Below, in pieces: positions 1 to 64,000 of a DNA stretch of 64,000 bases (position 1 is its first letter; the number at the start of each line of letters is the position of its first letter). The notes beneath the pieces were generated by a model. That model was given only the letters and a program-made list of their open reading frames with translations. It did not search any database and had not been told where the DNA came from. Made by a program: the position numbers and the translations under genes. Where the stretch lies: positions 1-64,000 of the forward strand of contig JAJZSN010000002.1 in assembly GCA_021849745.1 (NCBI GenBank), in the 5' to 3' direction. Source of the stretch: Bacillota bacterium (GTDB lineage Bacteria; Bacillota; GCA-003054495; Carboxydocellales; JAJZSN01).

Positions 1-1
1 G

Positions 2-181
2 AATTGTTCCCCCAGGGATGATTTGGGCCAAAGGGGACCCATAGAGGAGGCCTTAATCGACACTCCTGTGGAAGATGAGAACAACCCAGTGGAGATAGGC
101 CGGGTGGCCCGTTCCTATGACCCCTGCTTGGCCTGTGCCGTACAGCTTATCGCCGTGGGGAGGACGGATAATGACTATTAA
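2..181 (+). CDS. [NiFe]-hydrogenase large subunit, C-terminal fragment
   Basis: The reading frame is open from the window edge to TAA, so only the last 59 codons are present. The translation starts NCSPRDDLGQRGPIEEALI, the typical end of uptake [NiFe]-hydrogenase large subunits, and contains the C-terminal nickel ligand motif DPCLAC. In this family the two Cys of DPCxxC bind the Ni-Fe centre and a maturation protease cuts after a His or Arg three residues beyond the second Cys. Here that residue is Gln (CAVQ), followed by an 11-residue tail. The next gene, a cytochrome b, overlaps by 11 bases, as expected for a membrane-bound H2:menaquinone oxidoreductase. Family assignment is secure; the missing 5' part prevents subgroup assignment. 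Confidence 0.93.
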   Translation, partial: NCSPRDDLGQRGPIEEALIDTPVEDENNPVEIGRVARSYDPCLACAVQLIAVGRTDNDY

Positions 182-767
182 AACGGAGCTGGTTCAGCCT
201 CTGTTCATCAGGGTTTACCATTGGAGCTTTGCGGCTGCCATAGTTGTTCTTCTGTACACCGCCCTTTATACCCATTACCCTGTAAATATCCTTGGGTTTG
301 TCGATATGGGGAATATTAAGAAAGCCAAATACATGGCTTCTTATATAGCTCTTTTTTTGTTGTTGGCCAGACTTTACTACGGTATTATAACCCGGGATAT
401 TGGTCATATTATTTTTAACCGGCAGGATCTTAAGGATTTACCTGGGTTTTTCAAGTTTTATTTTTTCCTAGCCCGGAGAGAGCCTCCCCATGCCAAATAT
501 AATCCCGGCCAGAAGTTGATTTTCACCAGTTGGATATGGGTTTTCTTTTTTTCGGCCATCACCGGATTTATTCTCTACGACCATCAGCGGTTTGAATGGC
601 TGATACCTTTTTTTGGGGGGCTGCAGTATCTGCGCTTTCTTCACTACCTGGTGTTTCTATATTTCTTGGCTACCACTATACTCCATGTCTATCAGGCGGG
701 GACTGAAGACCCGGCCAAGCTCCAGGCCATGTTCACCGGCCACATGCGGCGGAAGGAGACGCCGTGA
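171..767 (+). CDS. Ni/Fe-hydrogenase cytochrome b subunit
   Basis: This 198-aa membrane protein is a cytochrome b561-like hydrogenase subunit that anchors the enzyme and passes H2-derived electrons to menaquinone. The N-terminus has the RVYHW motif of this family, with a His in the first membrane helix. About four hydrophobic segments follow, and later His residues (LHYLVF, LHVYQAG) are candidate heme b ligands. I place the start at ATG 171, preceded by GGGGAGGA; an upstream in-frame ATG at 117 lies inside the hydrogenase gene and has no ribosome site. It overlaps the large subunit stop by 11 bases, implying translational coupling. Family is confident; acceptor quinone is inferred. Confidence 0.9.
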   Translation: MTIKTELVQPLFIRVYHWSFAAAIVVLLYTALYTHYPVNILGFVDMGNIKKAKYMASYIALFLLLARLYYGIITRDIGHIIFNRQDLKDLPGFFKFYFFLARREPPHAKYNPGQKLIFTSWIWVFFFSAITGFILYDHQRFEWLIPFFGGLQYLRFLHYLVFLYFLATTILHVYQAGTEDPAKLQAMFTGHMRRKETP

Positions 768-768
768 T

Positions 769-914
769 CAGCTGATAGCTTATAGCTGATAGCTTGTAGC
801 TGGTAGCTTATAGCTGGTGGGCTGATTTCTTTGTTCGGGTTCATACTTCATAGCTTATTGCCAGGAGAACATAATCTTTTAGCTACAAGCTATAAGCTAC
901 CAGCTACCAGCTAA
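769..914. repeat. Inverted pair of 7-bp repeat arrays (AGCTNNN)
   Basis: After the cytochrome b stop, about seven degenerate heptamers run (AGCTGAT, AGCTTAT, AGCTTGT, AGCTGGT) to about 818. About 60 bases later the complementary type (AGCTACA, AGCTATA, AGCTACC) fills 881-914, so the arms could fold back on each other. No coding potential is seen. The same repeat family recurs elsewhere in the window. Confidence 0.85.
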
Positions 915-932
915 TACAGGAGGTGCATTACA

Positions 933-1238
933 ATGAAAATAAACGCTTTTTTTCAAACCCAGGAAGAACTGAATAAGGCCCTGTATAACCTGGAGCGGGA
1001 GTTTCCGGACTTTTCCAATCAGGCTTTCCAAGCCAACCAAGTTAGTCGTGGTCGTCACCTGACCGAGATGTGGGAAACCATGGGGGCCTCCACGGGAACC
1101 CTCTTGGGCCGTATGATTGGGCTAGGTATAGAAACCGGTATCTTAATGACCAATGCCTTAATGGTAGCGCCCTTGGAGGCCGCCCAAAGAACCGAAGGCC
1201 AGGAAAAGCCCCAGGGAGTGCGGGTGGAAGTAGAGTAA
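933..1238 (+). CDS. Small protein with glycine-rich hydrophobic segment, unknown function
   Basis: This 101-aa protein has ATG preceded by AGGAGGTG at good spacing. The first 45 residues are polar (KINAFFQTQEELNKALYNL), possibly a short alpha/beta domain. Residues about 50-80 form a glycine-spaced hydrophobic stretch (GASTGTLLGRMIGLGIETG), and the tail is charged. I do not recognise the family. It precedes the HMA-like TGA-containing gene and a third small protein whose hydrophobic part has similar glycine spacing (GGLAGHFIGQNMD). The three may form one functional unit, possibly membrane-associated metal handling, but that is inference from position and composition only. Confidence 0.75.
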   Translation: MKINAFFQTQEELNKALYNLEREFPDFSNQAFQANQVSRGRHLTEMWETMGASTGTLLGRMIGLGIETGILMTNALMVAPLEAAQRTEGQEKPQGVRVEVE

Positions 1239-1385
1239 GTTCGTAGTTCGTAGTTCATAGTTAGTAGTTGTATAAGCTGGCTTGCGGGCCTCTTCAAGAC
1301 CAAAGGAACTAACCCAGACAACTATGAACTACGAACTATGAACTATGAACCCAAATCATTCCCAGACAACTATGAACTATGAACC
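1239..1385. repeat. Inverted pair of 7-bp repeat arrays (GTAGTTC / GAACTAC)
   Basis: GTAGTTC-type heptamers run from 1239 to about 1270, and the complementary GAACTAC/GAACTATG type occupies about 1316-1350 and 1361-1385. The sequence differs from the AGCTNNN arrays but the period and inverted-pair arrangement are the same. The second arm ends a few bases before the ribosome site of the next gene. Confidence 0.85.
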
Positions 1386-1402
1386 CCTAAAGGAGGTGCA
1401 AC

Positions 1403-1729
1403 ATGCCAACATTAAAAAACATTTTTGTTAATCCTCAAGCCCGGCTGGTCAAGGATGAAATCATTGGCCCTGGGGCCGGCCGGCGGCGGGCGGTTATTAA
1501 TGTCACAGGGCTTCTTTGTTTTCTTTGAGTAGACCGGGTAAAAGGGGCTCTGGTAGGGCTTAAGGGTGTAGAATCAGTAGAGTTTAATGAAGGGGCGGAG
1601 GAGTTTTTAATCTTTTATCGTGGGGAAAAATCTATGGCCGAAGAGATGTTAAATAGAGTTCTGGCTACGGTGGTGGTTCCTAAAGCCAGAGAATTTTTGG
1701 GCCAATTTGGTACCCAAAAGGAGAAGTGA
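1403..1729 (+). CDS. HMA-like metal-binding protein with in-frame TGA (candidate selenoprotein, CxxU)
   Basis: ATG 1403 follows AGGAGGTG and is read to TGA at 1727-1729 as 108 codons, with one in-frame TGA at 1526-1528 (codon 42). Translation continues in the same frame without any indel. Around the TGA it reads VTGLLCFL-U-VDRVKGAL, then a GVESVEF segment. This matches heavy-metal-associated domains (GMxCxxC...VxxAL..L.GV..V), with the TGA exactly at the second Cys. Conservation of the fold downstream, and the next gene's ribosome site (AAGGAG) lying at the true end, argue against decay. A short hairpin begins 16 bases after the TGA. Selenocysteine insertion is inferred; the alternative is a nonsense-mutated gene. 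Confidence 0.65.
1533..1561 (+). promoter_or_regulatory. Possible bacterial SECIS hairpin downstream of TGA
   Basis: Two alternative hairpins are possible within 35 bases after the TGA. One pairs GGGCTC (1545-1550) with GGGCTT (1556-1561), using three Watson-Crick and three G-U pairs around loop TGGTA; a GGU-containing apical loop at this distance is typical of bacterial SECIS elements. The other pairs ACCGG (1533-1537) with CTGGT (1550-1554). Both stems are weak, so this is tentative support. Confidence 0.35.
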
Positions 1730-1734
1730 AATAA

Positions 1735-2031
1735 ATGATAGATAACGGCAATCCCGGCATTAGAACTGCGGTTTGGCGTCAAATGGGAACCATCTATGGG
1801 GGTCTGGCGGGCCATTTTATTGGTCAGAATATGGATTTGTTAATCCTAACTTTGGATAAAGGGTTTGTAACCCCTTGGGCCGCTTTTAACCGTAAGGTAA
1901 ATGGCCAGACAGATTTTTACAGGCTTACTTTAGATGTTAATGATGAGCAGAAAGACCAAGTAACAAGAATTTTACAGGAATCTGGAGCCAGGTGGGTGGA
2001 ATATGAAAAGGGTAGATTACCGGAAGGGTAA
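1735..2031 (+). CDS. Small protein with hydrophobic core segment, unknown function
   Basis: This 98-aa protein starts at ATG 1735, five bases after the preceding gene, using a ribosome site (AAGGAGAAG) inside that gene's end, so it is probably translationally coupled. The N-terminal half has a glycine-spaced amphipathic stretch (GTIYGGLAGHFIGQNMD). The C-terminal half looks like a small alpha/beta fold (DFYRLTLDVND... GARWVEYEKGRL). No family is recognised. Its position suggests a shared role with the HMA-like protein. The GGTAGATTACC...GGTAATCTACC inverted repeat at its end (about 2012-2038) may act as a weak terminator. Confidence 0.75.
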   Translation: MIDNGNPGIRTAVWRQMGTIYGGLAGHFIGQNMDLLILTLDKGFVTPWAAFNRKVNGQTDFYRLTLDVNDEQKDQVTRILQESGARWVEYEKGRLPEG

Positions 2032-2043
2032 TCTACCCTAAGT

Positions 2044-2166
2044 TTATCGCTCTTCACCAAAAATACCGCCGGAAAAGATAATGATAATCAAAATAATGAT
2101 GATTATGGCGATAAGAAACCCGCCGCCACCGAATAAACCATCAAAAAAACCGGATCCTTTAGACAC
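2044..2166 (-). CDS. YjcZ-like tiny single-pass membrane protein
   Basis: A 40-codon frame on the minus strand starts with GTG 2166 behind a strong ribosome site (GGAGGTATAGCG). It encodes a short Gly/Phe-rich N-terminus (FFDGLFGGGG), one hydrophobic helix made almost only of Ile and Leu (about 15 residues), and the end SGGIFGEER. This matches the layout of the very small YjcZ/CotY-neighbour type sporulation proteins of Firmicutes (Gly-Phe tract followed by one transmembrane helix). The short length limits certainty, but the ribosome site and composition make it a believable gene. It is convergent with the gene ending at 2031. Confidence 0.6.
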   Translation of the reverse strand: MSKGSGFFDGLFGGGGFLIAIIIIILIIIIFSGGIFGEER

Positions 2167-2383
2167 CGCTATACCTCCTTCCAGACCGCTTACCATCCAC
2201 CGCATTTTTTCCCCTCACTAAATTAATATGTATCTTTAGAAGCAATGGTTCCTTTCCTAGCCAAAAATAGGCAAAACATGGATTGTTAAGGCTGTAAAAT
2301 CAGACTAATTTTTAGTTTTCCAGAAGGATTTAAGGGTTTTTTTTAGAATATATAATAAAACTCATTAGTTAGGGGTGACAACG

Positions 2384-3880
2384 GTGGGTAATAGATTAGG
2401 AAATTTTAAATTAATTTATAAATTTATTTTTTTATGTACCATTGTTGGTCTGACCACCACTGTCTCTTTAAGTTATTTAGCTTTGTCCACTCTTAGAGGG
2501 GCACTGTCCACTTCATTAAACACCACGGTAACACAAGAATTTATTAATGAGCAAACCTGGGATTTGATTGTAGTACTATTTATTAGTTGGATAATACTTA
2601 GTTCTTTTGGCCTATTGATATCTTACCTAATGGCTAGGATTTTGGTAAATCCTCTGAACAAAGTGGTTCGAGCTATGGAACACGTGGAGAAAGGGGATTT
2701 GACCGCCAGAGTTAATTTAAAAGGACGGGATGAGATATCCCACTTGGCTGTCTCTTTTGATTCCATGATGGATACCTTCCACAAGCTGGTTGGGAAGGTA
2801 AACCAGGCAACAGTTTTAGTAACTGATACCAGCGATGCACTTCATAAAACCGCTCAAGAAACCCAGGGGGTTATTAACCAGGTAGCTAAAGGGGTAGAAA
2901 GCCTGGCCGCTAATGCCGGTCAACAGGATGCCAGCATTGATACCATGATGGATAACGTCCAGAGGCTCAACCAAGCTATAACCCAGATTAATGAGGGGGC
3001 CCGGGAGCAGGTAAGGGATGTTACCGAGACCTCCGAAAGTATAGAAGAAATGGCTAAGTCCATTGATATAATCAAAAAAAATATTGAACAAGTCATGGTT
3101 TCCTCTGCCCAAACCGCCCAGGTTGCCCAAAAAGGGGAGGAGATTGTCCATGATGCCATCTTAGGGATGGATAAGATCAAAAATACCGTATTACATAGCG
3201 CAGAAAGGGTCAGGGAGTTGGGACAACATTCCCAGCGAATAGGGGAAATGGTCAATCTGATTTCCGATATCGCTGAACAAACCAATCTGCTGGCTTTAAA
3301 TGCCGCCATCGAAGCGGCTAGGGCCGGTGAACAGGGCAAGGGATTTGCCGTGGTGGCTGATGAGGTCAGGAAACTGGCTGATGTGACCAATAAATCGGCC
3401 CGGGAAATCGGGGCCATTATCGGGGAAACCCAGCATATGATGGATGAAGTGGTGGAGGTAATGGGGGTAGGCACCCGGGAAGCTGAAGATGGCTCCCGCC
3501 TGGCTTCCAGCGCCGGGACGGCCCTCCAGGAGATTATGGCCAAAGTAGACGAAACCAACCGGGAAATTCAAGCCATTTCCCTGGCCGTTAAGGGCATAGC
3601 CCGCAACAGCGACGTAGTGGTGGCGGCCATGCAAAGCGTCTCGGCAATTACTGAAGAAAATACTTCCGTGGCCGAGGAAATGGGCCGGAACAGCACCAAT
3701 GTTCTTACAGCCATCGATAGTGTAACAGGTTCCATCCATGATATCTCCGCCTTCGCCGAAGAAGTAGCAGCCTCCACCGTCCAGATGAATACTTCCGCAG
3801 ACGGAATCTCCGACCATGTCCAGGAATTAAGAGAGATGGTCTATCAGTTGAAGGAAATGGTGGAGAAGTTTAGGGTATGA
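2384..3880 (+). CDS. Methyl-accepting chemotaxis protein
   Basis: This is a chemoreceptor that signals to CheA/CheW. Two membrane helices (about residues 9-32 and 53-77) are separated by only about 25 residues, so there is practically no extracytoplasmic sensor domain. A HAMP linker follows ([20 protein letters not shown]), then a long coiled coil with the conserved hairpin tip ([19 protein letters not shown]) near residue 310. I prefer GTG 2384 because AGGGGTG lies seven bases upstream; GTG 2375 is inside that site. A TATAAT is seen at 2351-2356 without a convincing -35. It probably senses membrane or intracellular state, or depends on a partner; the ligand is unknown. Confidence 0.93.
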
Positions 3881-3887
3881 CCCTGGG

Positions 3888-3967
3888 TTAGCTGTCAGCT
3901 GTCAGCCCTAAAAAACCTCAAAGAAAAGCCAATATCTAACGACTAACGACTAACGACTAAGGACTAA
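3888..3967. repeat. 7-bp repeat runs (GTCAGCT and TAACGAC types)
   Basis: Directly after the chemoreceptor stop are TTAGCTGTCAGCTGTCAGC, a three-unit run of period 7, and at about 3938-3967 four units of CTAACGA ending CTAAGGACTAA. The two runs are different sequence types with the same period. No gene lies here. Confidence 0.8.
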
Positions 3968-4024
3968 AATGCATACTTCACCCCACACCAATCCATAATA
4001 GTGGTGGATGGAGGTGAGGTTGCG

Positions 4025-4285
4025 ATGGCCAAGAAAAGAGTTGCGGTGGAGACCGGGTTGTCCGATGTAAGGGAGATGTTGAACCAGAAGGGTTATGAAG
4101 TGGTCAACCTGGATCCCATCAGCGCCAGCGGTACCGAATTTATAAACTGCCAGGCTTTTGTGATTACCGGCATGGATAAGAACATGGGCGGGTTCCAGGA
4201 TATTCACACCAAGGCCCCGGTAATCGACGCTTCGGGGCTGACTCCCCAGGATATCTTGAATCAGATTCAGAATAGGATAGGGTGA
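4025..4285 (+). CDS. YkuS-like (UPF0180) small protein
   Basis: This 86-aa cytoplasmic protein reads MAKKRVAVETGLSDVREML, then KGYEVVNLD and a stretch ending AFVITGMDKNMGGFQDI. That matches the YkuS/UPF0180 family common in spore-forming Firmicutes, whose function is not established. I use ATG 4025; GGAGGTGAGG lies about eight bases upstream, while the in-frame ATG at 4001 lies upstream of this site. It is a single gene, with a strong terminator immediately after. Confidence 0.85.
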   Translation: MAKKRVAVETGLSDVREMLNQKGYEVVNLDPISASGTEFINCQAFVITGMDKNMGGFQDIHTKAPVIDASGLTPQDILNQIQNRIG

Positions 4286-4288
4286 TAA

Positions 4289-4327
4289 AAAAGAGCTATG
4301 GATAACAAAAAACCATAGCTCTTTTAA
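4289..4327 (+). terminator. Rho-independent terminator
   Basis: AAAAGAGCTATGG (4289-4301) pairs perfectly with CCATAGCTCTTTT (4313-4325), with the T-run in the 3' arm. It ends the YkuS-like gene; the A-rich 5' side could also terminate leftward transcription. Confidence 0.9.
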
Positions 4328-4339
4328 ATGACGTTATTA

Positions 4340-4527
4340 AATTTCCATATTTTAATGGGAGGAATTTACTAATCCGGCAGAGAAGTGTAGAAATAATAGA
4401 GAAAAAGGTCCGCCTACCTCGAAATTTGCCGCATTGGAGTCGTAATACTATTAAGGTTTGTCCTCCACGGTTATCCGGCAATAATAAAAGGGTGGAGCCA
4501 AAGAAAACATTGTAAGGAGAGAGATGA
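4340..4527 (+). promoter_or_regulatory. Structured leader upstream of the SLH glycosidase gene, class unknown
   Basis: The 190 bases before the next gene contain nested complementary pieces: GCCG near 4428 with CGGC near 4475, enclosing TGGAG with CTCCA. A second CCGGCA copy lies near 4376. This could be a cis-acting RNA, but I match it to no riboswitch class I know. Only a ribosome site (AAGGAGAGAG, about 4514) is sure. Confidence 0.3.
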
Positions 4528-7500
4528 GTGAAAAGGAATCTGGTGGCAAAGGTTTTAGTAGTGGTATTCTTATTTAACTTGATGCTTCCGGTCTCAGTGG
4601 TTCAGGCTTATACCCTTCAGAAGGATGATCGCTTCAAGGAACAGATTGCCGAAGGGGTTTACCTGGAAACCATAAGGCAGCAGACCTCCGATGGCCCTCT
4701 CAATATCGCCGTAGTGACCGTAGACCTAAAGAACCCCTATGTGCAGGTAGATACCGTTACCAACGGTAACATTACCGGTAATCAAGCGGTTTCCCAGCAT
4801 GCCGTAAATTCCGGGGCCGTTGCGGTGGTAAACGGGGATTTCTTTCAAATCAATCACTTCCGGGCCCCCATCGGTATGACCGTTAAGTCCGGGGAGATGT
4901 GGACCAGCCCGGCTCAGCGTAAAGACATGTATGCCTTCGGCATCACCAAGGATAAGCTGCCGGTCTTTGACATCTGGGGATTTCAGGGCCAAGTGACCGC
5001 TCCCAACCAGAAAACCTTCCCCCTCTTCGGGGTTAATAAACCTACATACCTGGCGGACAAGGGAGCCAGTCCCGATTTAAACCGCCTGAATCTTTACAAT
5101 CCCCGCTGGGGCGCTAACAGCCGGGGTTCCGCTGCCGGAATCAAGGGCATGGTGGAAATGGTGGTGGAAGATAATGTGGTAAAAGAAATCCGGGTAGATC
5201 AGCCCGGGGTAGCCATCCCAGCCAATGGTTATGTCTTAGCCGGCCATGGGGAAGCGGCCAAGTTCTTGCAGGAAAATTTTCAGGTCGGCTCTTTGGTTAT
5301 CACTGATTATAAATATACTCCTGCTGTAGATCTCCAGGCGGCAGTAGGGGGCCAGACCCTTCTGGTCAACTATGGCAAAAGGTCTTATTTCACCCAGAAC
5401 ATTAAGGGAGAAAGGGCCAGAACGGCTGTGGGGATGTCCGAAGACAGAAGCACCCTGTTCCTGGTGACGGTGGAAGGGGGTAAAACCAGCCGGGGCATGA
5501 CCCAGGAGGAACTGGCAGATTTCCTGGTTTCTATAGGGGTCTGGCAGGCCATGAACCTGGATGGCGGGGGTTCTACCGCCATGAGCGCCCGTTATCTGGG
5601 GGATGAGAATAATACCCTGATTAATGTGCCCCAGGAGGGTGTAGAAAGGAAGGTGCCTAATGGCATCGGTATTTTCACCACCGCTCCCAGAGGGTCTTTG
5701 GTCGGTTTGAAAACCTCCGGCTCTGACTTGATGGTAGTAAACATGTCCAGGCCTTTCTATGCTAAGGGATTCGATGAGCATTTCAATCCCTACCGGGTAG
5801 AACCTGGTCAAGTTACCTGGGCTATTGAACCTGCATTGGGGGCTTTTAACGGTAACGTTCTCACTGCTTCCTCCGGCGGTGATGCCGTGGTAACCGCCAC
5901 TGTGGGAGGTGTATCAAAGTCTTTGCCGATAAAGATTATTGGCCGTGAGGACATTGAGCGTCTGGAGATTAGTCCTGCCGCCATCAATCTCAATGAAGGT
6001 GACTCTGTCGATGTTGCAGTTAAGCTGATAGCCAAAGGCGGGCGCACCTTTAACCTAGCCCCCGGCGAGGTTCAGTGGGAGGCCCAAGGTGAGATTGGCA
6101 GCATTCAGGGTAATACCTTTACCGCCGGCAGCAGCCGGGGTGTTGGGTCCCTTGTGGCGAGGGTGGACGGTGTTGAAGCCAGGGCCGCCGTTACCGTCGG
6201 CTCCAACGAATCCCCCTTCTACGGTTTTGAAAACGACATGACCTTGAGTTTTGCCTCAGTTCCTGCCGGAGCCGCCGGTAGTTTCCGCCGTACCGTTAGC
6301 GGAGAGCCTTCCTTCCGTGGAGCGGTGGGGGCCAGGCTGGATTATAACTTTACCGGCAATAACGCCACCAGGGTTGCTTATGGCCGCCTTGGGGCAGACG
6401 GACTGGCTTTGCCCGGTCAACCCCTGGGCCTGGGCCTGTGGGTTTTGGGCGATGGCGGCAATGGCCACTGGCTGCGGGGTAGGATAGTAGACGCCAAAGG
6501 GACGGAGAAGCTCATGGACTTTGCTCAGAAGGTTGACTGGCAGGGCTGGCGTAAGGTAAAGGCTAAACTGCCCGCCGGGATAACCTACCCTGTTAAACTT
6601 AAAGAAATCTACCTGGCTGCTCCCGAAGGAAACGGCCAGAACACAGGTTATATCATCATGGATGAACTATCCCTGTTGGTACCGGTAACTGCAGATAACC
6701 TCACCGGCCAACCGGGGTCCGAAGTAACCGGAAGTGCTGTAACACCTACTACAGGGGGTACCATCAAGATAGGTGGGTTCACCTTTAACCTGCCTGCAGG
6801 AACGGTTTCTGAAGCCGCTTACTTAGAAAGCAGTCAAGTATGGGAACTCAACTTACCTACCCCCGGATATAATCCGGCTCTACCGGCAGTGACCATCAAG
6901 GGCAGTGGCGAAAAGAGCGGCTCCTTAACCAAGCTGTCTAAGGCCATGGGAATCTCAGTGGGCCTTGGCGAGGTGGCCCCAGAGCGGGCCAGACTCATGT
7001 GGTGGAACGAGGAAACGGGTGCCTGGCAGCAGGTTTCGGCCAGGGTAGAAGGGGATAAACTGGTTGGCCAAACCGACCTGCTGGGTCTGTTCTCTCTTCA
7101 GTCTTACGTGGACTCCAAGGCTTCTTTCCCTGACCTGGAAGGCCATTGGGCCAAAAAGGAAATCTACCAATTGGCAGAAAAGGGCATCGTCAAAGGGATG
7201 GCCCCCAACCAGTTTGCCCCTGCCCGTAAGGTAACAAGGGCCGAGTTTGTCACCATCCTGGCCCGGGCTTTTGGCTGGGACAGCCAAGGGGCCAAGGTTA
7301 ATTTCAAGGATCAGGTTCCGGCCTGGGCCCAGGATGCCGTAGCCGCCGCAGTGGCCCGAGGAATAGTCAAGGGCTACGAAGACGGTACCTTCCAAGCCCA
7401 GAAAGTCATCACCAGGGCGGAAATGGCCGTCATCATGGACCGGGTATTGAATTTACCTGACAGCAAGCAAAAACTTACCTTTACCGATACCAAAAAGATT

Positions 7501-7650
7501 GCTGCCTGGGCCAAGCCTTCTGTGGCTAATGCCGTAGCAGCGGGATTGCTCAAGGGTGATCAAGGCAAGTTCAGGCCGGTGGACACCGCCACCAGGGCCG
7601 AGGCCACTGTGGTTGTGTACCGGATGCTGGAGTTTGCGGCAAAGAAATAG
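4528..7650 (+). CDS. Phosphodiester glycosidase-family protein with three SLH domains
   Basis: This 1040-aa exported surface protein has a signal peptide (KVLVVVFLFNLMLPVSVVQA, cut near residue 27). Residues about 30-390 form a NAGPA/phosphodiester glycosidase domain (GDFFQINHFRAPIG; TAVGMSEDRSTLFLVTVEGG; MNLDGGGSTAM). Two Ig-like segments, a jelly-roll-like segment (about 560-730) and a second linker follow. Three SLH repeats (about 870-1035: FPDLEGHWAKKEI, VTRAEFVTILARAF) bind pyruvylated secondary wall polymer. The enzyme class cleaves sugar phosphodiesters; the wall substrate here is unknown. The start is GTG 4528 behind AAGGAGAGAG; ATG 4524 is out of frame. Confidence 0.9.
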   Translation: MKRNLVAKVLVVVFLFNLMLPVSVVQAYTLQKDDRFKEQIAEGVYLETIRQQTSDGPLNIAVVTVDLKNPYVQVDTVTNGNITGNQAVSQHAVNSGAVAVVNGDFFQINHFRAPIGMTVKSGEMWTSPAQRKDMYAFGITKDKLPVFDIWGFQGQVTAPNQKTFPLFGVNKPTYLADKGASPDLNRLNLYNPRWGANSRGSAAGIKGMVEMVVEDNVVKEIRVDQPGVAIPANGYVLAGHGEAAKFLQENFQVGSLVITDYKYTPAVDLQAAVGGQTLLVNYGKRSYFTQNIKGERARTAVGMSEDRSTLFLVTVEGGKTSRGMTQEELADFLVSIGVWQAMNLDGGGSTAMSARYLGDENNTLINVPQEGVERKVPNGIGIFTTAPRGSLVGLKTSGSDLMVVNMSRPFYAKGFDEHFNPYRVEPGQVTWAIEPALGAFNGNVLTASSGGDAVVTATVGGVSKSLPIKIIGREDIERLEISPAAINLNEGDSVDVAVKLIAKGGRTFNLAPGEVQWEAQGEIGSIQGNTFTAGSSRGVGSLVARVDGVEARAAVTVGSNESPFYGFENDMTLSFASVPAGAAGSFRRTVSGEPSFRGAVGARLDYNFTGNNATRVAYGRLGADGLALPGQPLGLGLWVLGDGGNGHWLRGRIVDAKGTEKLMDFAQKVDWQGWRKVKAKLPAGITYPVKLKEIYLAAPEGNGQNTGYIIMDELSLLVPVTADNLTGQPGSEVTGSAVTPTTGGTIKIGGFTFNLPAGTVSEAAYLESSQVWELNLPTPGYNPALPAVTIKGSGEKSGSLTKLSKAMGISVGLGEVAPERARLMWWNEETGAWQQVSARVEGDKLVGQTDLLGLFSLQSYVDSKASFPDLEGHWAKKEIYQLAEKGIVKGMAPNQFAPARKVTRAEFVTILARAFGWDSQGAKVNFKDQVPAWAQDAVAAAVARGIVKGYEDGTFQAQKVITRAEMAVIMDRVLNLPDSKQKLTFTDTKKIAAWAKPSVANAVAAGLLKGDQGKFRPVDTATRAEATVVVYRMLEFAAKK

Positions 7651-7656
7651 TATTTT

Positions 7657-7713
7657 AACCAAGGGCTGCCCTCAAGTGGGATTACCTACTTAGAGGACAG
7701 CCATTGGTTTGTT
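7657..7713 (+). terminator. Long hairpin terminator after the SLH protein
   Basis: AACCAA-GGCTG-CCTC-AAGT pairs, with single bulges, with ACTT-GAGG-CAGCC-TTGGTT, followed by the short T-rich stretch TTTGTTAATAT. The stem is strong and the T-tract weak. Confidence 0.7.
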
Positions 7714-7775
7714 AATATCGCAAAGGATAATCCAGTATATGTAGCATAAGATGCAAATTACCAAGCATTATTTTA

Positions 7776-7805
7776 TTGACCATCGTAAAAGCTGTATAGT
7801 ATAAT
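7776..7805 (+). promoter_or_regulatory. Sigma-A-type promoter of tRNA-Arg
   Basis: TTGACC (7776-7781) and TATAAT (7800-7805) are separated by 18 bases. Transcription would begin near 7812, about 25 bases before the tRNA. Confidence 0.7.
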
Positions 7806-7836
7806 ACCATTTGTGGAATAATTAAAATATCTTTTT

Positions 7837-7911
7837 GCGCCCGTAGCTCAGTGGATAGAGCACAGGTCTCCGGAACCTGGTGCGTAGGTTCGATTCCTAC
7901 CGGGCGCACCA
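7837..7911 (+). tRNA. tRNA-Arg (anticodon CCG)
   Basis: A complete cloverleaf is present. The acceptor GCGCCCG pairs with CGGGCGC, the D stem is GCTC/GAGC, the anticodon stem CAGGT/ACCTG carries loop CTCCGGA (anticodon CCG), and the T arm is TAGGT-TCGATTC-CTACC. CCA is encoded. It would decode CGG codons. Confidence 0.97.
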
Positions 7912-7922
7912 TTGTAATTAAG

Positions 7923-7947
7923 CACACCGTTTTGGGTGTGTTTTTTA
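7923..7947 (+). terminator. Terminator of tRNA-Arg
   Basis: CACACC pairs with GGTGTG and is followed by six T residues, ten bases after the tRNA end. The 200 bases between here and the next gene show nothing I can support. Confidence 0.85.
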
Positions 7948-8153
7948 TTTGTCAGGAACTTTATATTTTGGGTGCGGTAAAGGGAAATGAGCACTCGCCG
8001 CATACTTAGAACTAGCCGGAAATAATCTTAAAATTCTAATATTTCCCTAAGGGGTTGCAGAAAAGTGCTAATGGTTATAGAATAAAGGTGAGCGGTTAAA
8101 AACAAGAAGTGAATGGTCGAAATTAGGGGTTTAATGGTGATGGAGGTGGTTTT

Positions 8154-8777
8154 GTGGTACAACTGTCCACGGTACAATCGGCAACTTCCTTTAAGGGAAA
8201 TATCACTCCTACCGGAATTCACTATATTGAAGTAACGGATCCTGATTCCCTTGAGGCGCAGCAAGCTTTGTTGATGTGCCGGATTATCTTTGGTCTAGGC
8301 AATGAAGAGGTTGCCGATTTATACCAGCAACTAAGGGATTCCCAATGCTTAAGGCCTAACAAGATGCATTTGGTGGTAGCGAAACACGAGGGGAAGGCGG
8401 TGGGTTGCGTCCTGTTCTACCATCTGGCTGAGGTTAATATGGGTTTTATGGACTACATTGTAGTGGCTCCTAGTTACCAGCGGAAAGGTATCGGTCGAAG
8501 CCTTTATAATGCAGCCATAGAAATCCTGGAACGGGACTCTCAGGGCATTAAGGGTATGCTTTTTGAGGTTCATAAAGTGAGCCAGGGCCTTGATAAGCGC
8601 AAAAATTTCTTTTTAAACATTGGGGCTATCCCTATAGATCTATCTTTTTATCCTCTGGGCAAGGAAGTCACTCATTCAGGGATCCTGGTCATGTTTCATC
8701 CCTGGGGTTGTTTCCGCATGACCTGGCCAAACCTGGTCAAGGTCTTTGACAATCTTTCTGCTGTTCTAAATCATTAG
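8154..8777 (+). CDS. GNAT-family N-acetyltransferase
   Basis: This 207-aa protein has the acetyl-CoA binding signature of the GNAT fold near residues 100-118 (VAPSYQRKGIGRSLYNAA), preceded by the beta strand FMDYIVV. An N-terminal helix pair (LLMCRIIFGLGNEEVADLYQQL) and a C-terminal extension with MFHPWGCFRM flank the core. The start is GTG 8154 with GGAGGTGG upstream. The acceptor substrate cannot be read from sequence. It stands alone between a tRNA and a terminator. Confidence 0.85.
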   Translation: MVQLSTVQSATSFKGNITPTGIHYIEVTDPDSLEAQQALLMCRIIFGLGNEEVADLYQQLRDSQCLRPNKMHLVVAKHEGKAVGCVLFYHLAEVNMGFMDYIVVAPSYQRKGIGRSLYNAAIEILERDSQGIKGMLFEVHKVSQGLDKRKNFFLNIGAIPIDLSFYPLGKEVTHSGILVMFHPWGCFRMTWPNLVKVFDNLSAVLNH

Positions 8778-8787
8778 TGTACGTTTA

Positions 8788-8815
8788 CTCAACCAAAATT
8801 GTGGTTGGGTTTTTC
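8788..8815 (+). terminator. Rho-independent terminator
   Basis: CTCAACCA (8788-8795) pairs with TGGTTGGG (8802-8809), followed by TTTTTC. It separates the acetyltransferase gene from alanine dehydrogenase. Confidence 0.85.
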
Positions 8816-8948
8816 TTTATCTGGTTGGGAAACAATAAAGCCATATGGTATCGTGACCAAGAGGAAGGTATTTTTTGGCGGGTGTCGAAAAATGTATGTA
8901 ACAGAGTTTGCCCTTTTGATTTACAGCGATGCGAAGGGGGTCACAGCC

Positions 8949-10067
8949 ATGATAATTGGAGTGCCCAAAGAGATTAAGAATAACGAAAACCGGGTGGCCA
9001 TTACCCCAGCTGGGGTAGCGGCCCTGACCGGCGCCGGGCACCGGGTGATTATTCAGCAAGGGGCCGGTGAAGGCAGTGGTATTGTTGATGCCGACTATGT
9101 AGCAGCAGGCGGGAAAATCTTACCGGTAGCGGCAGATGTCTTTTTCCAGGCTGACATGATCATGAAAGTTAAAGAGCCTTTGCCGTCGGAGTATGATTTA
9201 TTCCGGGAAGACCAGATTCTATTTACTTACCTGCACCTGGCTCCTGAACCTGAGTTGACCCGGGCCTTGTTGGCCAAGAAAGTAGTGGGTATCGCTTACG
9301 AAACCATTCAGTTAGCCAATGGCTCCCTGCCTCTTTTAACTCCCATGAGTGAAGTGGCCGGTCGGATGGCCGTCCAGGTAGGGGCAAGATTCCTGGAAAA
9401 AATCCACGGGGGCCAGGGTATCCTCCTGGGGGGTGTCCCCGGTGTGCCTGGGGCTGAGGTTGTTATTATCGGCGGCGGGGTGGTGGGCAGCAATGCGGCC
9501 AAGATTGCCGTGGGTTTAGGGGCCCAGGTCACCATCATTGATAAAAGCGCCGATCGGCTTCGTTATTTTGACGATTTGTACCAGGGCCGCATCAAAACCC
9601 TCATGTCCAACAGCTATAGTATTGAGACTGCGGTGGCCCAGGCCGACTTGTTGGTAGGAGCAGTGCTCATTCCTGGGGCTAGAGCGCCCCGTCTGGTCAA
9701 CGAGAATATGGTGAAAAACATGAAACTTGGTTCGGTTATCGTGGATGTGGCCATCGACCAAGGGGGCTCCATCGAAACCATTGACCGGATTACCACCCAT
9801 AGTGAACCGACCTATGTCAAACACGGTGTGATTCATTACGCCGTAGCCAATATGCCGGGGGCAGTTCCCCGGACTTCAACCTTTGCCTTAACCAATGCCA
9901 CTTTGCCTTATGCCCTGCAGTTGGCTAATAAAGGATACCTGCGAGCCATCATGGAAGATCCGGCCCTGGCTCAGGGGGTTAATGTAATTGACGGTGAAGT
10001 TGCTTATCAAGCGGTAGCTGAGGCCCTGAACTTACCCTATACTCCTTTGGAAGCAATTATTAAGTGA
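8949..10067 (+). CDS. ald: Alanine dehydrogenase
   Basis: This 372-aa enzyme interconverts L-alanine and pyruvate plus ammonia with NAD. The N-terminus [20 protein letters not shown] is diagnostic of the AlaDH/PNT family and contains the substrate-binding Arg. The Rossmann motif [18 protein letters not shown] lies near residues 174-191, and the signature [11 protein letters not shown] near 300. Length equals that of typical bacterial Ald. I use ATG 8949 (AAGGGGGT upstream); the frame extends 50 codons further upstream but without family similarity. It is likely monocistronic or read with the next CBS-ACT gene. Confidence 0.96.
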
Positions 10068-10162
10068 GTCATTCCTAAACGGGGGAAAGAGGTATTTATA
10101 GGCGAGGAAATACCCCCAAACTTCCCGTCCCAAAGCTACCCACGAAAAGGAGGGTATACAAA

Positions 10163-10771
10163 GTGCTTGTCGAAACCATCATGACAGCCCCGGTTACCAC
10201 CATCTCCCCAGACGATACTATCCTGGCCACCATTGACTTGGTCAGGGAGAAACGCATCCGCCACTTGCCTGTGATAGACGGGGGAAAACTGTCTGGTATT
10301 GTAACTGACCGAGATTTGCGCCCTAATGATGGTACTACTGTGAAAGAGGTAATGACTGCTCCGGTTCACTTTGTTCATCCCCTGGATTCCGTGGCTGAGG
10401 TAGCCCGGCTCATGTATGAATACAAAATTGGTTGCTTGCCTGTTGTACGGGGCGCTGAGGTAATTGGTATCGTTACTGAAACCGATATTTTGCGGTCTTT
10501 TGTGGAGTTGCTGGGGTTTAACAAGCCTGGCTCACATTTAGAGGTTGAGATGCCCGACCGGCCCGGGATGTTGGCGGTGATTGCCGATATAATCAAAGAA
10601 CATGGGGTCAACATAACCAGCGTTTATACCAGCCAGGCCGAAAATCAGGGCCGCAAGGTGCTGGTGTTTAGGATTCAGACCATTGATCTCCGAGCCATTG
10701 TCGCCGATATTATAAAGGCCGGTTACCGGGTCCTCTGGCCGCTGCCCAAGGATGAGGACTTGGGCAAATAA
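10163..10771 (+). CDS. CBS-pair and ACT domain protein (AcuB-like)
   Basis: This 202-aa cytoplasmic protein has two CBS motifs (residues about 1-60, IMTAPVTTISPDDT, and 62-125, VMTAPVHFVHPLDS) that usually bind adenine nucleotides. An ACT-type small-ligand domain follows at about 130-200 (LEVEMPDRPGMLAVIADII). The architecture is that of AcuB of Bacillus, linked to acetoin use, but the acu genes are not adjacent here. The start is GTG 10163, with AAGGAGGG about eight bases upstream. A regulatory role sensing energy state or amino acids is inferred. Confidence 0.85.
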   Translation: MLVETIMTAPVTTISPDDTILATIDLVREKRIRHLPVIDGGKLSGIVTDRDLRPNDGTTVKEVMTAPVHFVHPLDSVAEVARLMYEYKIGCLPVVRGAEVIGIVTETDILRSFVELLGFNKPGSHLEVEMPDRPGMLAVIADIIKEHGVNITSVYTSQAENQGRKVLVFRIQTIDLRAIVADIIKAGYRVLWPLPKDEDLGK

Positions 10772-10837
10772 CCGGGAAGATTCTCTTTCCACGAATCCAG
10801 CCGCTAGGCAATCCAGCAGATTTGGCTAAAATAAAGG

Positions 10838-10882
10838 TTTAGACCGACTTGAATAATATTAGTCGGTCTAAAATATTTTTTC
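10838..10882 (+). terminator. Rho-independent terminator
   Basis: TTTAGACCGACT (10838-10849) pairs with AGTCGGTCTAAA (10861-10872), followed by ATATTTTTT. Confidence 0.9.
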
Positions 10883-10950
10883 CAAGCAGCAGGAATACCC
10901 AGCCAAGTGTTTAATATTTTAATAAGTACATAACGAGGGGAGATGATTAG

Positions 10951-12060
10951 GTGTATCGTAAACAAAAGTTCAGTATGCTATTAGCGGCTTTATTATTGGT
11001 ACAACTGCTGGTAGTAGGCGGAGCCCAGGGCGCCCAGGCTATCAAGGTGGTAATCAATGGCAAGCAGGTCTCCGTGAACCCCGCTCCGATACTGGTTAAT
11101 GGTAAAGTCTTGGTTCCTGCCCGGCAGGTTCTGGAGAATTTAGGGGCTGAAGTGGACTGGGATAAAGAAGCTCAAACTGTTTTTGTGGAAAAAGGGTATA
11201 CAAGTATAGAGTTGATGATTGATGAAGATTTTGCCCTGGTTAACGGCGCTCCTAAGGATTTAGACGTTCCGGCCCAATTGATTAAAGGGCGTACTTATAT
11301 TCCTTTACGTTTTGTCGGCCAGAGTCTGGGGGCCAAGGTGGATTGGGATGCCGCTACCTGGACGGTTAACATTACCTTAGAACCGGAAAAACCCTTGGAG
11401 GGATTAGCGGCCTTGGTCAGGGACAGTGTTTATAATAGCGAGATGGCTAATTCCGCTGAATTTACCTTGGAAGGCCAGATGAAAATCCCTGATATACCCC
11501 AATTAAACATGGTCAAGCTAGATTTTAAGAAACAAGGGGAAACCTACTATGCAACAGGTCATGCCCTGGGTTGGCCCTTTGAAGGGGTCTATCACAATGA
11601 AATGGTTTACCTGAAAAGCATCCTTTTTGATAACCAGTGGTTAAGTCTTAAAGAATTTGGCCTCACTGACCAAGATATTAAAGATTTCCAGGCAGAAATG
11701 CGTTTATCCCGGCAAGATTATGAAGCAAACTATAAAGAGTTTTTAACTCATATCGTCCGGCAACTGGGTACGCCGGTGGGACTCGGGGAAGAAAATGTTA
11801 ACGGTGTGGCAACTAAGAAAATCCAGTTTAAGCCCACTAAGGAGCAGTTAGGAAGTTTAAATGAACTGGTTGGCGGGCCGGAAATTACCGAGATGGTCCC
11901 TATCGTGTGGGTGGATGCTAAAGATTCTTTGTTATACAAGTTTGACTTTGAAGTCAAGTTCTATGAGCGAGGACAGGGCGGGTTCCTCAAAATTAAGGGC
12001 GATTACAAGAGTATTAACAAACCGGTGGAAATTACTATTCCCGATATTGCCAAAAAGTAA
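10951..12060 (+). CDS. Secreted copper amine oxidase N-terminal-like domain protein
   Basis: This 369-aa protein has a signal peptide (LLAALLLVQLLVVGGAQG, cut near residue 30). Residues about 33-145 form a duplicated Cu_amine_oxidN1 module (VNGKVLVPARQVLENLGAEV, TYIPLRFVGQSLGAKV), a domain widespread in exported Clostridia proteins and not itself catalytic. Residues 150-369 form a lipoprotein-like beta domain of unknown function. GTG 10951 has GAGGGGAGATG upstream. Probable role is in the cell envelope; no substrate is evident. Confidence 0.8.
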   Translation: MYRKQKFSMLLAALLLVQLLVVGGAQGAQAIKVVINGKQVSVNPAPILVNGKVLVPARQVLENLGAEVDWDKEAQTVFVEKGYTSIELMIDEDFALVNGAPKDLDVPAQLIKGRTYIPLRFVGQSLGAKVDWDAATWTVNITLEPEKPLEGLAALVRDSVYNSEMANSAEFTLEGQMKIPDIPQLNMVKLDFKKQGETYYATGHALGWPFEGVYHNEMVYLKSILFDNQWLSLKEFGLTDQDIKDFQAEMRLSRQDYEANYKEFLTHIVRQLGTPVGLGEENVNGVATKKIQFKPTKEQLGSLNELVGGPEITEMVPIVWVDAKDSLLYKFDFEVKFYERGQGGFLKIKGDYKSINKPVEITIPDIAKK

Positions 12061-12067
12061 AGGAACC

Positions 12068-12100
12068 AAGAGGGTGTCTCAAAGCTGGGACACCTTTTAA
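12068..12100 (+). terminator. Rho-independent terminator
   Basis: GGTGTC (12073-12078) pairs with GACACC (12089-12094), flanked by AA and TT extensions and followed by TTTT. Confidence 0.8.
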
Positions 12101-12246
12101 TTTTAAGCTGTTGCCTTTTATGTGATTATTTTAGATGAGTAGATCGAAGGGCGAAGTTGTTTTAGAAATATTTCCTTTGGCCTGTTTTTTGCTTTTAAGA
12201 AACAGGGTATAATTTAACTAACAGGAAAATCTTAAGGAGGACGGTT

Positions 12247-13224
12247 ATGCTGCCCAAACTGGTGGAAGTATATCGAGGCAAATTGGTAGAATCGGTTCAC
12301 CGGGGTGCGGTGGTGGTAGTGGACCAAACGGGACGAATCTTGGAGCAGTGGGGTGACAGTGGGTTAGTTACCTACTGGCGATCTGCCGCCAAACCGGTGC
12401 AAGCTGTTACGGTAGTGGCCGGCGGGGTAGTGGAGGCTTATGGGTTAACAGGTGAGGAAATCGCCCTGATGACCGGTTCCCATGGCGGGGAAACGCAGCA
12501 CGTTAGGGTGATTCAATCCATCTTGGGCAAATTGGGGTTAGGGCCGGAACACCTTCTTTGTGGTATTCATCCGCCCACCAACAAAGAGGCGGCCCGGGAA
12601 TTGGCGGCCCAGGGCCGCCAGCCTGAAGTCTGGCATCACAACTGCTCAGGTAAACACGGCGGCATGCTGGCTCTGGCTGCACACCTGCGGGCCGACCTGG
12701 GCAGCTATCTGGACATCCATCATCCGGTCCAACAAAGGATGCTGGATACTGTAGCCTCATTTGCTCAGCTTCCCCAAGGGCAGATTACCGTTGGTATAGA
12801 TGGCTGCGGGGTGCCCGTTTATGGTATGCCCTTGTCCAATATGGCCCTGGCATTTGCCCGGCTAACCGGAGACGGGGCTGGGGAGGCTGCTCGTCGGGTG
12901 GTGGAGAATATGCTGGCCCACCCTGAAATGGTGGCAGGAACTAATAGTTTCGATACCCAATTAATCAAAGTGACAGATGGCAAGGTAATAGCCAAGATTG
13001 GGGCAGAAGGGGTCTATTGTGTGGGTCTAGTGGGTCGGGGCATTGGCCTGGCGGCTAAGGTTGAGGACGGTAACACTAGGGCCTTGCCGCCTGTGGTGGT
13101 GGAATTTCTGGACAGGATAAGGGTTCTTCTTCCGGATGAATTGGCTCTGCTCAAGTCTTTTCACCAACCGGAGGTGAAAAACCATCGAGGGGAAAAGGTT
13201 GGAGAAATCAAAGTAATTATTTAG
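12247..13224 (+). CDS. Asparaginase (L-asparaginase II family)
   Basis: This 325-aa protein resembles the asparaginase II family (Pfam Asparaginase_II), which is distinct from the classical bacterial AnsA/AnsB fold. Features include the N-terminal strand VEVYRGKLVESVHRGAVVVV, WRSAAKPVQA, the short SHGGETQH, HHNCSGKHGGMLA near residue 135 and GIDGCGVPVYG near 180. It would hydrolyse asparagine to aspartate and ammonia in the cytoplasm; no signal peptide is seen. ATG 12247 has AAGGAGGA upstream. It is a single gene closed by a strong bidirectional terminator about 100 bases downstream. Confidence 0.88.
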   Translation: MLPKLVEVYRGKLVESVHRGAVVVVDQTGRILEQWGDSGLVTYWRSAAKPVQAVTVVAGGVVEAYGLTGEEIALMTGSHGGETQHVRVIQSILGKLGLGPEHLLCGIHPPTNKEAARELAAQGRQPEVWHHNCSGKHGGMLALAAHLRADLGSYLDIHHPVQQRMLDTVASFAQLPQGQITVGIDGCGVPVYGMPLSNMALAFARLTGDGAGEAARRVVENMLAHPEMVAGTNSFDTQLIKVTDGKVIAKIGAEGVYCVGLVGRGIGLAAKVEDGNTRALPPVVVEFLDRIRVLLPDELALLKSFHQPEVKNHRGEKVGEIKVII

Positions 13225-13331
13225 ATTCTAAAATTTATAATCCGTCTTGGTTTTTTATAAAAATTAGAAACGCCACTTTTAAGCTTGTTCTAATAAAGAA
13301 AAATACATTTACTTAAGACTTATTACCGAAA

Positions 13332-13376
13332 AAAACCCCTCAATGTTTCTAAAATTTAGAAACATTGAGGGGTTTT
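13332..13376. terminator. Perfect 22-bp hairpin terminator, bidirectional
   Basis: AAAACCCCTCAATGTTTCTAAA is perfectly complementary to the sequence at 13355-13376, with a one-base nominal loop. The A and T ends allow termination in both directions. The rest of 13225-13532 is AT-rich with no gene. Confidence 0.9.
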
Positions 13377-13380
13377 GCAG

Positions 13381-13412
13381 CTTAAACTGTAGCTTGCAGC
13401 TTATAGCTTTTA
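13381..13412. repeat. 7-bp repeat run (AGCTTNN)
   Basis: Four units (GTAGCTT, GCAGCTT, ATAGCTT type) follow the terminator directly, upstream of sdhC. Confidence 0.7.
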
Positions 13413-13532
13413 AAGAATTCTTTATAAGTGTTTAAAGGACCCAAAAGAATGCATCCAAGCTACCGGCTAAATTGGCATAAATATTGCTACAGTATTTGCC
13501 TATACTATAAAAATGAAAGGAGAACCAACAGG

Positions 13533-14147
13533 ATGAGTAACGGCAATCATTTTATTATTCGTAAAATCCATTCTTTATTAGGAATTATACCCATTGGATT
13601 ATTTTTGCTAGAGCATCTTTTTGTCAATTCCTTTGCCGGAAAGGGGCCGGAGGTTTTTAACCAAAAGATTAAGTTTTTTCAGGAGCTTCCTTTTCTAGTC
13701 TTCATTGAAATTCTGTTCATTTTCGCCCCCATCCTTTTTCATGGCATTTATGGCCTCTGGATTGTGGTCACCGGTCAGAGCAATATCCTGCAATATGGTT
13801 ATTACCGTAACTGGTTCTATGTAATCCAGCGGGCCTCAGGGGTCATCGCCCTGTTCTTCGTTTTTTGGCATGTTTATATTACCCGACTAAGTTCTGCCTT
13901 ATACGGAACTCCTATCAGCTTTGAGTTCATGGCCCAACAGCTTGCCGACCCTATAACCATGGCCATGTATGTCATCGGCCTGGTGGCAGCCACCTTCCAT
14001 TTTGCCAACGGCCTCTGGGCTTTCCTAGTTTCCTGGGGTATCACTATCGGCCCTCGGTCCCAAAAAGTATCTACCTGGGCCTGCACCGGCCTATTCCTGG
14101 TCTTGACTGCAGTGGGGCTGAAGGCTCTGGCGGCTTTTGCGGGATAA
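13533..14147 (+). CDS. sdhC: Succinate dehydrogenase / fumarate reductase cytochrome b558 subunit
   Basis: This 204-aa protein with about five membrane helices is of the B. subtilis SdhC (b558) type, the diheme anchor of type-B succinate:menaquinone oxidoreductase. Candidate heme-ligating His residues appear in HSLLGIIPIG, LLEHLF, FHGIYGLW, FWHVYIT and FHFANGLW. Length equals the Bacillus subunit. I choose ATG 13533, where family similarity begins and AAAGGAG lies ten bases upstream, rather than more upstream codons. The sdhA and sdhB genes follow after a 180-base gap filled with repeats. It could work as fumarate reductase under anaerobic growth. Confidence 0.93.
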   Translation: MSNGNHFIIRKIHSLLGIIPIGLFLLEHLFVNSFAGKGPEVFNQKIKFFQELPFLVFIEILFIFAPILFHGIYGLWIVVTGQSNILQYGYYRNWFYVIQRASGVIALFFVFWHVYITRLSSALYGTPISFEFMAQQLADPITMAMYVIGLVAATFHFANGLWAFLVSWGITIGPRSQKVSTWACTGLFLVLTAVGLKALAAFAG

Positions 14148-14300
14148 TAGTTTGTAGCTGATAGCTTGTAGCTTATAGCTTGAATGTTGTTCTTTAAGGT
14201 TTAAAAACTTTTAAGAAATTCTTAAGAGCTACAAGCTACCAGCTATAAGCTATCAGCTAACTAAAGAGCTACCAGCTACAAGCTAAATCAAGAGCTAAAA
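14148..14300. repeat. Inverted pair of 7-bp repeat arrays between sdhC and sdhA
   Basis: TAGCTGATAGCTTGTAGCTT-type heptamers follow sdhC. After about 50 AT-rich bases the complementary AGCTACA, AGCTACC, AGCTATA units run to about 14300. They lie inside an operon, so a transcript would carry a large potential hairpin between sdhC and sdhA. Confidence 0.85.
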
Positions 14301-14327
14301 GTTAAATCAAGATAAGGAGGCAAAAAC

Positions 14328-16076
14328 ATGCCAAAGATAATTGTAGTCGGTGGCGGATTGGCCGGGCTGATGGCCACCGTGAAAGCCGCTGAAGCGGGAT
14401 ATAAAGTGGATCTGTTCTCCCTAGTGCCGGTTAAACGTTCTCATTCGGTATGTGCTCAGGGAGGGATTAATGGGGCGGTTAACACTAAGGGGGAAGGGGA
14501 TTCTCCCTGGGAGCATTTCGATGATACCATTTACGGGGGTGACTTCCTGGCCAACCAGCCCCCGGTCAAGGCCATGTGTGAAGCGGCCCCTAGTATCATT
14601 CATCTAATGGATCGCATGGGGGTAATGTTTAACCGCACCGGTGAAGGATTGCTGGATTTTCGCCGTTTTGGCGGCACTAAGCATCACCGAACTGCTTTTT
14701 CTGGGGCCACCACCGGGCAGCAGCTCCTCTACGCCTGTGACGAACAGGTGCGGCGCCACGAAACCGCCGGTCTGGTACAAAAATACGAGGGCTGGGAGTT
14801 CCTAGGGGCCATCCTTGATGATGGGGGCGTATGCCGGGGGATGGTGGCCCAGAACCTGGCCACCATGGAAATCAAAGCCTTTCAGGGTGATGCCGTCATC
14901 CTGGCCACCGGCGGATTAGGCTTCGTCTTCGGCAAGTCCACTAACTCCACCATCTGTACCGGGGCCGCCGCTGCCGCTGTTTACCGGCAGGGTGCCTATT
15001 TCGCCAACGGCGAATTCATCCAGATTCACCCCACTGCCATTCCCGGTGAAGACAAGCTGCGTCTAATGTCCGAATCGGCCCGGGGGGAAGGGGGCCGGGT
15101 CTGGACCTACAAGGACGGCAAGCCCTGGTACTTCCTGGAGGAAAAGTACCCCGCCTACGGCAATCTGGTGCCGCGGGATATCGCCACCCGGGAGATTTTT
15201 GACGTTTGTGTCAATCAGAGGTTGGGTGTTAACGACGAAAACATGGTTTACCTTGATTTGTCCCATATTGACTCCAAGGAACTGGACCGCAAACTGGGTG
15301 GAATCCTGGAGATTTACGAGAAGTTTGCGGGTGAAGATCCAAGAAAAGTGCCCATGAAGATTTTCCCCGGTGCCCATTACTCCATGGGCGGCCTGTGGGT
15401 TGATTTTGACCACATGACCAACATTCCCGGTCTGTTCGCTGCTGGGGAGTGTGATTACCAGTATCATGGCGCCAACCGCCTGGGAGCCAACTCCCTCCTT
15501 TCCGCCATCTACAGCGGGATGGTGGTAGGACCTAAGGCTATAGAATACATCAAAGGACTGAAGAAAACGGCCATCGAATGCAGTTCTGCCCTCTTTAAGA
15601 CCGAGGAGAAAAAGCATCAGCAAGAATTTGAGGCTATCTACAAAATGGACGGGAAGGAGAATCCCTACCGTATTCATGAAGAAATGGGCAACTGGATGAC
15701 CAATAATGTTACGGTAGTGCGCTACAATGACAAATTAAAAGCAACCGAGGACAAACTGCAGGAACTTCAGGAGCGATACCGGAAAATCGGTCTGGACGAC
15801 GGTTTGCGTTGGAGCAACCAGGCCGCCGTTTTTACCCGACAGCTTAAAGGCATGCTGGACTTGGCCCGGGCCATTACCATAGGGGCCCTGAACCGTAATG
15901 AGAGCCGGGGCGCCCACTACAAGCCGGATTTTCCGGAACGGGACGATGACAACTGGCTTAAGACCACTAAAGCCAAATATACTCCCGGCGGCCCTGAATT
16001 CAGTTATGAAGAAGTGGATGTATCCTTAATCAAACCGCGGCCTAGAAAGTATGACGTGGATAAGGAGGTAGTGTAG
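14328..16076 (+). CDS. sdhA: Succinate dehydrogenase / fumarate reductase flavoprotein subunit
   Basis: This 582-aa flavoprotein oxidises succinate or reduces fumarate on the cytoplasmic face. It starts with the dinucleotide-binding motif IIVVGGGLAGLMATVKAAE. The covalent FAD His lies in SHSVCAQGGINGAVN (about residue 42), the active-site segment in SESARGEGGRVW (about 245), and the typical type-B signature in GAHYSMGGLWVD (about 350). AAGGAGG precedes ATG 14328. The one-base gap to sdhB indicates tight coupling. Direction in vivo (oxidation or fumarate respiration) cannot be decided from sequence. Confidence 0.97.
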   Translation: MPKIIVVGGGLAGLMATVKAAEAGYKVDLFSLVPVKRSHSVCAQGGINGAVNTKGEGDSPWEHFDDTIYGGDFLANQPPVKAMCEAAPSIIHLMDRMGVMFNRTGEGLLDFRRFGGTKHHRTAFSGATTGQQLLYACDEQVRRHETAGLVQKYEGWEFLGAILDDGGVCRGMVAQNLATMEIKAFQGDAVILATGGLGFVFGKSTNSTICTGAAAAAVYRQGAYFANGEFIQIHPTAIPGEDKLRLMSESARGEGGRVWTYKDGKPWYFLEEKYPAYGNLVPRDIATREIFDVCVNQRLGVNDENMVYLDLSHIDSKELDRKLGGILEIYEKFAGEDPRKVPMKIFPGAHYSMGGLWVDFDHMTNIPGLFAAGECDYQYHGANRLGANSLLSAIYSGMVVGPKAIEYIKGLKKTAIECSSALFKTEEKKHQQEFEAIYKMDGKENPYRIHEEMGNWMTNNVTVVRYNDKLKATEDKLQELQERYRKIGLDDGLRWSNQAAVFTRQLKGMLDLARAITIGALNRNESRGAHYKPDFPERDDDNWLKTTKAKYTPGGPEFSYEEVDVSLIKPRPRKYDVDKEVV

Positions 16077-16077
16077 T

Positions 16078-16824
16078 ATGGCTGACTTTATTCACCTCCG
16101 GGTCAAACGCCAGGACGGCCCCCAGGCTCAATCACGCTGGGAGGATTTTAAGATTCCTTATAAACCAAATATGAATATCATCTCCGTATTGATGGAGATA
16201 CAGAAAAGTCCAGTTAACGCCCGCGGTGAGAAAACAACCCCGGTAATCTGGGAATGTAACTGCTTAGAAGAAGTCTGCGGGGCGTGCACTATGATCATCA
16301 ACGGCAAAGCCCGCCAGGCCTGTACCGCCCTTATCGACCAACTGCCCCAGACCATTGAATTGCGGCCCTTAAGCAAATTCACCCTTATTCGCGACTTGAT
16401 GGTGGACCGGCAGATTATGTTTGATAACTTAAAGAAAGTCAAAGCCTGGATACCCATTGACGGCTCCTATGACTTGGGCCCAGGCCCACGACTGGCCGGC
16501 AAGGTTCAGGAATGGGCTTATGAGTTATCTAAGTGTATGACTTGCGGCTGCTGTATGGAGGCCTGTCCCCAGGTCAACTCCCGATCCAACTTTATCGGAC
16601 CGGCGGCCATTTCACAGGTGAGGCTCTTCAACGCTCATCCCACCGGTGAGATGAACAAGGAAGAGCGACTGGAGGCCCTTTTGGGAAACGGCGGCATTAC
16701 CGATTGCGGCAATTCCCAGAACTGTGTAAGGGCCTGTCCCAAGGAAATTCCCTTGACCACTTCCATTGCCGACATCAATAAAGAAACCACCCTTTACGGT
16801 ATTCGTAGGTGGTTACGCAGGTAA
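16078..16824 (+). CDS. sdhB: Succinate dehydrogenase / fumarate reductase iron-sulfur subunit
   Basis: This 248-aa subunit carries the three clusters linking the flavin to heme b. The [2Fe-2S] ligands lie in CNCLEEVCGACTM plus C of ARQAC (residues about 59-82). The [4Fe-4S] and [3Fe-4S] ligands lie in CMTCGCCMEACPQ (about 153) and CGNSQNCVRACPKEIP (about 216). All expected Cys are present. The ATG overlaps a purine-rich end of sdhA (AAGGAGGTAG), which gives its ribosome site. A terminator follows. Confidence 0.97.
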   Translation: MADFIHLRVKRQDGPQAQSRWEDFKIPYKPNMNIISVLMEIQKSPVNARGEKTTPVIWECNCLEEVCGACTMIINGKARQACTALIDQLPQTIELRPLSKFTLIRDLMVDRQIMFDNLKKVKAWIPIDGSYDLGPGPRLAGKVQEWAYELSKCMTCGCCMEACPQVNSRSNFIGPAAISQVRLFNAHPTGEMNKEERLEALLGNGGITDCGNSQNCVRACPKEIPLTTSIADINKETTLYGIRRWLRR

Positions 16825-16880
16825 CGGTGTTTTTAGAACATTATAGTTATACATAATCATCTATCCTTTTCAATTGTGCC

Positions 16881-16912
16881 TACAGGCTGTTTTTTAACAG
16901 CCTGTATTTTAT
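16881..16912 (+). terminator. Terminator of the sdhCAB operon
   Basis: TACAGGCTGTT (16881-16891) pairs with AACAGCCTGTA (16896-16906), followed by TTTTATT. Confidence 0.9.
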
Positions 16913-16929
16913 TACAGGGAACCTACCGA

Positions 16930-17208
16930 TTATTCGGGTTTTTCTGCTTTCATCTCTTCCAAATAACTTTTTACCGATTTATCTAAAACATCAATAACTT
17001 CATCAACTATCTCCCCCAAATCGGCGGCCCGGTCAATGGCTTTTTTCACATCAACACGACTGGCCTTAGTAATGGCCCCAGGCGGAGTTTTTTTGGTAAT
17101 CCGGTTAAATTCATCGGCACCGCTTACCAAATACTTGTAAGAGATAACAAGCCTCTCTAGTAAAGCAACCAGATTAATAATTTGCTTATCCTTTTCGATT
17201 GACATCAT
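16930..17208 (-). CDS. Small helical cytoplasmic protein, unknown function
   Basis: This 92-aa protein is on the opposite strand to its neighbours. It is mostly predicted helix (DKQIINLVALLERLVISYKYL, then AIDRAADLGEIVDEVIDVLDKSV), highly charged, with no signal peptide or Cys motif. GGAGGT stands before two adjacent ATG codons; the second (17205) has the better spacing. No family is recognised. It is divergent from the sensor kinase that follows, so a shared control region at 17209-17382 is possible. Confidence 0.7.
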   Translation of the reverse strand: MMSIEKDKQIINLVALLERLVISYKYLVSGADEFNRITKKTPPGAITKASRVDVKKAIDRAADLGEIVDEVIDVLDKSVKSYLEEMKAEKPE

Positions 17209-17382
17209 TTACCTCCATATTAGAGGATTTTTACTAATCTATTCAGGGTCTAAACAAAAAATACTAAGGTTTAACAAAATCTAACATGTTGAAATATGCA
17301 GGAATAATAGAAAACATGACGAAAATTATATAACAAACCATGACTATAGAAATTGTGAGAATATTCGGAAAGGAGAGGAAAT

Positions 17383-19077
17383 ATGGATTTCAAAAGTTTG
17401 CGCTGGTTATTTATTTTGCCTGTAGCAATCTTCGTAGGTGTTTTCGAATGGGTACGCCATTATCCTCTTCATAATTACCTGGAAAGTATATTTCCCGGTT
17501 GGCAGGAGAATTTCTTTTCCGTTATCCTCATGATGGTCATAATTGCTGTGTTTTCTCACCGACTTTTTCTCTATATCAAACGCTTGAATCAAGAATTGTT
17601 GACGGAAAGAGAAAAGTTGCGCCTGATTATAGAACACTCTGTTGATGCTATAGTTGTACTAGGGCTTGATAAAACCTTTAACACTGTGAATCCTGCGGCA
17701 AGCCGTTTGTTGGGCTGGCAGGTAGATGAATTGGTGCAACGTTATCATTGTGAAAAAGTTTTAAGATGTCATGACCGGAATGGAAATTCTGCTTGCGATC
17801 TGGATTGCCTGCTTGATAATACCGTTTCCACAGGCATTCAGTCTTCCGATATGGAAGTAAATATCTGCAACCGTGAGGGGCAATCAATACCTGTTAGTCT
17901 GAGTTGTTCTGAGATTCCTTCTAACCAAGGGCAAGAAAACGCCGTGGTACTGGTTATCAGGGATATGCGGGAAAAGAAGCGCCTGGAGGAAGAATTAGAG
18001 GCTATAGCCAAAATAAATAGCGGAACCTTGGGTCATGGACCTCTGGGTGACGTTTTACAGGGTTTGGTCAATAAAATTATTCAGATGACGGAAGTCGATT
18101 TTGTTGTTTATAACGGAATCCAGGATGATCATGGACTCCGTGTTGTAGCGGGGGCTAAATTGTCCGAAGCTGCTCAAAAATATATAAATCAAATTGAAGA
18201 TGCCACAGTGAAAACCCACAAAATGGAAGCGCTGGCAGGGGAAGGATTGGCGCTGGTATCATATCCGGTCCATTGTGGTGAGAAGCTAAGTGGGTTAATT
18301 ATCTGCGGTCGGATTGGCGTAAACTCCTTTGCTATTGCGGAAATGAATACCCTAAATCGTTTGGTAAAACAAGTAGTTATGGTGATAGAGAACTTCCTCC
18401 TTTACCGGCAGGTGCAGGATGGCGCAACCCTTGATGAAAGATATCGTCTGGCTAGAGAAATTCACGATGGTTTATCCCAGGGGCTAGGCTACCTTAATCT
18501 TCGCAGCAAGGTTATAGAAAACTACCTTACCGAGGGGCAGGTTAAAGAAGCTATAGGCGAGATCCGGGAAGTTAGAGAGGTAGTCAAAGACCTATACCAG
18601 GAAGCTCGGACCTCGATTTTCGACTTGAAGCTAAATCCTGCCACGGGTGAAGGTATTGCCACTTTTCTAAAAAACTATTTAAGTAAGTTTGAAAATCAAA
18701 CCACTATTAGTACTAAATTAGTACTCCCTAATGAGCCGATTAAGTTGACACAAAAAACAGAATTGCATATGATTAGAATAATTCAGGAAGCTTTAGCTAA
18801 TATTCGCAAGCATGCCCAGGCCACTTCGGTTGAGGTAGTATTGGTAAAAAACCCAGCCTCCTTGAAAGTAGAGGTCAGGGACAATGGTGTTGGTTTAACT
18901 GCAGTTAAAGACAACCGAACTCATTTTGGTTTGGCTATCATGGACGAACGGGCGGCAATTATCGGCGCTGATATTTCTATTGCCCCGGGAGAATTGGGAG
19001 GAACGGTGGTTGCTGTTGAGTTACCCGTTGATAAAGGAGGAGATGGGTATGGACCCAATCAAAGTATTATTAGTTGA
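17383..19077 (+). CDS. Membrane histidine kinase (PAS-GAF-HisKA_3), NarL-system sensor
   Basis: This 564-aa kinase begins with two membrane helices (about residues 7-22 and 44-66) and almost no outer loop. A PAS domain (about 80-200) contains four Cys, C-x6-C-x8-C-x3-C (CEKVLRCHDRNGNSACDLDC), that could bind an Fe-S cluster or respond to redox. A GAF-like domain lies at about 210-345. HisKA_3 dimerisation has the phospho-acceptor REIHDGLSQ (about 365), and the HATPase has QEALANIRKHA and RDNGVGL. It overlaps its response regulator by 29 bases. The position just before the cytochrome bc and multiheme locus suggests control of respiration; this is inference. Confidence 0.92.
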   Translation: MDFKSLRWLFILPVAIFVGVFEWVRHYPLHNYLESIFPGWQENFFSVILMMVIIAVFSHRLFLYIKRLNQELLTEREKLRLIIEHSVDAIVVLGLDKTFNTVNPAASRLLGWQVDELVQRYHCEKVLRCHDRNGNSACDLDCLLDNTVSTGIQSSDMEVNICNREGQSIPVSLSCSEIPSNQGQENAVVLVIRDMREKKRLEEELEAIAKINSGTLGHGPLGDVLQGLVNKIIQMTEVDFVVYNGIQDDHGLRVVAGAKLSEAAQKYINQIEDATVKTHKMEALAGEGLALVSYPVHCGEKLSGLIICGRIGVNSFAIAEMNTLNRLVKQVVMVIENFLLYRQVQDGATLDERYRLAREIHDGLSQGLGYLNLRSKVIENYLTEGQVKEAIGEIREVREVVKDLYQEARTSIFDLKLNPATGEGIATFLKNYLSKFENQTTISTKLVLPNEPIKLTQKTELHMIRIIQEALANIRKHAQATSVEVVLVKNPASLKVEVRDNGVGLTAVKDNRTHFGLAIMDERAAIIGADISIAPGELGGTVVAVELPVDKGGDGYGPNQSIIS

Positions 19078-19702
19078 TGATCATGTTCTGTTTCGCAAGG
19101 GTATCCACGGCATTCTTGCGGAAGATGTTTCAGTAGTGGTGGTGGGTGAAGCCGGCAATGGTGTAGAGGCATGTCAGAAAGCCTTGGAGTGCAAACCGGA
19201 TGTAATATTGATGGATATTAACATGCCGGAGTTAGATGGGGTTGCGGCAACTAAGAAAATCCGCACCTTGCAACCGGATATTAAAATCATTATGCTGACA
19301 GTACAGGAAGATGATGAATACCTTTTTGAAGCTATTAAGGGCGGGGCCCAGGGTTACTTGTTAAAAAACCTTGAACCTGAAGAATTAGTCGGTTACATTA
19401 AGGGAGTTATGAGGGGAGAGGCCCCTATTTCTAAGGCCATGGCTTCTAAGATTCTTGTGGAGTTTGCTAATATGGCACAAATGGCTACTAGTGGCCCTGT
19501 TGGTGACAAAAAGGAACTATCCTTTAGGGAGCGGGAAGTGCTTCGGATGGTTGCCCAAGGTGCCACTAACAAGGAGATTGCTTCGGAGTTGTGCATTTCC
19601 GAAAATACGGTAAAAAACCATCTGCGCAACATCCTGGATAAATTACAATTAGAGAACCGCGTACAGGCGGCAGCTTATGCCATGCGTGAAGGCATAATTT
19701 AA
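19049..19702 (+). CDS. LuxR/NarL-family response regulator
   Basis: This 217-aa regulator has a receiver domain (LLVDDHVLFRKGI; phosphorylated Asp in VILMDINMPELDG; Lys in GYLLKN). A LuxR-type helix-turn-helix lies at about 150-210 (LSFREREVLRMVAQG, NKEIASELCISENTVKNHL). I select ATG 19049, seven bases after AAAGGAGGAG; ATG 19043 touches the site. It is the partner of the overlapping kinase gene. Its DNA targets are not visible here, but the downstream Rieske/cytochrome operon is the natural candidate. Confidence 0.95.
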   Translation: MDPIKVLLVDDHVLFRKGIHGILAEDVSVVVVGEAGNGVEACQKALECKPDVILMDINMPELDGVAATKKIRTLQPDIKIIMLTVQEDDEYLFEAIKGGAQGYLLKNLEPEELVGYIKGVMRGEAPISKAMASKILVEFANMAQMATSGPVGDKKELSFREREVLRMVAQGATNKEIASELCISENTVKNHLRNILDKLQLENRVQAAAYAMREGII

Positions 19703-19705
19703 CAC

Positions 19706-19735
19706 AAGGAACCGGATAACCGGTTCCTTTTACTT
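19706..19735 (+). terminator. Terminator of the two-component operon
   Basis: AAGGAACCGG pairs perfectly with CCGGTTCCTT around loop ATAA, followed by TTACTTT. Confidence 0.88.
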
Positions 19736-19866
19736 TCGTGGCAATATATTATCTATTTAGTACTAACTAGTTCAAAAGGACTACTGAAAATTAGTCGGTA
19801 CTCAGGATACCGGCTCGAAAAGGTAGTTCTTTTTTGTATGGAAAAATGACTAGTTAGGAGGATATT

Positions 19867-19905
19867 GTGGATGTTAAAACCTTGTTAAAATTATTAGGAA
19901 CATAA
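19867..19905 (+). CDS. Possible 12-codon leader peptide
   Basis: GTG 19867 is preceded by an excellent ribosome site (TTAGGAGGATATT) but the frame is only VDVKTLLKLLGT before TAA. It may be a short upstream peptide of the cytochrome bc operon or the remains of a longer gene. A short sequence with a strong ribosome site can arise by chance, so confidence is low. Confidence 0.25.
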   Translation: MDVKTLLKLLGT

Positions 19906-19971
19906 TAATGAGGTGTCGAGTGCCCTGGTATCTTGTGATGAAAAGAACACTGTTGGCAGGGGAGGGAAATT

Positions 19972-20166
19972 ATGAAGGATGTGGGGATTTTTCTCATGTT
20001 AATCTTAGCCAGTGTTTTTATTTGCTGGCTGGTGATTATAAAGAGCTCAGTATGGCGTGGCAGTGCAGCCAAGACCTTGGGTCTGGTAGCCGTGCTGGGG
20101 CTCGTAAACGGTGCATTCTTCGCCGGATTAATCACCTTGGTTGATTTGGTGAAGTACCATTATTAA
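19972..20166 (+). CDS. Small membrane protein preceding the Rieske gene
   Basis: This 64-aa protein has two hydrophobic helices (residues about 6-24, GIFLMLILASVFICWLVII, and 37-58, LGLVAVLGLVNGAFFAGLI) linked by a short basic loop. ATG follows GGGGAGGG. It lies 27 bases before the Rieske gene and probably belongs to the same operon. It may be a small subunit or assembly factor of the menaquinol-cytochrome c complex; I recognise no named family. Confidence 0.75.
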   Translation: MKDVGIFLMLILASVFICWLVIIKSSVWRGSAAKTLGLVAVLGLVNGAFFAGLITLVDLVKYHY

Positions 20167-20193
20167 CATTTCTTAAGGAGGAGAGGTTTAGAC

Positions 20194-20745
20194 ATGACAA
20201 TGGGAGATCAACAGTTCCCGAACCAGGCTGAAAACGAGAACCAGGTACAACAGCCTGGTAGCAGTGATGAGATGGACAGAAGAAGATTTCTGACCACCAT
20301 GTTGGGCATGGCAGGTGGCGCCATCGCTATGCTTTTTGCGGTTCCCCTTACCGGCTATGCTCTGAGTCCAGCCATGACGAAAGAAAAAATCGATTGGAAA
20401 GTGGTCGGCAATGTGTCGGATTTCAAGACTGGAGACCCGGTTCAAGTGAAGTATAGTTACGAAAAAATTGATGGTTGGGTGAAACAAAAAGTCACTTCTT
20501 CCGCCTGGGTTGTGAAAAAAAGCGAGACCGATGTGATTGTTTTTTCTCCTAACTGCACCCACTTAGGATGTGGTTATAACTGGCAGGCTGATAAAAAGAG
20601 TTTCTTCTGTCCCTGCCACGGTGCTGTTTTCGGCCCTGAAGGCGAAATTATTAGCGGTCCTCAGCCTAGGCCATTGGATCGTTATGAGACCAAAATTGCT
20701 GATGGACAGTTGCAGATAGGTAAATTAATTATATCGGAGGGATAA
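20194..20745 (+). CDS. qcrA: Menaquinol-cytochrome c reductase Rieske iron-sulfur subunit
   Basis: This 183-aa protein has an N-terminal DRRRFLTTML segment followed by a hydrophobic helix, resembling a Tat-type membrane anchor. The Rieske [2Fe-2S] ligands are in CTHLGC (about residue 126) and CPCHG (about 147). It oxidises menaquinol and passes an electron towards cytochrome c. AAGGAGGAGAG lies upstream. The cytochrome b gene follows with a four-base gap, in the same order as Bacillus qcrABC. Confidence 0.95.
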   Translation: MTMGDQQFPNQAENENQVQQPGSSDEMDRRRFLTTMLGMAGGAIAMLFAVPLTGYALSPAMTKEKIDWKVVGNVSDFKTGDPVQVKYSYEKIDGWVKQKVTSSAWVVKKSETDVIVFSPNCTHLGCGYNWQADKKSFFCPCHGAVFGPEGEIISGPQPRPLDRYETKIADGQLQIGKLIISEG

Positions 20746-20749
20746 ACAA

Positions 20750-21400
20750 GTGTGGGCCAAAATATATGATTGGATTGATGAGCGCCTTGAAATTAAGGAG
20801 CAGGTAAAAGATATATTAGCGCATCCGGTTCCACCCCATGTTAATTGGTTGTATTGCTTTGGTGGTATCACATTCGTTTTAATTATGATCCAAGTTATAA
20901 CCGGGATTTTCTTAACCATGTATTATGTGCCTTCTCCTGATCATGCCTTTGCCAGTGTAGAGTATATCAGTAAAGAAGTTGCTTATGGTAAGCTTATCCG
21001 GGGAATGCACCGGGTCGGTTCTTCTGCTGTAGTAGTTATGGTTGTAGTTCATATGCTGCGGGTGTTCATGCACGGCGCTTATAAGAAACCACGGGAAATG
21101 AATTGGGTTGTTGGGGTACTGTTATTATTGATTGTTCTTACCTTAGGTTTCACCGGTTACCTGCTTCCTTGGGATCAGAAAGCTTATTGGGCTACTGTGG
21201 TTGGAACCAAGATGGCGGCTGCTGTTCCTGGAATGGGTGAATTCATTCTTAAGGCTTTGCGTGGTGGTAGTGATTTGGGAGCTGTAACCCTAACTAGATT
21301 CTACTCCATGCATATCTGGTTATTACCTGGTGCTTTATTAGGACTCTTGGGTGCCCATTTCTTCATGATTCGCAAACAGGGTATTAGTGGCCCTCTATAA
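20750..21400 (+). CDS. qcrB: Menaquinol-cytochrome c reductase cytochrome b6 subunit
   Basis: This 216-aa protein is of the short b6 type, with four membrane helices. Paired His residues expected to bind two b hemes are visible in GMHRVGSS and VVHMLRVFMHGAY (helix B) and in YSMHIWLLPG and LGAHFFMIR (helix D). The quinone-site region GFTGYLLPWDQKAYWA is intact. GTG 20750 has GGAGG upstream. As in Bacillus and b6f complexes, the remaining cytochrome b helices are on the next gene. Confidence 0.95.
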   Translation: MWAKIYDWIDERLEIKEQVKDILAHPVPPHVNWLYCFGGITFVLIMIQVITGIFLTMYYVPSPDHAFASVEYISKEVAYGKLIRGMHRVGSSAVVVMVVVHMLRVFMHGAYKKPREMNWVVGVLLLLIVLTLGFTGYLLPWDQKAYWATVVGTKMAAAVPGMGEFILKALRGGSDLGAVTLTRFYSMHIWLLPGALLGLLGAHFFMIRKQGISGPL

Positions 21401-21432
21401 AAAGATTATAATCTCGTTGAGGAGGCTTGATG

Positions 21433-22923
21433 ATGTCAGACCACAATAAGAACCACGGCCAAGGGCATCCGTTTTTTCCGGGCCACATGTTCCAAGAAGC
21501 CTTGGTTATGTTAGGGACTATCTTATTCGTTATGTTTTTAGCCTTAGTTATGGATTTGCCTCACGAACCTGTGGCCGATCCTACAGATACCAGTTACTTA
21601 CCTAAGCCAGAATGGTATTTCATGTTCTTGTTCCAGTTCTTGAAGTACTTCCCCGGCTCTATGGAAGTGTTTGCTGTAGTAGTTGTTCCTACTATTGGAG
21701 TTGGCGTACTCTTATTCCTTCCTTTTCTTGACAAGAGTCCTGTCCGTCATCCCAAACAGCGTCCCCTGGGTGTATCTACCGCTATCATCACCCTATTTGG
21801 TATCATTGTACTTACTTATCTCGGTATGAGTGATGGTGGATTAGAAGGATCCGGCGAATCTTTTAGCTTCTTTGAAAAATGGAAATACGGTTTAGTAATC
21901 GCTATAATCGCTATCAACTTTATCTTTACCCTGCTCATCGTCAGCAAAAACTCCCCCATTAAGGACGGAGCAAGTAAGTTCATCACTGCTTCTGCAGTGG
22001 CTGTTATGTCAGGGTTGGCTTTGGTTACTGTAGTTGTATTTTCTGCCCTTCAACCTGGTGCTGCAGGTGTCGGTGGCGAAGGTGCGGCAGCTGCTCCGGG
22101 TAAAGCTTTGATTGCCAGCAAATGTACCAGCTGTCATAAGTTCGAAGGTCAGGGTGCTGATTTCGCTGTCGATCTGACTAAAGGCAGCGTCAAGTACAAA
22201 ACTGCTGATGAATTGACCAAGTTCTTGAAAGATCCTGCATCTGTTGGTTCCGGAATGCCTAAACAGCAGTTGAGCGATGAGGAGATTAAGGATATTGCCG
22301 ATTTCCTGGCTTCCTTAGGTGGCGGTGGAGCCGCTGCTCCTGCCGGAGGGGAAGGTTCTTCTACCGGAGGCGCAGCACCTGCCGGTGATGCCGGAAAAGG
22401 CAAAAGCGTATTCGATACCAGTTGTAAAGGTTGCCATAAGTTTAACGGTGACGGCGGTACAGCAGGTCCTGACCTGACTGAGGTTGCCAAGAAGATGGAC
22501 AATGCTGCTTTAACTGCCTTCATCAAAGACCCTGCAGCCGCTAAACCCGGTACCACCATGCCAAAACTTCCTATCAGTGATACCGATTTACAGGCTTTGA
22601 CAGCCTTTCTGGCCGGAGGTATGGTTATACCTGCGGGCAAAGCCGCTAAAGTTACGGCCACAGCCTCCGGTGACCCCAATGTTGTCCAGCTGGGGTTAAA
22701 GACCATCGAGGCTAATGCTTGCAGATCTTGTCATACGATTAACGGCGAAGGCGGTTCCTTTGCCACTGATCTTAGCAAAATCGGTGCCAAGCGGGATGTT
22801 AAGTGGCTGAAAGACTACTTGACTGATCCCAAGAGCGTGATGCCTGATACCCAGATGCCTGTTGTGCCCTTGAGCGCTGAAGAGATCGCTGCTGTTGCAT
22901 CATATTTAGCTACGCAAAAATAG
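21433..22923 (+). CDS. qcrC: Subunit IV fused to three cytochrome c domains
   Basis: The N-terminus (to about residue 190) has the three helices of b6f subunit IV, including the PEWYFMFLFQFLKYFPG quinone-site motif. A membrane helix and then three successive class-I-like monoheme domains follow: CTSCHKF near 233, CKGCHKF near 332, CRSCHTI near 430. Methionines suitable as distal ligands lie near each C-terminal end (SGMPKQQ, TTMPKLP, TQMPVVP). Alanine/glycine-rich linkers separate the domains. Bacillus QcrC has one such heme domain, so this is a triplicated version. Of TTG 21427, ATG 21430 and ATG 21433, the last has the best spacing to AGGAGG. Confidence 0.93.
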   Translation: MSDHNKNHGQGHPFFPGHMFQEALVMLGTILFVMFLALVMDLPHEPVADPTDTSYLPKPEWYFMFLFQFLKYFPGSMEVFAVVVVPTIGVGVLLFLPFLDKSPVRHPKQRPLGVSTAIITLFGIIVLTYLGMSDGGLEGSGESFSFFEKWKYGLVIAIIAINFIFTLLIVSKNSPIKDGASKFITASAVAVMSGLALVTVVVFSALQPGAAGVGGEGAAAAPGKALIASKCTSCHKFEGQGADFAVDLTKGSVKYKTADELTKFLKDPASVGSGMPKQQLSDEEIKDIADFLASLGGGGAAAPAGGEGSSTGGAAPAGDAGKGKSVFDTSCKGCHKFNGDGGTAGPDLTEVAKKMDNAALTAFIKDPAAAKPGTTMPKLPISDTDLQALTAFLAGGMVIPAGKAAKVTATASGDPNVVQLGLKTIEANACRSCHTINGEGGSFATDLSKIGAKRDVKWLKDYLTDPKSVMPDTQMPVVPLSAEEIAAVASYLATQK

Positions 22924-22933
22924 GAGGGCAGAA

Positions 22934-24043
22934 ATGGCCTTATTTGATAAACGGTGGGAGGATTTTTTGGAAAAGGATACCTTCAGTGACCGCAACATTT
23001 TGAAGTTGTTCATTTTGGCAGCGGCTCTGATGATCCTGGTTTCATATGCCACCACCTACAAGATGCAAGATGTCGTAGGACCTAGACTGTGTTCCAGCTG
23101 TCATGAGAGCATGACGGTGGCCCAGGCAATGCTTCAGGGGAACCATGCCCGGTTTAGTTGTGAAACTTGTCATGGTACTCAGGGGATGGGGCTTTTCCCC
23201 AAGACCACAGTTCCTGTAGGTCTTAACAAGAAAACCATAGTGGATAAAGAAGTCTGTCAGGGTTGTCACGTTATTGAGAACCGGGTGGTTACCCCACGAA
23301 TACCCATTAAGGTACCTCACAAAGAACACTTGGCTAAAGGTCTCCAGTGTGTTAACTGTCACAAAGGGGTAGTACACGGTGAGGCTGCCGAAAAACGAGG
23401 CGAACAAGTGGTGGTTACCTTTAAGAACAGTGGTATCAGCATGACCACCTGTATTGGTTGTCACCTGGAGCGGGGTGTTTCCACCAACTGCTCATGGTGT
23501 CATTTGCAAGACCTGAAACCTGCTTCCCACAACCCGCCTGAGAAATGGGTTGCCAAAGGTGAGCATGGGCAGCAAGCTTTACAAGATGTAGGCGTTTGTC
23601 AGATGTGTCACGCCTATACCAAGGACAAGGCTGTTAACATGGGCCGCAAAGGATTCAAAACCGCTGAATTTGCCCGTAGTAATGCCTTCTGTTCCGGATG
23701 CCATGTCATTAAACCTCCTGGTCACGTTGATATTTGGCCCATTATTCATAAACAAAAGGCTATTCCCCAGCGTCAGGGTTGTTTGGTTTGTCATAATGAA
23801 GAAAAGCCAAAACCGGATGAAAGGATAACCCAACGAATTTATTGCTTCAAATGTCATACTCCTCAAGATAGTCCTACAGCAAGTAATAAATACGATGTTA
23901 CCAACCATCCTGATAACTGGCGCAAATTGCACCCCAATGTAGTTAAAACTGTGGGTATAGCCGAAGGAAAATGCTTCACCTGTCACGCAGCTAATAGTTG
24001 CGCCAAATGTCATCGCGCTAATAACATTCGTCAGATTAAGTAA
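22934..24043 (+). CDS. Membrane-anchored dodecaheme cytochrome c
   Basis: This 369-aa protein has one N-terminal helix (FILAAALMILVSYATTY) and then twelve CxxCH sites: CSSCH, CETCH, CQGCH, CVNCH, CIGCH, CSWCH, CQMCH, CSGCH, CLVCH, CFKCH, CFTCH and CAKCH. The N-terminal part, with an anchor followed by LCSSCHESM, is NapC/NirT-like, as in quinol-oxidising periplasmic cytochromes. It follows the qcr gene by ten bases with its own AGGAGGG. It would accept electrons from the QcrC heme domains or from menaquinol directly and pass them into the cell wall. Exact family beyond multiheme cytochrome is uncertain. Confidence 0.92.
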   Translation: MALFDKRWEDFLEKDTFSDRNILKLFILAAALMILVSYATTYKMQDVVGPRLCSSCHESMTVAQAMLQGNHARFSCETCHGTQGMGLFPKTTVPVGLNKKTIVDKEVCQGCHVIENRVVTPRIPIKVPHKEHLAKGLQCVNCHKGVVHGEAAEKRGEQVVVTFKNSGISMTTCIGCHLERGVSTNCSWCHLQDLKPASHNPPEKWVAKGEHGQQALQDVGVCQMCHAYTKDKAVNMGRKGFKTAEFARSNAFCSGCHVIKPPGHVDIWPIIHKQKAIPQRQGCLVCHNEEKPKPDERITQRIYCFKCHTPQDSPTASNKYDVTNHPDNWRKLHPNVVKTVGIAEGKCFTCHAANSCAKCHRANNIRQIK

Positions 24044-24051
24044 TTCATGAG

Positions 24052-24112
24052 GAGGAAGGTGTAACTAACGTATCGCATCAAATTAAAGCGGTCAACTATG
24101 GTACCCTTCCTC
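24052..24112 (+). other. Inverted repeat between two cytochrome genes
   Basis: GAGGAAGG (24052-24059) is complementary to CCTTCCTC (24105-24112), with a 45-base loop. There is no T-run, so it is not a typical terminator. It could be an mRNA processing or stability element that sequesters the ribosome-site-like GGAGGAAGG. Confidence 0.35.
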
Positions 24113-24171
24113 TTTCCTGCTTTCATTCCTTTGACCTAACAGAGAGACATAATTAGAGAGGGGCAGGTAAG

Positions 24172-25119
24172 ATGGCAATTAGAAACATACTAATATGGCT
24201 GGTTGCTGTCGCCCTGTTGGTTAGTATAGGCGCCTATGCCTTCCCCACTCTCACAGACCAAATAAGTAAATTATTAGGATTCGAAGGGGATAAAGCAAAC
24301 TTAGCCGTCAAAGGTATTATCCCAAATGATTTTCAAGGATGTATCAAGTGTCACCCTCAGATTGCGGAAAAGATGAAGGCACCCAACCGTCATACACCTT
24401 TTGTTAACGGAAAGTGCGCCGATTGTCACAAACCCCATGACCCTAAGACAGGTAAAGCAGAGTTTGTCTTACCTTTACGGGATCTATGCTCCACCTGTCA
24501 CAACCGCTATGAAGAAAGAATGAACCCATACCAGCACTTCCCTTTCAAAACCGGCAAATGCGCCGACTGTCATGATCCCCACGGTTCAGAGAACACTTAT
24601 AATCTAAGGCTTGACACAAAGGTTTTATGTAACAGTTGTCATAACATGGCTTTACGCTATTTGAATAAGAAAGTTCAGCACCCGCCGTTTTTCCGGAGTG
24701 AATGTATAGCCTGTCACCATCCTCATAGTTCCAAGAATCCCCGCAACCTCCGGGTCCCGGCTGAAGAGCTTTGTAATACCTGTCATTTCTTAACCTTACC
24801 TGGACAGTATGCCCTGGTAAAACATCCACCTTTCCGGGACGGTAAATGTATTCAATGTCACCATGGTCATGCTTCGGATAATGAGAGAATGCTCCATAAA
24901 CCGGTACCAGACCTGTGTAATTCCTGTCACACTTGGAAACAGACCGGTTTCATGGATAAGATGCACCCTATTGGCACTAAGTTTCCTGACCGTGCCTTGG
25001 GAGGGCAAGTAAATTGTACCAGTTGTCATCATCCCCACGGGACAGGTAATAACTTCATGTGGCGTCGACCAGGTAACTACCTCTGTTTCGGCTGCCACAG
25101 GGATAAAATGAATTATTAA
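24172..25119 (+). CDS. Membrane-anchored undecaheme cytochrome c with paired CxxCH motifs
   Basis: This 315-aa protein has an N-terminal helix (ILIWLVAVALLVSIGAYAF) that acts as anchor or signal. Eleven CxxCH sites follow, mostly in doubled CxxCH pairs of the DmsE/paired_CXXCH type (KCADCHKPHD ... LCSTCHNRY), with repeated PPF and NPH/DPHG segments. The regular pairing suggests a linear heme wire. GAGGGGCAGG precedes ATG 24172. It probably carries electrons from the membrane cytochromes to the surface; interaction partners are inferred from gene order. Confidence 0.92.
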   Translation: MAIRNILIWLVAVALLVSIGAYAFPTLTDQISKLLGFEGDKANLAVKGIIPNDFQGCIKCHPQIAEKMKAPNRHTPFVNGKCADCHKPHDPKTGKAEFVLPLRDLCSTCHNRYEERMNPYQHFPFKTGKCADCHDPHGSENTYNLRLDTKVLCNSCHNMALRYLNKKVQHPPFFRSECIACHHPHSSKNPRNLRVPAEELCNTCHFLTLPGQYALVKHPPFRDGKCIQCHHGHASDNERMLHKPVPDLCNSCHTWKQTGFMDKMHPIGTKFPDRALGGQVNCTSCHHPHGTGNNFMWRRPGNYLCFGCHRDKMNY

Positions 25120-25185
25120 CCCAAGGTGGCATGGGATAATCCCTTGACCATAAATCATTAAATAAATTGAAAGGAGGTGAAGTTA

Positions 25186-26838
25186 ATGCCGAAAAGAAGC
25201 TACAGTTCTGCCATGCTTCCAGTGATATTGCTGGTTATGCTCGGTATAGCGGCCGGTCCGGCCTTGGCTTTGCCAAATACGGATACAAACATATTTGATC
25301 CGTATAAGGATGGACGTAGTGTTACCCTAGGCCAAGTATATAACAAATCAATCACCAATTCGCCCCAAGAATCGACCCAGGAACATGATTCCACCAAAAA
25401 CCAGACTGCTCAGAATGCGGCCCTTACTGCCGACCCCAATCTAGGTTATACCACCAATGGACCACATGGACGGTATACAGACAATACCGGTGCCTGCGGC
25501 AGGTGTCATCAGTTGCACCAGGCTAAAAGCAAAAGACTGATTAGGTTTGATACCATGCCTGTTGGTAGTACGGCCAACAACATGATTTACGGAACCTGTA
25601 CCTTCTGTCATAACTTCAATGGTCAGAGCACCTATGATGTAAAGAATGGAATGATCTGGGATACCGGTGACGGTAAGAGGTACGCTACATCCGGAGGCGG
25701 TTTTGAACGGATGCTGGTGGTTGAAGGGGAACCGGCTTTGGCAACTTTGGCAAAGGTAACTTCTTCCCACAGGGTAAACCATGCTGACGGTACCAAGTTT
25801 CGACCACCAGGCGGGTATGTTGGGACGAATACTGCCGGACATATTGAATTAACCTGTACTTCCTGCCACAACCCTCATGGTTCAATGCATGGGAGGCAGT
25901 TGAGGGAAAAGACTCAGGTCGGATCCCCTACTGGAACAGCAGTACTGGCAGACACAACCGATGTGGTGTTTTTTATAAGACCGCAGATCAAGATTGCAGT
26001 GGAAAACCCTTTTGGGGATGAAAGAATCACCTACAACAAAGAGATTACCCGTTTTTGTTCCACTTGTCACTACGATTACAATTCCAATACTTTTTTGAAA
26101 AGCGTTGGCTTGTATGATCCTGCCGGCAAGTATAGACATAAGATGAACATGGGTGCGGCAGATGGCTTAAATAACGGAGACAAGGGCTTTGGTTATGACC
26201 CGGCAAAGTTCGATCTTCCCCTGGCTACAATTGGAGAATCGGCTCCAGGCAACCTTGCTTGTGTTACTTGTCATTTTGCCCATGGTACCTTTACTCAGGT
26301 TAAGGGAATTCCTACTTATGATTCAATAATCATAAGTTCCACCAATAATTCTCTTAATCTTCAGGACTTGGATGGAACCAGAACAGAGCCTCCAAAGAAC
26401 TTGAGGATGGATAACCGGGGGGTTTGTCAGAACTGTCATAACTGGCCTTCGGTAGATACCACACCTTTGGCTCTTGTGGATGTCTTGGATCCTAGTAAAC
26501 CCGGAGCCGTTCTCTACGGAGATGCTGGGACACTGAAAAGCAACACTAAGATTCTGTCACCCACTGCAGATACTGTAATGATTAGATTTGGCCAGTATGT
26601 TCTTAAGGGCAATCAGTTAAACAGCGCTGAATGGACTCCCCACTATTCATTGGTTCGCACTACGGATTCAGCAGTGGTGGGAATTACTTCGGCAAAAGTT
26701 CAGCCTGATGGCAGAACTGTAGTATTGAGGCTAGGAAGTAGCTTAACAACGGGCACAAATTATACATTATCAGTTGCAAACGTAAAAGATACCAATTTTG
26801 TTGTGATGAATGCCTTTACCCAAGGGTTCATCAAGTAA
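25186..26838 (+). CDS. Secreted hexaheme cytochrome c (first tandem copy)
   Basis: This 550-aa protein has a signal peptide ending near GPALA. Six CxxCH sites are spread along the chain: CGRCHQLHQAK, CTFCHNFNG, CTSCHNPHG, CSTCHYD, CVTCHFAHG and CQNCHNW. The C-terminal about 100 residues form an Ig-like/SbsA-type domain (KVQPDGRTVVLRLGS). The next gene is a clear paralogue with the same heme order. ATG 25186 follows AAAGGAGGTGA; the GTG at 25177 is part of that site. It lacks a membrane anchor, so a wall or extracellular location is likely. Whether it polymerises, as known hexaheme filament cytochromes do, is unknown. Confidence 0.9.
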   Translation: MPKRSYSSAMLPVILLVMLGIAAGPALALPNTDTNIFDPYKDGRSVTLGQVYNKSITNSPQESTQEHDSTKNQTAQNAALTADPNLGYTTNGPHGRYTDNTGACGRCHQLHQAKSKRLIRFDTMPVGSTANNMIYGTCTFCHNFNGQSTYDVKNGMIWDTGDGKRYATSGGGFERMLVVEGEPALATLAKVTSSHRVNHADGTKFRPPGGYVGTNTAGHIELTCTSCHNPHGSMHGRQLREKTQVGSPTGTAVLADTTDVVFFIRPQIKIAVENPFGDERITYNKEITRFCSTCHYDYNSNTFLKSVGLYDPAGKYRHKMNMGAADGLNNGDKGFGYDPAKFDLPLATIGESAPGNLACVTCHFAHGTFTQVKGIPTYDSIIISSTNNSLNLQDLDGTRTEPPKNLRMDNRGVCQNCHNWPSVDTTPLALVDVLDPSKPGAVLYGDAGTLKSNTKILSPTADTVMIRFGQYVLKGNQLNSAEWTPHYSLVRTTDSAVVGITSAKVQPDGRTVVLRLGSSLTTGTNYTLSVANVKDTNFVVMNAFTQGFIK

Positions 26839-26879
26839 ATTATAAAATTATTAGTTAATATTGAAGGGAGGATTTTTCA

Positions 26880-28526
26880 GTGAAAAGATATTTAGTAGCT
26901 TTTACTATGGCCGTACTTTTCACCATGGCCGTGGGCGTGGGTATTGCCAACGCCTTACCGACCCAATTAAGAGATTCCAATAACACCTTGGTTGGTGTTT
27001 CAGTTAACTTAGATGCCTATTCAGATACTGTTGGGAGCGGTGCTGAACATAAGTATCAAACAAGACCCACCCTGGCCACTGTAAGTGGTGTTACTTACCA
27101 GTCCTACGGTCCCCACGGTAAGTTCACCACCGATACCAATGCCTGTGGACGTTGTCACCAGTTGCACCAAGCGAAATCCGCTCGATTGATCCGGTTTGAT
27201 GTCTCCACCAACCCTAATGCTAAGAACACCGTATATGGCATCTGTACTTACTGCCATAACTTTAACGGTCAAAGTACCTATGATGTAAAAGACGGTATGA
27301 TTTGGGATGCTCCTAATGGTATGCGTTATGCTACCAACGGCGGCGGTTTTGAAAGACAATTGGTAGTCGAAGGCCCTACCGGCTTGGCTACCTTGGTTAA
27401 AGCCAACTCCAGTCACCAGGTTAATGCAACCAGGGATGACGCTGTTGGCGGAATTGATACCCGTTACCTTGCTCCCGGTGGCGCCTCAAACGAACACATT
27501 GCTTTGAAGTGTTCCAGCTGCCACAATCCCCATGGTTCCAAGAACGCCCGGATCCTGGTTGAAAAAGTTGTTTGGTTCACCGATTCAACCACAACAACCG
27601 GTACCAGTTCCCGGAATACTTTTGGTGGCGGAAGTTTATCCGAATTCGTGGATAACCGTTTCGGTGATGAGGTTTCCAAATACACCACCAAAATTTCTGA
27701 CTTCTGCGGCGCTTGTCATACTGATTACTTGAATACCGTTAATAATGGAAGTACCCAGACAAATGGTGCTTATCGTCACATGATTAACATGGTTAAAGAC
27801 AATGGTTTAAACAATAAGTCCGGCGGTGTTGGCAACGATGGCACCTTCGGTTATGAAGTAGGCCGCCTGCAGTTACCCCTCGGCGCTGACGGAGCTACTG
27901 TAACCAATCCTCTCACCACTGCTACCGGGTTTGAACGGGTAGTGTGCACCACCTGTCACTTCGCTCATGGTACCGGCGCTGAGATGACTAAGGACGTAGT
28001 TTACGGCAATGCCCGCTGGGAAGCCAGTACTAACGTTACTACCGGTACAAAATACTACCTTACCACTGCTGTTGTAAACGGTGTATCCAATGAAACCATC
28101 AAGAACCTGCGGATGGATAACCGGGGTGTTTGTCAGAACTGCCACAACCGGAACAGCGTAGATCAGACCAATCCGGCTTTGGTTGATCTCATCAATCCTA
28201 CATCCGATGGTTCCACCACATATAATGCTCTGGTTACAGCCGGTAACGGCGGTACTAAGGCCAAGTACGAAGCTGCCGGTGGTACCCACTATGTAACTAT
28301 CCGCTTCGACCAGTATATGGCCAAAGACCCCGCTGAAGTGACTGGTAATTACACCAAATCCGGTGCATTTACCATTACCGGCGCCAAACTGCAGCCAGAC
28401 GGTCGTACCGTATTGCTGACCCTTAGCTCTGCACCTGTTGTTAACACTGATACAATTGCACCTAATGCCAGCGTCATCAATATCAACGGCGTTGCTGCAA
28501 ATGCTGCTTCCGTAATCATTAGATAA
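26880..28526 (+). CDS. Secreted hexaheme cytochrome c (second tandem copy)
   Basis: This 548-aa paralogue of the preceding gene has a signal peptide cut near IANA|LPT. Its heme sites CGRCHQLHQAK, CTYCHNFNG, CSSCHNPHG, CGACHTD, CTTCHFAHG and CQNCHNR match one to one. Shared blocks include YDVKDGMIWD, GGGFERQLVVEG and NLRMDNRGVCQNCHN. The C-terminal Ig-like segment is again KLQPDGRTVLLTLSS. GTG 26880 is preceded by GGGAGGA. Base use is slightly richer in preferred codons than in its neighbours, which may mean high expression. A hairpin follows the gene. Confidence 0.9.
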   Translation: MKRYLVAFTMAVLFTMAVGVGIANALPTQLRDSNNTLVGVSVNLDAYSDTVGSGAEHKYQTRPTLATVSGVTYQSYGPHGKFTTDTNACGRCHQLHQAKSARLIRFDVSTNPNAKNTVYGICTYCHNFNGQSTYDVKDGMIWDAPNGMRYATNGGGFERQLVVEGPTGLATLVKANSSHQVNATRDDAVGGIDTRYLAPGGASNEHIALKCSSCHNPHGSKNARILVEKVVWFTDSTTTTGTSSRNTFGGGSLSEFVDNRFGDEVSKYTTKISDFCGACHTDYLNTVNNGSTQTNGAYRHMINMVKDNGLNNKSGGVGNDGTFGYEVGRLQLPLGADGATVTNPLTTATGFERVVCTTCHFAHGTGAEMTKDVVYGNARWEASTNVTTGTKYYLTTAVVNGVSNETIKNLRMDNRGVCQNCHNRNSVDQTNPALVDLINPTSDGSTTYNALVTAGNGGTKAKYEAAGGTHYVTIRFDQYMAKDPAEVTGNYTKSGAFTITGAKLQPDGRTVLLTLSSAPVVNTDTIAPNASVININGVAANAASVIIR

Positions 28527-28540
28527 AGCCTTGATATCTG

Positions 28541-28578
28541 TTAAGGTGCTAGGCACTGCTTAGCACCTTAACTTCCTT
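28541..28578 (+). terminator. Hairpin after the hexaheme gene pair
   Basis: TTAAGGTGCTA (28541-28551) pairs perfectly with TAGCACCTTAA (28561-28571). The tail CTTCCTTCT has few consecutive T, so it could be a partial terminator or 3'-stabilising hairpin. Confidence 0.65.
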
Positions 28579-28683
28579 CTATAATCTACCGCTCGATGGG
28601 TATGGAATATCATGATATAATATTTTCGGGAGCTATTATTTTTTTTAATTTATAATAAATAAGTTTTAATAGGAGGGGAAGTA

Positions 28684-29451
28684 ATGTTCAGAAAGGCTTT
28701 ATTTACAGTTCTGGCAATCATGTTTGTTCTAACCTCCATTGTAGGATGTGGTCAAAAAGAAACAAAGACCGTCACCCAAAAGCCTGCCAAATTTGATGCT
28801 AAAACAGTTGTCAAGGATTTAAAAGGGGATGCTTTGGCTGGAAAAATAAACGAGTATATGGAAGAAGGTGACATTGATAAGGCGGTTGCTGTTGGAGAAG
28901 CCGCTATGGGTAAAGAACCGGGAAACTTGAGCGTTTTACTGAACTTGTCTAATGCTTATTATTTTCAAAAAGATATGTTAAACATGGTAAAAGTGTCTAA
29001 GAAAATGGATGAATTATCCCCCAATAACCCGACAGTTCTCAATCAACTGGCCTGGGCCCTTATCGATTCCGGCGAAAATCCCGCCGAAGGCGTAAAAAAA
29101 GCGGAGCAAGCCATGTTAATCATTAAACAATCGGGACAAGTAATAGATCCTGGATTGGCAGATACCAGGGCCTATGGATTGTATAAACAGGGGAAAAAGG
29201 CAGAAGCCATAAGTGAATGGCAAAAAGCACTTCCAAGGGCGCAGAGTGGGGAAATCTATCTTCACCTGGGACAGGCTCTTTTTGAAACTGGTAAGAAAAC
29301 TGAAGCTAAACCTATACTGGAAAGGGCATTAAGTCTAATTAAAGTACAGTTGAAGGATGCTAATCTTACAAAAGTTGAAGTGAAACATCTGGAACAGGTA
29401 AAAGTTAAAATCGAAGGTTACCTTAAAGAGCTAAATCAAAAGCAATCCTAG
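28684..29451 (+). CDS. TPR-repeat lipoprotein
   Basis: This 255-aa lipoprotein has the lipobox SIVGC after a hydrophobic signal (lipidated Cys near residue 22). TPR-like helical repeats fill residues about 55-250 (NLSVLLNLSNAYYF, TVLNQLAWALIDSG, GEIYLHLGQALFETG). TPR domains bind partner proteins, so a scaffold or secretion/assembly role for the surface cytochromes is plausible. AGGAGGGG precedes ATG. Two AT-rich TATAAT-like hexamers lie at 28600-28665, making a separate promoter possible. It is followed by a second TPR protein. Confidence 0.88.
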   Translation: MFRKALFTVLAIMFVLTSIVGCGQKETKTVTQKPAKFDAKTVVKDLKGDALAGKINEYMEEGDIDKAVAVGEAAMGKEPGNLSVLLNLSNAYYFQKDMLNMVKVSKKMDELSPNNPTVLNQLAWALIDSGENPAEGVKKAEQAMLIIKQSGQVIDPGLADTRAYGLYKQGKKAEAISEWQKALPRAQSGEIYLHLGQALFETGKKTEAKPILERALSLIKVQLKDANLTKVEVKHLEQVKVKIEGYLKELNQKQS

Positions 29452-29542
29452 AACCATGAATCAAGTTTGAAAATTGTCTCGGGTTTTCCTGAGTCTTATT
29501 GGTATAGATTCATTACGATTCGACCTAATTAAAGGGGGTACT

Positions 29543-30253
29543 ATGGTGCAAGAGGTTAACAACTTACAGGGCAATCCAATTCAGGAGGAAACCGTATACA
29601 GCACCAAAAAGGTTATAGTTGTACTGGGTGGATTGGCCGTAGTGCTGGTGGCGCTTGGGTTTTTAATTGGGCAATTGTTTTTCTGGGACAAGCCCGTATA
29701 TGAATCAGCCCTTGATTACCAGTTTCAAACAGCCTATAATAACGTGAAAAAATCTCCTAACGATCCACAACTGCGCATCGAATTAGGTTGGCTTTACCTT
29801 CAGATGAAGGACTACAATAAAGCCTTGAACGAATATAAAAACGCACTGAAACTTGACCCCAAGAACTTGGGCGCCAAGTTAAACATTGCTATTGTTTACG
29901 GTGAACAAAAGGATTATAAGAAAGCTAAAGCCGAATTAGAGAAACTTATTAAAGATAAACCCGCTTTTGAGGATGCCAGGGTTGCTTTGGCCAGTGTGCA
30001 TTATCACCTTAAAGAATATGATGCCGCAATCAAACAATACCAGTTTCTCATAAATGCTAATCCCGGGACCGTAGATTATATTACTCTGCTAGGTAGGGTT
30101 TTGGAAGCCAAAGGGGATAAAAAGGGGGCTATTGCCCAATATGAAAAGGCATTAAACTACGTACCTAATTTTGAACCTGCTGCAGAGGGCCTGAAAAGAC
30201 TTGAAGGCAAAGGGTCAGAAGTTAATACCCCAAAACCGGAACCAAACAAATAA
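29543..30253 (+). CDS. Membrane-anchored TPR protein
   Basis: This 236-aa protein has a short cytoplasmic N-terminus, one membrane helix (KVIVVLGGLAVVLVALGFLI, about 30-50) and about four TPR units (ELGWLYLQMKDYNKALNEYK, NIAIVYGEQKDYKKAKAEL, DYITLLGRVLEAKGD) facing outwards. I use ATG 29543, preceded by AAAGGGGGT, instead of codons 23 positions upstream that show no ribosome site. Together with the preceding TPR lipoprotein and the NHL proteins it forms an accessory block inside the cytochrome locus, probably for assembly. Confidence 0.85.
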   Translation: MVQEVNNLQGNPIQEETVYSTKKVIVVLGGLAVVLVALGFLIGQLFFWDKPVYESALDYQFQTAYNNVKKSPNDPQLRIELGWLYLQMKDYNKALNEYKNALKLDPKNLGAKLNIAIVYGEQKDYKKAKAELEKLIKDKPAFEDARVALASVHYHLKEYDAAIKQYQFLINANPGTVDYITLLGRVLEAKGDKKGAIAQYEKALNYVPNFEPAAEGLKRLEGKGSEVNTPKPEPNK

Positions 30254-30268
30254 GCGGGAGGCAGCGCA

Positions 30269-31225
30269 ATGAATAAAAAGAGACTTTATAGCCTGGTTGG
30301 CGTTCTAGTGGTAGTTATCGGCATATTTTTTGGCTATTACTACTATAAAAACCTAAACCCTCTGGATATGTTAAATGATGTACCCATAGGGAATGTTATC
30401 AATCCGCCGGAATTTAAGAACTTCATCTTCGGCGGTGAAAATAACCCTTTGGTATTACCTCTCGGGGTTGCAATTAACAGCGGTGAGGTATATGTTTCTG
30501 ACTCGGATCGCGGTCAGGTTGAAGTTTTTGATTATAACGGCAAGCTCCTACGGGTTATCGGTGACAAAGGGCCGGGCCGCCTTAATCACCCCTATGGCTT
30601 AGCTTTTAACGGTAATGAGTTATATGTTGCTGATGGGGGATGGGGTAAGATCTTAATTTTCGAGCCCAACGGGACTTTCAAAAGATACTTTGAGCCTAAA
30701 GATGGGGTATTCTTTTCCGCACCTTCACAATTGGTTATCAGGGATGGTAAAATAATCTTTCCGGACTTGGCTTTATCCAAAGTATTTGTCTTTGATTTGG
30801 ATGGTAATCTCCTGATGACCTTTGGTCAAAGGGGCGAAGGCCGTGGTCAGATGATTAAACCCCATGGTGTAGCGGTTGATGATGAGGGTAGTTATTATGT
30901 AGCTGATTCCAATAATAATCGGGTCCTTAAATTCAATAAGGATGGCAAATTTGTTAAGTATCTTGCCGAAACTGCTGATGGGAAACCCGGTGAGATTTTA
31001 ACTCCCAGAGGTGTTGCTGTGGACTCACGGAATAACATATATGTTGTTTCGGGGTTGGGCGCTACTGTTTACGTATTTAATAAAGAAGGCCAAGGGCTAT
31101 TAAATTTTAATCAATTAAATGATGAAGAAGGAAACCTGGTTCTTCCTAGTGGAATAGCTATTGACGATAACAACAAAATATTTGTTACCGAAACAACCGC
31201 TAACCGGGTTTCAGTTTTCCAATAA
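30269..31225 (+). CDS. Membrane-anchored NHL-repeat beta-propeller protein
   Basis: This 318-aa protein has an N-terminal helix (LVGVLVVVIGIFFGYYYY) and about six NHL blades (VYVSDSDRGQVEVFD, LYVADGGWGKILIFE, YYVADSNNNRVLKFN). These propellers usually mediate protein or surface contacts. No Cys or heme site is present. GGGAGG precedes ATG 30269, 15 bases after the TPR gene. A homologous NHL gene follows, so this is a duplicated module, probably helping to place or fold surface cytochromes. Confidence 0.88.
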   Translation: MNKKRLYSLVGVLVVVIGIFFGYYYYKNLNPLDMLNDVPIGNVINPPEFKNFIFGGENNPLVLPLGVAINSGEVYVSDSDRGQVEVFDYNGKLLRVIGDKGPGRLNHPYGLAFNGNELYVADGGWGKILIFEPNGTFKRYFEPKDGVFFSAPSQLVIRDGKIIFPDLALSKVFVFDLDGNLLMTFGQRGEGRGQMIKPHGVAVDDEGSYYVADSNNNRVLKFNKDGKFVKYLAETADGKPGEILTPRGVAVDSRNNIYVVSGLGATVYVFNKEGQGLLNFNQLNDEEGNLVLPSGIAIDDNNKIFVTETTANRVSVFQ

Positions 31226-31247
31226 TCCTAACAAATTATTGTTACCA

Positions 31248-31278
31248 TCAGGACGCCAGCAAACAGGCGTCCTGATTC
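31248..31278 (+). terminator. Hairpin between the two NHL genes
   Basis: TCAGGACGCC (31248-31257) pairs perfectly with GGCGTCCTGA (31266-31275), followed by TTCCGTTG. The T-run is poor, so it may attenuate rather than stop transcription. Confidence 0.6.
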
Positions 31279-31320
31279 CGTTGTCACCCGAAAAGACCAA
31301 AAAAAGGAAGTGTTTTACAG

Positions 31321-32286
31321 GTGACTATAAGAAAAATACTAATTTTGGCGGGTTTAATAATACTTGGGTTACTGCTTTTATGGCAATGGGAATATGGATA
31401 TGTCCCACAAACTAAGTATAAGAGCCAGACGGATAGTTCCTTTAGTGTTCAAGAAACCATTATGGGTACAGGAAAGAGTAGTTTATTAAGGCCTCTGGCA
31501 GTCACTATGGATGATGAGGGCCAAATCTATGTGGCGGATAGTTCTCACCACAGGATAATGGTCTTCGATTTGCATAACAAGGTGGTTGCGGAGATTGGTA
31601 AGCCGGGTACGGGTCAGGGTGAACTGGATTATCCTACTGCTGTGGGGATTAAAGGTAACAAACTCTATGTTGGTGACTCAACCAACTATCGAATTCAGGT
31701 GTTTAGTAAATATGGGGATTACATGTACTATTTTCCCAAAGAAACCGAAAATCTGGGCAAAATTAAGCCCGTGGCCCTTACTCTTGATAGCCAAGGTAAT
31801 GTTTATGTAGCAGATGGGGCAGGTCAACGGATACTGGTTTTTGATGAACAAGGTAAATTCTTACGCAGTTTCGGTAAGGCGGGTAATGATGTGGGAGAAT
31901 TCAGTTTTCCCAACGGTTTGGCTCTGGACGAAGCAGGTCAAAACCTCTATGTATCGGATTTTGCCAATGGCAGGATTCAGGTATTTTCCCCGGAAGGCAA
32001 GTTTAAGAAAAAAATCAGCGCAGAGGCAGGGTTTACCAACCCCAGAGGGTTGGCTTATAACCAGGAACAAAAGCAGCTCTACGTAGCAGATATATTTAAC
32101 CACCGGATTGTGGTTCTCAATGAAAAAGGTGAAAACCTCGGAAATGTAGGGTCCATCGGTGCCGGGCCCCAACAATTTAATTTCCCCAACGGCCTGTGGT
32201 ATGGCAAGGGCACCCTGTTGGTGGCAGACCGGGAGAACAACCGGGTAATGATTATTAATACCGGTGGGTCTAAAGGTAAGGAGTAA
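31321..32286 (+). CDS. Second membrane-anchored NHL-repeat protein
   Basis: This 321-aa paralogue of the preceding protein has an N-terminal helix (ILILAGLIILGLLLLWQW) and six NHL blades (IYVADSSHHRIMVFD, LYVGDSTNYRIQVFS, VYVADGAGQRILVFD, LYVADIFNHRIVVLN). Spacing of blades is very regular, consistent with a complete propeller. The start is GTG 31321, with AAGGAAG about ten bases upstream. It ends 21 bases before the giant cytochrome gene and is probably co-transcribed with it. Confidence 0.88.
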   Translation: MTIRKILILAGLIILGLLLLWQWEYGYVPQTKYKSQTDSSFSVQETIMGTGKSSLLRPLAVTMDDEGQIYVADSSHHRIMVFDLHNKVVAEIGKPGTGQGELDYPTAVGIKGNKLYVGDSTNYRIQVFSKYGDYMYYFPKETENLGKIKPVALTLDSQGNVYVADGAGQRILVFDEQGKFLRSFGKAGNDVGEFSFPNGLALDEAGQNLYVSDFANGRIQVFSPEGKFKKKISAEAGFTNPRGLAYNQEQKQLYVADIFNHRIVVLNEKGENLGNVGSIGAGPQQFNFPNGLWYGKGTLLVADRENNRVMIINTGGSKGKE

Positions 32287-32306
32287 CAGGCGGAGGTGAC
32301 CAATTG

Positions 32307-35300
32307 ATGCTAAAAATGATGAAATCCCGGCGGCTCAAAGCTGTCTTAGCGCTTGCTGTGATAGCAGCATTGATATTTACCTATATACCATCGGCTGGTG
32401 CCGCAGTCAATATTATTAATAACGGTACATTTCAAACTGACATTACTACGGGTCCCTGGTCTGCTGCTGGTGGTACAACCAGTATCTCTTGGAATTCAGC
32501 CGGGCAGGCCAATGGAGGTGCAGCCTTATTCCGTAACAGTGCCGACAGAACTCCAAGTAGCGCCACCCTTAGGCAGACATTTACCTTGACTAAAGCAGCA
32601 ACCAATGATGTTAATTTTTCTTTCTGGTATAAAAAGCAAAGAAGTACAGGCAACGCTCCAAGAGCCTTCACGGCCCGGATGAGAATTATTAAACCAGGTG
32701 GCGCCACTTATGCTTTCGATCAATCCTATACCGGTACTGCCAATGTTGCCTGGACACAGGTTAGCACCACTATCTTAAAAAACCAGTTTAACATCACAGG
32801 TACTTATACGGTGGAACTTTACGCTAATATCGAGAATGACGGCACCAGTCCTTGGGCCGAGGTATGGTTCGATGAAATCTTTCTGGAAATCGACCAGATT
32901 AATCCTGATTCGGTACCTAATCTTAATGGTACCGCTAATTCCGAAAGCCAGATTGCTCTAACTTGGACCGGTGTACAGGATAATAACGGTAACGGGCAGG
33001 TGGCCTATTACGATGTATACAGGGATAATGTGCGAATTGCCACTAATATTACCCATAATGGCTTGGTTCAACATAATTATACTGCCACAGGCTTAACCAC
33101 CGGTCAAAACTATACCTTTGAAGTTAAGGCTGTAGATACTTGGGGTAATATTTCCACCAATAACTCTACAGTGACCATGTCCACGGTTGATACCACCAAA
33201 CCTAATTCGGTTACTCCTTTGACTGGCAGCCCAATTAGTGATTCCAGGATTGATCTTCAGTGGAATGGGGTCAGTGCTAATATTGGCGTTACTTCTTATG
33301 ATATTTTTAAGAATAATGTATACCTGGCAACGGTTACTCATACAGGAGTTGGAGCAAGTCATACTTACCAGGCTACCGGCTTATCACCATCTACTACTTA
33401 TCAGTTCGAAGTGAGGGCCAAGGATGCAGCGGGGAACGTTTCCATCAATAATGATGGGCGTACTGCTACTACACTGGCCCCGGCGGATACCACGAAACCC
33501 GATGCCATAGCTACCTTGACCGCAACGGCGGTAAGCGGTACCCGCATTGATCTCCAATGGAATCAGGGTAGTGATAATCCGGGCGGTAGCGGTATTGTTC
33601 AGTATCTTGTCTACCGTAACTCGTTAGAGGTTGGTATAGTAGTTGAAGCTGGCACTCCGACTTATTACTACCAGGTAACCGGCCTTACACCCTCTACTTC
33701 CTATAACTTCGAAATCAGGGCCAAAGACGCTGCAGGTAATATTTCTACCGGGAATACCGTGGTTTCCAAAAGTACCCTGAGTGCCGATTCGATAGCTCCC
33801 TCGCCGGTTACTACCTTGGCGGCCAATACTTTAAGTCATTCCAGTATTAGGCTAACTTGGAACCAAAGTACCGACACCGGTTATGGTGTGGCTGGTTATG
33901 AAGTTTTTCAGAATAATAATCCTACTCCTATAGCTAACATCAGCCATAATGGCAATCCCGCCTATAGTTATGATGTCACCGGCTTATCTCCCAGTACTCG
34001 TTATGACTTTGTAGTGGTGGCGGTAGATAAGGACGGAAATAGGTCTACCGGCAATGTGGGAGCCTGGGCCGTCACCAATGTTACCCCAGACTCCACACCT
34101 CCGAGCTCGATTCAGGTGTTGACAGCCAACCCTTTAACCTCTAAGAGAGTTGAGCTTGAGTGGGGGCGAGCAACTGATAATATCGGTGTAAATCATTATG
34201 AGATTTATGTAAACAATGGTATTTCACCCGTCGCCACTGTAGCGGACGGCGGAGCTACCACTTTTCGCTACTCTGTCTTGGGACTTGAACCTATAACGGA
34301 ATATACCTTTGAAGTCAGGGCCGTTGATGCTATCGGTAATAAATCTTCCTCTAACGCCACAGCTACCGCAACTACCCTTGCCCTCACCGATCCTACCATT
34401 CCTAGCGCCGTCTATGATCTTAACGCCCAGGCGGTATCAACCTCTAGGGTTAAGCTGACCTGGAGCGCCGCCACCGACAATATCGGGGTTACTGAATATC
34501 AGGTTCTTCAGAACGGTAACTTATTAACAGTGGTTAAAGATAACGGGGCAACGAAATACAGCTATTATGTGGGAGGACTCAACCCCTTTACTAACTATAC
34601 TTTCGAAGTGGTGGCGGCAGATAAAGAGGGTAACCTCTCCGTGGGTAATAATCAAGCCACTGTTTCCACAATGGAGGCAGATACCGCTTCACCTTCGGCT
34701 CCTCAGAATTTGCTATCTGCTTATAACGGATCAAGTGAGGTGCGTTTGGTTTGGCAGGCCGCTTATGATAATGTGGAAGTTACCAAGTACAAAATCTACC
34801 GCAGCCAAAGCGGTGGAGCATATAAGTTAATCGCCACTTCAACTGGGACTAGTCATACCGCTATGGGACTAATGTCCAATACATCCTATGCCTTTAAAGT
34901 AACTGCTGTGGATGCCGCCGGTAATGAATCAGGTTTTAGTAATGTTATAAATACTACTACCTCAACAGATACTACTGCCCCCAAGATTTTCCATAATAAT
35001 CCCCCGGCTGATGAGGTTGATATCGGTCAGGCATCTTTGATTAAAGTGGTCTTTGACGACGGATTAAATACTTCCACCGTTAATGGTGCCAACTTCTACC
35101 TCAAGGATAGTGGAAACAACACCATAACTGCGGACGTATATTACGATGATATTACCGGGGCGATAATTCTGGCTCCCATGGTAAACCTAAGCCAAGGCAT
35201 GAAATATACCGCTTATGTGGTGGGGGGATCAGGGGGAATTAAGAACAGTGCCGGTATAGCCCTGGAGAAATCTTTCTCCTGGTCTTTCACCGTGGGCAGT

Positions 35301-37403
35301 AGCGCCTTTACCATCGCCCACGGCAACTACACCAACAATACCAGCAAGTGCAAGTTATGCCACAGCCTCCATAACGGTCAATCGGCTGCCCTTGTCAAGG
35401 AAAGCACCCAGACCGGTATGTGTTTCACCTGCCATGACGGGACCGCTGCAACCAACAACATTGCCAGTATCTTTGCCGCCGACAGCGGGAACATCACTTA
35501 CCACCCGGTTAAGGATACCGAACTGGCGGCAGGGGAACTGATCCGTTGCTCCGATTGCCATAACCCCCATGGTACCGCTAAACCGGGGGGAGGCTATTAT
35601 CCCCGGCTGTTAAGGGCCAATAACGGTACCGGTTTGGTCTATGAAGGCCCTGAATTCTGTCTGACCTGTCACGGTAATGACCGCCGTTGGAGCCCGGTTT
35701 ATTTCCAAAACACCCTGGGCGATCATACTAATCCCAGCGCAGCCCACTATGACAGCTCTAAGTTGGCTTTACAACCTGCCTCAGGTTCGAAAGTCACTTG
35801 TGTCATGTGTCATGATAAACATGCCAGCTCTAACAACCGGTTGATCCGAGAAGACAAGGGGACAGAAGATACCTTGTGCTTCCAATGCCATAACACCGTG
35901 CAGAACTCGGTTTATAAAGACAGGAATATCTTTTCCGAATTCAGCCGAACCGGTTCAAGGCATAATATTTTTGATAACGACCAGACAGACGGATCCAAGG
36001 TTGAATGTCGAAACTGTCATGGTCCCCATACGGTGGCCCCTGTGCGTTTTGGCGCAAAGTTAAATATCTCGGATATATCCGACCCTGACGATACTTTTAA
36101 GTTTTTCACTGCTGGGTCTGGAAGCCGGAATACTTCCGGCCGCCTCTCCGACTTCTGTATCAAATGCCATGATGGAACGACTCCTGTGAAGAAAATGGTT
36201 TATGGCGATGTTCAAGTCCCCTTCACCGTTCGCTTCCCCACCAACCCGGTAGTGAACTTTACCAGTAACAATACCGGCTGGGATAAGAACGGCTATCCCA
36301 CTTCGGCCCACGGCGTCTGGACGGGTTCTTGGCTGGGTACTGGAAAGAGTACCGGGTGGGGAACCGGGCAGTTTACCGAGCGGATAGAATGTGACGATTG
36401 CCATGAGCAGCATGGTTCTGATAATCCCAGGCTACAGCGCCGGGCGGAGGACACTTCCACCTCCAACGGAATCTGTCTCTCCTGCCATGACGGCAGTTTC
36501 AGCAGCGCCCCAAATATCAAGGCTGATATAACCAAGTCTAATGCCCACCCCACTCTGACTTACTCCGGGCGTCACTCCGATACTGAGACTTACGCCAATA
36601 TGACCAACCGCCATGCGGAGTGCATCGACTGTCATGACCCCCATTCCGCTCAGGCTGATACCACTACCACAGCACCTAACCGTTCCAACATCCTGAAAAA
36701 CGTCAGCGGTGTAGCGGTGGGCAGCCGGGCCGCCTGGTCGTCATCGGCTTCTGATTTTACCTTCAAAAAGGATACAACTTATCAATATGAGTTATGCTAT
36801 AAGTGTCACTCCAGCTACGCCGGTTCTGCTCCCACCAGGGATATCGCCAAGGAGTTTAACCCGGCGAATAAAACCTTCCATTCTGTGGAGGGTAACAGTC
36901 CCAATACCAAAGGATTTTTTGTTGCCGGCTATAGCGCTACCAAACGTTTATATTGTACCGACTGTCATGGTCGGGAAGGTGGAAGCGGCCCCAAAGGGCC
37001 TCATGGTTCAACTAACTCCAAAATCCTAAAGGCCAAATATGACGCTAATACCGGTAATGGTACCAGCGGTGACCTGTGTTTCAGATGCCACACTTATGAC
37101 GACTATGCCACTTCGGGAGGTACCGATACCAATCAGACCGGATTCTGGGATGGAGGTAAAAACCTTCATGCCCGTCATGCTTCTAGATTTACCATTAGGT
37201 GCCAATACTGCCATTCCGGGTCGGTTCACGGGACCAACAGCAATAAACGGTTAATAGTTACCACCAGTGATGTAGCTCCATATAAAACAAGTTCCACTAA
37301 AATCAAGATTTATACTGACCCAGGAACGGGAAATTACAGTACAGGCAGTTGCAGTTTTGCCGCCGGAACATCACCGTGTACCAGCGCCCATCCAACTTCT
37401 TAA
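32307..37403 (+). CDS. Giant surface cytochrome: jelly-roll, seven FN3, Ig-like and 15 heme sites
   Basis: This 1698-aa exported protein has a signal peptide cut near residue 32 and a carbohydrate-binding-like domain at about 33-200 (INNGTFQTDITTGPWS). About seven fibronectin-III repeats, each starting DTTxP/DSxxP and containing YxFEVxAxDxxGN, fill 200-890. An SbsA/Big_5 Ig-like domain lies at about 890-1005. The C-terminal 690 residues carry fifteen CxxCH sites, from CKLCH (about 1013) to CQYCH (about 1631). The non-heme part likely spans or binds the wall while the heme part meets extracellular acceptors. GGAGGTGA precedes ATG 32307. There is no SLH or LPxTG motif, so anchoring is unclear. 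Confidence 0.92.
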   Translation: MLKMMKSRRLKAVLALAVIAALIFTYIPSAGAAVNIINNGTFQTDITTGPWSAAGGTTSISWNSAGQANGGAALFRNSADRTPSSATLRQTFTLTKAATNDVNFSFWYKKQRSTGNAPRAFTARMRIIKPGGATYAFDQSYTGTANVAWTQVSTTILKNQFNITGTYTVELYANIENDGTSPWAEVWFDEIFLEIDQINPDSVPNLNGTANSESQIALTWTGVQDNNGNGQVAYYDVYRDNVRIATNITHNGLVQHNYTATGLTTGQNYTFEVKAVDTWGNISTNNSTVTMSTVDTTKPNSVTPLTGSPISDSRIDLQWNGVSANIGVTSYDIFKNNVYLATVTHTGVGASHTYQATGLSPSTTYQFEVRAKDAAGNVSINNDGRTATTLAPADTTKPDAIATLTATAVSGTRIDLQWNQGSDNPGGSGIVQYLVYRNSLEVGIVVEAGTPTYYYQVTGLTPSTSYNFEIRAKDAAGNISTGNTVVSKSTLSADSIAPSPVTTLAANTLSHSSIRLTWNQSTDTGYGVAGYEVFQNNNPTPIANISHNGNPAYSYDVTGLSPSTRYDFVVVAVDKDGNRSTGNVGAWAVTNVTPDSTPPSSIQVLTANPLTSKRVELEWGRATDNIGVNHYEIYVNNGISPVATVADGGATTFRYSVLGLEPITEYTFEVRAVDAIGNKSSSNATATATTLALTDPTIPSAVYDLNAQAVSTSRVKLTWSAATDNIGVTEYQVLQNGNLLTVVKDNGATKYSYYVGGLNPFTNYTFEVVAADKEGNLSVGNNQATVSTMEADTASPSAPQNLLSAYNGSSEVRLVWQAAYDNVEVTKYKIYRSQSGGAYKLIATSTGTSHTAMGLMSNTSYAFKVTAVDAAGNESGFSNVINTTTSTDTTAPKIFHNNPPADEVDIGQASLIKVVFDDGLNTSTVNGANFYLKDSGNNTITADVYYDDITGAIILAPMVNLSQGMKYTAYVVGGSGGIKNSAGIALEKSFSWSFTVGSSAFTIAHGNYTNNTSKCKLCHSLHNGQSAALVKESTQTGMCFTCHDGTAATNNIASIFAADSGNITYHPVKDTELAAGELIRCSDCHNPHGTAKPGGGYYPRLLRANNGTGLVYEGPEFCLTCHGNDRRWSPVYFQNTLGDHTNPSAAHYDSSKLALQPASGSKVTCVMCHDKHASSNNRLIREDKGTEDTLCFQCHNTVQNSVYKDRNIFSEFSRTGSRHNIFDNDQTDGSKVECRNCHGPHTVAPVRFGAKLNISDISDPDDTFKFFTAGSGSRNTSGRLSDFCIKCHDGTTPVKKMVYGDVQVPFTVRFPTNPVVNFTSNNTGWDKNGYPTSAHGVWTGSWLGTGKSTGWGTGQFTERIECDDCHEQHGSDNPRLQRRAEDTSTSNGICLSCHDGSFSSAPNIKADITKSNAHPTLTYSGRHSDTETYANMTNRHAECIDCHDPHSAQADTTTTAPNRSNILKNVSGVAVGSRAAWSSSASDFTFKKDTTYQYELCYKCHSSYAGSAPTRDIAKEFNPANKTFHSVEGNSPNTKGFFVAGYSATKRLYCTDCHGREGGSGPKGPHGSTNSKILKAKYDANTGNGTSGDLCFRCHTYDDYATSGGTDTNQTGFWDGGKNLHARHASRFTIRCQYCHSGSVHGTNSNKRLIVTTSDVAPYKTSSTKIKIYTDPGTGNYSTGSCSFAAGTSPCTSAHPTS

Positions 37404-37414
37404 GGAGAGTCTCT

Positions 37415-38350
37415 ATGAATCTTTTAGCCAATAAGAATTTGGCCAATGGTTTAGTTATTGTAATCACTATTTATCTAACCATTGCTATGCTTTGGCCCCA
37501 AAATAAAATGCTGGATTCCCCAGCCCTTTTGGGGCTGGGGCTTCTCTTTTTCATAAACCTATCAGCTTGTACTCTAAAATTGGCCTTAAGTAAACCAAAA
37601 GGGCGACGCCTCGGCTTGCTGATATTCCATGTGGGATTAATCACTCTGCTAACCGGGATGGGTTTGAACCATTTTTGGGGGGGCGAGGGCTTTCGTTATT
37701 TGGGGGTTGATCAGGAGATACCCCTGGCAGCCAGGGAGATTAGGGAATGGAAAGGCGGCTTTCTGGCTAAAGATTGGGATTCGGGCTATACTATTAAACT
37801 AACCGGGGCCAAGGTGGAAATGGAAAAAGGCAAAGTCCACCTAAGAACCGCTATTTTACAATATTACGATAATAAAGGCCAAGTAGCAGAAACCCCTATT
37901 AGCTTTCTCAGTCCCTTGGACCTGGGTGGGGCCAGAATACGGGTGCGAGAACGGGGATTTGCTCCCATCCTGGATTGGGGGATGCAGATTATTCATTGGA
38001 CCATTCCTACCCAAAGACATTTGACCAGTGAAACTTACCGGGGCAAAATGGCTCTTGGTGAGAACAACTTATCAGGGGAGTATTTTCCTGCCGGTCAGGA
38101 CGGGAGAAAGGGCAAATTGGTGGTAAAGGTGCAAGAGAAAGGCTCATGGAAGACCTTTACTCTAAAGCCAGGAGATTCCTTCACGGTCAACGGGCAAAAG
38201 GTGATTTGGCAGGATACGGGGTACTGGTTGTTATTATCTTTTACAGTTGAACCTGGTTTATGGTGGGTTGTTGTGGGTTCTTTATTATTACTCGGCGGCA
38301 ATGCCTATTATTATCTGCCGCTGTTATGGAAGAGGGGAAGCAATGTTTAG
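37415..38350 (+). CDS. resB: ResB-like cytochrome c maturation protein
   Basis: This 311-aa protein has paired N-terminal helices (VIVITIYLTIAMLW; PALLGLGLLFFINLSACTLKL), a third (LLIFHVGLITLLTGMGLNHFW) with a His, a large outer domain, and a C-terminal helix (LWWVVVGSLLLLGGNAYYYLP). This is the ResB/Ccs1 layout of System II cytochrome c biogenesis. It is shorter than Bacillus ResB. AAGGAGAG precedes ATG 37415, 11 bases after the giant cytochrome. The overlap with ccsA supports the assignment. It would handle heme for the many CxxCH proteins upstream. Confidence 0.85.
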   Translation: MNLLANKNLANGLVIVITIYLTIAMLWPQNKMLDSPALLGLGLLFFINLSACTLKLALSKPKGRRLGLLIFHVGLITLLTGMGLNHFWGGEGFRYLGVDQEIPLAAREIREWKGGFLAKDWDSGYTIKLTGAKVEMEKGKVHLRTAILQYYDNKGQVAETPISFLSPLDLGGARIRVRERGFAPILDWGMQIIHWTIPTQRHLTSETYRGKMALGENNLSGEYFPAGQDGRKGKLVVKVQEKGSWKTFTLKPGDSFTVNGQKVIWQDTGYWLLLSFTVEPGLWWVVVGSLLLLGGNAYYYLPLLWKRGSNV

Positions 38351-39128
38351 GTATCAAGTGATCTTACTTTGGATGACGGTTGCTTTTTATGGTGGGGCGT
38401 TTTTGGCCTGGAACATCTATTGGCAAAATAAAGGGAAGAAGTGGTCCAAAACAGCCAATTGGCTGGGTGTGCTTGGTTTTATCCTACATACGGCAGCCCT
38501 GCTTATTCGTTGGTATGAAGTGGGCCGCGGGCCTTTTCAAAACATTTACGAGGTTCTGGTTTCCGATACCTGGGCCGCCATTTTGTTTTATGGTCTCCTT
38601 AGTTTGAAGCTACCGGAGTTGAGAAAAGGGGGCTTTGTGCTGTATCCCATTGCCCTCATCACCATCGGGTATGCTGTGCTGCAAACCCCGCAACAAGAGG
38701 ATCTGCCTGCTACTTATGCTACTTTTTGGCTCTGGGTTCATGTAATCTTTGCCAAACTGGCTTATGGTTCCACTTTCTTGTCGGCGGTGGCGGCGGCTAT
38801 CTATTTGCGGCAACAGGATAACAAAAGGTTGGAATACTGGCATTATAATCTGGCCGGGATTGGGTTCTTTAACCTTGGAGTAATGATTGCTTCCGGTGCG
38901 GTATGGGCTTATAACGCTTGGGGACGTTTTTGGGCGTGGGATCCCATCGAAACATGGTCATTGATTTCTTGGCTTGTTTACGCCATTCACTTACACCTGA
39001 GGCGGATTAAAGGTTGGCGGGGCAGGAAATCGGCATGGTTATCCATCATTACTTTTTTGATAGTTGTATTTTCATATTTCTTTTTAACCCTTCTTTATCC
39101 TTCAGTCCACGAAAATCTGACCCTGTAG
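38343..39128 (+). CDS. ccsA: CcsA/ResC heme-handling cytochrome c synthase
   Basis: This 261-aa protein has about eight helices and the tryptophan-rich heme motif WGRFWAWDPIETWSLISWL near residue 200. Conserved His residues flank it (WVHVIFAKLAYG, AIHLHLRR). It ligates heme to CxxCH with ResB. ATG 38343 lies inside the resB end (8-base overlap), with GAGGGGAAG as ribosome site. Together resB and ccsA form a complete System II pair dedicated in position to this cytochrome locus. Confidence 0.93.
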   Translation: MFRYQVILLWMTVAFYGGAFLAWNIYWQNKGKKWSKTANWLGVLGFILHTAALLIRWYEVGRGPFQNIYEVLVSDTWAAILFYGLLSLKLPELRKGGFVLYPIALITIGYAVLQTPQQEDLPATYATFWLWVHVIFAKLAYGSTFLSAVAAAIYLRQQDNKRLEYWHYNLAGIGFFNLGVMIASGAVWAYNAWGRFWAWDPIETWSLISWLVYAIHLHLRRIKGWRGRKSAWLSIITFLIVVFSYFFLTLLYPSVHENLTL

Positions 39129-39311
39129 GATCTATAGTCCCAGAGGAGTGCAATAGAACTATTAATTACCCCATCCAAAAGGACTAAAAAAAATATCTAA
39201 AATTACATAAAAAATGACTCTATTGGAGGATGGAAGGATGTTCTTCTTACTGTTAAAATATCATTAAGAATAATTGTTTAAATATTATGAACAATAAGGA
39301 GGTGCCGGGAC

Positions 39312-39485
39312 ATGATCACTTTTCACTTGTTAGGAATGATGGTGAGCGGTTTCATGTTTGCTGGAGGGATGTATGTGTTTTTTGGTTTAACTGGGAGAGA
39401 CACCAGGATTACTAAGTATGGCGGGGCTGCATTAAGTGGTTTCGGAGGATTGATTTTTCTTTTTACACTATTCCCGGCTTTTTAA
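39312..39485 (+). CDS. Small two-helix membrane protein
   Basis: This 57-codon frame starts at ATG 39312 after the strong ribosome site AAGGAGGTG. It encodes two hydrophobic helices (FHLLGMMVSGFMFAGGMYVFF and AALSGFGGLIFLFTLF) separated by GLTGRDTRITKYGG. Many Gly and Met residues are present and there is no Cys. No family is recognised. It stands alone after ccsA; the preceding 180 bases are AT-rich without clear signals. Confidence 0.65.
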   Translation: MITFHLLGMMVSGFMFAGGMYVFFGLTGRDTRITKYGGAALSGFGGLIFLFTLFPAF

Positions 39486-39504
39486 AGAAAGTTTTGAAAA
39501 AATC

Positions 39505-39534
39505 TTGACAACTAAGACATGCAGGTGTGATAAT
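39505..39534 (+). promoter_or_regulatory. Sigma-A-like promoter overlapping the start of a small zinc-ribbon gene
   Basis: TTGACA (39505-39510) and GATAAT (39529-39534) are 18 bases apart. The predicted transcription start (about 39541) would fall just inside the next gene's proposed ATG at 39536, so either the promoter is fortuitous or the real start is later. Confidence 0.4.
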
Positions 39535-39535
39535 T

Positions 39536-39712
39536 ATGCTAATAAAATGCAAATGCGGAATGGAACATACAAATCAGAGTAAAATCATAATGAAACGGGA
39601 GCCCATATTTAATAAGGTTCGACCTATCTGTGGGCGTTGTGGCAGAAGAATATATGTCAGGTCGGTAGGACCCGGCGAGTACAAAAGATTATTGAAAGCT
39701 ACTGAAGGGTAA
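39536..39712 (+). CDS. Small zinc-ribbon-like protein
   Basis: This 58-aa protein has four Cys arranged as CKC near residue 5 and CGRC near residue 36, then a basic patch (GRRIYVRS). It looks like a compact zinc ribbon that might bind nucleic acid. ATG 39536 is preceded by AGGTGTGA. Function is unknown. It ends one base before the arm of a bidirectional terminator shared with the convergent MurF-like gene. Confidence 0.65.
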   Translation: MLIKCKCGMEHTNQSKIIMKREPIFNKVRPICGRCGRRIYVRSVGPGEYKRLLKATEG

Positions 39713-39740
39713 AACCCTCCGGATTAATCCGGAGGGTTTT
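39711..39740. terminator. Bidirectional terminator
   Basis: AAAACCCTCCGGA (39711-39723) pairs perfectly with TCCGGAGGGTTTT (39728-39740). It serves the rightward zinc-ribbon gene; its right arm encodes the last codons of the leftward MurF-like gene, whose stop is at 39724-39726. Confidence 0.9.
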
Positions 39741-41133
39741 CTTTGATTTTAGTCTTCAATTTTTTAACCAATTTTTCCAAGGCTGCTTTTCTTGAGGCCT
39801 TAAAAAAGGCTACGGTATCGGAGTTAAGTTTCCGGCGCAACACGGGTAAGGCGTTTTGTCGGCTGGCAAAGCTCTGGATATGGGAGGCGGCCATGCCTCC
39901 TTCTCGGGCAGCCAAAGCTATTTGTCTGGCCAGGTTACCGATGGTGTAAAGATAGTCGACATTTTTTTTGGCTACATATTTACCTACCTTGCGGTGGCTG
40001 GGGTCAGACTGGGCGCCTAATTCCAACATATCGCCGAGGACAGCAATAGAAGTTTTATCCGAGGCCAGTTCTTTAAGGACATCAATTCCGGCTCTCATTG
40101 AGGTAGGGCTGGCATTATAGGAGTCATTTATTAGTAAGGAACCATTAATTCCTTTAACTACTTGCAGCCTCCATTTGGGGGCTTTATATTTGGCTAAACC
40201 TTTACGGATATGCTCTGCGGAAAAGCCCAGGTTATGGGCCACGGCGGTGGCGGCCAAGGCATTGGAGACATTATGGCGGCCGAAGCAGGGGATGGTGAAT
40301 ACATGAGTTTGACCGTTGAAGTGAGCTTTATAGCGGATTCCTTTATTGGTGCTGGTAATATCTGAGGCCCAGAAGTCGGCTTTCTTTTTTTGGCTATAGT
40401 ACTGAATCCGCCCTTTGAATTTATTGGTCTTAAACATCTTAGTGTAAGGATCATCGGCATTGAGAATGAGCAAGCCCTTGGAGTAGAGTCCATCGATAAG
40501 TTCTTGTTTGGCTTTAACTACGTTTTCTATTTTATTCATTAGTTTACCTACGTGGTTTTCCCCGATTTTGGTCATAACCCCGATGGTGGGCCGGGCCAGG
40601 GAACACTGGGTTTTGATTTCGTTGAAACAGTTCATCCCCATTTCGAAAACCGCAGCTTTATGTTCCGGGGTCAATTGACCGAGAAAAGTGACGATGTGGG
40701 CGCTCAAATTCATGTTACCCGCAGTTTTGACTATTTTCCACTGTTGGCGGAGGATGGAGGCAATCATTTCTTTAGTGGTGCTTTTCCCCACACTGCCGGT
40801 AATGCCTATCACAGGGATGTGAAATTTGGAGCGGTGATAGCGGATAAAAGCCCGTAAAGCCTGCCTTGTGTTGGGTACTTTGATGAGACAACGGTCTTTC
40901 CAACGGGAGGGCAATACCGTGGGATGGTCGACAACCACAGCTTTAGCACCCTGGAGGTAAGCCTGATAGACTTTATCCAGGCTGTAATTTTTATTTTCTA
41001 AAAATAAAACCTGATTTTTTTCCACCGCAGAAACTTTATTTAAAATCCAACCGGAGATTATACCGCTTGAGTCACCGGTAACAGTGGACTTTCCCAGCGT
41101 TGTGAGAAAAGAACCTAAGTTTAATTGGGTCAT
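39724..41133 (-). CDS. MurF-like ATP-dependent peptide ligase
   Basis: This 469-aa Mur-ligase-fold protein has an N-terminal substrate domain (about 1-95), the P-loop GITGSVGKSTTKEM (about 112), the acidic metal site in FEMGMNCFNEI, and the C-terminal ligase domain (LLINDSYNASPTSM, AVLGDMLELG). Its motifs are MurF type, but the usual NLNNEIG loop reads NMNLSAHIV, so it may join a different amino acid or peptide to a different acceptor. I use ATG 41133 (AGGAGG eight bases upstream); GTG 41139 is too close. Flanking ATP-grasp and amidoligase genes suggest a spore-specific peptide pathway. Confidence 0.85.
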   Translation of the reverse strand: MTQLNLGSFLTTLGKSTVTGDSSGIISGWILNKVSAVEKNQVLFLENKNYSLDKVYQAYLQGAKAVVVDHPTVLPSRWKDRCLIKVPNTRQALRAFIRYHRSKFHIPVIGITGSVGKSTTKEMIASILRQQWKIVKTAGNMNLSAHIVTFLGQLTPEHKAAVFEMGMNCFNEIKTQCSLARPTIGVMTKIGENHVGKLMNKIENVVKAKQELIDGLYSKGLLILNADDPYTKMFKTNKFKGRIQYYSQKKKADFWASDITSTNKGIRYKAHFNGQTHVFTIPCFGRHNVSNALAATAVAHNLGFSAEHIRKGLAKYKAPKWRLQVVKGINGSLLINDSYNASPTSMRAGIDVLKELASDKTSIAVLGDMLELGAQSDPSHRKVGKYVAKKNVDYLYTIGNLARQIALAAREGGMAASHIQSFASRQNALPVLRRKLNSDTVAFFKASRKAALEKLVKKLKTKIKENPPD

Positions 41134-41198
41134 GGCCACTACCTCCTGCGCTTAGCTAATATACAAGAATTCATAACATATTATGCCGGGGGTAAGAT

Positions 41199-41699
41199 TT
41201 AGGCTATGGGGGGTACGGAAATAAGGGCCACATTATCCACCAGAACCGAGCCGGAACCTAGTTTGGCTACAGTGACTGTTGCTGTGGCTGTACCGGCAGG
41301 GGTAGTTACTTCGGTGAAAAAGGGGACGTATACGGCTGGCAGGATGGGGCCGGGAATTCGAACTTCTACCGGCAGGCCAATGAGTTTACCACGACTGTTG
41401 CGGAAAGACAGTCTTACTAAAACGATGGTATTTTTTTGAACCTGGGCTTTACGAAGGAAGACGGAGAGTCTTAGTCCGCAACCCCTTCCAACAGCAATCC
41501 CTCTTTGCCGGATGAAGGCTGTTTTGGTACTGTTCTTACCCAGTAGGGCAGCGGCCCGGCCTTTATGAATAAGACGGGGTATTCTGATTAAAATGGAGTT
41601 GGCACCGTTCCAAAAGGCAAAATTTTCTTCAAAAGCCGGGTTTCTTAATAGCTGGGAGCCAACTGGGGGGCAGGCAGTTCCCTTTATCTTGTTATTCAT
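41199..41699 (-). CDS. Jelly-roll/carbohydrate-binding-like protein
   Basis: This 166-aa protein lacks a signal peptide. It has the beta-rich pattern of galactose-binding-like domains: QLLRNPAFEENFAFWNG near the start, alternating hydrophobic strands (GCGLRLSVFLR, IVLVRLSFRNSRG) and a closing strand VLVDNVALI. Such a domain without secretion signal, beside spore-coat genes, could be assembled on the forespore from the mother cell. AGAAAGG precedes ATG 41699. The exact family is uncertain. Confidence 0.65.
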   Translation of the reverse strand: MNNKIKGTACPPVGSQLLRNPAFEENFAFWNGANSILIRIPRLIHKGRAAALLGKNSTKTAFIRQRGIAVGRGCGLRLSVFLRKAQVQKNTIVLVRLSFRNSRGKLIGLPVEVRIPGPILPAVYVPFFTEVTTPAGTATATVTVAKLGSGSVLVDNVALISVPPIA

Positions 41700-41818
41700 T
41701 TGGGAATCATCCTTTCTCTCCTGGCTTGTTTGAGTGCCTTCTAACTCAGCGGAGGCATTTCTTCTAATAGCATATTGATAGATAGGATGAATGGTGAATG
41801 AGTTTGTGCTATTTAGTT

Positions 41819-41846
41819 ACGGAACGGTCATAATGTGCATATGATA
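41819..41846 (+). promoter_or_regulatory. Sigma-K-like promoter of the first YheC/YheD gene
   Basis: AC (41819-41820), 17 bases, then CATATGATA (41838-41846) fits the Bacillus sigma-K consensus (AC, 16-18 bases, CATANNNTA) exactly. It is about 45 bases upstream of the gene. Confidence 0.6.
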
Positions 41847-41890
41847 CATTACCTGCTATCCGAAACCAGGCGGGCAAGGGAGGAATATGA

Positions 41891-43321
41891 TTGGATGGAC
41901 ATGAACATAAGATAGCTCTTATTAAAAAGCCCCCAGGCCGGTACGGAAATGTCTTATTTATTGTAGACCAATTATTCAAATCTATGGGCATAAATTCCGG
42001 AGAAATGGTTCTGATTCAAGTGGGGTTAATCAGAGTGGCGGCTAAGGTTTATCCGGCGTCTACGGGTAAAATTCAGGAGAACCGGTTTTATCTTGGGGTC
42101 TATGATGACAAGAGTCGGTTTCCGGTTAATTGTCGTTTAGGTTTCATCTTTGATAAGGGGCAGAAGTTATTTCGGGTGGGGCCAATCATTGGCATCTTTA
42201 CATACCGGGACGAGCAGCATCAGCTTAATCCCGGACTGCCCTTTGGGGCCCAGACCGGTTCTTTTAAAAGTTTGATCTTAACCGGAGCCCGGCTTAATGC
42301 TTTGGTTTTTGTTTTTACTCCTAGTGATATAGATTGGGAGACTAGAACTATTAAAGGCAAGACTTATCTAGGAGAAAAAGGTAAGGGGATATGGGAAACC
42401 CGAAATTTCCCTCTACCAGATGTTGTTTATGATCGGATCCCAACCCGCACCGATGAGGGCCGACCGGAGGTGCAGGATGCCAAAGAAAGGCTGCAGGAAA
42501 TCAGATATATTAACTATTTTAATCCGCAGTTTCTGAATAAATGGATAACCTACAATGCACTGATGGAAGACGAGTTGATGGCCCGTTATATACCCGATAC
42601 TGCTCTGTATGAAGATTTTACTTCCGTGGCCTTAATGTTAAAACGACATGGCCGCGTATTTCTTAAACCTACAGCCAGTAGTATTGGTAAGGGGATTATG
42701 GAGATCTTGTGGGTCAAAGGGGGCTTTCAGTGTCGTTTTAGGCAAAGTCAAAGCAATGTAAGTAAGGTAATCAGAAGCAGCAAAGAATTGAAGGACTTGG
42801 TTGATTCTCTAGTAGGAAGGAGGTCATACCTGGTACAACAAGGGATTGTACTTGCCCATTATCAGGAGCGACCCTTTGATGTGCGGGCTTTGGTGCAAAA
42901 GACGGTGGATGGTTCCTGGGTGGTGACGGGAATGGCGGCCCGGGTAGCCGGTCCGGGTTCCATAACCACTCATGTGCCTAATGGCGGTACAGCCGAAGCA
43001 TTGGATAAAGTAATTAAAGAGGTTTTTGATCAGGAACTGACCGAAGACCGTGGAATTGGCAGGGAATTGCGCAAAGCTGCCCTTTTAGCTCCTCCTTTAA
43101 TTGAAAGTTATCTCCAGAAGAATTTTGCCGAACTTTCCATGGATATTGGTATTGATCAGGGGGGGCGGGTTTGGATCATTGAAGTTAACTCTAAGCCCTT
43201 CCGCTTCGATGAAAAGGTCATCCGGTTACAATCCTGGGTAACAATTATTAATTACGCCAAGAGGGTGGCAGGGTTTGGCGAAGAAATAAATCCGGTTCAA
43301 AAGGCCAGGCGGAGGAGGTAG
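41891..43321 (+). CDS. YheC/YheD-family ATP-grasp protein 1
   Basis: This 476-aa protein has an N-terminal beta domain (about 1-100, with LFRVGPIIGIFTY) and a C-terminal ATP-grasp domain (about 220-460). The latter shows VFLKPTASSIGKGI, SYLVQQGIVLA, PFDVRALVQK and the metal-binding end MDIGIDQGGRVWIIEVNSKP. YheC/YheD proteins are spore-coat associated in Bacillus; ATP-grasp enzymes ligate carboxylates to amines. The start appears to be TTG 41891, seven bases after AAGGGAGG. Substrates are unknown. Three more homologues follow in this cluster. Confidence 0.88.
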   Translation: MDGHEHKIALIKKPPGRYGNVLFIVDQLFKSMGINSGEMVLIQVGLIRVAAKVYPASTGKIQENRFYLGVYDDKSRFPVNCRLGFIFDKGQKLFRVGPIIGIFTYRDEQHQLNPGLPFGAQTGSFKSLILTGARLNALVFVFTPSDIDWETRTIKGKTYLGEKGKGIWETRNFPLPDVVYDRIPTRTDEGRPEVQDAKERLQEIRYINYFNPQFLNKWITYNALMEDELMARYIPDTALYEDFTSVALMLKRHGRVFLKPTASSIGKGIMEILWVKGGFQCRFRQSQSNVSKVIRSSKELKDLVDSLVGRRSYLVQQGIVLAHYQERPFDVRALVQKTVDGSWVVTGMAARVAGPGSITTHVPNGGTAEALDKVIKEVFDQELTEDRGIGRELRKAALLAPPLIESYLQKNFAELSMDIGIDQGGRVWIIEVNSKPFRFDEKVIRLQSWVTIINYAKRVAGFGEEINPVQKARRRR

Positions 43322-43342
43322 GCTTAGGGGGTATTCTAAAGG

Positions 43343-43371
43343 GCAGCTATCAGCTAAAAGCTATAAGGCAA
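43343..43371. repeat. 7-bp repeat run (AGCTATC/AGCTAAA)
   Basis: Three to four AGCTNNN units follow the ATP-grasp gene stop, before the leftward terminator. Confidence 0.65.
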
Positions 43372-43383
43372 GGATTTAGGGAA

Positions 43384-43413
43384 TAAAAAAAGGACAGCTT
43401 GGGAAGCTGTCCT
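43384..43413 (-). terminator. Terminator of the leftward carboxypeptidase-like gene
   Basis: AGGACAGCTT pairs with AAGCTGTCCT; the A-run at 43385-43390 becomes the T-run on the minus strand. Confidence 0.85.
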
Positions 43414-43437
43414 AGGTAGAATGATTGGATTTAACCC

Positions 43438-44508
43438 TTACTTACGAACCAGGCCGGAGATTTTCTCAACTGCAGTGAAGGGGTTGCTAATGAGTTGGGA
43501 AAGGTTGGTTGCCGGTTTTTGGTTGTTAGCGGGAGGGGTGACGGGTTCAGCCACTACATTTTCCGGGGGGGTGACGGGTTCAGCGACTTTGTCTTCTGAG
43601 GGAGCTGCGGGGTTATCGGTTTCATCGGGGGTATCTACTTCGGGGGCAGTGGGTATGTCAGCATCAGGGGTAGCGGGTTCTACAGGGGATTCAACTGGGG
43701 CAGCAGGAGCCGGGGCGTCGGCCTTGACAACTTGCATGCCCAATTCTCTTAAGAAAAAGTTGACCATATATAACTGGAAGTTAACTCTGACGTCCAGAGT
43801 CTGCTTCTGAGAAGTCTCGAAGATAAAGGAACGGGCGCCGAGGGTTACAGCAGTGCCACGGGCGAAACTGCCGCCCACGGGGTATTTGAGGACACTGAAC
43901 TTGCGGATAGATTCCTTGATACCGCTGTTCAATTCACCGGCCAGTTTGTTGGCCAGGGCCCCGTTGTTGCCGGTGGGGTAATAGATAAGGGTTTGTCCCA
44001 CTGAACTGGTTTTGGGGTTCTTATAGTAGTCGAAACCTTCGTGCATGTCCACATGCCACTGGACATTATAGGGACGGATGGCATCCAGCATGATGCGGGC
44101 TAGGGCGGACTTGGCCTGTTGGCCTTTGCTGGTGGGGAACTGGCGGTTCAGATCCCCTTCACTTACATATCTTCGTTTAGCTTTAATGGCCGGTACGTTG
44201 ACATCGGGAATAACGATGAGGGTTCCTTTGGTAACCCGGTATTCCTTGGCGATACGGCGGGCGGCCACATAGCCGGCGGTTTCGTTACCGTGGACACCGC
44301 CTGTGAAGAGGAAGGTCGGCCCAGGTTGTCCGCTTCTTATGATATACATGGGAGTTGCGTATTTGGTACCGGCAGCAATGGTTTTCACTTCAACCTGGGG
44401 TTGGGCTTCCGCTGTATTAAGAGCGAGCATGGGGCTAACTAGCAGGAGGCCTGCAATTAGGAGCCATGACAGGACTTTTCGTGATTGGAGGTGTTTAAAC
44501 ATTAGCAT
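43438..44508 (-). CDS. Secreted succinylglutamate desuccinylase/aspartoacylase-family metallohydrolase
   Basis: This 356-aa protein has a signal peptide (VLSWLLIAGLLLVSPMLALN, cut near AEA). The M14-like zinc motif is GGVHGNETAG (His and Glu ligands, about residue 72) with a second His in VDMHEG (about 153). The fold family removes acyl or amino acids from small amides or peptides. Residues about 265-345 form a Pro/Glu/Thr-rich linker (PVTPPENVVAEPV), with a short C-terminal helix. Start ATG 44508 has AAAGG upstream. In this context it may trim peptides or amides in the envelope; the substrate is unknown. Confidence 0.85.
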   Translation of the reverse strand: MLMFKHLQSRKVLSWLLIAGLLLVSPMLALNTAEAQPQVEVKTIAAGTKYATPMYIIRSGQPGPTFLFTGGVHGNETAGYVAARRIAKEYRVTKGTLIVIPDVNVPAIKAKRRYVSEGDLNRQFPTSKGQQAKSALARIMLDAIRPYNVQWHVDMHEGFDYYKNPKTSSVGQTLIYYPTGNNGALANKLAGELNSGIKESIRKFSVLKYPVGGSFARGTAVTLGARSFIFETSQKQTLDVRVNFQLYMVNFFLRELGMQVVKADAPAPAAPVESPVEPATPDADIPTAPEVDTPDETDNPAAPSEDKVAEPVTPPENVVAEPVTPPANNQKPATNLSQLISNPFTAVEKISGLVRK

Positions 44509-44836
44509 CAAACCTTTCTAATTTTGATTTTTCAATTTCGATAACAGGTTTGGTAGCCGGAGCCATGGAACATGGGGGTATGTATTATAGAAAACGACCC
44601 TTTGTCACCTCCTTCACAAATTGGAATAATAGAAAAAGCAGGTTTATTTATCTGCTTGTACCCTTCTTCGACAATTATCGACAAAAAACCTTTCGAAATC
44701 AAGTTCCAATTTGTGGTTGATTACTGAAACACCTATAATCATTAAGATTTTTAGGCCATTAGAAATTTTCACCTGTTTGGTATAAATGGCCTGGGTAAAG
44801 AGCTAATATAGTGAAAAAATTTTGGGCATATGTTGC

Positions 44837-44862
44837 ACCTTTTGGGCTAAATGCATATGATA
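44837..44862 (+). promoter_or_regulatory. Sporulation-type promoter of cotE
   Basis: CATATGATA (44854-44862) matches the sigma-K/sigma-E -10 pattern and is identical to that upstream of the first ATP-grasp gene. An AC at 44837-44838 lies 15 bases upstream, slightly short of ideal. The rest of 44512-44924 holds no gene I can support. Confidence 0.45.
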
Positions 44863-44924
44863 AATTACCAGTTGGCCCGAAGATTTGTGTATGTTTTAGC
44901 CAAATGCAAGAGGAGGGATACATC

Positions 44925-45518
44925 ATGTTGGATAGTCGTGAATACGAAGGGAAGCTCCGCGAGATAATTACAAAGGCTGTTGTGGCTCGCGGCAAAAAAA
45001 GCTTTACCAAGGTTTACACCTTACAACCGGGAGCCCGCCCGGATCGGGTCTTAGGTTGCTGGTTGGCCAACCACGAATTTGAGGCTAAAGGATTTCCCAA
45101 TTGCGTTGTTGTCAGAGGTAAATATGAGATTAATGTCTGGTATGCTTGTCAAGGTAACTCCAAGACGGATGTTTTGAAGGAGATGGTAACTTATTCTGAG
45201 AATATCCCTTTTAATGAGCATTCCGGAAGGTTGGGTAAGGATGAGGAGGTTCATGTCGTCGAGAAATATGAACCCCGGGCCGTGGCGGTGAAAATTCAAG
45301 GTAATGATGTTTTTGTAGAGGTTCAAAGCGCTTTTTTTGTGGAAGTCACCGGCGAAACCAAGGTTTGCGTCCTGGCTTTCCCTGTGGATGCCGCCAATGA
45401 TGATTTCGATGACAAGGAAAAAGATCTTCTGGACGATGAAGATGAAGGCCAACTGGATGTTGTAGAATTTCCCGAAGAGGGCTCAACCCTCGATGAGGAA
45501 GCTGAAGAAACTCTGTAG
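44925..45518 (+). CDS. cotE: Outer spore coat morphogenetic protein CotE
   Basis: This 197-aa protein matches Bacillus CotE along the core: REIITKAVVARGKKSF, VLGCWLANHEFEAKG, YEINVWYACQGNSKT, and near the end FVEVTGETKVCVL. CotE directs assembly of the outer coat around the forespore. After residue about 160 it carries a strongly acidic tail (DDKEKDLLDDEDEGQ) of about 35 residues that is longer than usual. ATG 44925 has GAGGAGGG upstream. It sits amid ATP-grasp genes and marks the whole region as sporulation-related. Confidence 0.95.
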   Translation: MLDSREYEGKLREIITKAVVARGKKSFTKVYTLQPGARPDRVLGCWLANHEFEAKGFPNCVVVRGKYEINVWYACQGNSKTDVLKEMVTYSENIPFNEHSGRLGKDEEVHVVEKYEPRAVAVKIQGNDVFVEVQSAFFVEVTGETKVCVLAFPVDAANDDFDDKEKDLLDDEDEGQLDVVEFPEEGSTLDEEAEETL

Positions 45519-45578
45519 TGAAGGTGTTTTGTAGTGAAAGCAGGATTAGACCTGCTTTTTTTATTTTTTATTTTTTTG

Positions 45579-45614
45579 CTAACAGCTGATAGCTGATAGC
45601 TGACAGCTGATAAG
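45579..45614. repeat. 7-bp repeat run (AGCTGAT)
   Basis: Five AGCTGAT/AGCTGAC units follow a T-rich tract downstream of cotE. The preceding AAGCAGGATTAGACCTGCTTTTTTT (about 45538-45562) forms a short hairpin with T-run that may end cotE transcription. Confidence 0.8.
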
Positions 45615-45618
45615 ATTC

Positions 45619-45646
45619 ACCTTTCCCCCCCGACCCTCGTATTATA
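45619..45646 (+). promoter_or_regulatory. Possible sigma-K-like promoter of the amidoligase gene
   Basis: AC (45619-45620), 17 bases, then CGTATTATA differs from CATANNNTA by one base. It lies 42 bases upstream of the gene. Confidence 0.35.
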
Positions 45647-45687
45647 AAAAAGAGAATGACTATTGGGCCACGTTAGGAGATGGTTTT

Positions 45688-47175
45688 GTGGATGTAGTAT
45701 TGGTTCATAAGTCACAACCGGAAATTGATACCTTGGAAACCCTATTACCTAGGTTTGGCTTCCTTACCGAAGCACCCGATGAAAAAATCCGGATTCTTAT
45801 TAGATGGGGCAATACGGATGGTGAAGATAAAGGAAGGCTGGTGGTGAACACAAAAGATGCCTTGGGCAGGGCCACCGATGTCAAGCGGGCTTTGGCCTAT
45901 TGGCAGATTAACGGTGTCCGTTGCCCTAAAGCTTTCTATACCAAAAAACCTTTGAAAAAAATGGCCATACCGGTGACCGGCGGTTATCTTATTACAGGAG
46001 AATCCTTTATCAGGAGATATATCGTCTATGTCTTTGATCTTCAAATACTTGGTTTAATCAGAAAAATAGGTAATCAAGTAGCCGAGATACCTTTTCAAAA
46101 TCCCTTTTCTCCCAATTACGGGCCGGAAATGGCCTTGCCTACCCAACATAAAGAATGGGAAAAGGTTTGTATCATGGCTACCAGGGCCATTTATGCCGTG
46201 GGACTTCACTTCGGGGCAGTGGATGTGGGGGTTGATAAATCGGGTAAGGCCTATGCCCTGCAAATAGATCCGGCGCCACGGTTAACCCGGTATGCAGCCA
46301 GAACCATGGCTAATGCTTTTCAGGCCTACATAATGCGTTCCTTGCGGAAAGAAGAATTTGCTCGTTCCATGTCAGTATTGACCATGGGGGCTGATCCTGA
46401 ATTTATGCTGCGCAATAAGGTGACCAAGCAGATGATTTTGGCCTCCAACTTCTTTCCTTTTAATGGTATTGTGGGTTGTGATCAGCGCAGCGTGCTGGGT
46501 CAAAGAAGACAGCACCCTTTGGCCGAACTTCGTCCCGCTCCGGCCAAGGAACCCGTGGAATTGTTTGGTAATCTACAAAAAACCATGGCTGAGGCCATCA
46601 AACTGGCTCCTTATTACAATGTTGAATGGGTAGCCGGCAGTGAACCTTTTCCTGGATACCAGATTGGCGGACACATTCATTTTGGGGGTATTAGGGTCAC
46701 CACCGACTTATTAAGGGCTCTGGATAATTATCTGGCTATTCCTGTTATGTTGCTGGAAAATCCCGAATCAGCTCGTAAGCGTCGGAAGAAATACGGTTTT
46801 CTGGGGGATTATCGGATTCAGCCCTATGGGGGATTCGAATACCGGGCTTTAGCCTGTTGGCTTGTTTCTCCGCGGTTGACTAGAGCGGTCTTGTGTATGG
46901 CTTATTTGGTGGCTATAAATTACCTAAGATTAAATAAAGACTGGTTAGCCGACGCCAGGCTTAGGTTGAAGTTTAAAGAGGCGGATAAGGCCGCTTTTTA
47001 TCTTATTTTTCAAGAAATATGGGAAGAGATCTCCGCTTTACCCCAGTTTCCTAAATATAAAGAAATGTTGGAACCAATGGCTAAAATGATTATGAATAAA
47101 AAACGCTGGCGGGAAAATGTGGATATCAGGGAAACCTGGAATATGCCATTGCCAACCCGGATTTATTATGGCTAG
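45688..47175 (+). CDS. Amidoligase-family protein (COOH-NH2 ligase type 2) with N-terminal ATP-grasp-like region
   Basis: This 495-aa protein combines two regions. Residues about 1-225 resemble a degenerate ATP-grasp fold, ending in VDVGVDKSGKAYALQIDPAPR. Residues about 230-495 match the glutamine-synthetase-like amidoligases (MGADPEFMLRN; HPLAELRPAPAKEPVELF; GGHIHFGG; GGFEYRALACW) predicted to form amide bonds in peptide or cell-surface pathways. GTG 45688 has TAGGAGATGG upstream. The neighbouring ATP-grasp and MurF-like genes make a multi-ligase peptide pathway likely. Activity has been predicted rather than shown for this family, as far as I know. Confidence 0.8.
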   Translation: MDVVLVHKSQPEIDTLETLLPRFGFLTEAPDEKIRILIRWGNTDGEDKGRLVVNTKDALGRATDVKRALAYWQINGVRCPKAFYTKKPLKKMAIPVTGGYLITGESFIRRYIVYVFDLQILGLIRKIGNQVAEIPFQNPFSPNYGPEMALPTQHKEWEKVCIMATRAIYAVGLHFGAVDVGVDKSGKAYALQIDPAPRLTRYAARTMANAFQAYIMRSLRKEEFARSMSVLTMGADPEFMLRNKVTKQMILASNFFPFNGIVGCDQRSVLGQRRQHPLAELRPAPAKEPVELFGNLQKTMAEAIKLAPYYNVEWVAGSEPFPGYQIGGHIHFGGIRVTTDLLRALDNYLAIPVMLLENPESARKRRKKYGFLGDYRIQPYGGFEYRALACWLVSPRLTRAVLCMAYLVAINYLRLNKDWLADARLRLKFKEADKAAFYLIFQEIWEEISALPQFPKYKEMLEPMAKMIMNKKRWRENVDIRETWNMPLPTRIYYG

Positions 47176-47218
47176 GGCATACCCTGTTGATATGCTTATA
47201 GGCTTAGGAGGGTGAGCA

Positions 47219-48613
47219 ATGGATGTTTTTAAGGTCACAGTTCAGCGGGTTGCCCGCTGGCAACAAGAGCAGATAGGGATTAGCACCGGTTTACACCAAG
47301 AATTGGGTTTGGTTTCAGGTGATTACGTCATTTTAAAGTTAGGGCGCTGGCGGAAAAAGGTTAGATGGGTTACTACCGTTTCAAATAATTCTTATCAGAT
47401 TTCCTTATCCGGCCGACTAATTCAGGAAACCGGTCTAGTTCCCGGTTGGGAGATTAAAGTCAGGTATTATCCAGAGAGTAATGTTTTGGCCATTGGACCC
47501 ATGATGGGTATTTTCGCTATGATTAAACACAAAAACAATGGGATTTCTTTTGGGGAACAGGGTTTATTTTTCCGGGAACTGGCTGCTGCCAGTCGGTCCA
47601 GCGGCGTTTTGCTGTACGTTTTTTCATCTGCTGATATTAATTGGTTAAATGGGCGGATAGAAGGTTATGTCCACCAGCCCGGCCCCGGCCGGGGCCAGTG
47701 GATAAAGGGTTCTTTTCCTTTCCCTAATGCCATCTATGACCGGATCATCAGTTGGCATTTGGCCCCGGAAGATTATGAAGCCAAATGCCGCTTGCGAAGT
47801 TTACAAGGGATAATTATGTTCAATCCCCATATGGGGGACAAATGGCATTTCCATACCATCCTGGCAGGGGAACGGGAGATAGCATCATTTCTACCGGAAA
47901 CCCAGAATTTCGTAGCCCGCAATGGCCTTGCCGAATGGTTTAAACATTTTTCCGAGATATATATTAAGCCTAGACTGGGCAGCCAGGGCAAAGGAATCAT
48001 CAAGATAAACCGTTTTGGTAAAAAAGGATATCTTTTTCAATTGGTTCAGCAAAGGGGACAGCAGATGAAAGTAGTGTTTCCCACTTTGCAACAATTAGAA
48101 AAGGGTATACTTAATATTATCAACGGAAAAAGATGTCTTATCCAACAGGGGTTGGCCCTGGCTTTATGGCAGGGAAGGGTGTTTGACATAAGGGTTCTGA
48201 CCCAAAAAAACGGACAGGGAATTTGGATGGTAACCGGAATGGCCTGCCGGATCGGGAAAAAGGAGAGTATAGTTAGTAATGTCCACGGGGGCGGACGGGC
48301 AGTTACTGTAGACACTGTACTGGGCCAATTGTTTGGCCGCAAGCCCGGTATGGTAAGACATATTTTAAATCAGGTAAAATCTTTGAGTATTAAGGTTAGT
48401 GAGAAAATAGAGCAATACCACGGTTTAGTTGGAGAATTGGGAATTGATGTGGGCGTTGATAAAAATGGCGGGGTTTGGCTAATTGAGGTTAATCCCAAGC
48501 CGGGACGTAGTGTTTTTAGAAGACTGGGGGATATTGCTGCCCGAAAAAGGGCTGTTGATAATCCGGTAGCTTATATAAACTATTTGAGTGGTTTTGATTA
48601 TAGTGGGAAATAA
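47219..48613 (+). CDS. YheC/YheD-family ATP-grasp protein 2
   Basis: This 464-aa paralogue has the same two-part layout: an N-terminal beta domain (LAIGPMMGIFAMI near 90) and an ATP-grasp domain with IYIKPRLGSQGKGI, KRCLIQQGLALA, VFDIRVLTQK and the terminal ELGIDVGVDKNGGVWLIEVN. All ATP- and metal-binding positions appear intact. GGAGGGTGAGCA precedes ATG 47219, 43 bases after the amidoligase gene, and the next paralogue follows in 15 bases, so it is in an operon with them. Confidence 0.88.
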   Translation: MDVFKVTVQRVARWQQEQIGISTGLHQELGLVSGDYVILKLGRWRKKVRWVTTVSNNSYQISLSGRLIQETGLVPGWEIKVRYYPESNVLAIGPMMGIFAMIKHKNNGISFGEQGLFFRELAAASRSSGVLLYVFSSADINWLNGRIEGYVHQPGPGRGQWIKGSFPFPNAIYDRIISWHLAPEDYEAKCRLRSLQGIIMFNPHMGDKWHFHTILAGEREIASFLPETQNFVARNGLAEWFKHFSEIYIKPRLGSQGKGIIKINRFGKKGYLFQLVQQRGQQMKVVFPTLQQLEKGILNIINGKRCLIQQGLALALWQGRVFDIRVLTQKNGQGIWMVTGMACRIGKKESIVSNVHGGGRAVTVDTVLGQLFGRKPGMVRHILNQVKSLSIKVSEKIEQYHGLVGELGIDVGVDKNGGVWLIEVNPKPGRSVFRRLGDIAARKRAVDNPVAYINYLSGFDYSGK

Positions 48614-48628
48614 AAGGAGGGATGGCCC

Positions 48629-50011
48629 ATGCGCTTTATAAGCGTGATAGGAGAAACCAAACCGGGGCCTCCTAACCAGATATTTTTACCTTTGGAGATT
48701 TATCAGCAAACCACCTTGCTTCCAAAAGAACGGGTAATTATTAGAGCCGGCGCTATGGAAGTCAAAGCACAACTAGCCATTCTTCCAAAATGGAAAAGAG
48801 GCCGACCGGCCATAGTTTCTGCCGATATTTATAAAGCATTGGCTCTTCCGCCAGGATATTCCCTGATAGCCAAAATTAATCCTAATGAACGGTTGATTCG
48901 CTTGGGGCCGATTCTGGGTTTGTTTACCCGTAGGGTGCCATCAATACATTCTGATAGTAATCAGGCCCGTTTTCTTCAGTTATTGGTTCAATACAGCCGG
49001 GAATTAAAAATACTGACTTATATTTTCACCCCTTCAGGTATTAATTGGGATAAGAGGGTTGTAAACGGTTATGTGTTTCGGGGGAATATGGAGGCGGGAT
49101 TCTGGGAGCCTTGTACTTTTCCTATTCCTCAGGTGGTTTATGACCGGATTGGTAATAGGCGTACCGAAAACATGAAAGATGTTCAAGAGACCAAACGAAG
49201 GTTGTTATCCTTAAGAGGATTACAGTATTTTAATTTGCGATATTTGAACAAATTGGAAACCCATCAGTTCCTGAAAACCCGGCCGGAAGTGGCCCACTAT
49301 TTGCCGGAAACCAATGGGTATGGAGAAGGGTCTGTTTTATACAGTTTTCTAGATAAGTATGATGTGATTTATGTAAAACCTACCAATGGTAGTTTAGGTC
49401 GAGGAATTATTAAGGTTAACAGGGCGGGGGATTTTTTTCAATACCGGTATCGTTTGCGCAATGGCCGAATTGTTAACGGGTCGGCAACCAGCAAGGAGGC
49501 CTTAAAGGGATGTCTGGACCGTTTGGTGAAAAGTAAACCGTATATTCTTCAGCAGGGATTGAATTTAAGAACCTATAATGGAGCTCCTTTTGACATCAGG
49601 ATTCTGATGCAAAAAAATCATAACGGCCTATGGCGGAGAACCAAGATGTTGGCTAGGGTAGCAAAAAAGGGGAGTATAACTTCCAATCTCAGCGCCGGGG
49701 CCAACCCTGAACTTATCGCCGATATCCTGCGCAACGTTTTTGGGGAAGACCCTAATAAACCGGGAGGCCTTGGCAATCGTTTGCGGAAAGTGGGAGATTT
49801 GATACCCGCAGCCTTGGAAGAGGCTATGGGTATTCAGTTCGGTGAGTTGGGGCTGGATTTGGGGATTGACGAATCGGGGAAGGTTTGGTTGATTGAGGTG
49901 AATTCTAAACCCTATAAAGCTATGGAAACCCAGAAAGGGACTCAGGAAGTGGTTAGAAACTCAGTCATTAGGCCGCTGGGCTATGCAACATTTCTGTGGA
50001 TGAATAGTTAA
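48629..50011 (+). CDS. YheC/YheD-family ATP-grasp protein 3
   Basis: This 460-aa paralogue shows LIRLGPILGLFTR near residue 92, IYVKPTNGSLGRGII near 250, KPYILQQGLNL, PFDIRILMQK and the C-terminal ELGLDLGIDESGKVWLIEVN. AGGAGGGATGG precedes ATG 48629. It is complete. The divergence between copies in the segment after the P-loop-like KP motif (residues 260-290) suggests different acceptor substrates, which is inference from sequence variety. Confidence 0.88.
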   Translation: MRFISVIGETKPGPPNQIFLPLEIYQQTTLLPKERVIIRAGAMEVKAQLAILPKWKRGRPAIVSADIYKALALPPGYSLIAKINPNERLIRLGPILGLFTRRVPSIHSDSNQARFLQLLVQYSRELKILTYIFTPSGINWDKRVVNGYVFRGNMEAGFWEPCTFPIPQVVYDRIGNRRTENMKDVQETKRRLLSLRGLQYFNLRYLNKLETHQFLKTRPEVAHYLPETNGYGEGSVLYSFLDKYDVIYVKPTNGSLGRGIIKVNRAGDFFQYRYRLRNGRIVNGSATSKEALKGCLDRLVKSKPYILQQGLNLRTYNGAPFDIRILMQKNHNGLWRRTKMLARVAKKGSITSNLSAGANPELIADILRNVFGEDPNKPGGLGNRLRKVGDLIPAALEEAMGIQFGELGLDLGIDESGKVWLIEVNSKPYKAMETQKGTQEVVRNSVIRPLGYATFLWMNS

Positions 50012-50029
50012 AGAAAGCAGGGAGGGGCC

Positions 50030-51462
50030 ATGGGTTTTTTCCAAGAATTAGAAATTAACAGTCTGAAAAAGGCCAGAAAAACCAATGCTATGTATATGGC
50101 CCCTGCTTTAGCTGAAAAAGCAGGCTTTCAATCCGGGCAACCGGTTGTTTTTCAGGTTGGTACCGCTTTGGTTCAGGTAGTGATATATCATCTGAAAGGG
50201 GTTTCCGAAGATTGTTTGTATTTGTCAGGAATGTTATATAGGCGCTTTCCCTTAACCGCTGGAGTCAGGTTAAGGTTTTATCTCGATGGTGTTAAGAAGT
50301 TAATTAGAATTGGACCGGTGGTAGGGTTGCTTTCAACCTATCAATCAGGGGGGGGAGCGGGGATATATCGGGAATGGGTTGCGGAGGGGTATAAAAAAGG
50401 TTTTTTGACCTTTGTTTTTCCTGCTCAAAGCCTTTTGTCAAACAGTCGGGGACTGGTGGGGTTGACCTTGGTAAACTTCCGAGGCCGAAGTTATTGGGTA
50501 AAAAAGAGGTTTCCTTTTCCTGATGTGGTTTATAATCAAATCAGATCCCGGCGGGTGGAGGCTTTACCGGTAGTTAAAGCTTTTCGTCGGCGGTTTTTGC
50601 ACAGGGGTGAGACCTATTATTTTAACAGGTCTTTTCTTAACAAGGTCCAAGTGGCTGAAGCTCTGGCCGGTTATGAGGAAATCAGACCCCATCTGCCGGA
50701 AACCAGGCGGTTTAAGAATTATCGGGATTGTCTGGAGATGTTGGAGCGGTACTCTAGTATTTTTCTAAAACCGATCCACGGTAGTTTGGGTTGCGGGATA
50801 ATTAAGTTTACCCGGCCCCAACTGGCTTGTTATCATTATCAGGCTTTTTTGGGCCCCCGTAAGATCCGGGGGAAGGCAGTGGCGGCAGAAAGTTTGGCCT
50901 CTGTTGTAAAAAGATTGACCTCCGGCCAAAGTTATCTGATTCAGCAGGGGATTTCATTATTGACCATCGGCGGGAGACCTTTTGATATCCGGGTTTTGCT
51001 TCAGAAAAACCGTTTAGGCTGTTGGGTGGAGACCCATATGTTTGCAAAGGTGGCATCCGGGGTAATTTTGCCACTAATGTGGCGGCCGGCGGGGAGGTGA
51101 CTTCCGTTCAAGAGGCTTTGGCCGAGGCCGCCCGGCAGGCCGGTTTGACCGAGGAGGTTGTGGCTGAGCGGATTAAGCAGCTGGTTTTCGCAGTGGCCCG
51201 GGCCCTGGATGAAAAACTGGGTCCTTTCGGGGAACTGGGTTTAGATGTAGGTATCGACAATGAGGGCCAGGTCTGGTTAATTGAGGTTAACTCCAAATAC
51301 TCCCGCCATGTTTTCCCCAAGGAGATACGCACCATCAGCATCCTGCGCAATTTAGAATATGCCTGCTGGCTTACCGGATTAGATGAACCCGCCGAAGACG
51401 GGGAGTCGTCAGTCGTCAGCTTAGATTCGGCTGATTGCCAGCCGTCGGATATGGAAGTGTAA
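50030..51462 (+). pseudogene. YheC/YheD-family ATP-grasp protein 4, frameshifted
   Basis: The first frame (ATG 50030, AGGGAGGGG upstream) runs through the N-terminal domain, IFLKPIHGSLGCGII, SYLIQQGISLL and PFDIRVLLQK to about codon 342, then meets a stop at 51098. The second frame continues the family from about 51055 (GGIRGNFATNVAAGGE) to the metal-binding ELGLDVGIDNEGQVWLIEVN. One base has been lost or gained between about 51050 and 51065. Both halves are well conserved, so this is recent, a sequencing error, or programmed. No clear slippery heptamer is present. The tail DGESSVVSLDSADC is encoded by a 7-bp repeat run. Confidence 0.82.
51403..51423 (+). repeat. 7-bp repeat run inside a coding tail
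   Basis: AGTCGTCAGTCGTCAGC is a period-7 run inside the last 20 codons of the fourth ATP-grasp gene, beyond the conserved domain. It seems to have extended the reading frame. Confidence 0.6.
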
Positions 51463-51518
51463 GTTAGTAAGAAAACTTGGGGGTTGTCCCAAAAGTATAT
51501 AACTAAATAAGCTAATCC

Positions 51519-51566
51519 AAACATCTCAACCCACTGCAAAAGATGGAATGGGATGTTTAGTTTTTA
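51519..51566 (+). terminator. Terminator of the ATP-grasp operon
   Basis: AAACATCTCA (51519-51528) pairs with TGGGATGTTT (51549-51558), with one G-U pair, followed by AGTTTTT. Confidence 0.7.
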
Positions 51567-51703
51567 TTAAGGATATTACCGTTTAGCAAGGTTGTGGATA
51601 TGTGCTGTTTGGTTTCGGGGGGAAAAGAAATTTTACTCCAGGTTAAACCATATGGCAAAATATAGCAAAAGGGGATTGGGGGGAGTAAATAAAAATAAAA
51701 GGC

Positions 51704-51836
51704 AACCACGGAGCGCACGGAGAACACAGAGAAAAAAGATTTATATATGGGGCTTTATATACCAAAAGCCTAAGGGCGAAAACAAGCCATAATGGCGGCC
51801 TATAAATCTCTGTGCTCTCCGTGTTCTCCGTGGTTA
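51704..51836. repeat. Inverted-repeat element with CACGGAG-type arms
   Basis: The left arm (51704-51743: AACCACGGAG, CACGGAGAACACAGAG) is complementary, with small gaps, to the right arm (51801-51836: CTCTGTGCTCTCCGTG, TTCTCCGTGGTT). The arms hold a 57-base centre without ORF. The arms themselves are built of CACGGAGN-like short repeats. It resembles a non-autonomous palindromic element. The ORF reading across it has no coding character. Apart from this and the repeat at 51969, 51567-52014 shows nothing. Confidence 0.7.
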
Positions 51837-51968
51837 ATCTTTTTATTGTTTTTAGTGTTCACCCCTTCATTTTTTAATAACAGCTTTAAAATGGCCTCGG
51901 TCCCAAAGAAATATCCACAAAGCCTCTGTGTTAGACTTTTTCATGCTGCTGTTTATATTTTTTTTCTT

Positions 51969-51991
51969 TAGCTGACAGCTGACAGCTGACC
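51969..51991. repeat. 7-bp repeat run (AGCTGAC)
   Basis: Three exact AGCTGAC units stand in the intergenic region before the GT2 gene. Confidence 0.7.
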
Positions 51992-52014
51992 TAAAAACCA
52001 TCCCTAAATCTGGA

Positions 52015-52041
52015 ACCTCTCTTTGGAAAAGTCATAAAATA
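52015..52041 (+). promoter_or_regulatory. Sigma-K-like promoter of the GT2 gene
   Basis: AC (52015-52016), 16 bases, then CATAAAATA (52033-52041) fits the sigma-K pattern and lies about 64 bases upstream of the start codon. Confidence 0.5.
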
Positions 52042-52104
52042 TATTATCCGACAACATTGCTGAATTATGGCGGAGGGAACCTTTAATAGACAGGGGGAAT
52101 TTCA

Positions 52105-52881
52105 GTGATACCAGGTTTGGTTGATATTATTATCGTTAATCACAACTCCCGACGTCACATTCGGCGTTGCCTCCACTATATCCGGCTTCATACCCAGGAT
52201 GTTCACCATCGTAATATAGTTATCGATAATGCCAGCACCGATGGGAGCGCAAGTTTTTTACGGAGTCTACGGGGGATAACCTTAGTTGCCAACGGGGCAA
52301 ACCTGGGAACCACTAAGGCTTGGAACCAGGGCATTAATCTGGGGCAAGGAGAGTTTATTTTACTCCTTAATCCTGATGTTCAGGTAACTCCAGGTTGGTT
52401 GGCCCGCATGGTGGGCTGTATGCAGCAAGATTCTGCCATTGCTGTGGTTGGGTGTAAGAACGTCAAACCGGATGGTATTATCCTTCATGCCGGAATGGGG
52501 TTTAACGGCAGGGTTAGGGGCCGTGGACTGGTTAACCGGGCCGGGTTATTTGATCAGCAGGAGGATTGTCTGGCAATCAGTGGTGGGTGCATGCTCCTTA
52601 GACGAGCATATCTTCCCATTCTGGGATTATTTGATGAACGATATTTTATGTATTTTGAAGACCTGGATTATTGTTGGCAGGCCCGGTCCAAGGGTTATCG
52701 GGTAGTCTATTGCCCGGTAACCGTTTTGCATCAGGGCCATGGTTCCCCTATGGACAATAAAAAAAGGAATTCCATAATTCTTCGTAGCCGTCAGTTATTC
52801 CGTCAGAAGTGGATTAATGTCAAAGCCGAAGGAAAAGCTCACGGTTTGATGGTTGATATTAATGATTTGGAATATCCATAG
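52105..52881 (+). CDS. Family 2 glycosyltransferase
   Basis: This 258-aa GT-A fold enzyme has the opening VDIIIVNHNSRRHI, the nucleotide-binding NIVIDNASTDGS (about residue 38), a DxD-like LLLNPDVQVTPGW (about 92), and the acceptor region FDERYFMYFEDLDYCWQARSKGY (split across the catalytic Glu-Asp). This resembles rhamnosyltransferase-like GT2 enzymes. It has no membrane helix and therefore acts in the cytoplasm, possibly the mother cell. GTG 52105 has AGGGGGAA upstream. A similar domain recurs as the middle part of the large glycosyltransferase at 57121. Confidence 0.88.
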   Translation: MIPGLVDIIIVNHNSRRHIRRCLHYIRLHTQDVHHRNIVIDNASTDGSASFLRSLRGITLVANGANLGTTKAWNQGINLGQGEFILLLNPDVQVTPGWLARMVGCMQQDSAIAVVGCKNVKPDGIILHAGMGFNGRVRGRGLVNRAGLFDQQEDCLAISGGCMLLRRAYLPILGLFDERYFMYFEDLDYCWQARSKGYRVVYCPVTVLHQGHGSPMDNKKRNSIILRSRQLFRQKWINVKAEGKAHGLMVDINDLEYP

Positions 52882-52908
52882 GTGGTATATCATTTTTCTT
52901 AGCAAATC

Positions 52909-52940
52909 CGCCCCAAGCTCACTAGGGGCGAATTTTTTTT
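52909..52940 (+). terminator. Rho-independent terminator
   Basis: CGCCCC (52909-52914) pairs with GGGGCG (52925-52930), followed by AATTTTTTTT. Confidence 0.88.
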
Positions 52941-52993
52941 AGTTATCAATTAATAGTAGCTGAATTCTCTTAAAGATAGGCATTTCCCTTATC

Positions 52994-53022
52994 ACCTCAA
53001 GTGAGCGCCCTAACATAGTATA
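52994..53022 (+). promoter_or_regulatory. Sigma-K-like promoter of the glycan gene cluster
   Basis: AC (52994-52995), 18 bases, then CATAGTATA (53014-53022) matches the sigma-K -10 pattern. The gene cluster begins 52 bases downstream. Confidence 0.5.
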
Positions 53023-53074
53023 CAATGTAGTGTTTCAGACTGTGTTAAACATTGGATATTGAGGGGGCGATCCA

Positions 53075-54139
53075 TTGAAAGGGTTAATCCTAAGCGGAGG
53101 CAAGGGGACTAGATTACGCCCCCTAACCCATACCAGGGCTAAACAGCTCTTGCCTGTTGCCAATCGGCCTATCTTGTTTTATGGGATTGAAACCTTGGTA
53201 GATGCAGGGATTAAGGATATCGGAATTGTGATCGGGGATACCGGGGATGAAATCAGGGCAGCTGTTGGCGACGGCAAAGCCTGGGGAATTAAGTTGACTT
53301 ACATCGAACAAAACTCTCCCCTGGGGTTGGCCCATGCCGTGAAGATAGCCAAGGACTTTATTGGCAGGGAACCCTTCGTTATGTATCTGGGTGATAATCT
53401 TATCTGGGGAGGCCTCCGGCAATTTATCCAGGAATTTCAGAAAACCCAGGCCAACTCATTGATCCTTCTAAGCCCGGTGGAAGAACCGCAGAACTTCGGG
53501 GTCGCCCAGTTGGAAAAAGGGAAAATCGTCAGGTTGATAGAGAAGCCTAAAGACCCTCCGAGTAATTTGGCCCTGGTCGGGGTATATATTTTCGATCAAA
53601 ACATCTTTGAGGCGGTTAACCGGATAATACCCTCTTGGCGTAATGAACTGGAAATTACCGATGCTATCCAGTGGTTGGTCGCTAACGGATATAACGTAAA
53701 ACCTTATTCGATTACAAATTGGTGGAAAGACACAGGTAAGGCCGAGGATATTCTCGAAGCCAACCGGATGATTCTGGATGAAATTAAAACCGATATCGCT
53801 GCCGGTATCCAGAACCATAATTCTCAATTGGTGGGAAGGGTGGTAGTAGAAGAGGGAGTTGAACTCACCAATAGCATCATCCGCGGTCCTGCCATTATTG
53901 GGGCAGGGTCGATTATTGTGAATTCTTGTGTTGGTCCTTATACCTCTATCAGCAGGGGGGTCACCATCGTAAATACCGAGATTGAATTTAGCATTATCAT
54001 GGAAGACTGCCGAATCATTGATTTCCCCTCCAGAATCCGGAACAGTCTGGTAGGGGGGAACACTACCCTTTGCCGTTCTACCTCCCGGTGCAAAGACATC
54101 AACCTGATCCTAGGTGATAATAGCCAATTGTTTATCTGA
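53075..54139 (+). CDS. Glucose-1-phosphate thymidylyltransferase-like nucleotidyltransferase (long form)
   Basis: This 354-aa enzyme has the nucleotidyltransferase signature LILSGGKGTRLRPLT at the N-terminus, the sugar-phosphate site FVMYLGDNLIWGG and the metal site in NWWKDTGKAEDIL. Residues about 245-354 add a left-handed beta-helix with hexapeptide repeats. This long type makes dTDP-glucose or a related activated sugar. TTG 53075 follows GAGGGGGCG. It opens a string of sugar genes running to 61.7 kb with short gaps and overlaps, so it is probably the first gene of one operon. The exact sugar is not certain. Confidence 0.9.
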   Translation: MKGLILSGGKGTRLRPLTHTRAKQLLPVANRPILFYGIETLVDAGIKDIGIVIGDTGDEIRAAVGDGKAWGIKLTYIEQNSPLGLAHAVKIAKDFIGREPFVMYLGDNLIWGGLRQFIQEFQKTQANSLILLSPVEEPQNFGVAQLEKGKIVRLIEKPKDPPSNLALVGVYIFDQNIFEAVNRIIPSWRNELEITDAIQWLVANGYNVKPYSITNWWKDTGKAEDILEANRMILDEIKTDIAAGIQNHNSQLVGRVVVEEGVELTNSIIRGPAIIGAGSIIVNSCVGPYTSISRGVTIVNTEIEFSIIMEDCRIIDFPSRIRNSLVGGNTTLCRSTSRCKDINLILGDNSQLFI

Positions 54140-54156
54140 GGAAGTAGGTGCATTAG

Positions 54157-55167
54157 GTGAATAAACTTTTTTTTTATGATAAACGAATCCTTATCACCGG
54201 CGGGACGGGGACTGTCGGTCGGCAAATAATCCAACGGCTGCTTCCTTTTAAACCCCATTGCATAATAGTATTCAGCCGTAATGAAAATGAACAGGCGGCT
54301 ATGGAAAATGAATATAAGGAATCTCGTAAAATCAAGTTCTTTTTAGGTGATATCAGGGACAGATCCCGAATAATCAAGGCTGCCCGAAAGGTTGATTATA
54401 TTTTCCATACAGCAGCTTTGAAACACGTTAACGCTTGTGAAATTAACCCTATAGAAGCGGTAAATACCAACATCCTGGGCACTCAGAATGTTATTGAAGC
54501 GGCTTTGCTCAACAAGGTACGCAAGGTTATCCTGACAAGTAGTGATAAGGCTGTTAATCCTGCCAATACCATGGGTGCTACCAAGCTTATGGCCGAAAAA
54601 TTAATGACTGCTGCCAACTTCACCAGGGGTGCAGGATCCACTGTGTTTGCCAGTGTAAGATTTGGTAATGTGATGGGCTCTAGGGGGTCGGTTATTCCTA
54701 TCTTCAAAGAGCAGATTCAACGGGGAGGGCCGGTAACCGTAACTGATCCTGAGATGACCAGGTTCATCATGGATAACGAGGAAGCGGTTAAGCTTCTCTT
54801 CAAGGCTTTGGAAATGGCTCGTGGAGGAGAAGTTTTTGTAGCTAAGATGCCTGTTATCCGGTTGGGGGACCTGGTTGAGGTTATGATTGAAGAGTTTGCC
54901 CCCCAGGTTGGACTGAGTCCCGATGGGATTAAGGTAAATGTTACCGGAGTGAAGCCCGGGGAGAAGGTTTATGAAGAATTGGTAAGCGAAAACGAAATAG
55001 ACCGTCTTGAAAAAAAAGAGGATTTGTTGATTATAAAACCATCCTTTGAAGCAAAAACAGCAAGATTACGGGTTAATACAGCAACGGTTAACAGTTATAA
55101 AGCAACACCGTTAACTAAAGAGGAACTGGTTAATTATTTCAGGGAAAATAATTTGCTTGGAGGTTAA
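54157..55167 (+). CDS. Nucleotide-sugar 4,6-dehydratase (CapD/PseB type)
   Basis: This 336-aa short-chain dehydrogenase-fold enzyme has the NAD motif ITGGTGTVGRQIIQRLL and the CapD/FlaA1/PseB signature TSSDKAVNPANTMGATK, where the usual catalytic YxxxK reads MxxxK as is normal in this group. It probably converts UDP-GlcNAc to a 4-keto-6-deoxy sugar for surface glycan. The start is GTG 54157 (GGAAGTAGGTG upstream). One base separates it from the next gene. The membrane domain of large CapD proteins is absent. Confidence 0.87.
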   Translation: MNKLFFYDKRILITGGTGTVGRQIIQRLLPFKPHCIIVFSRNENEQAAMENEYKESRKIKFFLGDIRDRSRIIKAARKVDYIFHTAALKHVNACEINPIEAVNTNILGTQNVIEAALLNKVRKVILTSSDKAVNPANTMGATKLMAEKLMTAANFTRGAGSTVFASVRFGNVMGSRGSVIPIFKEQIQRGGPVTVTDPEMTRFIMDNEEAVKLLFKALEMARGGEVFVAKMPVIRLGDLVEVMIEEFAPQVGLSPDGIKVNVTGVKPGEKVYEELVSENEIDRLEKKEDLLIIKPSFEAKTARLRVNTATVNSYKATPLTKEELVNYFRENNLLGG

Positions 55168-55168
55168 T

Positions 55169-56113
55169 ATGTCAGTATTGGTTACGGGAGGGGCCGGATT
55201 TATCGGACGTTGGGTGGTCAAAAGTCTGCTTGAGCAAGGGCAGGAAGTTTATGTTTTAGATAACCTGACCAACGGCAGCCTGGATAATCTGGATGAATTT
55301 CGGGATAATCCTAAATTCAAAGAGCCGGTCATTGGTGATATTATCAATCGGGCGATTGTTAAAGATTTGTTTGGAGAGGGTTTTGATACTTGCCTCCATT
55401 TGGCCGCAAGTATCCATGTTCACAAAAGCGTTGATGATCCCTATACAACTTTCATGAACGATGTCTTGGGTACCTTCCATATTCTTGAGGCTTGCCGCAA
55501 GCATGGTACCAGGCTGGTTTATATGAGTACCTGTCACGTTTATGACCAAGCTGCCCCCAATCAGAGTATTGGTGAAGACCACCCCGCTAAACCTGTTTCA
55601 CCCTACGCAGGGTCAAAGCTGGCCGGTGAAAAGATGGTTTTGTCTTATCACTATGCCTATGGTTTACCTGCGGTCATTCTTAGGCCTTTTAACACTTATG
55701 GACCCTTCCAGAAGGGCGGCCCTGAAGGAGGGGTTGTTTCAATTTTCCTCCAGAACAAAATAGCCGGTCGGCCTTTGATTATTCACGGTGACGGCAGTCA
55801 AACCAGGGATCTTTTATATGTGGAAGATTGCGCCGGGTTCATTGTAGAAGTTATCAACCACCGGGAAATTAATGGAGAAATTATTAACGCCGGAACGGGG
55901 CGTGATATTTCCGTCCGCGATTTGGCCCGACTGATTGCCGGGAATGAAGGAGAGGTCTGCCATATTCCCCACGTCGGACCGCGGAGCGAAGTGCCTAAGT
56001 TCCTGTGTAATTATCAGAAAGCTTGGCGGTTGTTGGGTTGGAACCCCGAAATTACTATTAAGGATGGTTTGGCCAGAACAGAAAACTGGTTTATGGGGGT
56101 TACGGGGAGATGA
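55169..56113 (+). CDS. NAD-dependent sugar epimerase/dehydratase
   Basis: This 314-aa extended SDR enzyme starts MSVLVTGGAGFIGRWVV and has MSTCHVYDQ (Ser/Thr site) and SPYAGSKLAGEK (catalytic Tyr and Lys about residue 147). A substrate-binding region with RPFNTYGPFQKGG follows. It belongs with UDP-glucose 4-epimerase or dTDP-glucose dehydratase relatives; the sugar cannot be fixed. ATG 55169 is served by TTGGAGG overlapping the previous stop. It overlaps the next gene by four bases (ATGA). Confidence 0.9.
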   Translation: MSVLVTGGAGFIGRWVVKSLLEQGQEVYVLDNLTNGSLDNLDEFRDNPKFKEPVIGDIINRAIVKDLFGEGFDTCLHLAASIHVHKSVDDPYTTFMNDVLGTFHILEACRKHGTRLVYMSTCHVYDQAAPNQSIGEDHPAKPVSPYAGSKLAGEKMVLSYHYAYGLPAVILRPFNTYGPFQKGGPEGGVVSIFLQNKIAGRPLIIHGDGSQTRDLLYVEDCAGFIVEVINHREINGEIINAGTGRDISVRDLARLIAGNEGEVCHIPHVGPRSEVPKFLCNYQKAWRLLGWNPEITIKDGLARTENWFMGVTGR

Positions 56114-57087
56114 GAATATATTACATTACTTCAGGTGGCGTGTGGCCCCATAATGCCATCGACAGTTATATTATCAGAGCCTTGGGTCAACTTCCCTATC
56201 ACCATAAAGTTTATAACTTTCGGCCCCGACTGGGACCCAGAGGCTTAATCGGGGATATCCGGACCTTCCGACCTACCCTGGTTTTAACTTTACACGGTGG
56301 ACGGCTTCCGGTTAATGTGGTTCAGGCCATGAGAAGATTAAGGATTCCCCTAGCCTTATGGATAGTGGATGATCCTTATGATTTTAATCTGTCGAGGAAT
56401 TTTGCACCTTTATATGACTTTGTATTTACCAATGAAGAATGTTGTGTTACGGTAAGACAGCGGCAAACTAGGGGAAGAGTCTTTCACTTGCCCCTGGGAG
56501 CTCCGGATGAGTTTTTTGGCTATGAAACAGTAACACCCCAATACCAAAGCGATGTTTTGATTTCTGGTTCTGCTTTTTATAACCGGTTGTGGTTGGTAGA
56601 CCAGCTGGCTCATTTTCTAAAAGGGCTTCAGGTAAAGATTATCGGTCAATGGTGGCATAAACTTGCTCATTTCAATGAACTGAGACCTTTTATTCATAAC
56701 GGGTTTGTTCCTCCTCATGAACTGGCCAAATATTACCGGGGGGCTAAAATCAACCTGAATATCCACCGGGCGCACAATGCCCGTCATATCGATGGCAGGC
56801 CATACCGCCAGCCTATCAATGCCATAACTCCTAATAGCCGGACTTTTGAAATTGCTGCGGTGGGTGGTTTTCAAATAACTGAAGGCAGGGCGGGTTTACC
56901 CCATTACTATGTAACGGAGCAAGAGGTAGTTACTTATGCCAATCCGACCAATTTACAACATAAGATCATGCACTACTTACAACACCCCAATGAGCGGTTG
57001 GAAATTCTCTTGAAAGCGAAACAACGGACTTTACGAGATCATACTTATCAACAGCGGTTGGCATCATTGCTGGCTATGGTCAGGTAG
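56110..57087 (+). CDS. CgeB-like glycosyltransferase
   Basis: This 325-aa protein resembles the CgeB/DUF3880 glycosyltransferases of spore formers: an N-terminal domain with LVLTLHGGRLPVNVV and LWIVDDPYDF, and a C-terminal GT-B domain with KINLNIHRAHN and TFEIAAVGGFQITEGR near residue 250. In Bacillus CgeB affects spore surface properties in late sporulation. ATG 56110 overlaps the previous stop. It supports the view that this cluster builds a spore-surface glycan. Confidence 0.85.
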   Translation: MRIYYITSGGVWPHNAIDSYIIRALGQLPYHHKVYNFRPRLGPRGLIGDIRTFRPTLVLTLHGGRLPVNVVQAMRRLRIPLALWIVDDPYDFNLSRNFAPLYDFVFTNEECCVTVRQRQTRGRVFHLPLGAPDEFFGYETVTPQYQSDVLISGSAFYNRLWLVDQLAHFLKGLQVKIIGQWWHKLAHFNELRPFIHNGFVPPHELAKYYRGAKINLNIHRAHNARHIDGRPYRQPINAITPNSRTFEIAAVGGFQITEGRAGLPHYYVTEQEVVTYANPTNLQHKIMHYLQHPNERLEILLKAKQRTLRDHTYQQRLASLLAMVR

Positions 57088-57120
57088 TAATTGAGATGAT
57101 AAAAAAGGGAGGTCCCAGGG

Positions 57121-59829
57121 TTGGCTAGACTTGTAACTATAATTATTGTTGCTCATAATCAATTGGCTTTGACCAGGAGATGCATTGAGAGCATTATTAA
57201 ATATACATCTGTACCTTATGAACTGATCCTGGTTGACAACGGTTCAGAGGATGGTACCCTTGAATACTTCCTTGGTTTTAACTGGCCGATTATTCATAAC
57301 GATAACAATGAAAACCTGGCTAGAGCCTACAACCAAGCAATTCACGGGGCGTCAGGAGATGTTTATTTGTTTGTCCATAATGATGTTGTGGCAACGCCTA
57401 ATTGGCTAGAAAACATGATTAAATGCCTGGAGGGCAATCCAGAGGCGGGAATGGTCAGCCCAGTTACTAATAATAACCCGATTACAGGTCTTCCGGGTTC
57501 TCCGACTATGGCGTCTCCGGAGATGGAGGGGTTCGCCTTAGCCTTTAATCGGAGTACTCCCCTTAAGTGGTTTGAAGTACAAAGTTTACTGCCAGGATTT
57601 TGTCTTCTAGTGAAAACGGAGGTAATAAATAAAGTTGGATTATTCGATGAAAATTTTATTTTAGCCGGGTACTATGATTATGATTATGATTATTCCATGC
57701 GAGTTAACCAGGCCGGTTTTAGACTCATGTGTGCAGGAGATACTTTTGTTTATCACCAGGGACAGGGAACCATAGGGACCTTACCCAAGGAGCTTATTCA
57801 CGCAAGTAACTTTGATAACCAGAGGAATTTTTTCACTAAGTGGGCAACCCATAATAGCGACGGAGTGGATATCGTAATTGTTAATCACAACAACCGGAAT
57901 AACCTGAAGCATTGTCTGTCTGCCCTGACCACCCTTACCCATTACCCCCATCGAGTCTATGTTGTGGATAACGGGAGCACAGACGGCAGTATAGAAATGC
58001 TTAAAAATTGGCCCGGAATACAGGTTGTATTCAATTGCCAGGATCAAGGGAAAGTGACAGCAATGAACCAGGGGTTGCTTCTGGGGCGAGGGAAATATGT
58101 TGTTTTCCTAGACCCTAATTTAGCGGTAACCGCTAATTGGCTGGAACCCATGGTGGCAGCGGCAGATTCTGCTTCAGAGGTGGCTTTGGTAGGCGGCAAA
58201 CATGTTGATGCCAACGGAACTGTTCTCCATGCCGGGGTTTTTGGCACGAACCAGGCTTTCTCTGTTCGCGGGCAGGGTCAACTGAATAACCCCGGCCTTT
58301 TTAGCCAACAGGAGGATTGTCTTGCCGTCCATGGGGATTGCCTGTTAATCAAGCGGCAACTATTGCCTTACCTCGGGTTCTTAGATGAAAGCTACCGGTA
58401 TATTTGTGCTGAATTTGATTATGCCCTCTCTATATGGTTAAAAGGTTTCCGGGTTGTCTACAGCCCGTCAACGGTGATTCATCTCGAAGCTAGGGACATC
58501 CGACAGGATCCGAAAGTGGCTGCCAGCTTTGCCGTAGATGAGCATGTATTTGGGGATAAATGGCATAAGGGGTCTACATGGCCTAGCGGGGAGCGTTTGG
58601 CCTCCCTGCCGCAGGTCCCTGCCAGAAAGTTGCGGATTGTCATGCCTGTACTGGATTTTGACCGGTCTGAAGGGGTCCGTACCATTTGTTATCTAGCTAA
58701 TATGTTGGCTGAAAGAGGACATTCTGTAATTATACTGGCCCCTGACGGCAATTATACCTTCCCTGTTCCCTTACATGCCCAGGTTCACTTCCGGGGGTTA
58801 GTTGACCCGGTCAAGATTGGAGTCACCCAACAGAAGATTCCCGGGGCAAGACTCACACCTTTATTAGCTAAGGTTTTTCACCCGTCATCCTTCCCTGAGG
58901 CTGACCTGATTATAACTAATCATGTTGCTAACGCTCATTCTGTTGCCTTAACCGGAAGGGGAATTCCTGTTTATCTGGTCAGGGGTTATGAGGCCGATTT
59001 ATTCTCCATACCCCAGCAACGGCCCTGGAGACTTCTGAGTCAAAGTTCCTATTATTTGCAGATGAAAACATTAACTGTCTCCAATTGGTTACACCGGAAA
59101 CTTTTAACTGCCCACCGTAAAGATAGTTCTGTGGTTAACCTGGGGGTTGACACGGAGGTGTTTAGGTATCGCGAGCGTTCTCCCAAGCCGATAAAAAGAA
59201 TTATGACTATAGTTGACTCCCGAGAATTCAAGGGTTTGCAAGTGTTTTTGGAGGCAATGCAGCTGGTAGTTACTCAGCAACCTAATATTGAGCTTAATAT
59301 TGTCTCTTATGGACCCATTCCTGTGGTTACGAATTTGTCAAACCGCATTCTCCAGCCTATTAATGATTATGAGTTGGCCCGTTGTTATGACCAGTCAGAT
59401 ATATTTGTCAACCCCTCCAGGTCTGAAGGCTTCGGGTTATCCTGTCTTGAGGCCATGGCTAGCGGTATTCCCCTGGTTACCACCGATTGCGGCGGGGTGA
59501 GGGAATATGCTCAGCATGGGGTAAATTGTGTGATGGTACCTCCTTGTCAGCCACAAGCCTTGGCCCAGGGAATTCTTACTGTTTTACAGGATTCCGAGTT
59601 GTGCCGGCATCTTCTTTATATGGGATTGGCCACAGCACAAACATACTCTTGGGAGAAGACCCTGTTTAATCTCGAAAAGTACTTTTATTCCCTCTTACCG
59701 GCGCCCAGGAGGGCAAAACCTTTAAGGCTGCCGGCCGCAAAAGTGAAAGCTGCGGCCTATAACAGGACTACGGTTAAGAAAGGTACTAAAACCGAGGAGA
59801 GAAGGAAAAGGGGAAGGATAGGACGATGA
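57121..59829 (+). CDS. Three-domain glycosyltransferase (GT2-GT2-GT4)
   Basis: This 902-aa protein joins three transferase domains. First is a GT2 at about 4-250 (TIIIVAHNQLALTRRC, LILVDNGSEDGT, FVHNDVVATPNW). Second is a GT2 at about 250-480 (VDIVIVNHNNRNNL, VYVVDNGSTDGS) close to the stand-alone GT2 at 52105. Third is a GT-B/GT4 at about 500-870 (ADLIITNHVANAHS, then SEGFGLSCLEAMASGIPLV). The basic tail (about 880-902) may bind membrane or wall. TTG 57121 lies after GGGAGGT. Such a chain may add several sugars in order without releasing the product; specificities are unknown. Confidence 0.88.
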   Translation: MARLVTIIIVAHNQLALTRRCIESIIKYTSVPYELILVDNGSEDGTLEYFLGFNWPIIHNDNNENLARAYNQAIHGASGDVYLFVHNDVVATPNWLENMIKCLEGNPEAGMVSPVTNNNPITGLPGSPTMASPEMEGFALAFNRSTPLKWFEVQSLLPGFCLLVKTEVINKVGLFDENFILAGYYDYDYDYSMRVNQAGFRLMCAGDTFVYHQGQGTIGTLPKELIHASNFDNQRNFFTKWATHNSDGVDIVIVNHNNRNNLKHCLSALTTLTHYPHRVYVVDNGSTDGSIEMLKNWPGIQVVFNCQDQGKVTAMNQGLLLGRGKYVVFLDPNLAVTANWLEPMVAAADSASEVALVGGKHVDANGTVLHAGVFGTNQAFSVRGQGQLNNPGLFSQQEDCLAVHGDCLLIKRQLLPYLGFLDESYRYICAEFDYALSIWLKGFRVVYSPSTVIHLEARDIRQDPKVAASFAVDEHVFGDKWHKGSTWPSGERLASLPQVPARKLRIVMPVLDFDRSEGVRTICYLANMLAERGHSVIILAPDGNYTFPVPLHAQVHFRGLVDPVKIGVTQQKIPGARLTPLLAKVFHPSSFPEADLIITNHVANAHSVALTGRGIPVYLVRGYEADLFSIPQQRPWRLLSQSSYYLQMKTLTVSNWLHRKLLTAHRKDSSVVNLGVDTEVFRYRERSPKPIKRIMTIVDSREFKGLQVFLEAMQLVVTQQPNIELNIVSYGPIPVVTNLSNRILQPINDYELARCYDQSDIFVNPSRSEGFGLSCLEAMASGIPLVTTDCGGVREYAQHGVNCVMVPPCQPQALAQGILTVLQDSELCRHLLYMGLATAQTYSWEKTLFNLEKYFYSLLPAPRRAKPLRLPAAKVKAAAYNRTTVKKGTKTEERRKRGRIGR

Positions 59830-60650
59830 AGTACTCTATTGCTATTTCGATATATAACAGGCTACCTCTGGTGAAGAAATGCCTGCGTGCTGTTCTAGCT
59901 TCAACAGGTCCTGATGCAGAAATCCTTTTGGTTAACAATCACCCGCCCTACCCGGAAGTTCAGAGGTTTCTCCGGAGTTTAAAACACCCCAGGGTTAAAG
60001 TATTGGACCCGGGCCGCAACCTAGGCTGCCATGGCGGTAACAACTATGCCCTGTTCCGCTCCCGGGGCCGGTACCTGGTCAAATTGGATGATGATATCAT
60101 TGTCCCACGGAACAACTGGCTGGCTGCTATGAGGCGGACTCTGGAGTCCTTTCCTCCCCTGGCTTGCATCGCAGCGCCATGGCAACCCGAAGTTTTACAG
60201 GACCAGCCCGGCCAGAGGGTGGTAACCCGCCCCGGAATCAAAGTCAAACTTTGTTACCGGCCTCTTATTTTCGGATGTGTGATGTTCCGGCGGGAAGAAT
60301 GGTTTAAGCATTTTGTTTTCCGCGATTCCCGGCTCTACGGTTATGAGGAAGACTGGGTATTTCAGCAAATCAAGAAAATGGGTAGAAGACAGGGCTACCT
60401 AATCTCTCACCGGGTGCTGCACCTGGCCCGGAGGGGAGAGGATGACCCCTTGTATGGAATGTGGAAAGTACTTTATGCTTTTAAGTTTCCGGATCCGCTA
60501 ATTAATAGTTTCCCTGTCTGGAGAAAAAGCTTTAAACCCACTACAAAAATGGTAAGTTATCTGAGGAATTGGGGATATCGTAATCTGACTCTAGAAAAAA
60601 TGCAACAGTTAAAAGCAGGTTCGGTTAAAGGTGGTAAAACGTATGTATAG
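59826..60650 (+). CDS. Family 2 glycosyltransferase
   Basis: This 274-aa GT2 enzyme opens with YSIAISIYNRLPLVKKCL, has EILLVNNHPPYPEVQ in the nucleotide region, and the metal site VKLDDDIIVPRNNW near residue 92. A catalytic RLYGYEEDWVFQQIKKMG stretch lies near 180. ATG 59826 overlaps the end of the previous gene (ATGA), so translation is coupled. It has no membrane segment. It probably adds one residue of the same glycan. Confidence 0.87.
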   Translation: MKYSIAISIYNRLPLVKKCLRAVLASTGPDAEILLVNNHPPYPEVQRFLRSLKHPRVKVLDPGRNLGCHGGNNYALFRSRGRYLVKLDDDIIVPRNNWLAAMRRTLESFPPLACIAAPWQPEVLQDQPGQRVVTRPGIKVKLCYRPLIFGCVMFRREEWFKHFVFRDSRLYGYEEDWVFQQIKKMGRRQGYLISHRVLHLARRGEDDPLYGMWKVLYAFKFPDPLINSFPVWRKSFKPTTKMVSYLRNWGYRNLTLEKMQQLKAGSVKGGKTYV

Positions 60651-61665
60651 AATTCTGGTAGTGGCCGATTCTCGGGATGCCTCTACTCATACAGCTGTTT
60701 TGCAGCCTTTTGAGCATTTAGCCCGTCATGGCATTCTTGAGTATAACGTTAAATCAAGCAAATCTGTTGAGCCGGTGGATGTAGCCGTCCATGATGTAAT
60801 CGTGGTCCAGCGTTCCATTGAACCCAGTTTGCTGCAAATCCTGGTTTGGACCCGGAAATATAACAAAGGACTAATCTATGATTTGGATGATAACTTCTTT
60901 TCTATTGAGGATACGGGACAACCCCCGGGAACTTATTATAACCGCCCGATAGTAAAACAGATAGTAACCAGGATAGCCGCTGGGGCCGATTTGGTGAGGG
61001 CCGCTTCAAGGCAGTTGGCTGAAGCCTTGACGCCTGTTGCCAGGCGGGTGGTATTCAGGAGGAATGCTATTGATTTAGGGTTAATTGATTCCTTTGGCCC
61101 TAGACCCCAGGGACCTTCCCCCTTGATTATCGGTTACAGCGGGACTCCTAAAGTTTCGGATTTCCAAATGGTCTTACCGGCTTTGCAAAGATTATTGAAT
61201 GAACGTCCAGGGGCTTTGGAGTTGGATTTCATGGGGTTTATTCCGCAGGAACTTATTGGCCATCCGTCAATATCCTTCGTACCTTTTGAGTTTAATTACT
61301 CTCGTTATCTCTATAACTTATGGAGCAGGGGTTGGCACGTGGGTATAGCGCCCCTTCAAGACCACCAATTCAACAGGTGTAAAACGGATATCAAATTCAG
61401 GGAATATGGCGCTCTGGGTATCCCCGGGGTTTATTCCAGGCTGCCCAATTACGAGGAATGCATCCAGGACGGAATTTCCGGGCTTTTGGCAGATAACCAC
61501 CCCTACAGCTGGTACCCGGCCATCAGGCGGCTGCTGGATGCCCCTAACTTACGGGAACAGGTGGCCAGGAATGCGAGAAGCTGGGTTGTCCAGAATAATT
61601 CGATAGAAAAGGTTGCCGCAGAATGGAGGGGTCTCCTACAGGAGTTTTTTTCCTTTAATTCGTGA
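60643..61665 (+). CDS. GT4-like glycosyltransferase
   Basis: This 340-aa GT-B protein starts MYRILVVADSRDASTHTAV. It contains IYDLDDNFFSI near residue 80, an IGYSGTPKVSDF segment (about 162) and a nucleotide-binding region KFREYGALGIPGVYSR near 250. The domain resembles glycosyltransferases of group 1 used in polysaccharide synthesis. ATG 60643 is preferred over GTG 60631, since AAAGGTGG lies upstream. It overlaps the preceding gene by eight bases and is followed by a terminator, closing the operon. Confidence 0.85.
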   Translation: MYRILVVADSRDASTHTAVLQPFEHLARHGILEYNVKSSKSVEPVDVAVHDVIVVQRSIEPSLLQILVWTRKYNKGLIYDLDDNFFSIEDTGQPPGTYYNRPIVKQIVTRIAAGADLVRAASRQLAEALTPVARRVVFRRNAIDLGLIDSFGPRPQGPSPLIIGYSGTPKVSDFQMVLPALQRLLNERPGALELDFMGFIPQELIGHPSISFVPFEFNYSRYLYNLWSRGWHVGIAPLQDHQFNRCKTDIKFREYGALGIPGVYSRLPNYEECIQDGISGLLADNHPYSWYPAIRRLLDAPNLREQVARNARSWVVQNNSIEKVAAEWRGLLQEFFSFNS

Positions 61666-61754
61666 ATGTGCTGTAAAGGAGATTATTATGAAATGTGGAA
61701 CCATAATGAGTATTGTTCTTTTGATATAATTACCAGAGACTCCCTCCAAAGCTT

Positions 61755-61788
61755 AAGAACCTCCCGTTAAAGGAGGTTCTTTTTATTT
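61755..61788 (+). terminator. Terminator of the glycan operon
   Basis: AAGAACCTCC (61755-61764) pairs with GGAGGTTCTT (61772-61781), followed by TTTATTT. Confidence 0.9.
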
Positions 61789-61862
61789 CCTTGGTAAAAG
61801 AAATAATTAGAGGCCCCACGGTTTTTATCAAAACAAAAAAGTTTTATTCTTGAATCTTTGAA

Positions 61863-61925
61863 TTATTTTATCTCATTAACAGTTCCGTCGCTGGAACCAT
61901 CATCAACGATTACCAGCTCAAAGTC
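61863..61925 (-). pseudogene. Relic of a family 2 glycosyltransferase
   Basis: On the minus strand, 20 codons before TAA read DFELVIVDDGSSDGTVNEIK. This matches the nucleotide-binding motif of GT2 enzymes (VDDGSxDGT), but a stop lies directly upstream in frame and the rest of the domain is missing. The fragment is not part of the neighbouring kinase gene. Confidence 0.65.
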
Positions 61926-61934
61926 TCAATATTT

Positions 61935-62948
61935 TTATATCACCTTGAAATATTGTTTTATGGTAAAGGGTTGGGTTTTAAGTAAATAAACGATTTCGGA
62001 TAGCAACGGATACCGGCTGACCGTCTTTCTTACAGCCAGGCCAGCGGTATATATACCTAGACAAGCGGCTTCCAGAAGACCGGCCTCACTTGAAATGCCC
62101 AGGGTTAGTCCGGCAATAAAGGCATCACCTGCCCCGATGACATTGGGATGACTACAGGACAGGGCGGGAAGATGATAAAAAACGCCGTCTCTTTCCAGCA
62201 CTAACACACCTTCGGCGCCGTTGGTGATTATCAGCGCTTGATTTTCTGTCCTTTTGAGCAACTGGTAGCCTGCCTCAACCAATTCCTCTAAATTATTAAT
62301 GCGTTTTCCCACAGCCAGGGCCACTTCGTTCCTGTTGGGGGTTAACAGGGTTGCTCCCAGGTATTTGGTATAATCATTTCCCTTAGGATCTACCACCACA
62401 CTAATTCCCCGGTTCCTACTCCAAGCAATAATATTGGTTACCAGCTGATCAGAAAGAAAACCTTTGGCGTAATCTGAGAGGATTATCAATGAAGTATCAT
62501 TCTCTACCTGCGAGAGGTAGGCCATTGCTTGTTGGCTAAGGCTATCCCCGAGGTTTTGGCAGTTCTCGTAATCTATACGTAACAGCATCTGGTTTTGGGA
62601 CATCAACCGCTGTTTAACTATGGTCTCACCTGCGGGATAATTGATGCAAAGTTGTTCAACACCTGACTTGTTCAAAAAACCCTGAAGAAATTTGCCGGGA
62701 TAATCATTGCTGTGTAGGCACCCCATTATGCGAGTGGGAAGGCTTAGACAAGTCAATAGGCAGGCAACATTAGCAGCCCCTCCCGGCAACAAGTGTTTTT
62801 TCATTGCTTTTAAGACAGCTACAGGAGCTTCGGGGCAGATTCGGCTCACTGTACCATAGATATACTCATCTACCATTACATCGCCGGCTACTAATATTTT
62901 TTTGGTTAGATTTTTGGTTATGATTTGATTTAGTAAATCTTTAGTCAA
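61935..62948 (-). CDS. PfkB-family kinase, heptose-7-phosphate kinase (RfaE/HldE N-domain) type
   Basis: This 337-aa ribokinase-fold protein shows KILVAGDVMVDEYIYG, the substrate segment LPGGAANVACLL, and the ATP/anion-hole motif VIGAGDAFIAGLTLG near residue 270. The early ISRICPEAPV-like segment (VSRICPEAPVAVL) is typical of the heptose kinase RfaE1/HldE, so it may make activated heptose for S-layer or spore glycan. The nucleotidyltransferase half of HldE is absent. The start is unclear: TTG 62948 has no close ribosome site. It faces the glycan operon. Confidence 0.82.
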   Translation of the reverse strand: MTKDLLNQIITKNLTKKILVAGDVMVDEYIYGTVSRICPEAPVAVLKAMKKHLLPGGAANVACLLTCLSLPTRIMGCLHSNDYPGKFLQGFLNKSGVEQLCINYPAGETIVKQRLMSQNQMLLRIDYENCQNLGDSLSQQAMAYLSQVENDTSLIILSDYAKGFLSDQLVTNIIAWSRNRGISVVVDPKGNDYTKYLGATLLTPNRNEVALAVGKRINNLEELVEAGYQLLKRTENQALIITNGAEGVLVLERDGVFYHLPALSCSHPNVIGAGDAFIAGLTLGISSEAGLLEAACLGIYTAGLAVRKTVSRYPLLSEIVYLLKTQPFTIKQYFKVI

Positions 62949-63123
62949 AAGTGAATTGCTTGAAATAAAATTATTTGCCTTCAGAGGTCAACCCTCCTTG
63001 AAAATCACCTTTTTGCTCCTTTTATTTTATGTATCAAAGTCAAATATTGTTTTTTTCAAAAGGCAGGATTATAGCAAAAATTCACGAATTATATTATGAT
63101 ACATTTATAAGGGGGAGATTAAT

Positions 63124-63669
63124 TTGCCAAAAAGACCCAATAAAGGTATAGGCGCTTTGATTGTTTTAGTCATAGTTATTTTGGCTTTAACGGGATGTGG
63201 AGATAAACCGGTGGCCCAGATCAAGCCGACTCCCGAAGAGGTTAAATTGGTCAGTCGTATTAGTGAATTTAGTAGCAAAGTCGAACCTATCTACCAGCAA
63301 GGGGAAGATTCCTACAAAAAATTGACTAAGGCCATTACTGATTTTGGTTACGGCAATATCACCAAAGAAAAACTGGAAGTAGTGGTTAGAGATACCCTGG
63401 CTGCCACCAAAGAGGCCAAAGCCAATATAGATAAAGTGGAAGTACCGGAGGATCTCATGGCCGACCTTGACGAGGTTAAGAGCGGACTGGCCACGGCGGT
63501 TTGGTTAAGGGAGCAGAAGTACCCTAACTTGATAGCCGTATTGCAGAAGCCAAATCCTAAAAGCAGCGAACTAAACGCAATTTTAGGGGAACTCAAGGGT
63601 ACTGAAGCTTTTTTGGATAATGGGCGCAATAAACTCACCCAATTAAAACAAAGATATGGAATAAAATAA
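63124..63669 (+). CDS. Lipoprotein of unknown function
   Basis: This 181-aa lipoprotein has a signal with lipobox LALTGC (lipidated Cys near residue 25). The mature part is mainly helical (KLVSRISEFSSKVEPIYQQ, TLAATKEAKANIDKVEVPE) with a DUF-like four-helix character. The start is TTG 63124 after GGGGGAGA. No partner gene is nearby. An AT-rich stretch at 63085-63105 (ATTATATTATGAT) may hold the promoter. Confidence 0.75.
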   Translation: MPKRPNKGIGALIVLVIVILALTGCGDKPVAQIKPTPEEVKLVSRISEFSSKVEPIYQQGEDSYKKLTKAITDFGYGNITKEKLEVVVRDTLAATKEAKANIDKVEVPEDLMADLDEVKSGLATAVWLREQKYPNLIAVLQKPNPKSSELNAILGELKGTEAFLDNGRNKLTQLKQRYGIK

Positions 63670-63742
63670 AAGTATTTGGATTAAGTTGACATTGACTTTA
63701 GAGCCATTTAATTTATATGATTGATATGTTATAGCATATTGA

Positions 63743-63776
63743 AAAACCAGGGAGCTTTTTTCCGCTGGTTTTTTTC
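63743..63776 (+). terminator. Rho-independent terminator
   Basis: AAAACCAG pairs with CTGGTTTT around a 14-base loop, with continuing T residues. Confidence 0.75.
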
Positions 63777-63793
63777 TTGGAGGAGGAGCATTC

Positions 63794-64000
63794 TTGTCTT
63801 TTATCAACATTATCGGCCCAAACCGGGCCGCCTCTGTGCGGGGACGTCTGTGGGCTATTGCCGGAGGTCATTTCTGGGTGGATTTCTATATGAACCTACT
63901 TCCTGCGGTGGTGCCCTTTTTGGTAGTGGAGCGGGGCATGTCTCTTACCTCCCTAGGAGTAGTGGTCACTACCTTAACATTAACCTCTTCCGTTCTTCAA
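63794..64000 (+). CDS. MFS transporter, N-terminal fragment
   Basis: The frame from TTG 63794 (GAGGAGGAG upstream) is open to the window end, 69 codons. It has a polar N-terminus (INIIGPNRAASVRGRLWAI) and the first two membrane helices (GGHFWVDFYMNLLPAVVPF and SLGVVVTTLTLTSSVLQ). The GHFWVDF and FLVVERGMSL pattern resembles fosmidomycin-resistance-type MFS exporters. Too little is present to name a substrate. Confidence 0.8.
   Translation, partial: MSFINIIGPNRAASVRGRLWAIAGGHFWVDFYMNLLPAVVPFLVVERGMSLTSLGVVVTTLTLTSSVLQ

Follow-up and report, generated by a model that had tools for sequence, protein, structure and literature searches.

A small open reading frame near the start of a contig from an anaerobic Bacillota bacterium is interrupted by one in-frame TGA. 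This raises the question of whether the codon ends a short peptide or encodes selenocysteine (Sec), and what the full-length product would do. In this study, we analysed the first 64,000 nucleotides of contig JAJZSN010000002.1 (assembly GCA_021849745.1), referred to as the window, whose features around this gene are collected in Table 1. An earlier note on this DNA had proposed a candidate CxxU selenoprotein with a single in-frame TGA and no indel. Translation of the reading frame gave 108 codons with the TGA at 1526-1528 as the only internal stop and zero frameshifts, in agreement with that description. The motif of the window protein has CxxU spacing with GLLC at the first Cys, and the protein has a mass of about 12 kDa.

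Table 1. Features at the selenoprotein locus, in positions of the window
Feature	Position	Strand	Remarks
NiFe hydrogenase large subunit, C-terminal end (contig starts here)	1..181	+	Pfam PF00374, E 2.7e-18
Hydrogenase-type cytochrome b561, upstream context	171..767	+	Pfam PF01292, E 1.9e-25
small1, glycine-zipper protein (LTEMWETMGASTGTLLGRMIG)	933..1238	+	Homologous to the N-terminal half of a protein that is fused in Thermincola relatives
Shine-Dalgarno sequence AGGAGGTG ahead of ATG 1403	1391..1398	+	Read from sequence
Predicted HMA-fold selenoprotein CDS	1403..1729	+	108 residues, Sec42, terminal stop TGA 1727-1729
In-frame TGA read as selenocysteine (C39-F-L-U42), HMA second metal-motif position	1526..1528	+	
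SECIS-like hairpin: arms 1546-1551 and 1555-1560, apical loop GGU 1552-1554	1546..1560	+	Covariation, codon-preserving null
small3, glycine-zipper protein (IRTAVWRQMGTIYGGLAGHFIG)	1735..2031	+	Homologous to the C-terminal half of the fused protein named under small1

Seven homologues, each with one TGA, were found in other genomes when 101 genomes were searched. A profile search of 399 Bacillota genomes then defined 17 full-length members, including the window protein. The codon in these homologues, which the earlier note had singled out as worth checking, was TGA in 17/17 and Cys in 0/17. Each member has exactly one internal TGA, in the alignment column that holds the second Cys of the metal motif, and no disabling changes were seen. 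No full-length Cys form of the family was found in the 399 genomes; Cys at the aligned position was found only in generic heavy-metal-associated (HMA) domains. These generic domains lie below a score gap that falls from 71.6 to 44.8 bits under the family members, and they are mostly in long ORFs consistent with P-type ATPases. With TGA in every homologue and Cys in none, the family is Sec-only in this sample.

The members span several families of Bacillota. The gene is present in 9 of 10 genomes of the Thermincola-like order, the tenth being 63% complete, and in two of the four genomes sampled from the class of the window genome. The CxxU motif occurs in 13 members, the window protein among them, and for these the original reading of the motif stands; it does not hold for four members with CxxxU (L002, L003, L008, and L052). 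A degenerate DNA pattern, which covers the CxxU form only, gave 13 contig matches. Those in Thermincola-like, HGW Firmicutes, Bacillota SKS1.bin35, and PH28_bin88 records were taken as real, and the named records include Thermincola ferriacetica MAGs, HGW Firmicutes MAGs, and Clostridiales bacterium PH28_bin88. Matches in Fibrobacter, Helicobacter, Pseudarthrobacter, L091, and L097 looked like chance. A C-terminal segment, PxxRxxL, is conserved in the family. In L004, L005, L007, L042, L046, L047, L049, L050, and L051, that is, in Thermincola-like members and L007, the HMA part is preceded by a helical extension of about 60 residues at the N terminus. Homology of this extension to small1 or small3 was tested and was not found.

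The sequence 3' of the TGA was examined for selection. Five pairs gave dN/dS ratios after the TGA of 0.04, 0.05, 0.12, 0.12, and 0.16, and a sixth, more distant pair gave 0.32; dS was above 1 in five of the six pairs and therefore near saturation. These values place the region under purifying selection. The terminal stop of the gene is TAA or TAG in 16/17 members and TGA in the window only, so the gene does not usually end in TGA. Directly 3' of the Sec TGA the codon varies, being GTA, GTC, GTT, or AGT in most members, and no start codon is conserved there. Low dN/dS, TAA/TAG terminators, and the lack of a conserved restart together indicate that the downstream half is translated in continuity with the upstream half.

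These data bear on two other readings of the TGA. It could be a real stop, leaving a pseudogene or a truncated peptide of 41 residues, as formal translation under table 11 has it and as the weakness of the window hairpin by itself would allow. However, the same TGA recurs in 17 genomes, the downstream protein is conserved at the ratios given above without other lesions, the Sec machinery is present, the Shine-Dalgarno sequence is strong, and the gene is tightly linked to small3; we consider a real stop very improbable. Translation could also end at the UGA and restart just after it, and GTG does follow the TGA directly in L006, L046, L049, and L051. The variability of that codon speaks against two cistrons, as does the HMA fold, which is complete only with both halves: in the AlphaFold2 model, strands flank the residue-42 helix on both sides. 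Such a restart is highly unlikely.

Continuous translation with Sec at the TGA depends on the decoding machinery, and selA, selB, and tRNA-Sec, which the earlier note had suggested looking for, were all found in the window genome. SelA scored 633.1 bits, SelB 391.8 bits, and tRNA-Sec 70 bits with the anticodon TCA according to ARAGORN. SelB was above its cut-off in 17/17 carriers versus 30/43 other genomes tested (Fisher p 0.012, with related genomes treated as independent). Because Cys is the aligned residue in other HMA proteins, UGA might be read as Cys or Trp through a suppressor or a variant code. We regard this as scarcely credible against a canonical tRNA-Sec(UCA) with SelA and SelB, a TGA at 1727-1729 that still terminates the selenoprotein gene, and a SECIS-like hairpin 3' of the UGA. 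SelB and tRNA-Sec would decode the UGA at 1526-1528 as selenocysteine during translation. Neither missing Sec machinery nor disabling changes in homologues, both of which were named at the outset as evidence against a selenoprotein, were found when looked for. The proposal of a selenoprotein is borne out by TGA conservation, purifying selection, and the Sec machinery.

The window genome also holds an island of further TGA-interrupted genes on contig C47 (L141, G000:C47:1-4000), at 622-921, 979-1308, 1361-1996, and 2901-3389. Their putative types are MerT-like (GICU), MerP-like lipoprotein (UxxC), MerB-like (GCTU), and CopZ-family-like (RUC). The island shows a putative resemblance to Sao/mercury selenoprotein systems, with family names partly tested.

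The bSECIS model calls for an apical loop of 3-9 nt with G in the first two loop positions and a stem of 4-16 bp at 16-37 nt from the UGA (PMC13188914), with an energy of at most -7.5 kcal/mol (PMC13188914). The window hairpin spans 18-32 nt after the UGA and has 6 bp, with the loop starting 24 nt after the UGA; it lies within the limits on loop, G, stem, and distance. Its energy alone, -4.8 to -6.4 kcal/mol, is weaker than the threshold, and several other members reach -8.9 to -11.0 kcal/mol. The window's own 40 nt after the UGA have a lower MFE of -9.8 kcal/mol (z -0.99) in a structure other than the hairpin. Since these 40 nt prefer another fold, the description of the hairpin as weak was fair for the window alone. 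It does not extend to the family, in which compensatory changes were found.

Across the family, 96.1% of cells form the six hairpin pairs (columns 21-26 with 30-35, counted from the T of TGA, around a three-nucleotide loop). Changes on both sides were seen in four of the six pairs, and 0/500 shuffles reached the covariation score, although many covarying cells come from one clade-level change (Ala..Leu to Thr..Phe), so that independent events are fewer than cells. We also used a codon-preserving null in which synonymous codons were redrawn from local codon usage. Local hairpin stability was above most redraws in 16/17 members (single p from 0.001 to about 0.3); L054 had p 0.62 and lacks the six-pair hairpin. 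The combined p was 3.5e-9 over members that are not independent. A search of positions 1000-2400 against Rfam gave chance-level matches only. A GGU loop is also present 3' of the TGA in the CopZ-family-like gene, a predicted selenoprotein, of the window genome. The SECIS draws its support from covariation among the members rather than from how stable the window's own fold is. The short GGU-loop hairpin just 3' of the UGA would direct Sec insertion, as its conservation and the machinery imply.

We then compared the protein with HMA domains. With Cys at the TGA, the window protein matched Pfam HMA (PF00403) over residues 31-66 (E 1.3e-4), a weak single-sequence match whose 22.7 bits do not reach the gathering cut-off of 24.8 bits. 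The 17-member profile searched against HMA domains of known structure gave clear matches to CopA (2.6e-18), CopZ, and MerP, in which C39 and the TGA residue (U42) align to the two Cys of CxxC. The family profile thereby confirmed the HMA similarity on both sides of the TGA that the earlier note had seen, the single-sequence match staying below cut-off, and the alignment placed the TGA at the second Cys of the metal motif as it had claimed.

AlphaFold2 with the 17-row alignment predicted an HMA fold (pLDDT 78.7, pTM 0.66) with strands at 12-20, 27-35, 56-62, and 67-73 and helices at 40-51, 79-90, and 93-102. The model has a beta-alpha-beta-beta-alpha fold with the CxxC-type motif before helix 1 and Sec as the second Cys. 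It lacks the C-terminal strand of the classical fold and has one more strand at the N terminus; this extra strand beside the core would, on the model, be a feature of the family. The best PDB matches in Foldseek were Ccc2a, CopZ, and MerP (TM 0.77-0.81 by target length), with E values of 3e-3 to 4e-3 and none below 1e-3. In a CopZ/MerP-like HMA core to which an N-terminal strand is added, Sec would stand in for the second Cys of the CxxC metal motif. We hold with high confidence that positions 1403-1729 code for a selenoprotein with an HMA fold, a confidence that covers identity and fold, not function.

The window protein was compared with named families. In NCBIfam release 20, no model reached its cut-off, and the CopZ and UxxU models were far below. 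The closest named relative of the family is NF041115 (UxxU_metal_bind), which likewise has an HMA-type domain with Sec in the metal motif and weakly matches 16/17 members (best E 5e-10). However, NF041115 has UxxU with two Sec, whereas the window family has one Sec in CxxU or CxxxU, the extra N-terminal strand, and the PxxRxxL segment. Membership was rejected for the window protein (25.3 bits against a cut-off of 95; CxxU, not UxxU), and no NF041115 match above cut-off was found in the 17 carrier genomes. CopZ/Atx1-type chaperones and MerP (PF00403) share the fold and the position of the two-residue metal motif, but the window family differs in having Sec as the second Cys in 17/17 members, GLLC in place of GMxC, a longer protein, and no copper or mercury genes seen adjacent. 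The CC/Se motif family NF041239 (Moorella) also comprises small CxxU selenoproteins of anaerobic Bacillota. Membership in it, suspected from a 2026 review (PMC13188914), was rejected with no match of the window protein up to E 1, and NF041239 matches in the 17 carrier genomes lie at places other than the selenoprotein gene. NF045683, a heavy metal transport selenoprotein, resembles the family in its HMA part and Sec; it is a MerT/CopZ fusion-like protein by name, and only one of the 17 members matches it (E 6.7e-5).

The gene neighbourhood was then considered. A [4Fe-4S] ferredoxin gene adjoins the selenoprotein gene in 11/17 loci; it is a single-cluster ferredoxin (Fer4_13) directly downstream in nine loci and a FixX-like ferredoxin upstream, with a FixC-like flavoprotein, in two. 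In L002 a rubrerythrin-like gene is the neighbour. No P-type ATPase, mer, or cop genes were seen within 2.6 kb on each side in the 17 loci. The hydrogenase end and cytochrome b upstream were seen in the window only and not at the other loci of the 17, and a hydrogenase partnership was set aside because the hydrogenase adjoins the selenoprotein gene only there. The gene context favours a redox role over metal transport. In the f40 loci L003, L008, and L052, the selenoprotein gene and small1 lie on opposite strands and overlap tail to tail, and a short undecaprenyl diphosphate synthase-like gene lies alongside.

Two related small proteins form a further part of the neighbourhood. small1 and small3 flank the selenoprotein gene in the window and in three f40 genomes, on the opposite strand in f40; small3 starts 5 nt after the selenoprotein stop in the window. 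An hhalign comparison shows the two to be homologous (E 8.4e-6, probability 83%), and no Pfam or NCBIfam family was found for small1. Thermincola-like genomes encode the two as halves of a single protein elsewhere in the genome. Zipper-like matches were found in 14/17 carriers versus 2/382 other genomes (Fisher p 3e-21, with related genomes treated as independent), and one of the two non-carriers is a relative of Thermincola whose genome is 63% complete. A rubrerythrin-like gene adjoins the zipper gene in several Thermincola-like genomes; the copy tested (G211) has 46% identity to the one beside the L002 selenoprotein.

At the zipper loci L133-L140 and L142 (Thermincola-like plus L137), the fused zipper gene is often near a Met/Pro-rich protein with MMPPVMMPP repeats. 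Genes for a rubrerythrin-like protein, a NapC/NirT-type multihaem cytochrome, and a FIST-GGDEF-HD protein are likewise often found near it. In the window, two imperfect inverted repeats of short repeats (TAGCTTATAGCTGATAGC..., AGTTCGTAGTTCATAG...) lie at 767-915 and 1238-1384, on either side of small1.

The earlier note had left the protein as metal or redox; its sequence fits either, and redox is favoured by the gene neighbourhood. We propose, as the most likely function, that Cys39-Sec42 may be a thiol/selenol redox relay, a proposal that we hold at about even strength. The Cys-Sec pair would cycle through a selenenylsulfide, ferredoxin-type electron carriers would feed the relay or be coupled to it, and the glycine-zipper protein may act as its partner or scaffold. 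HMA domains mostly bind metals, and the hydrogenase neighbour is confined to the window; both count against a redox role. As the main alternative, the protein might serve as a soft-metal chaperone or buffer in which Cys39 and Sec42 hold Cu(I) or Hg(II) in the manner of CopZ or MerP, with Sec binding tighter. The HMA profile and fold, with CopZ, CopA, and MerP as nearest matches, are consistent with this role, as are the metal-binding name of NF041115 and the mercury-type selenoprotein island elsewhere in the genome. On the other side stand the nearest neighbours, among which no P-type ATPase, mer, or cop gene was seen at the 17 loci, the ferredoxins adjacent in 11/17, and the CxxxU of four members, which alters the spacing of the metal motif. 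We consider a soft-metal role possible but on balance doubtful. The redox relay can be extended to a Sec-only family in which a copper-chaperone fold has been repurposed as a relay that links ferredoxins to a membrane- or assembly-forming glycine-zipper partner, as an undescribed two-part system. This broader picture is tentative and rather unlikely.

The 2026 review counts 119 families or subfamilies of prokaryotic selenoproteins (PMC13188914), and an HMA protein with a single CxxU of the window kind is not in its table (PMC13188914). From the open-access literature and NCBIfam, the window selenoprotein is rated as a new family of a kind already known. Standard annotation likely misses the gene and ends it at residue 41, because every curated NCBIfam model scores it below cut-off. 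Cys homologues are numerous for nearly all selenoprotein families (PMC13188914); that no Cys form was found here suggests chemistry beyond that of Cys. The steady linkage to ferredoxins and to a glycine-zipper protein without a name offers concrete candidate partners for the selenoprotein.
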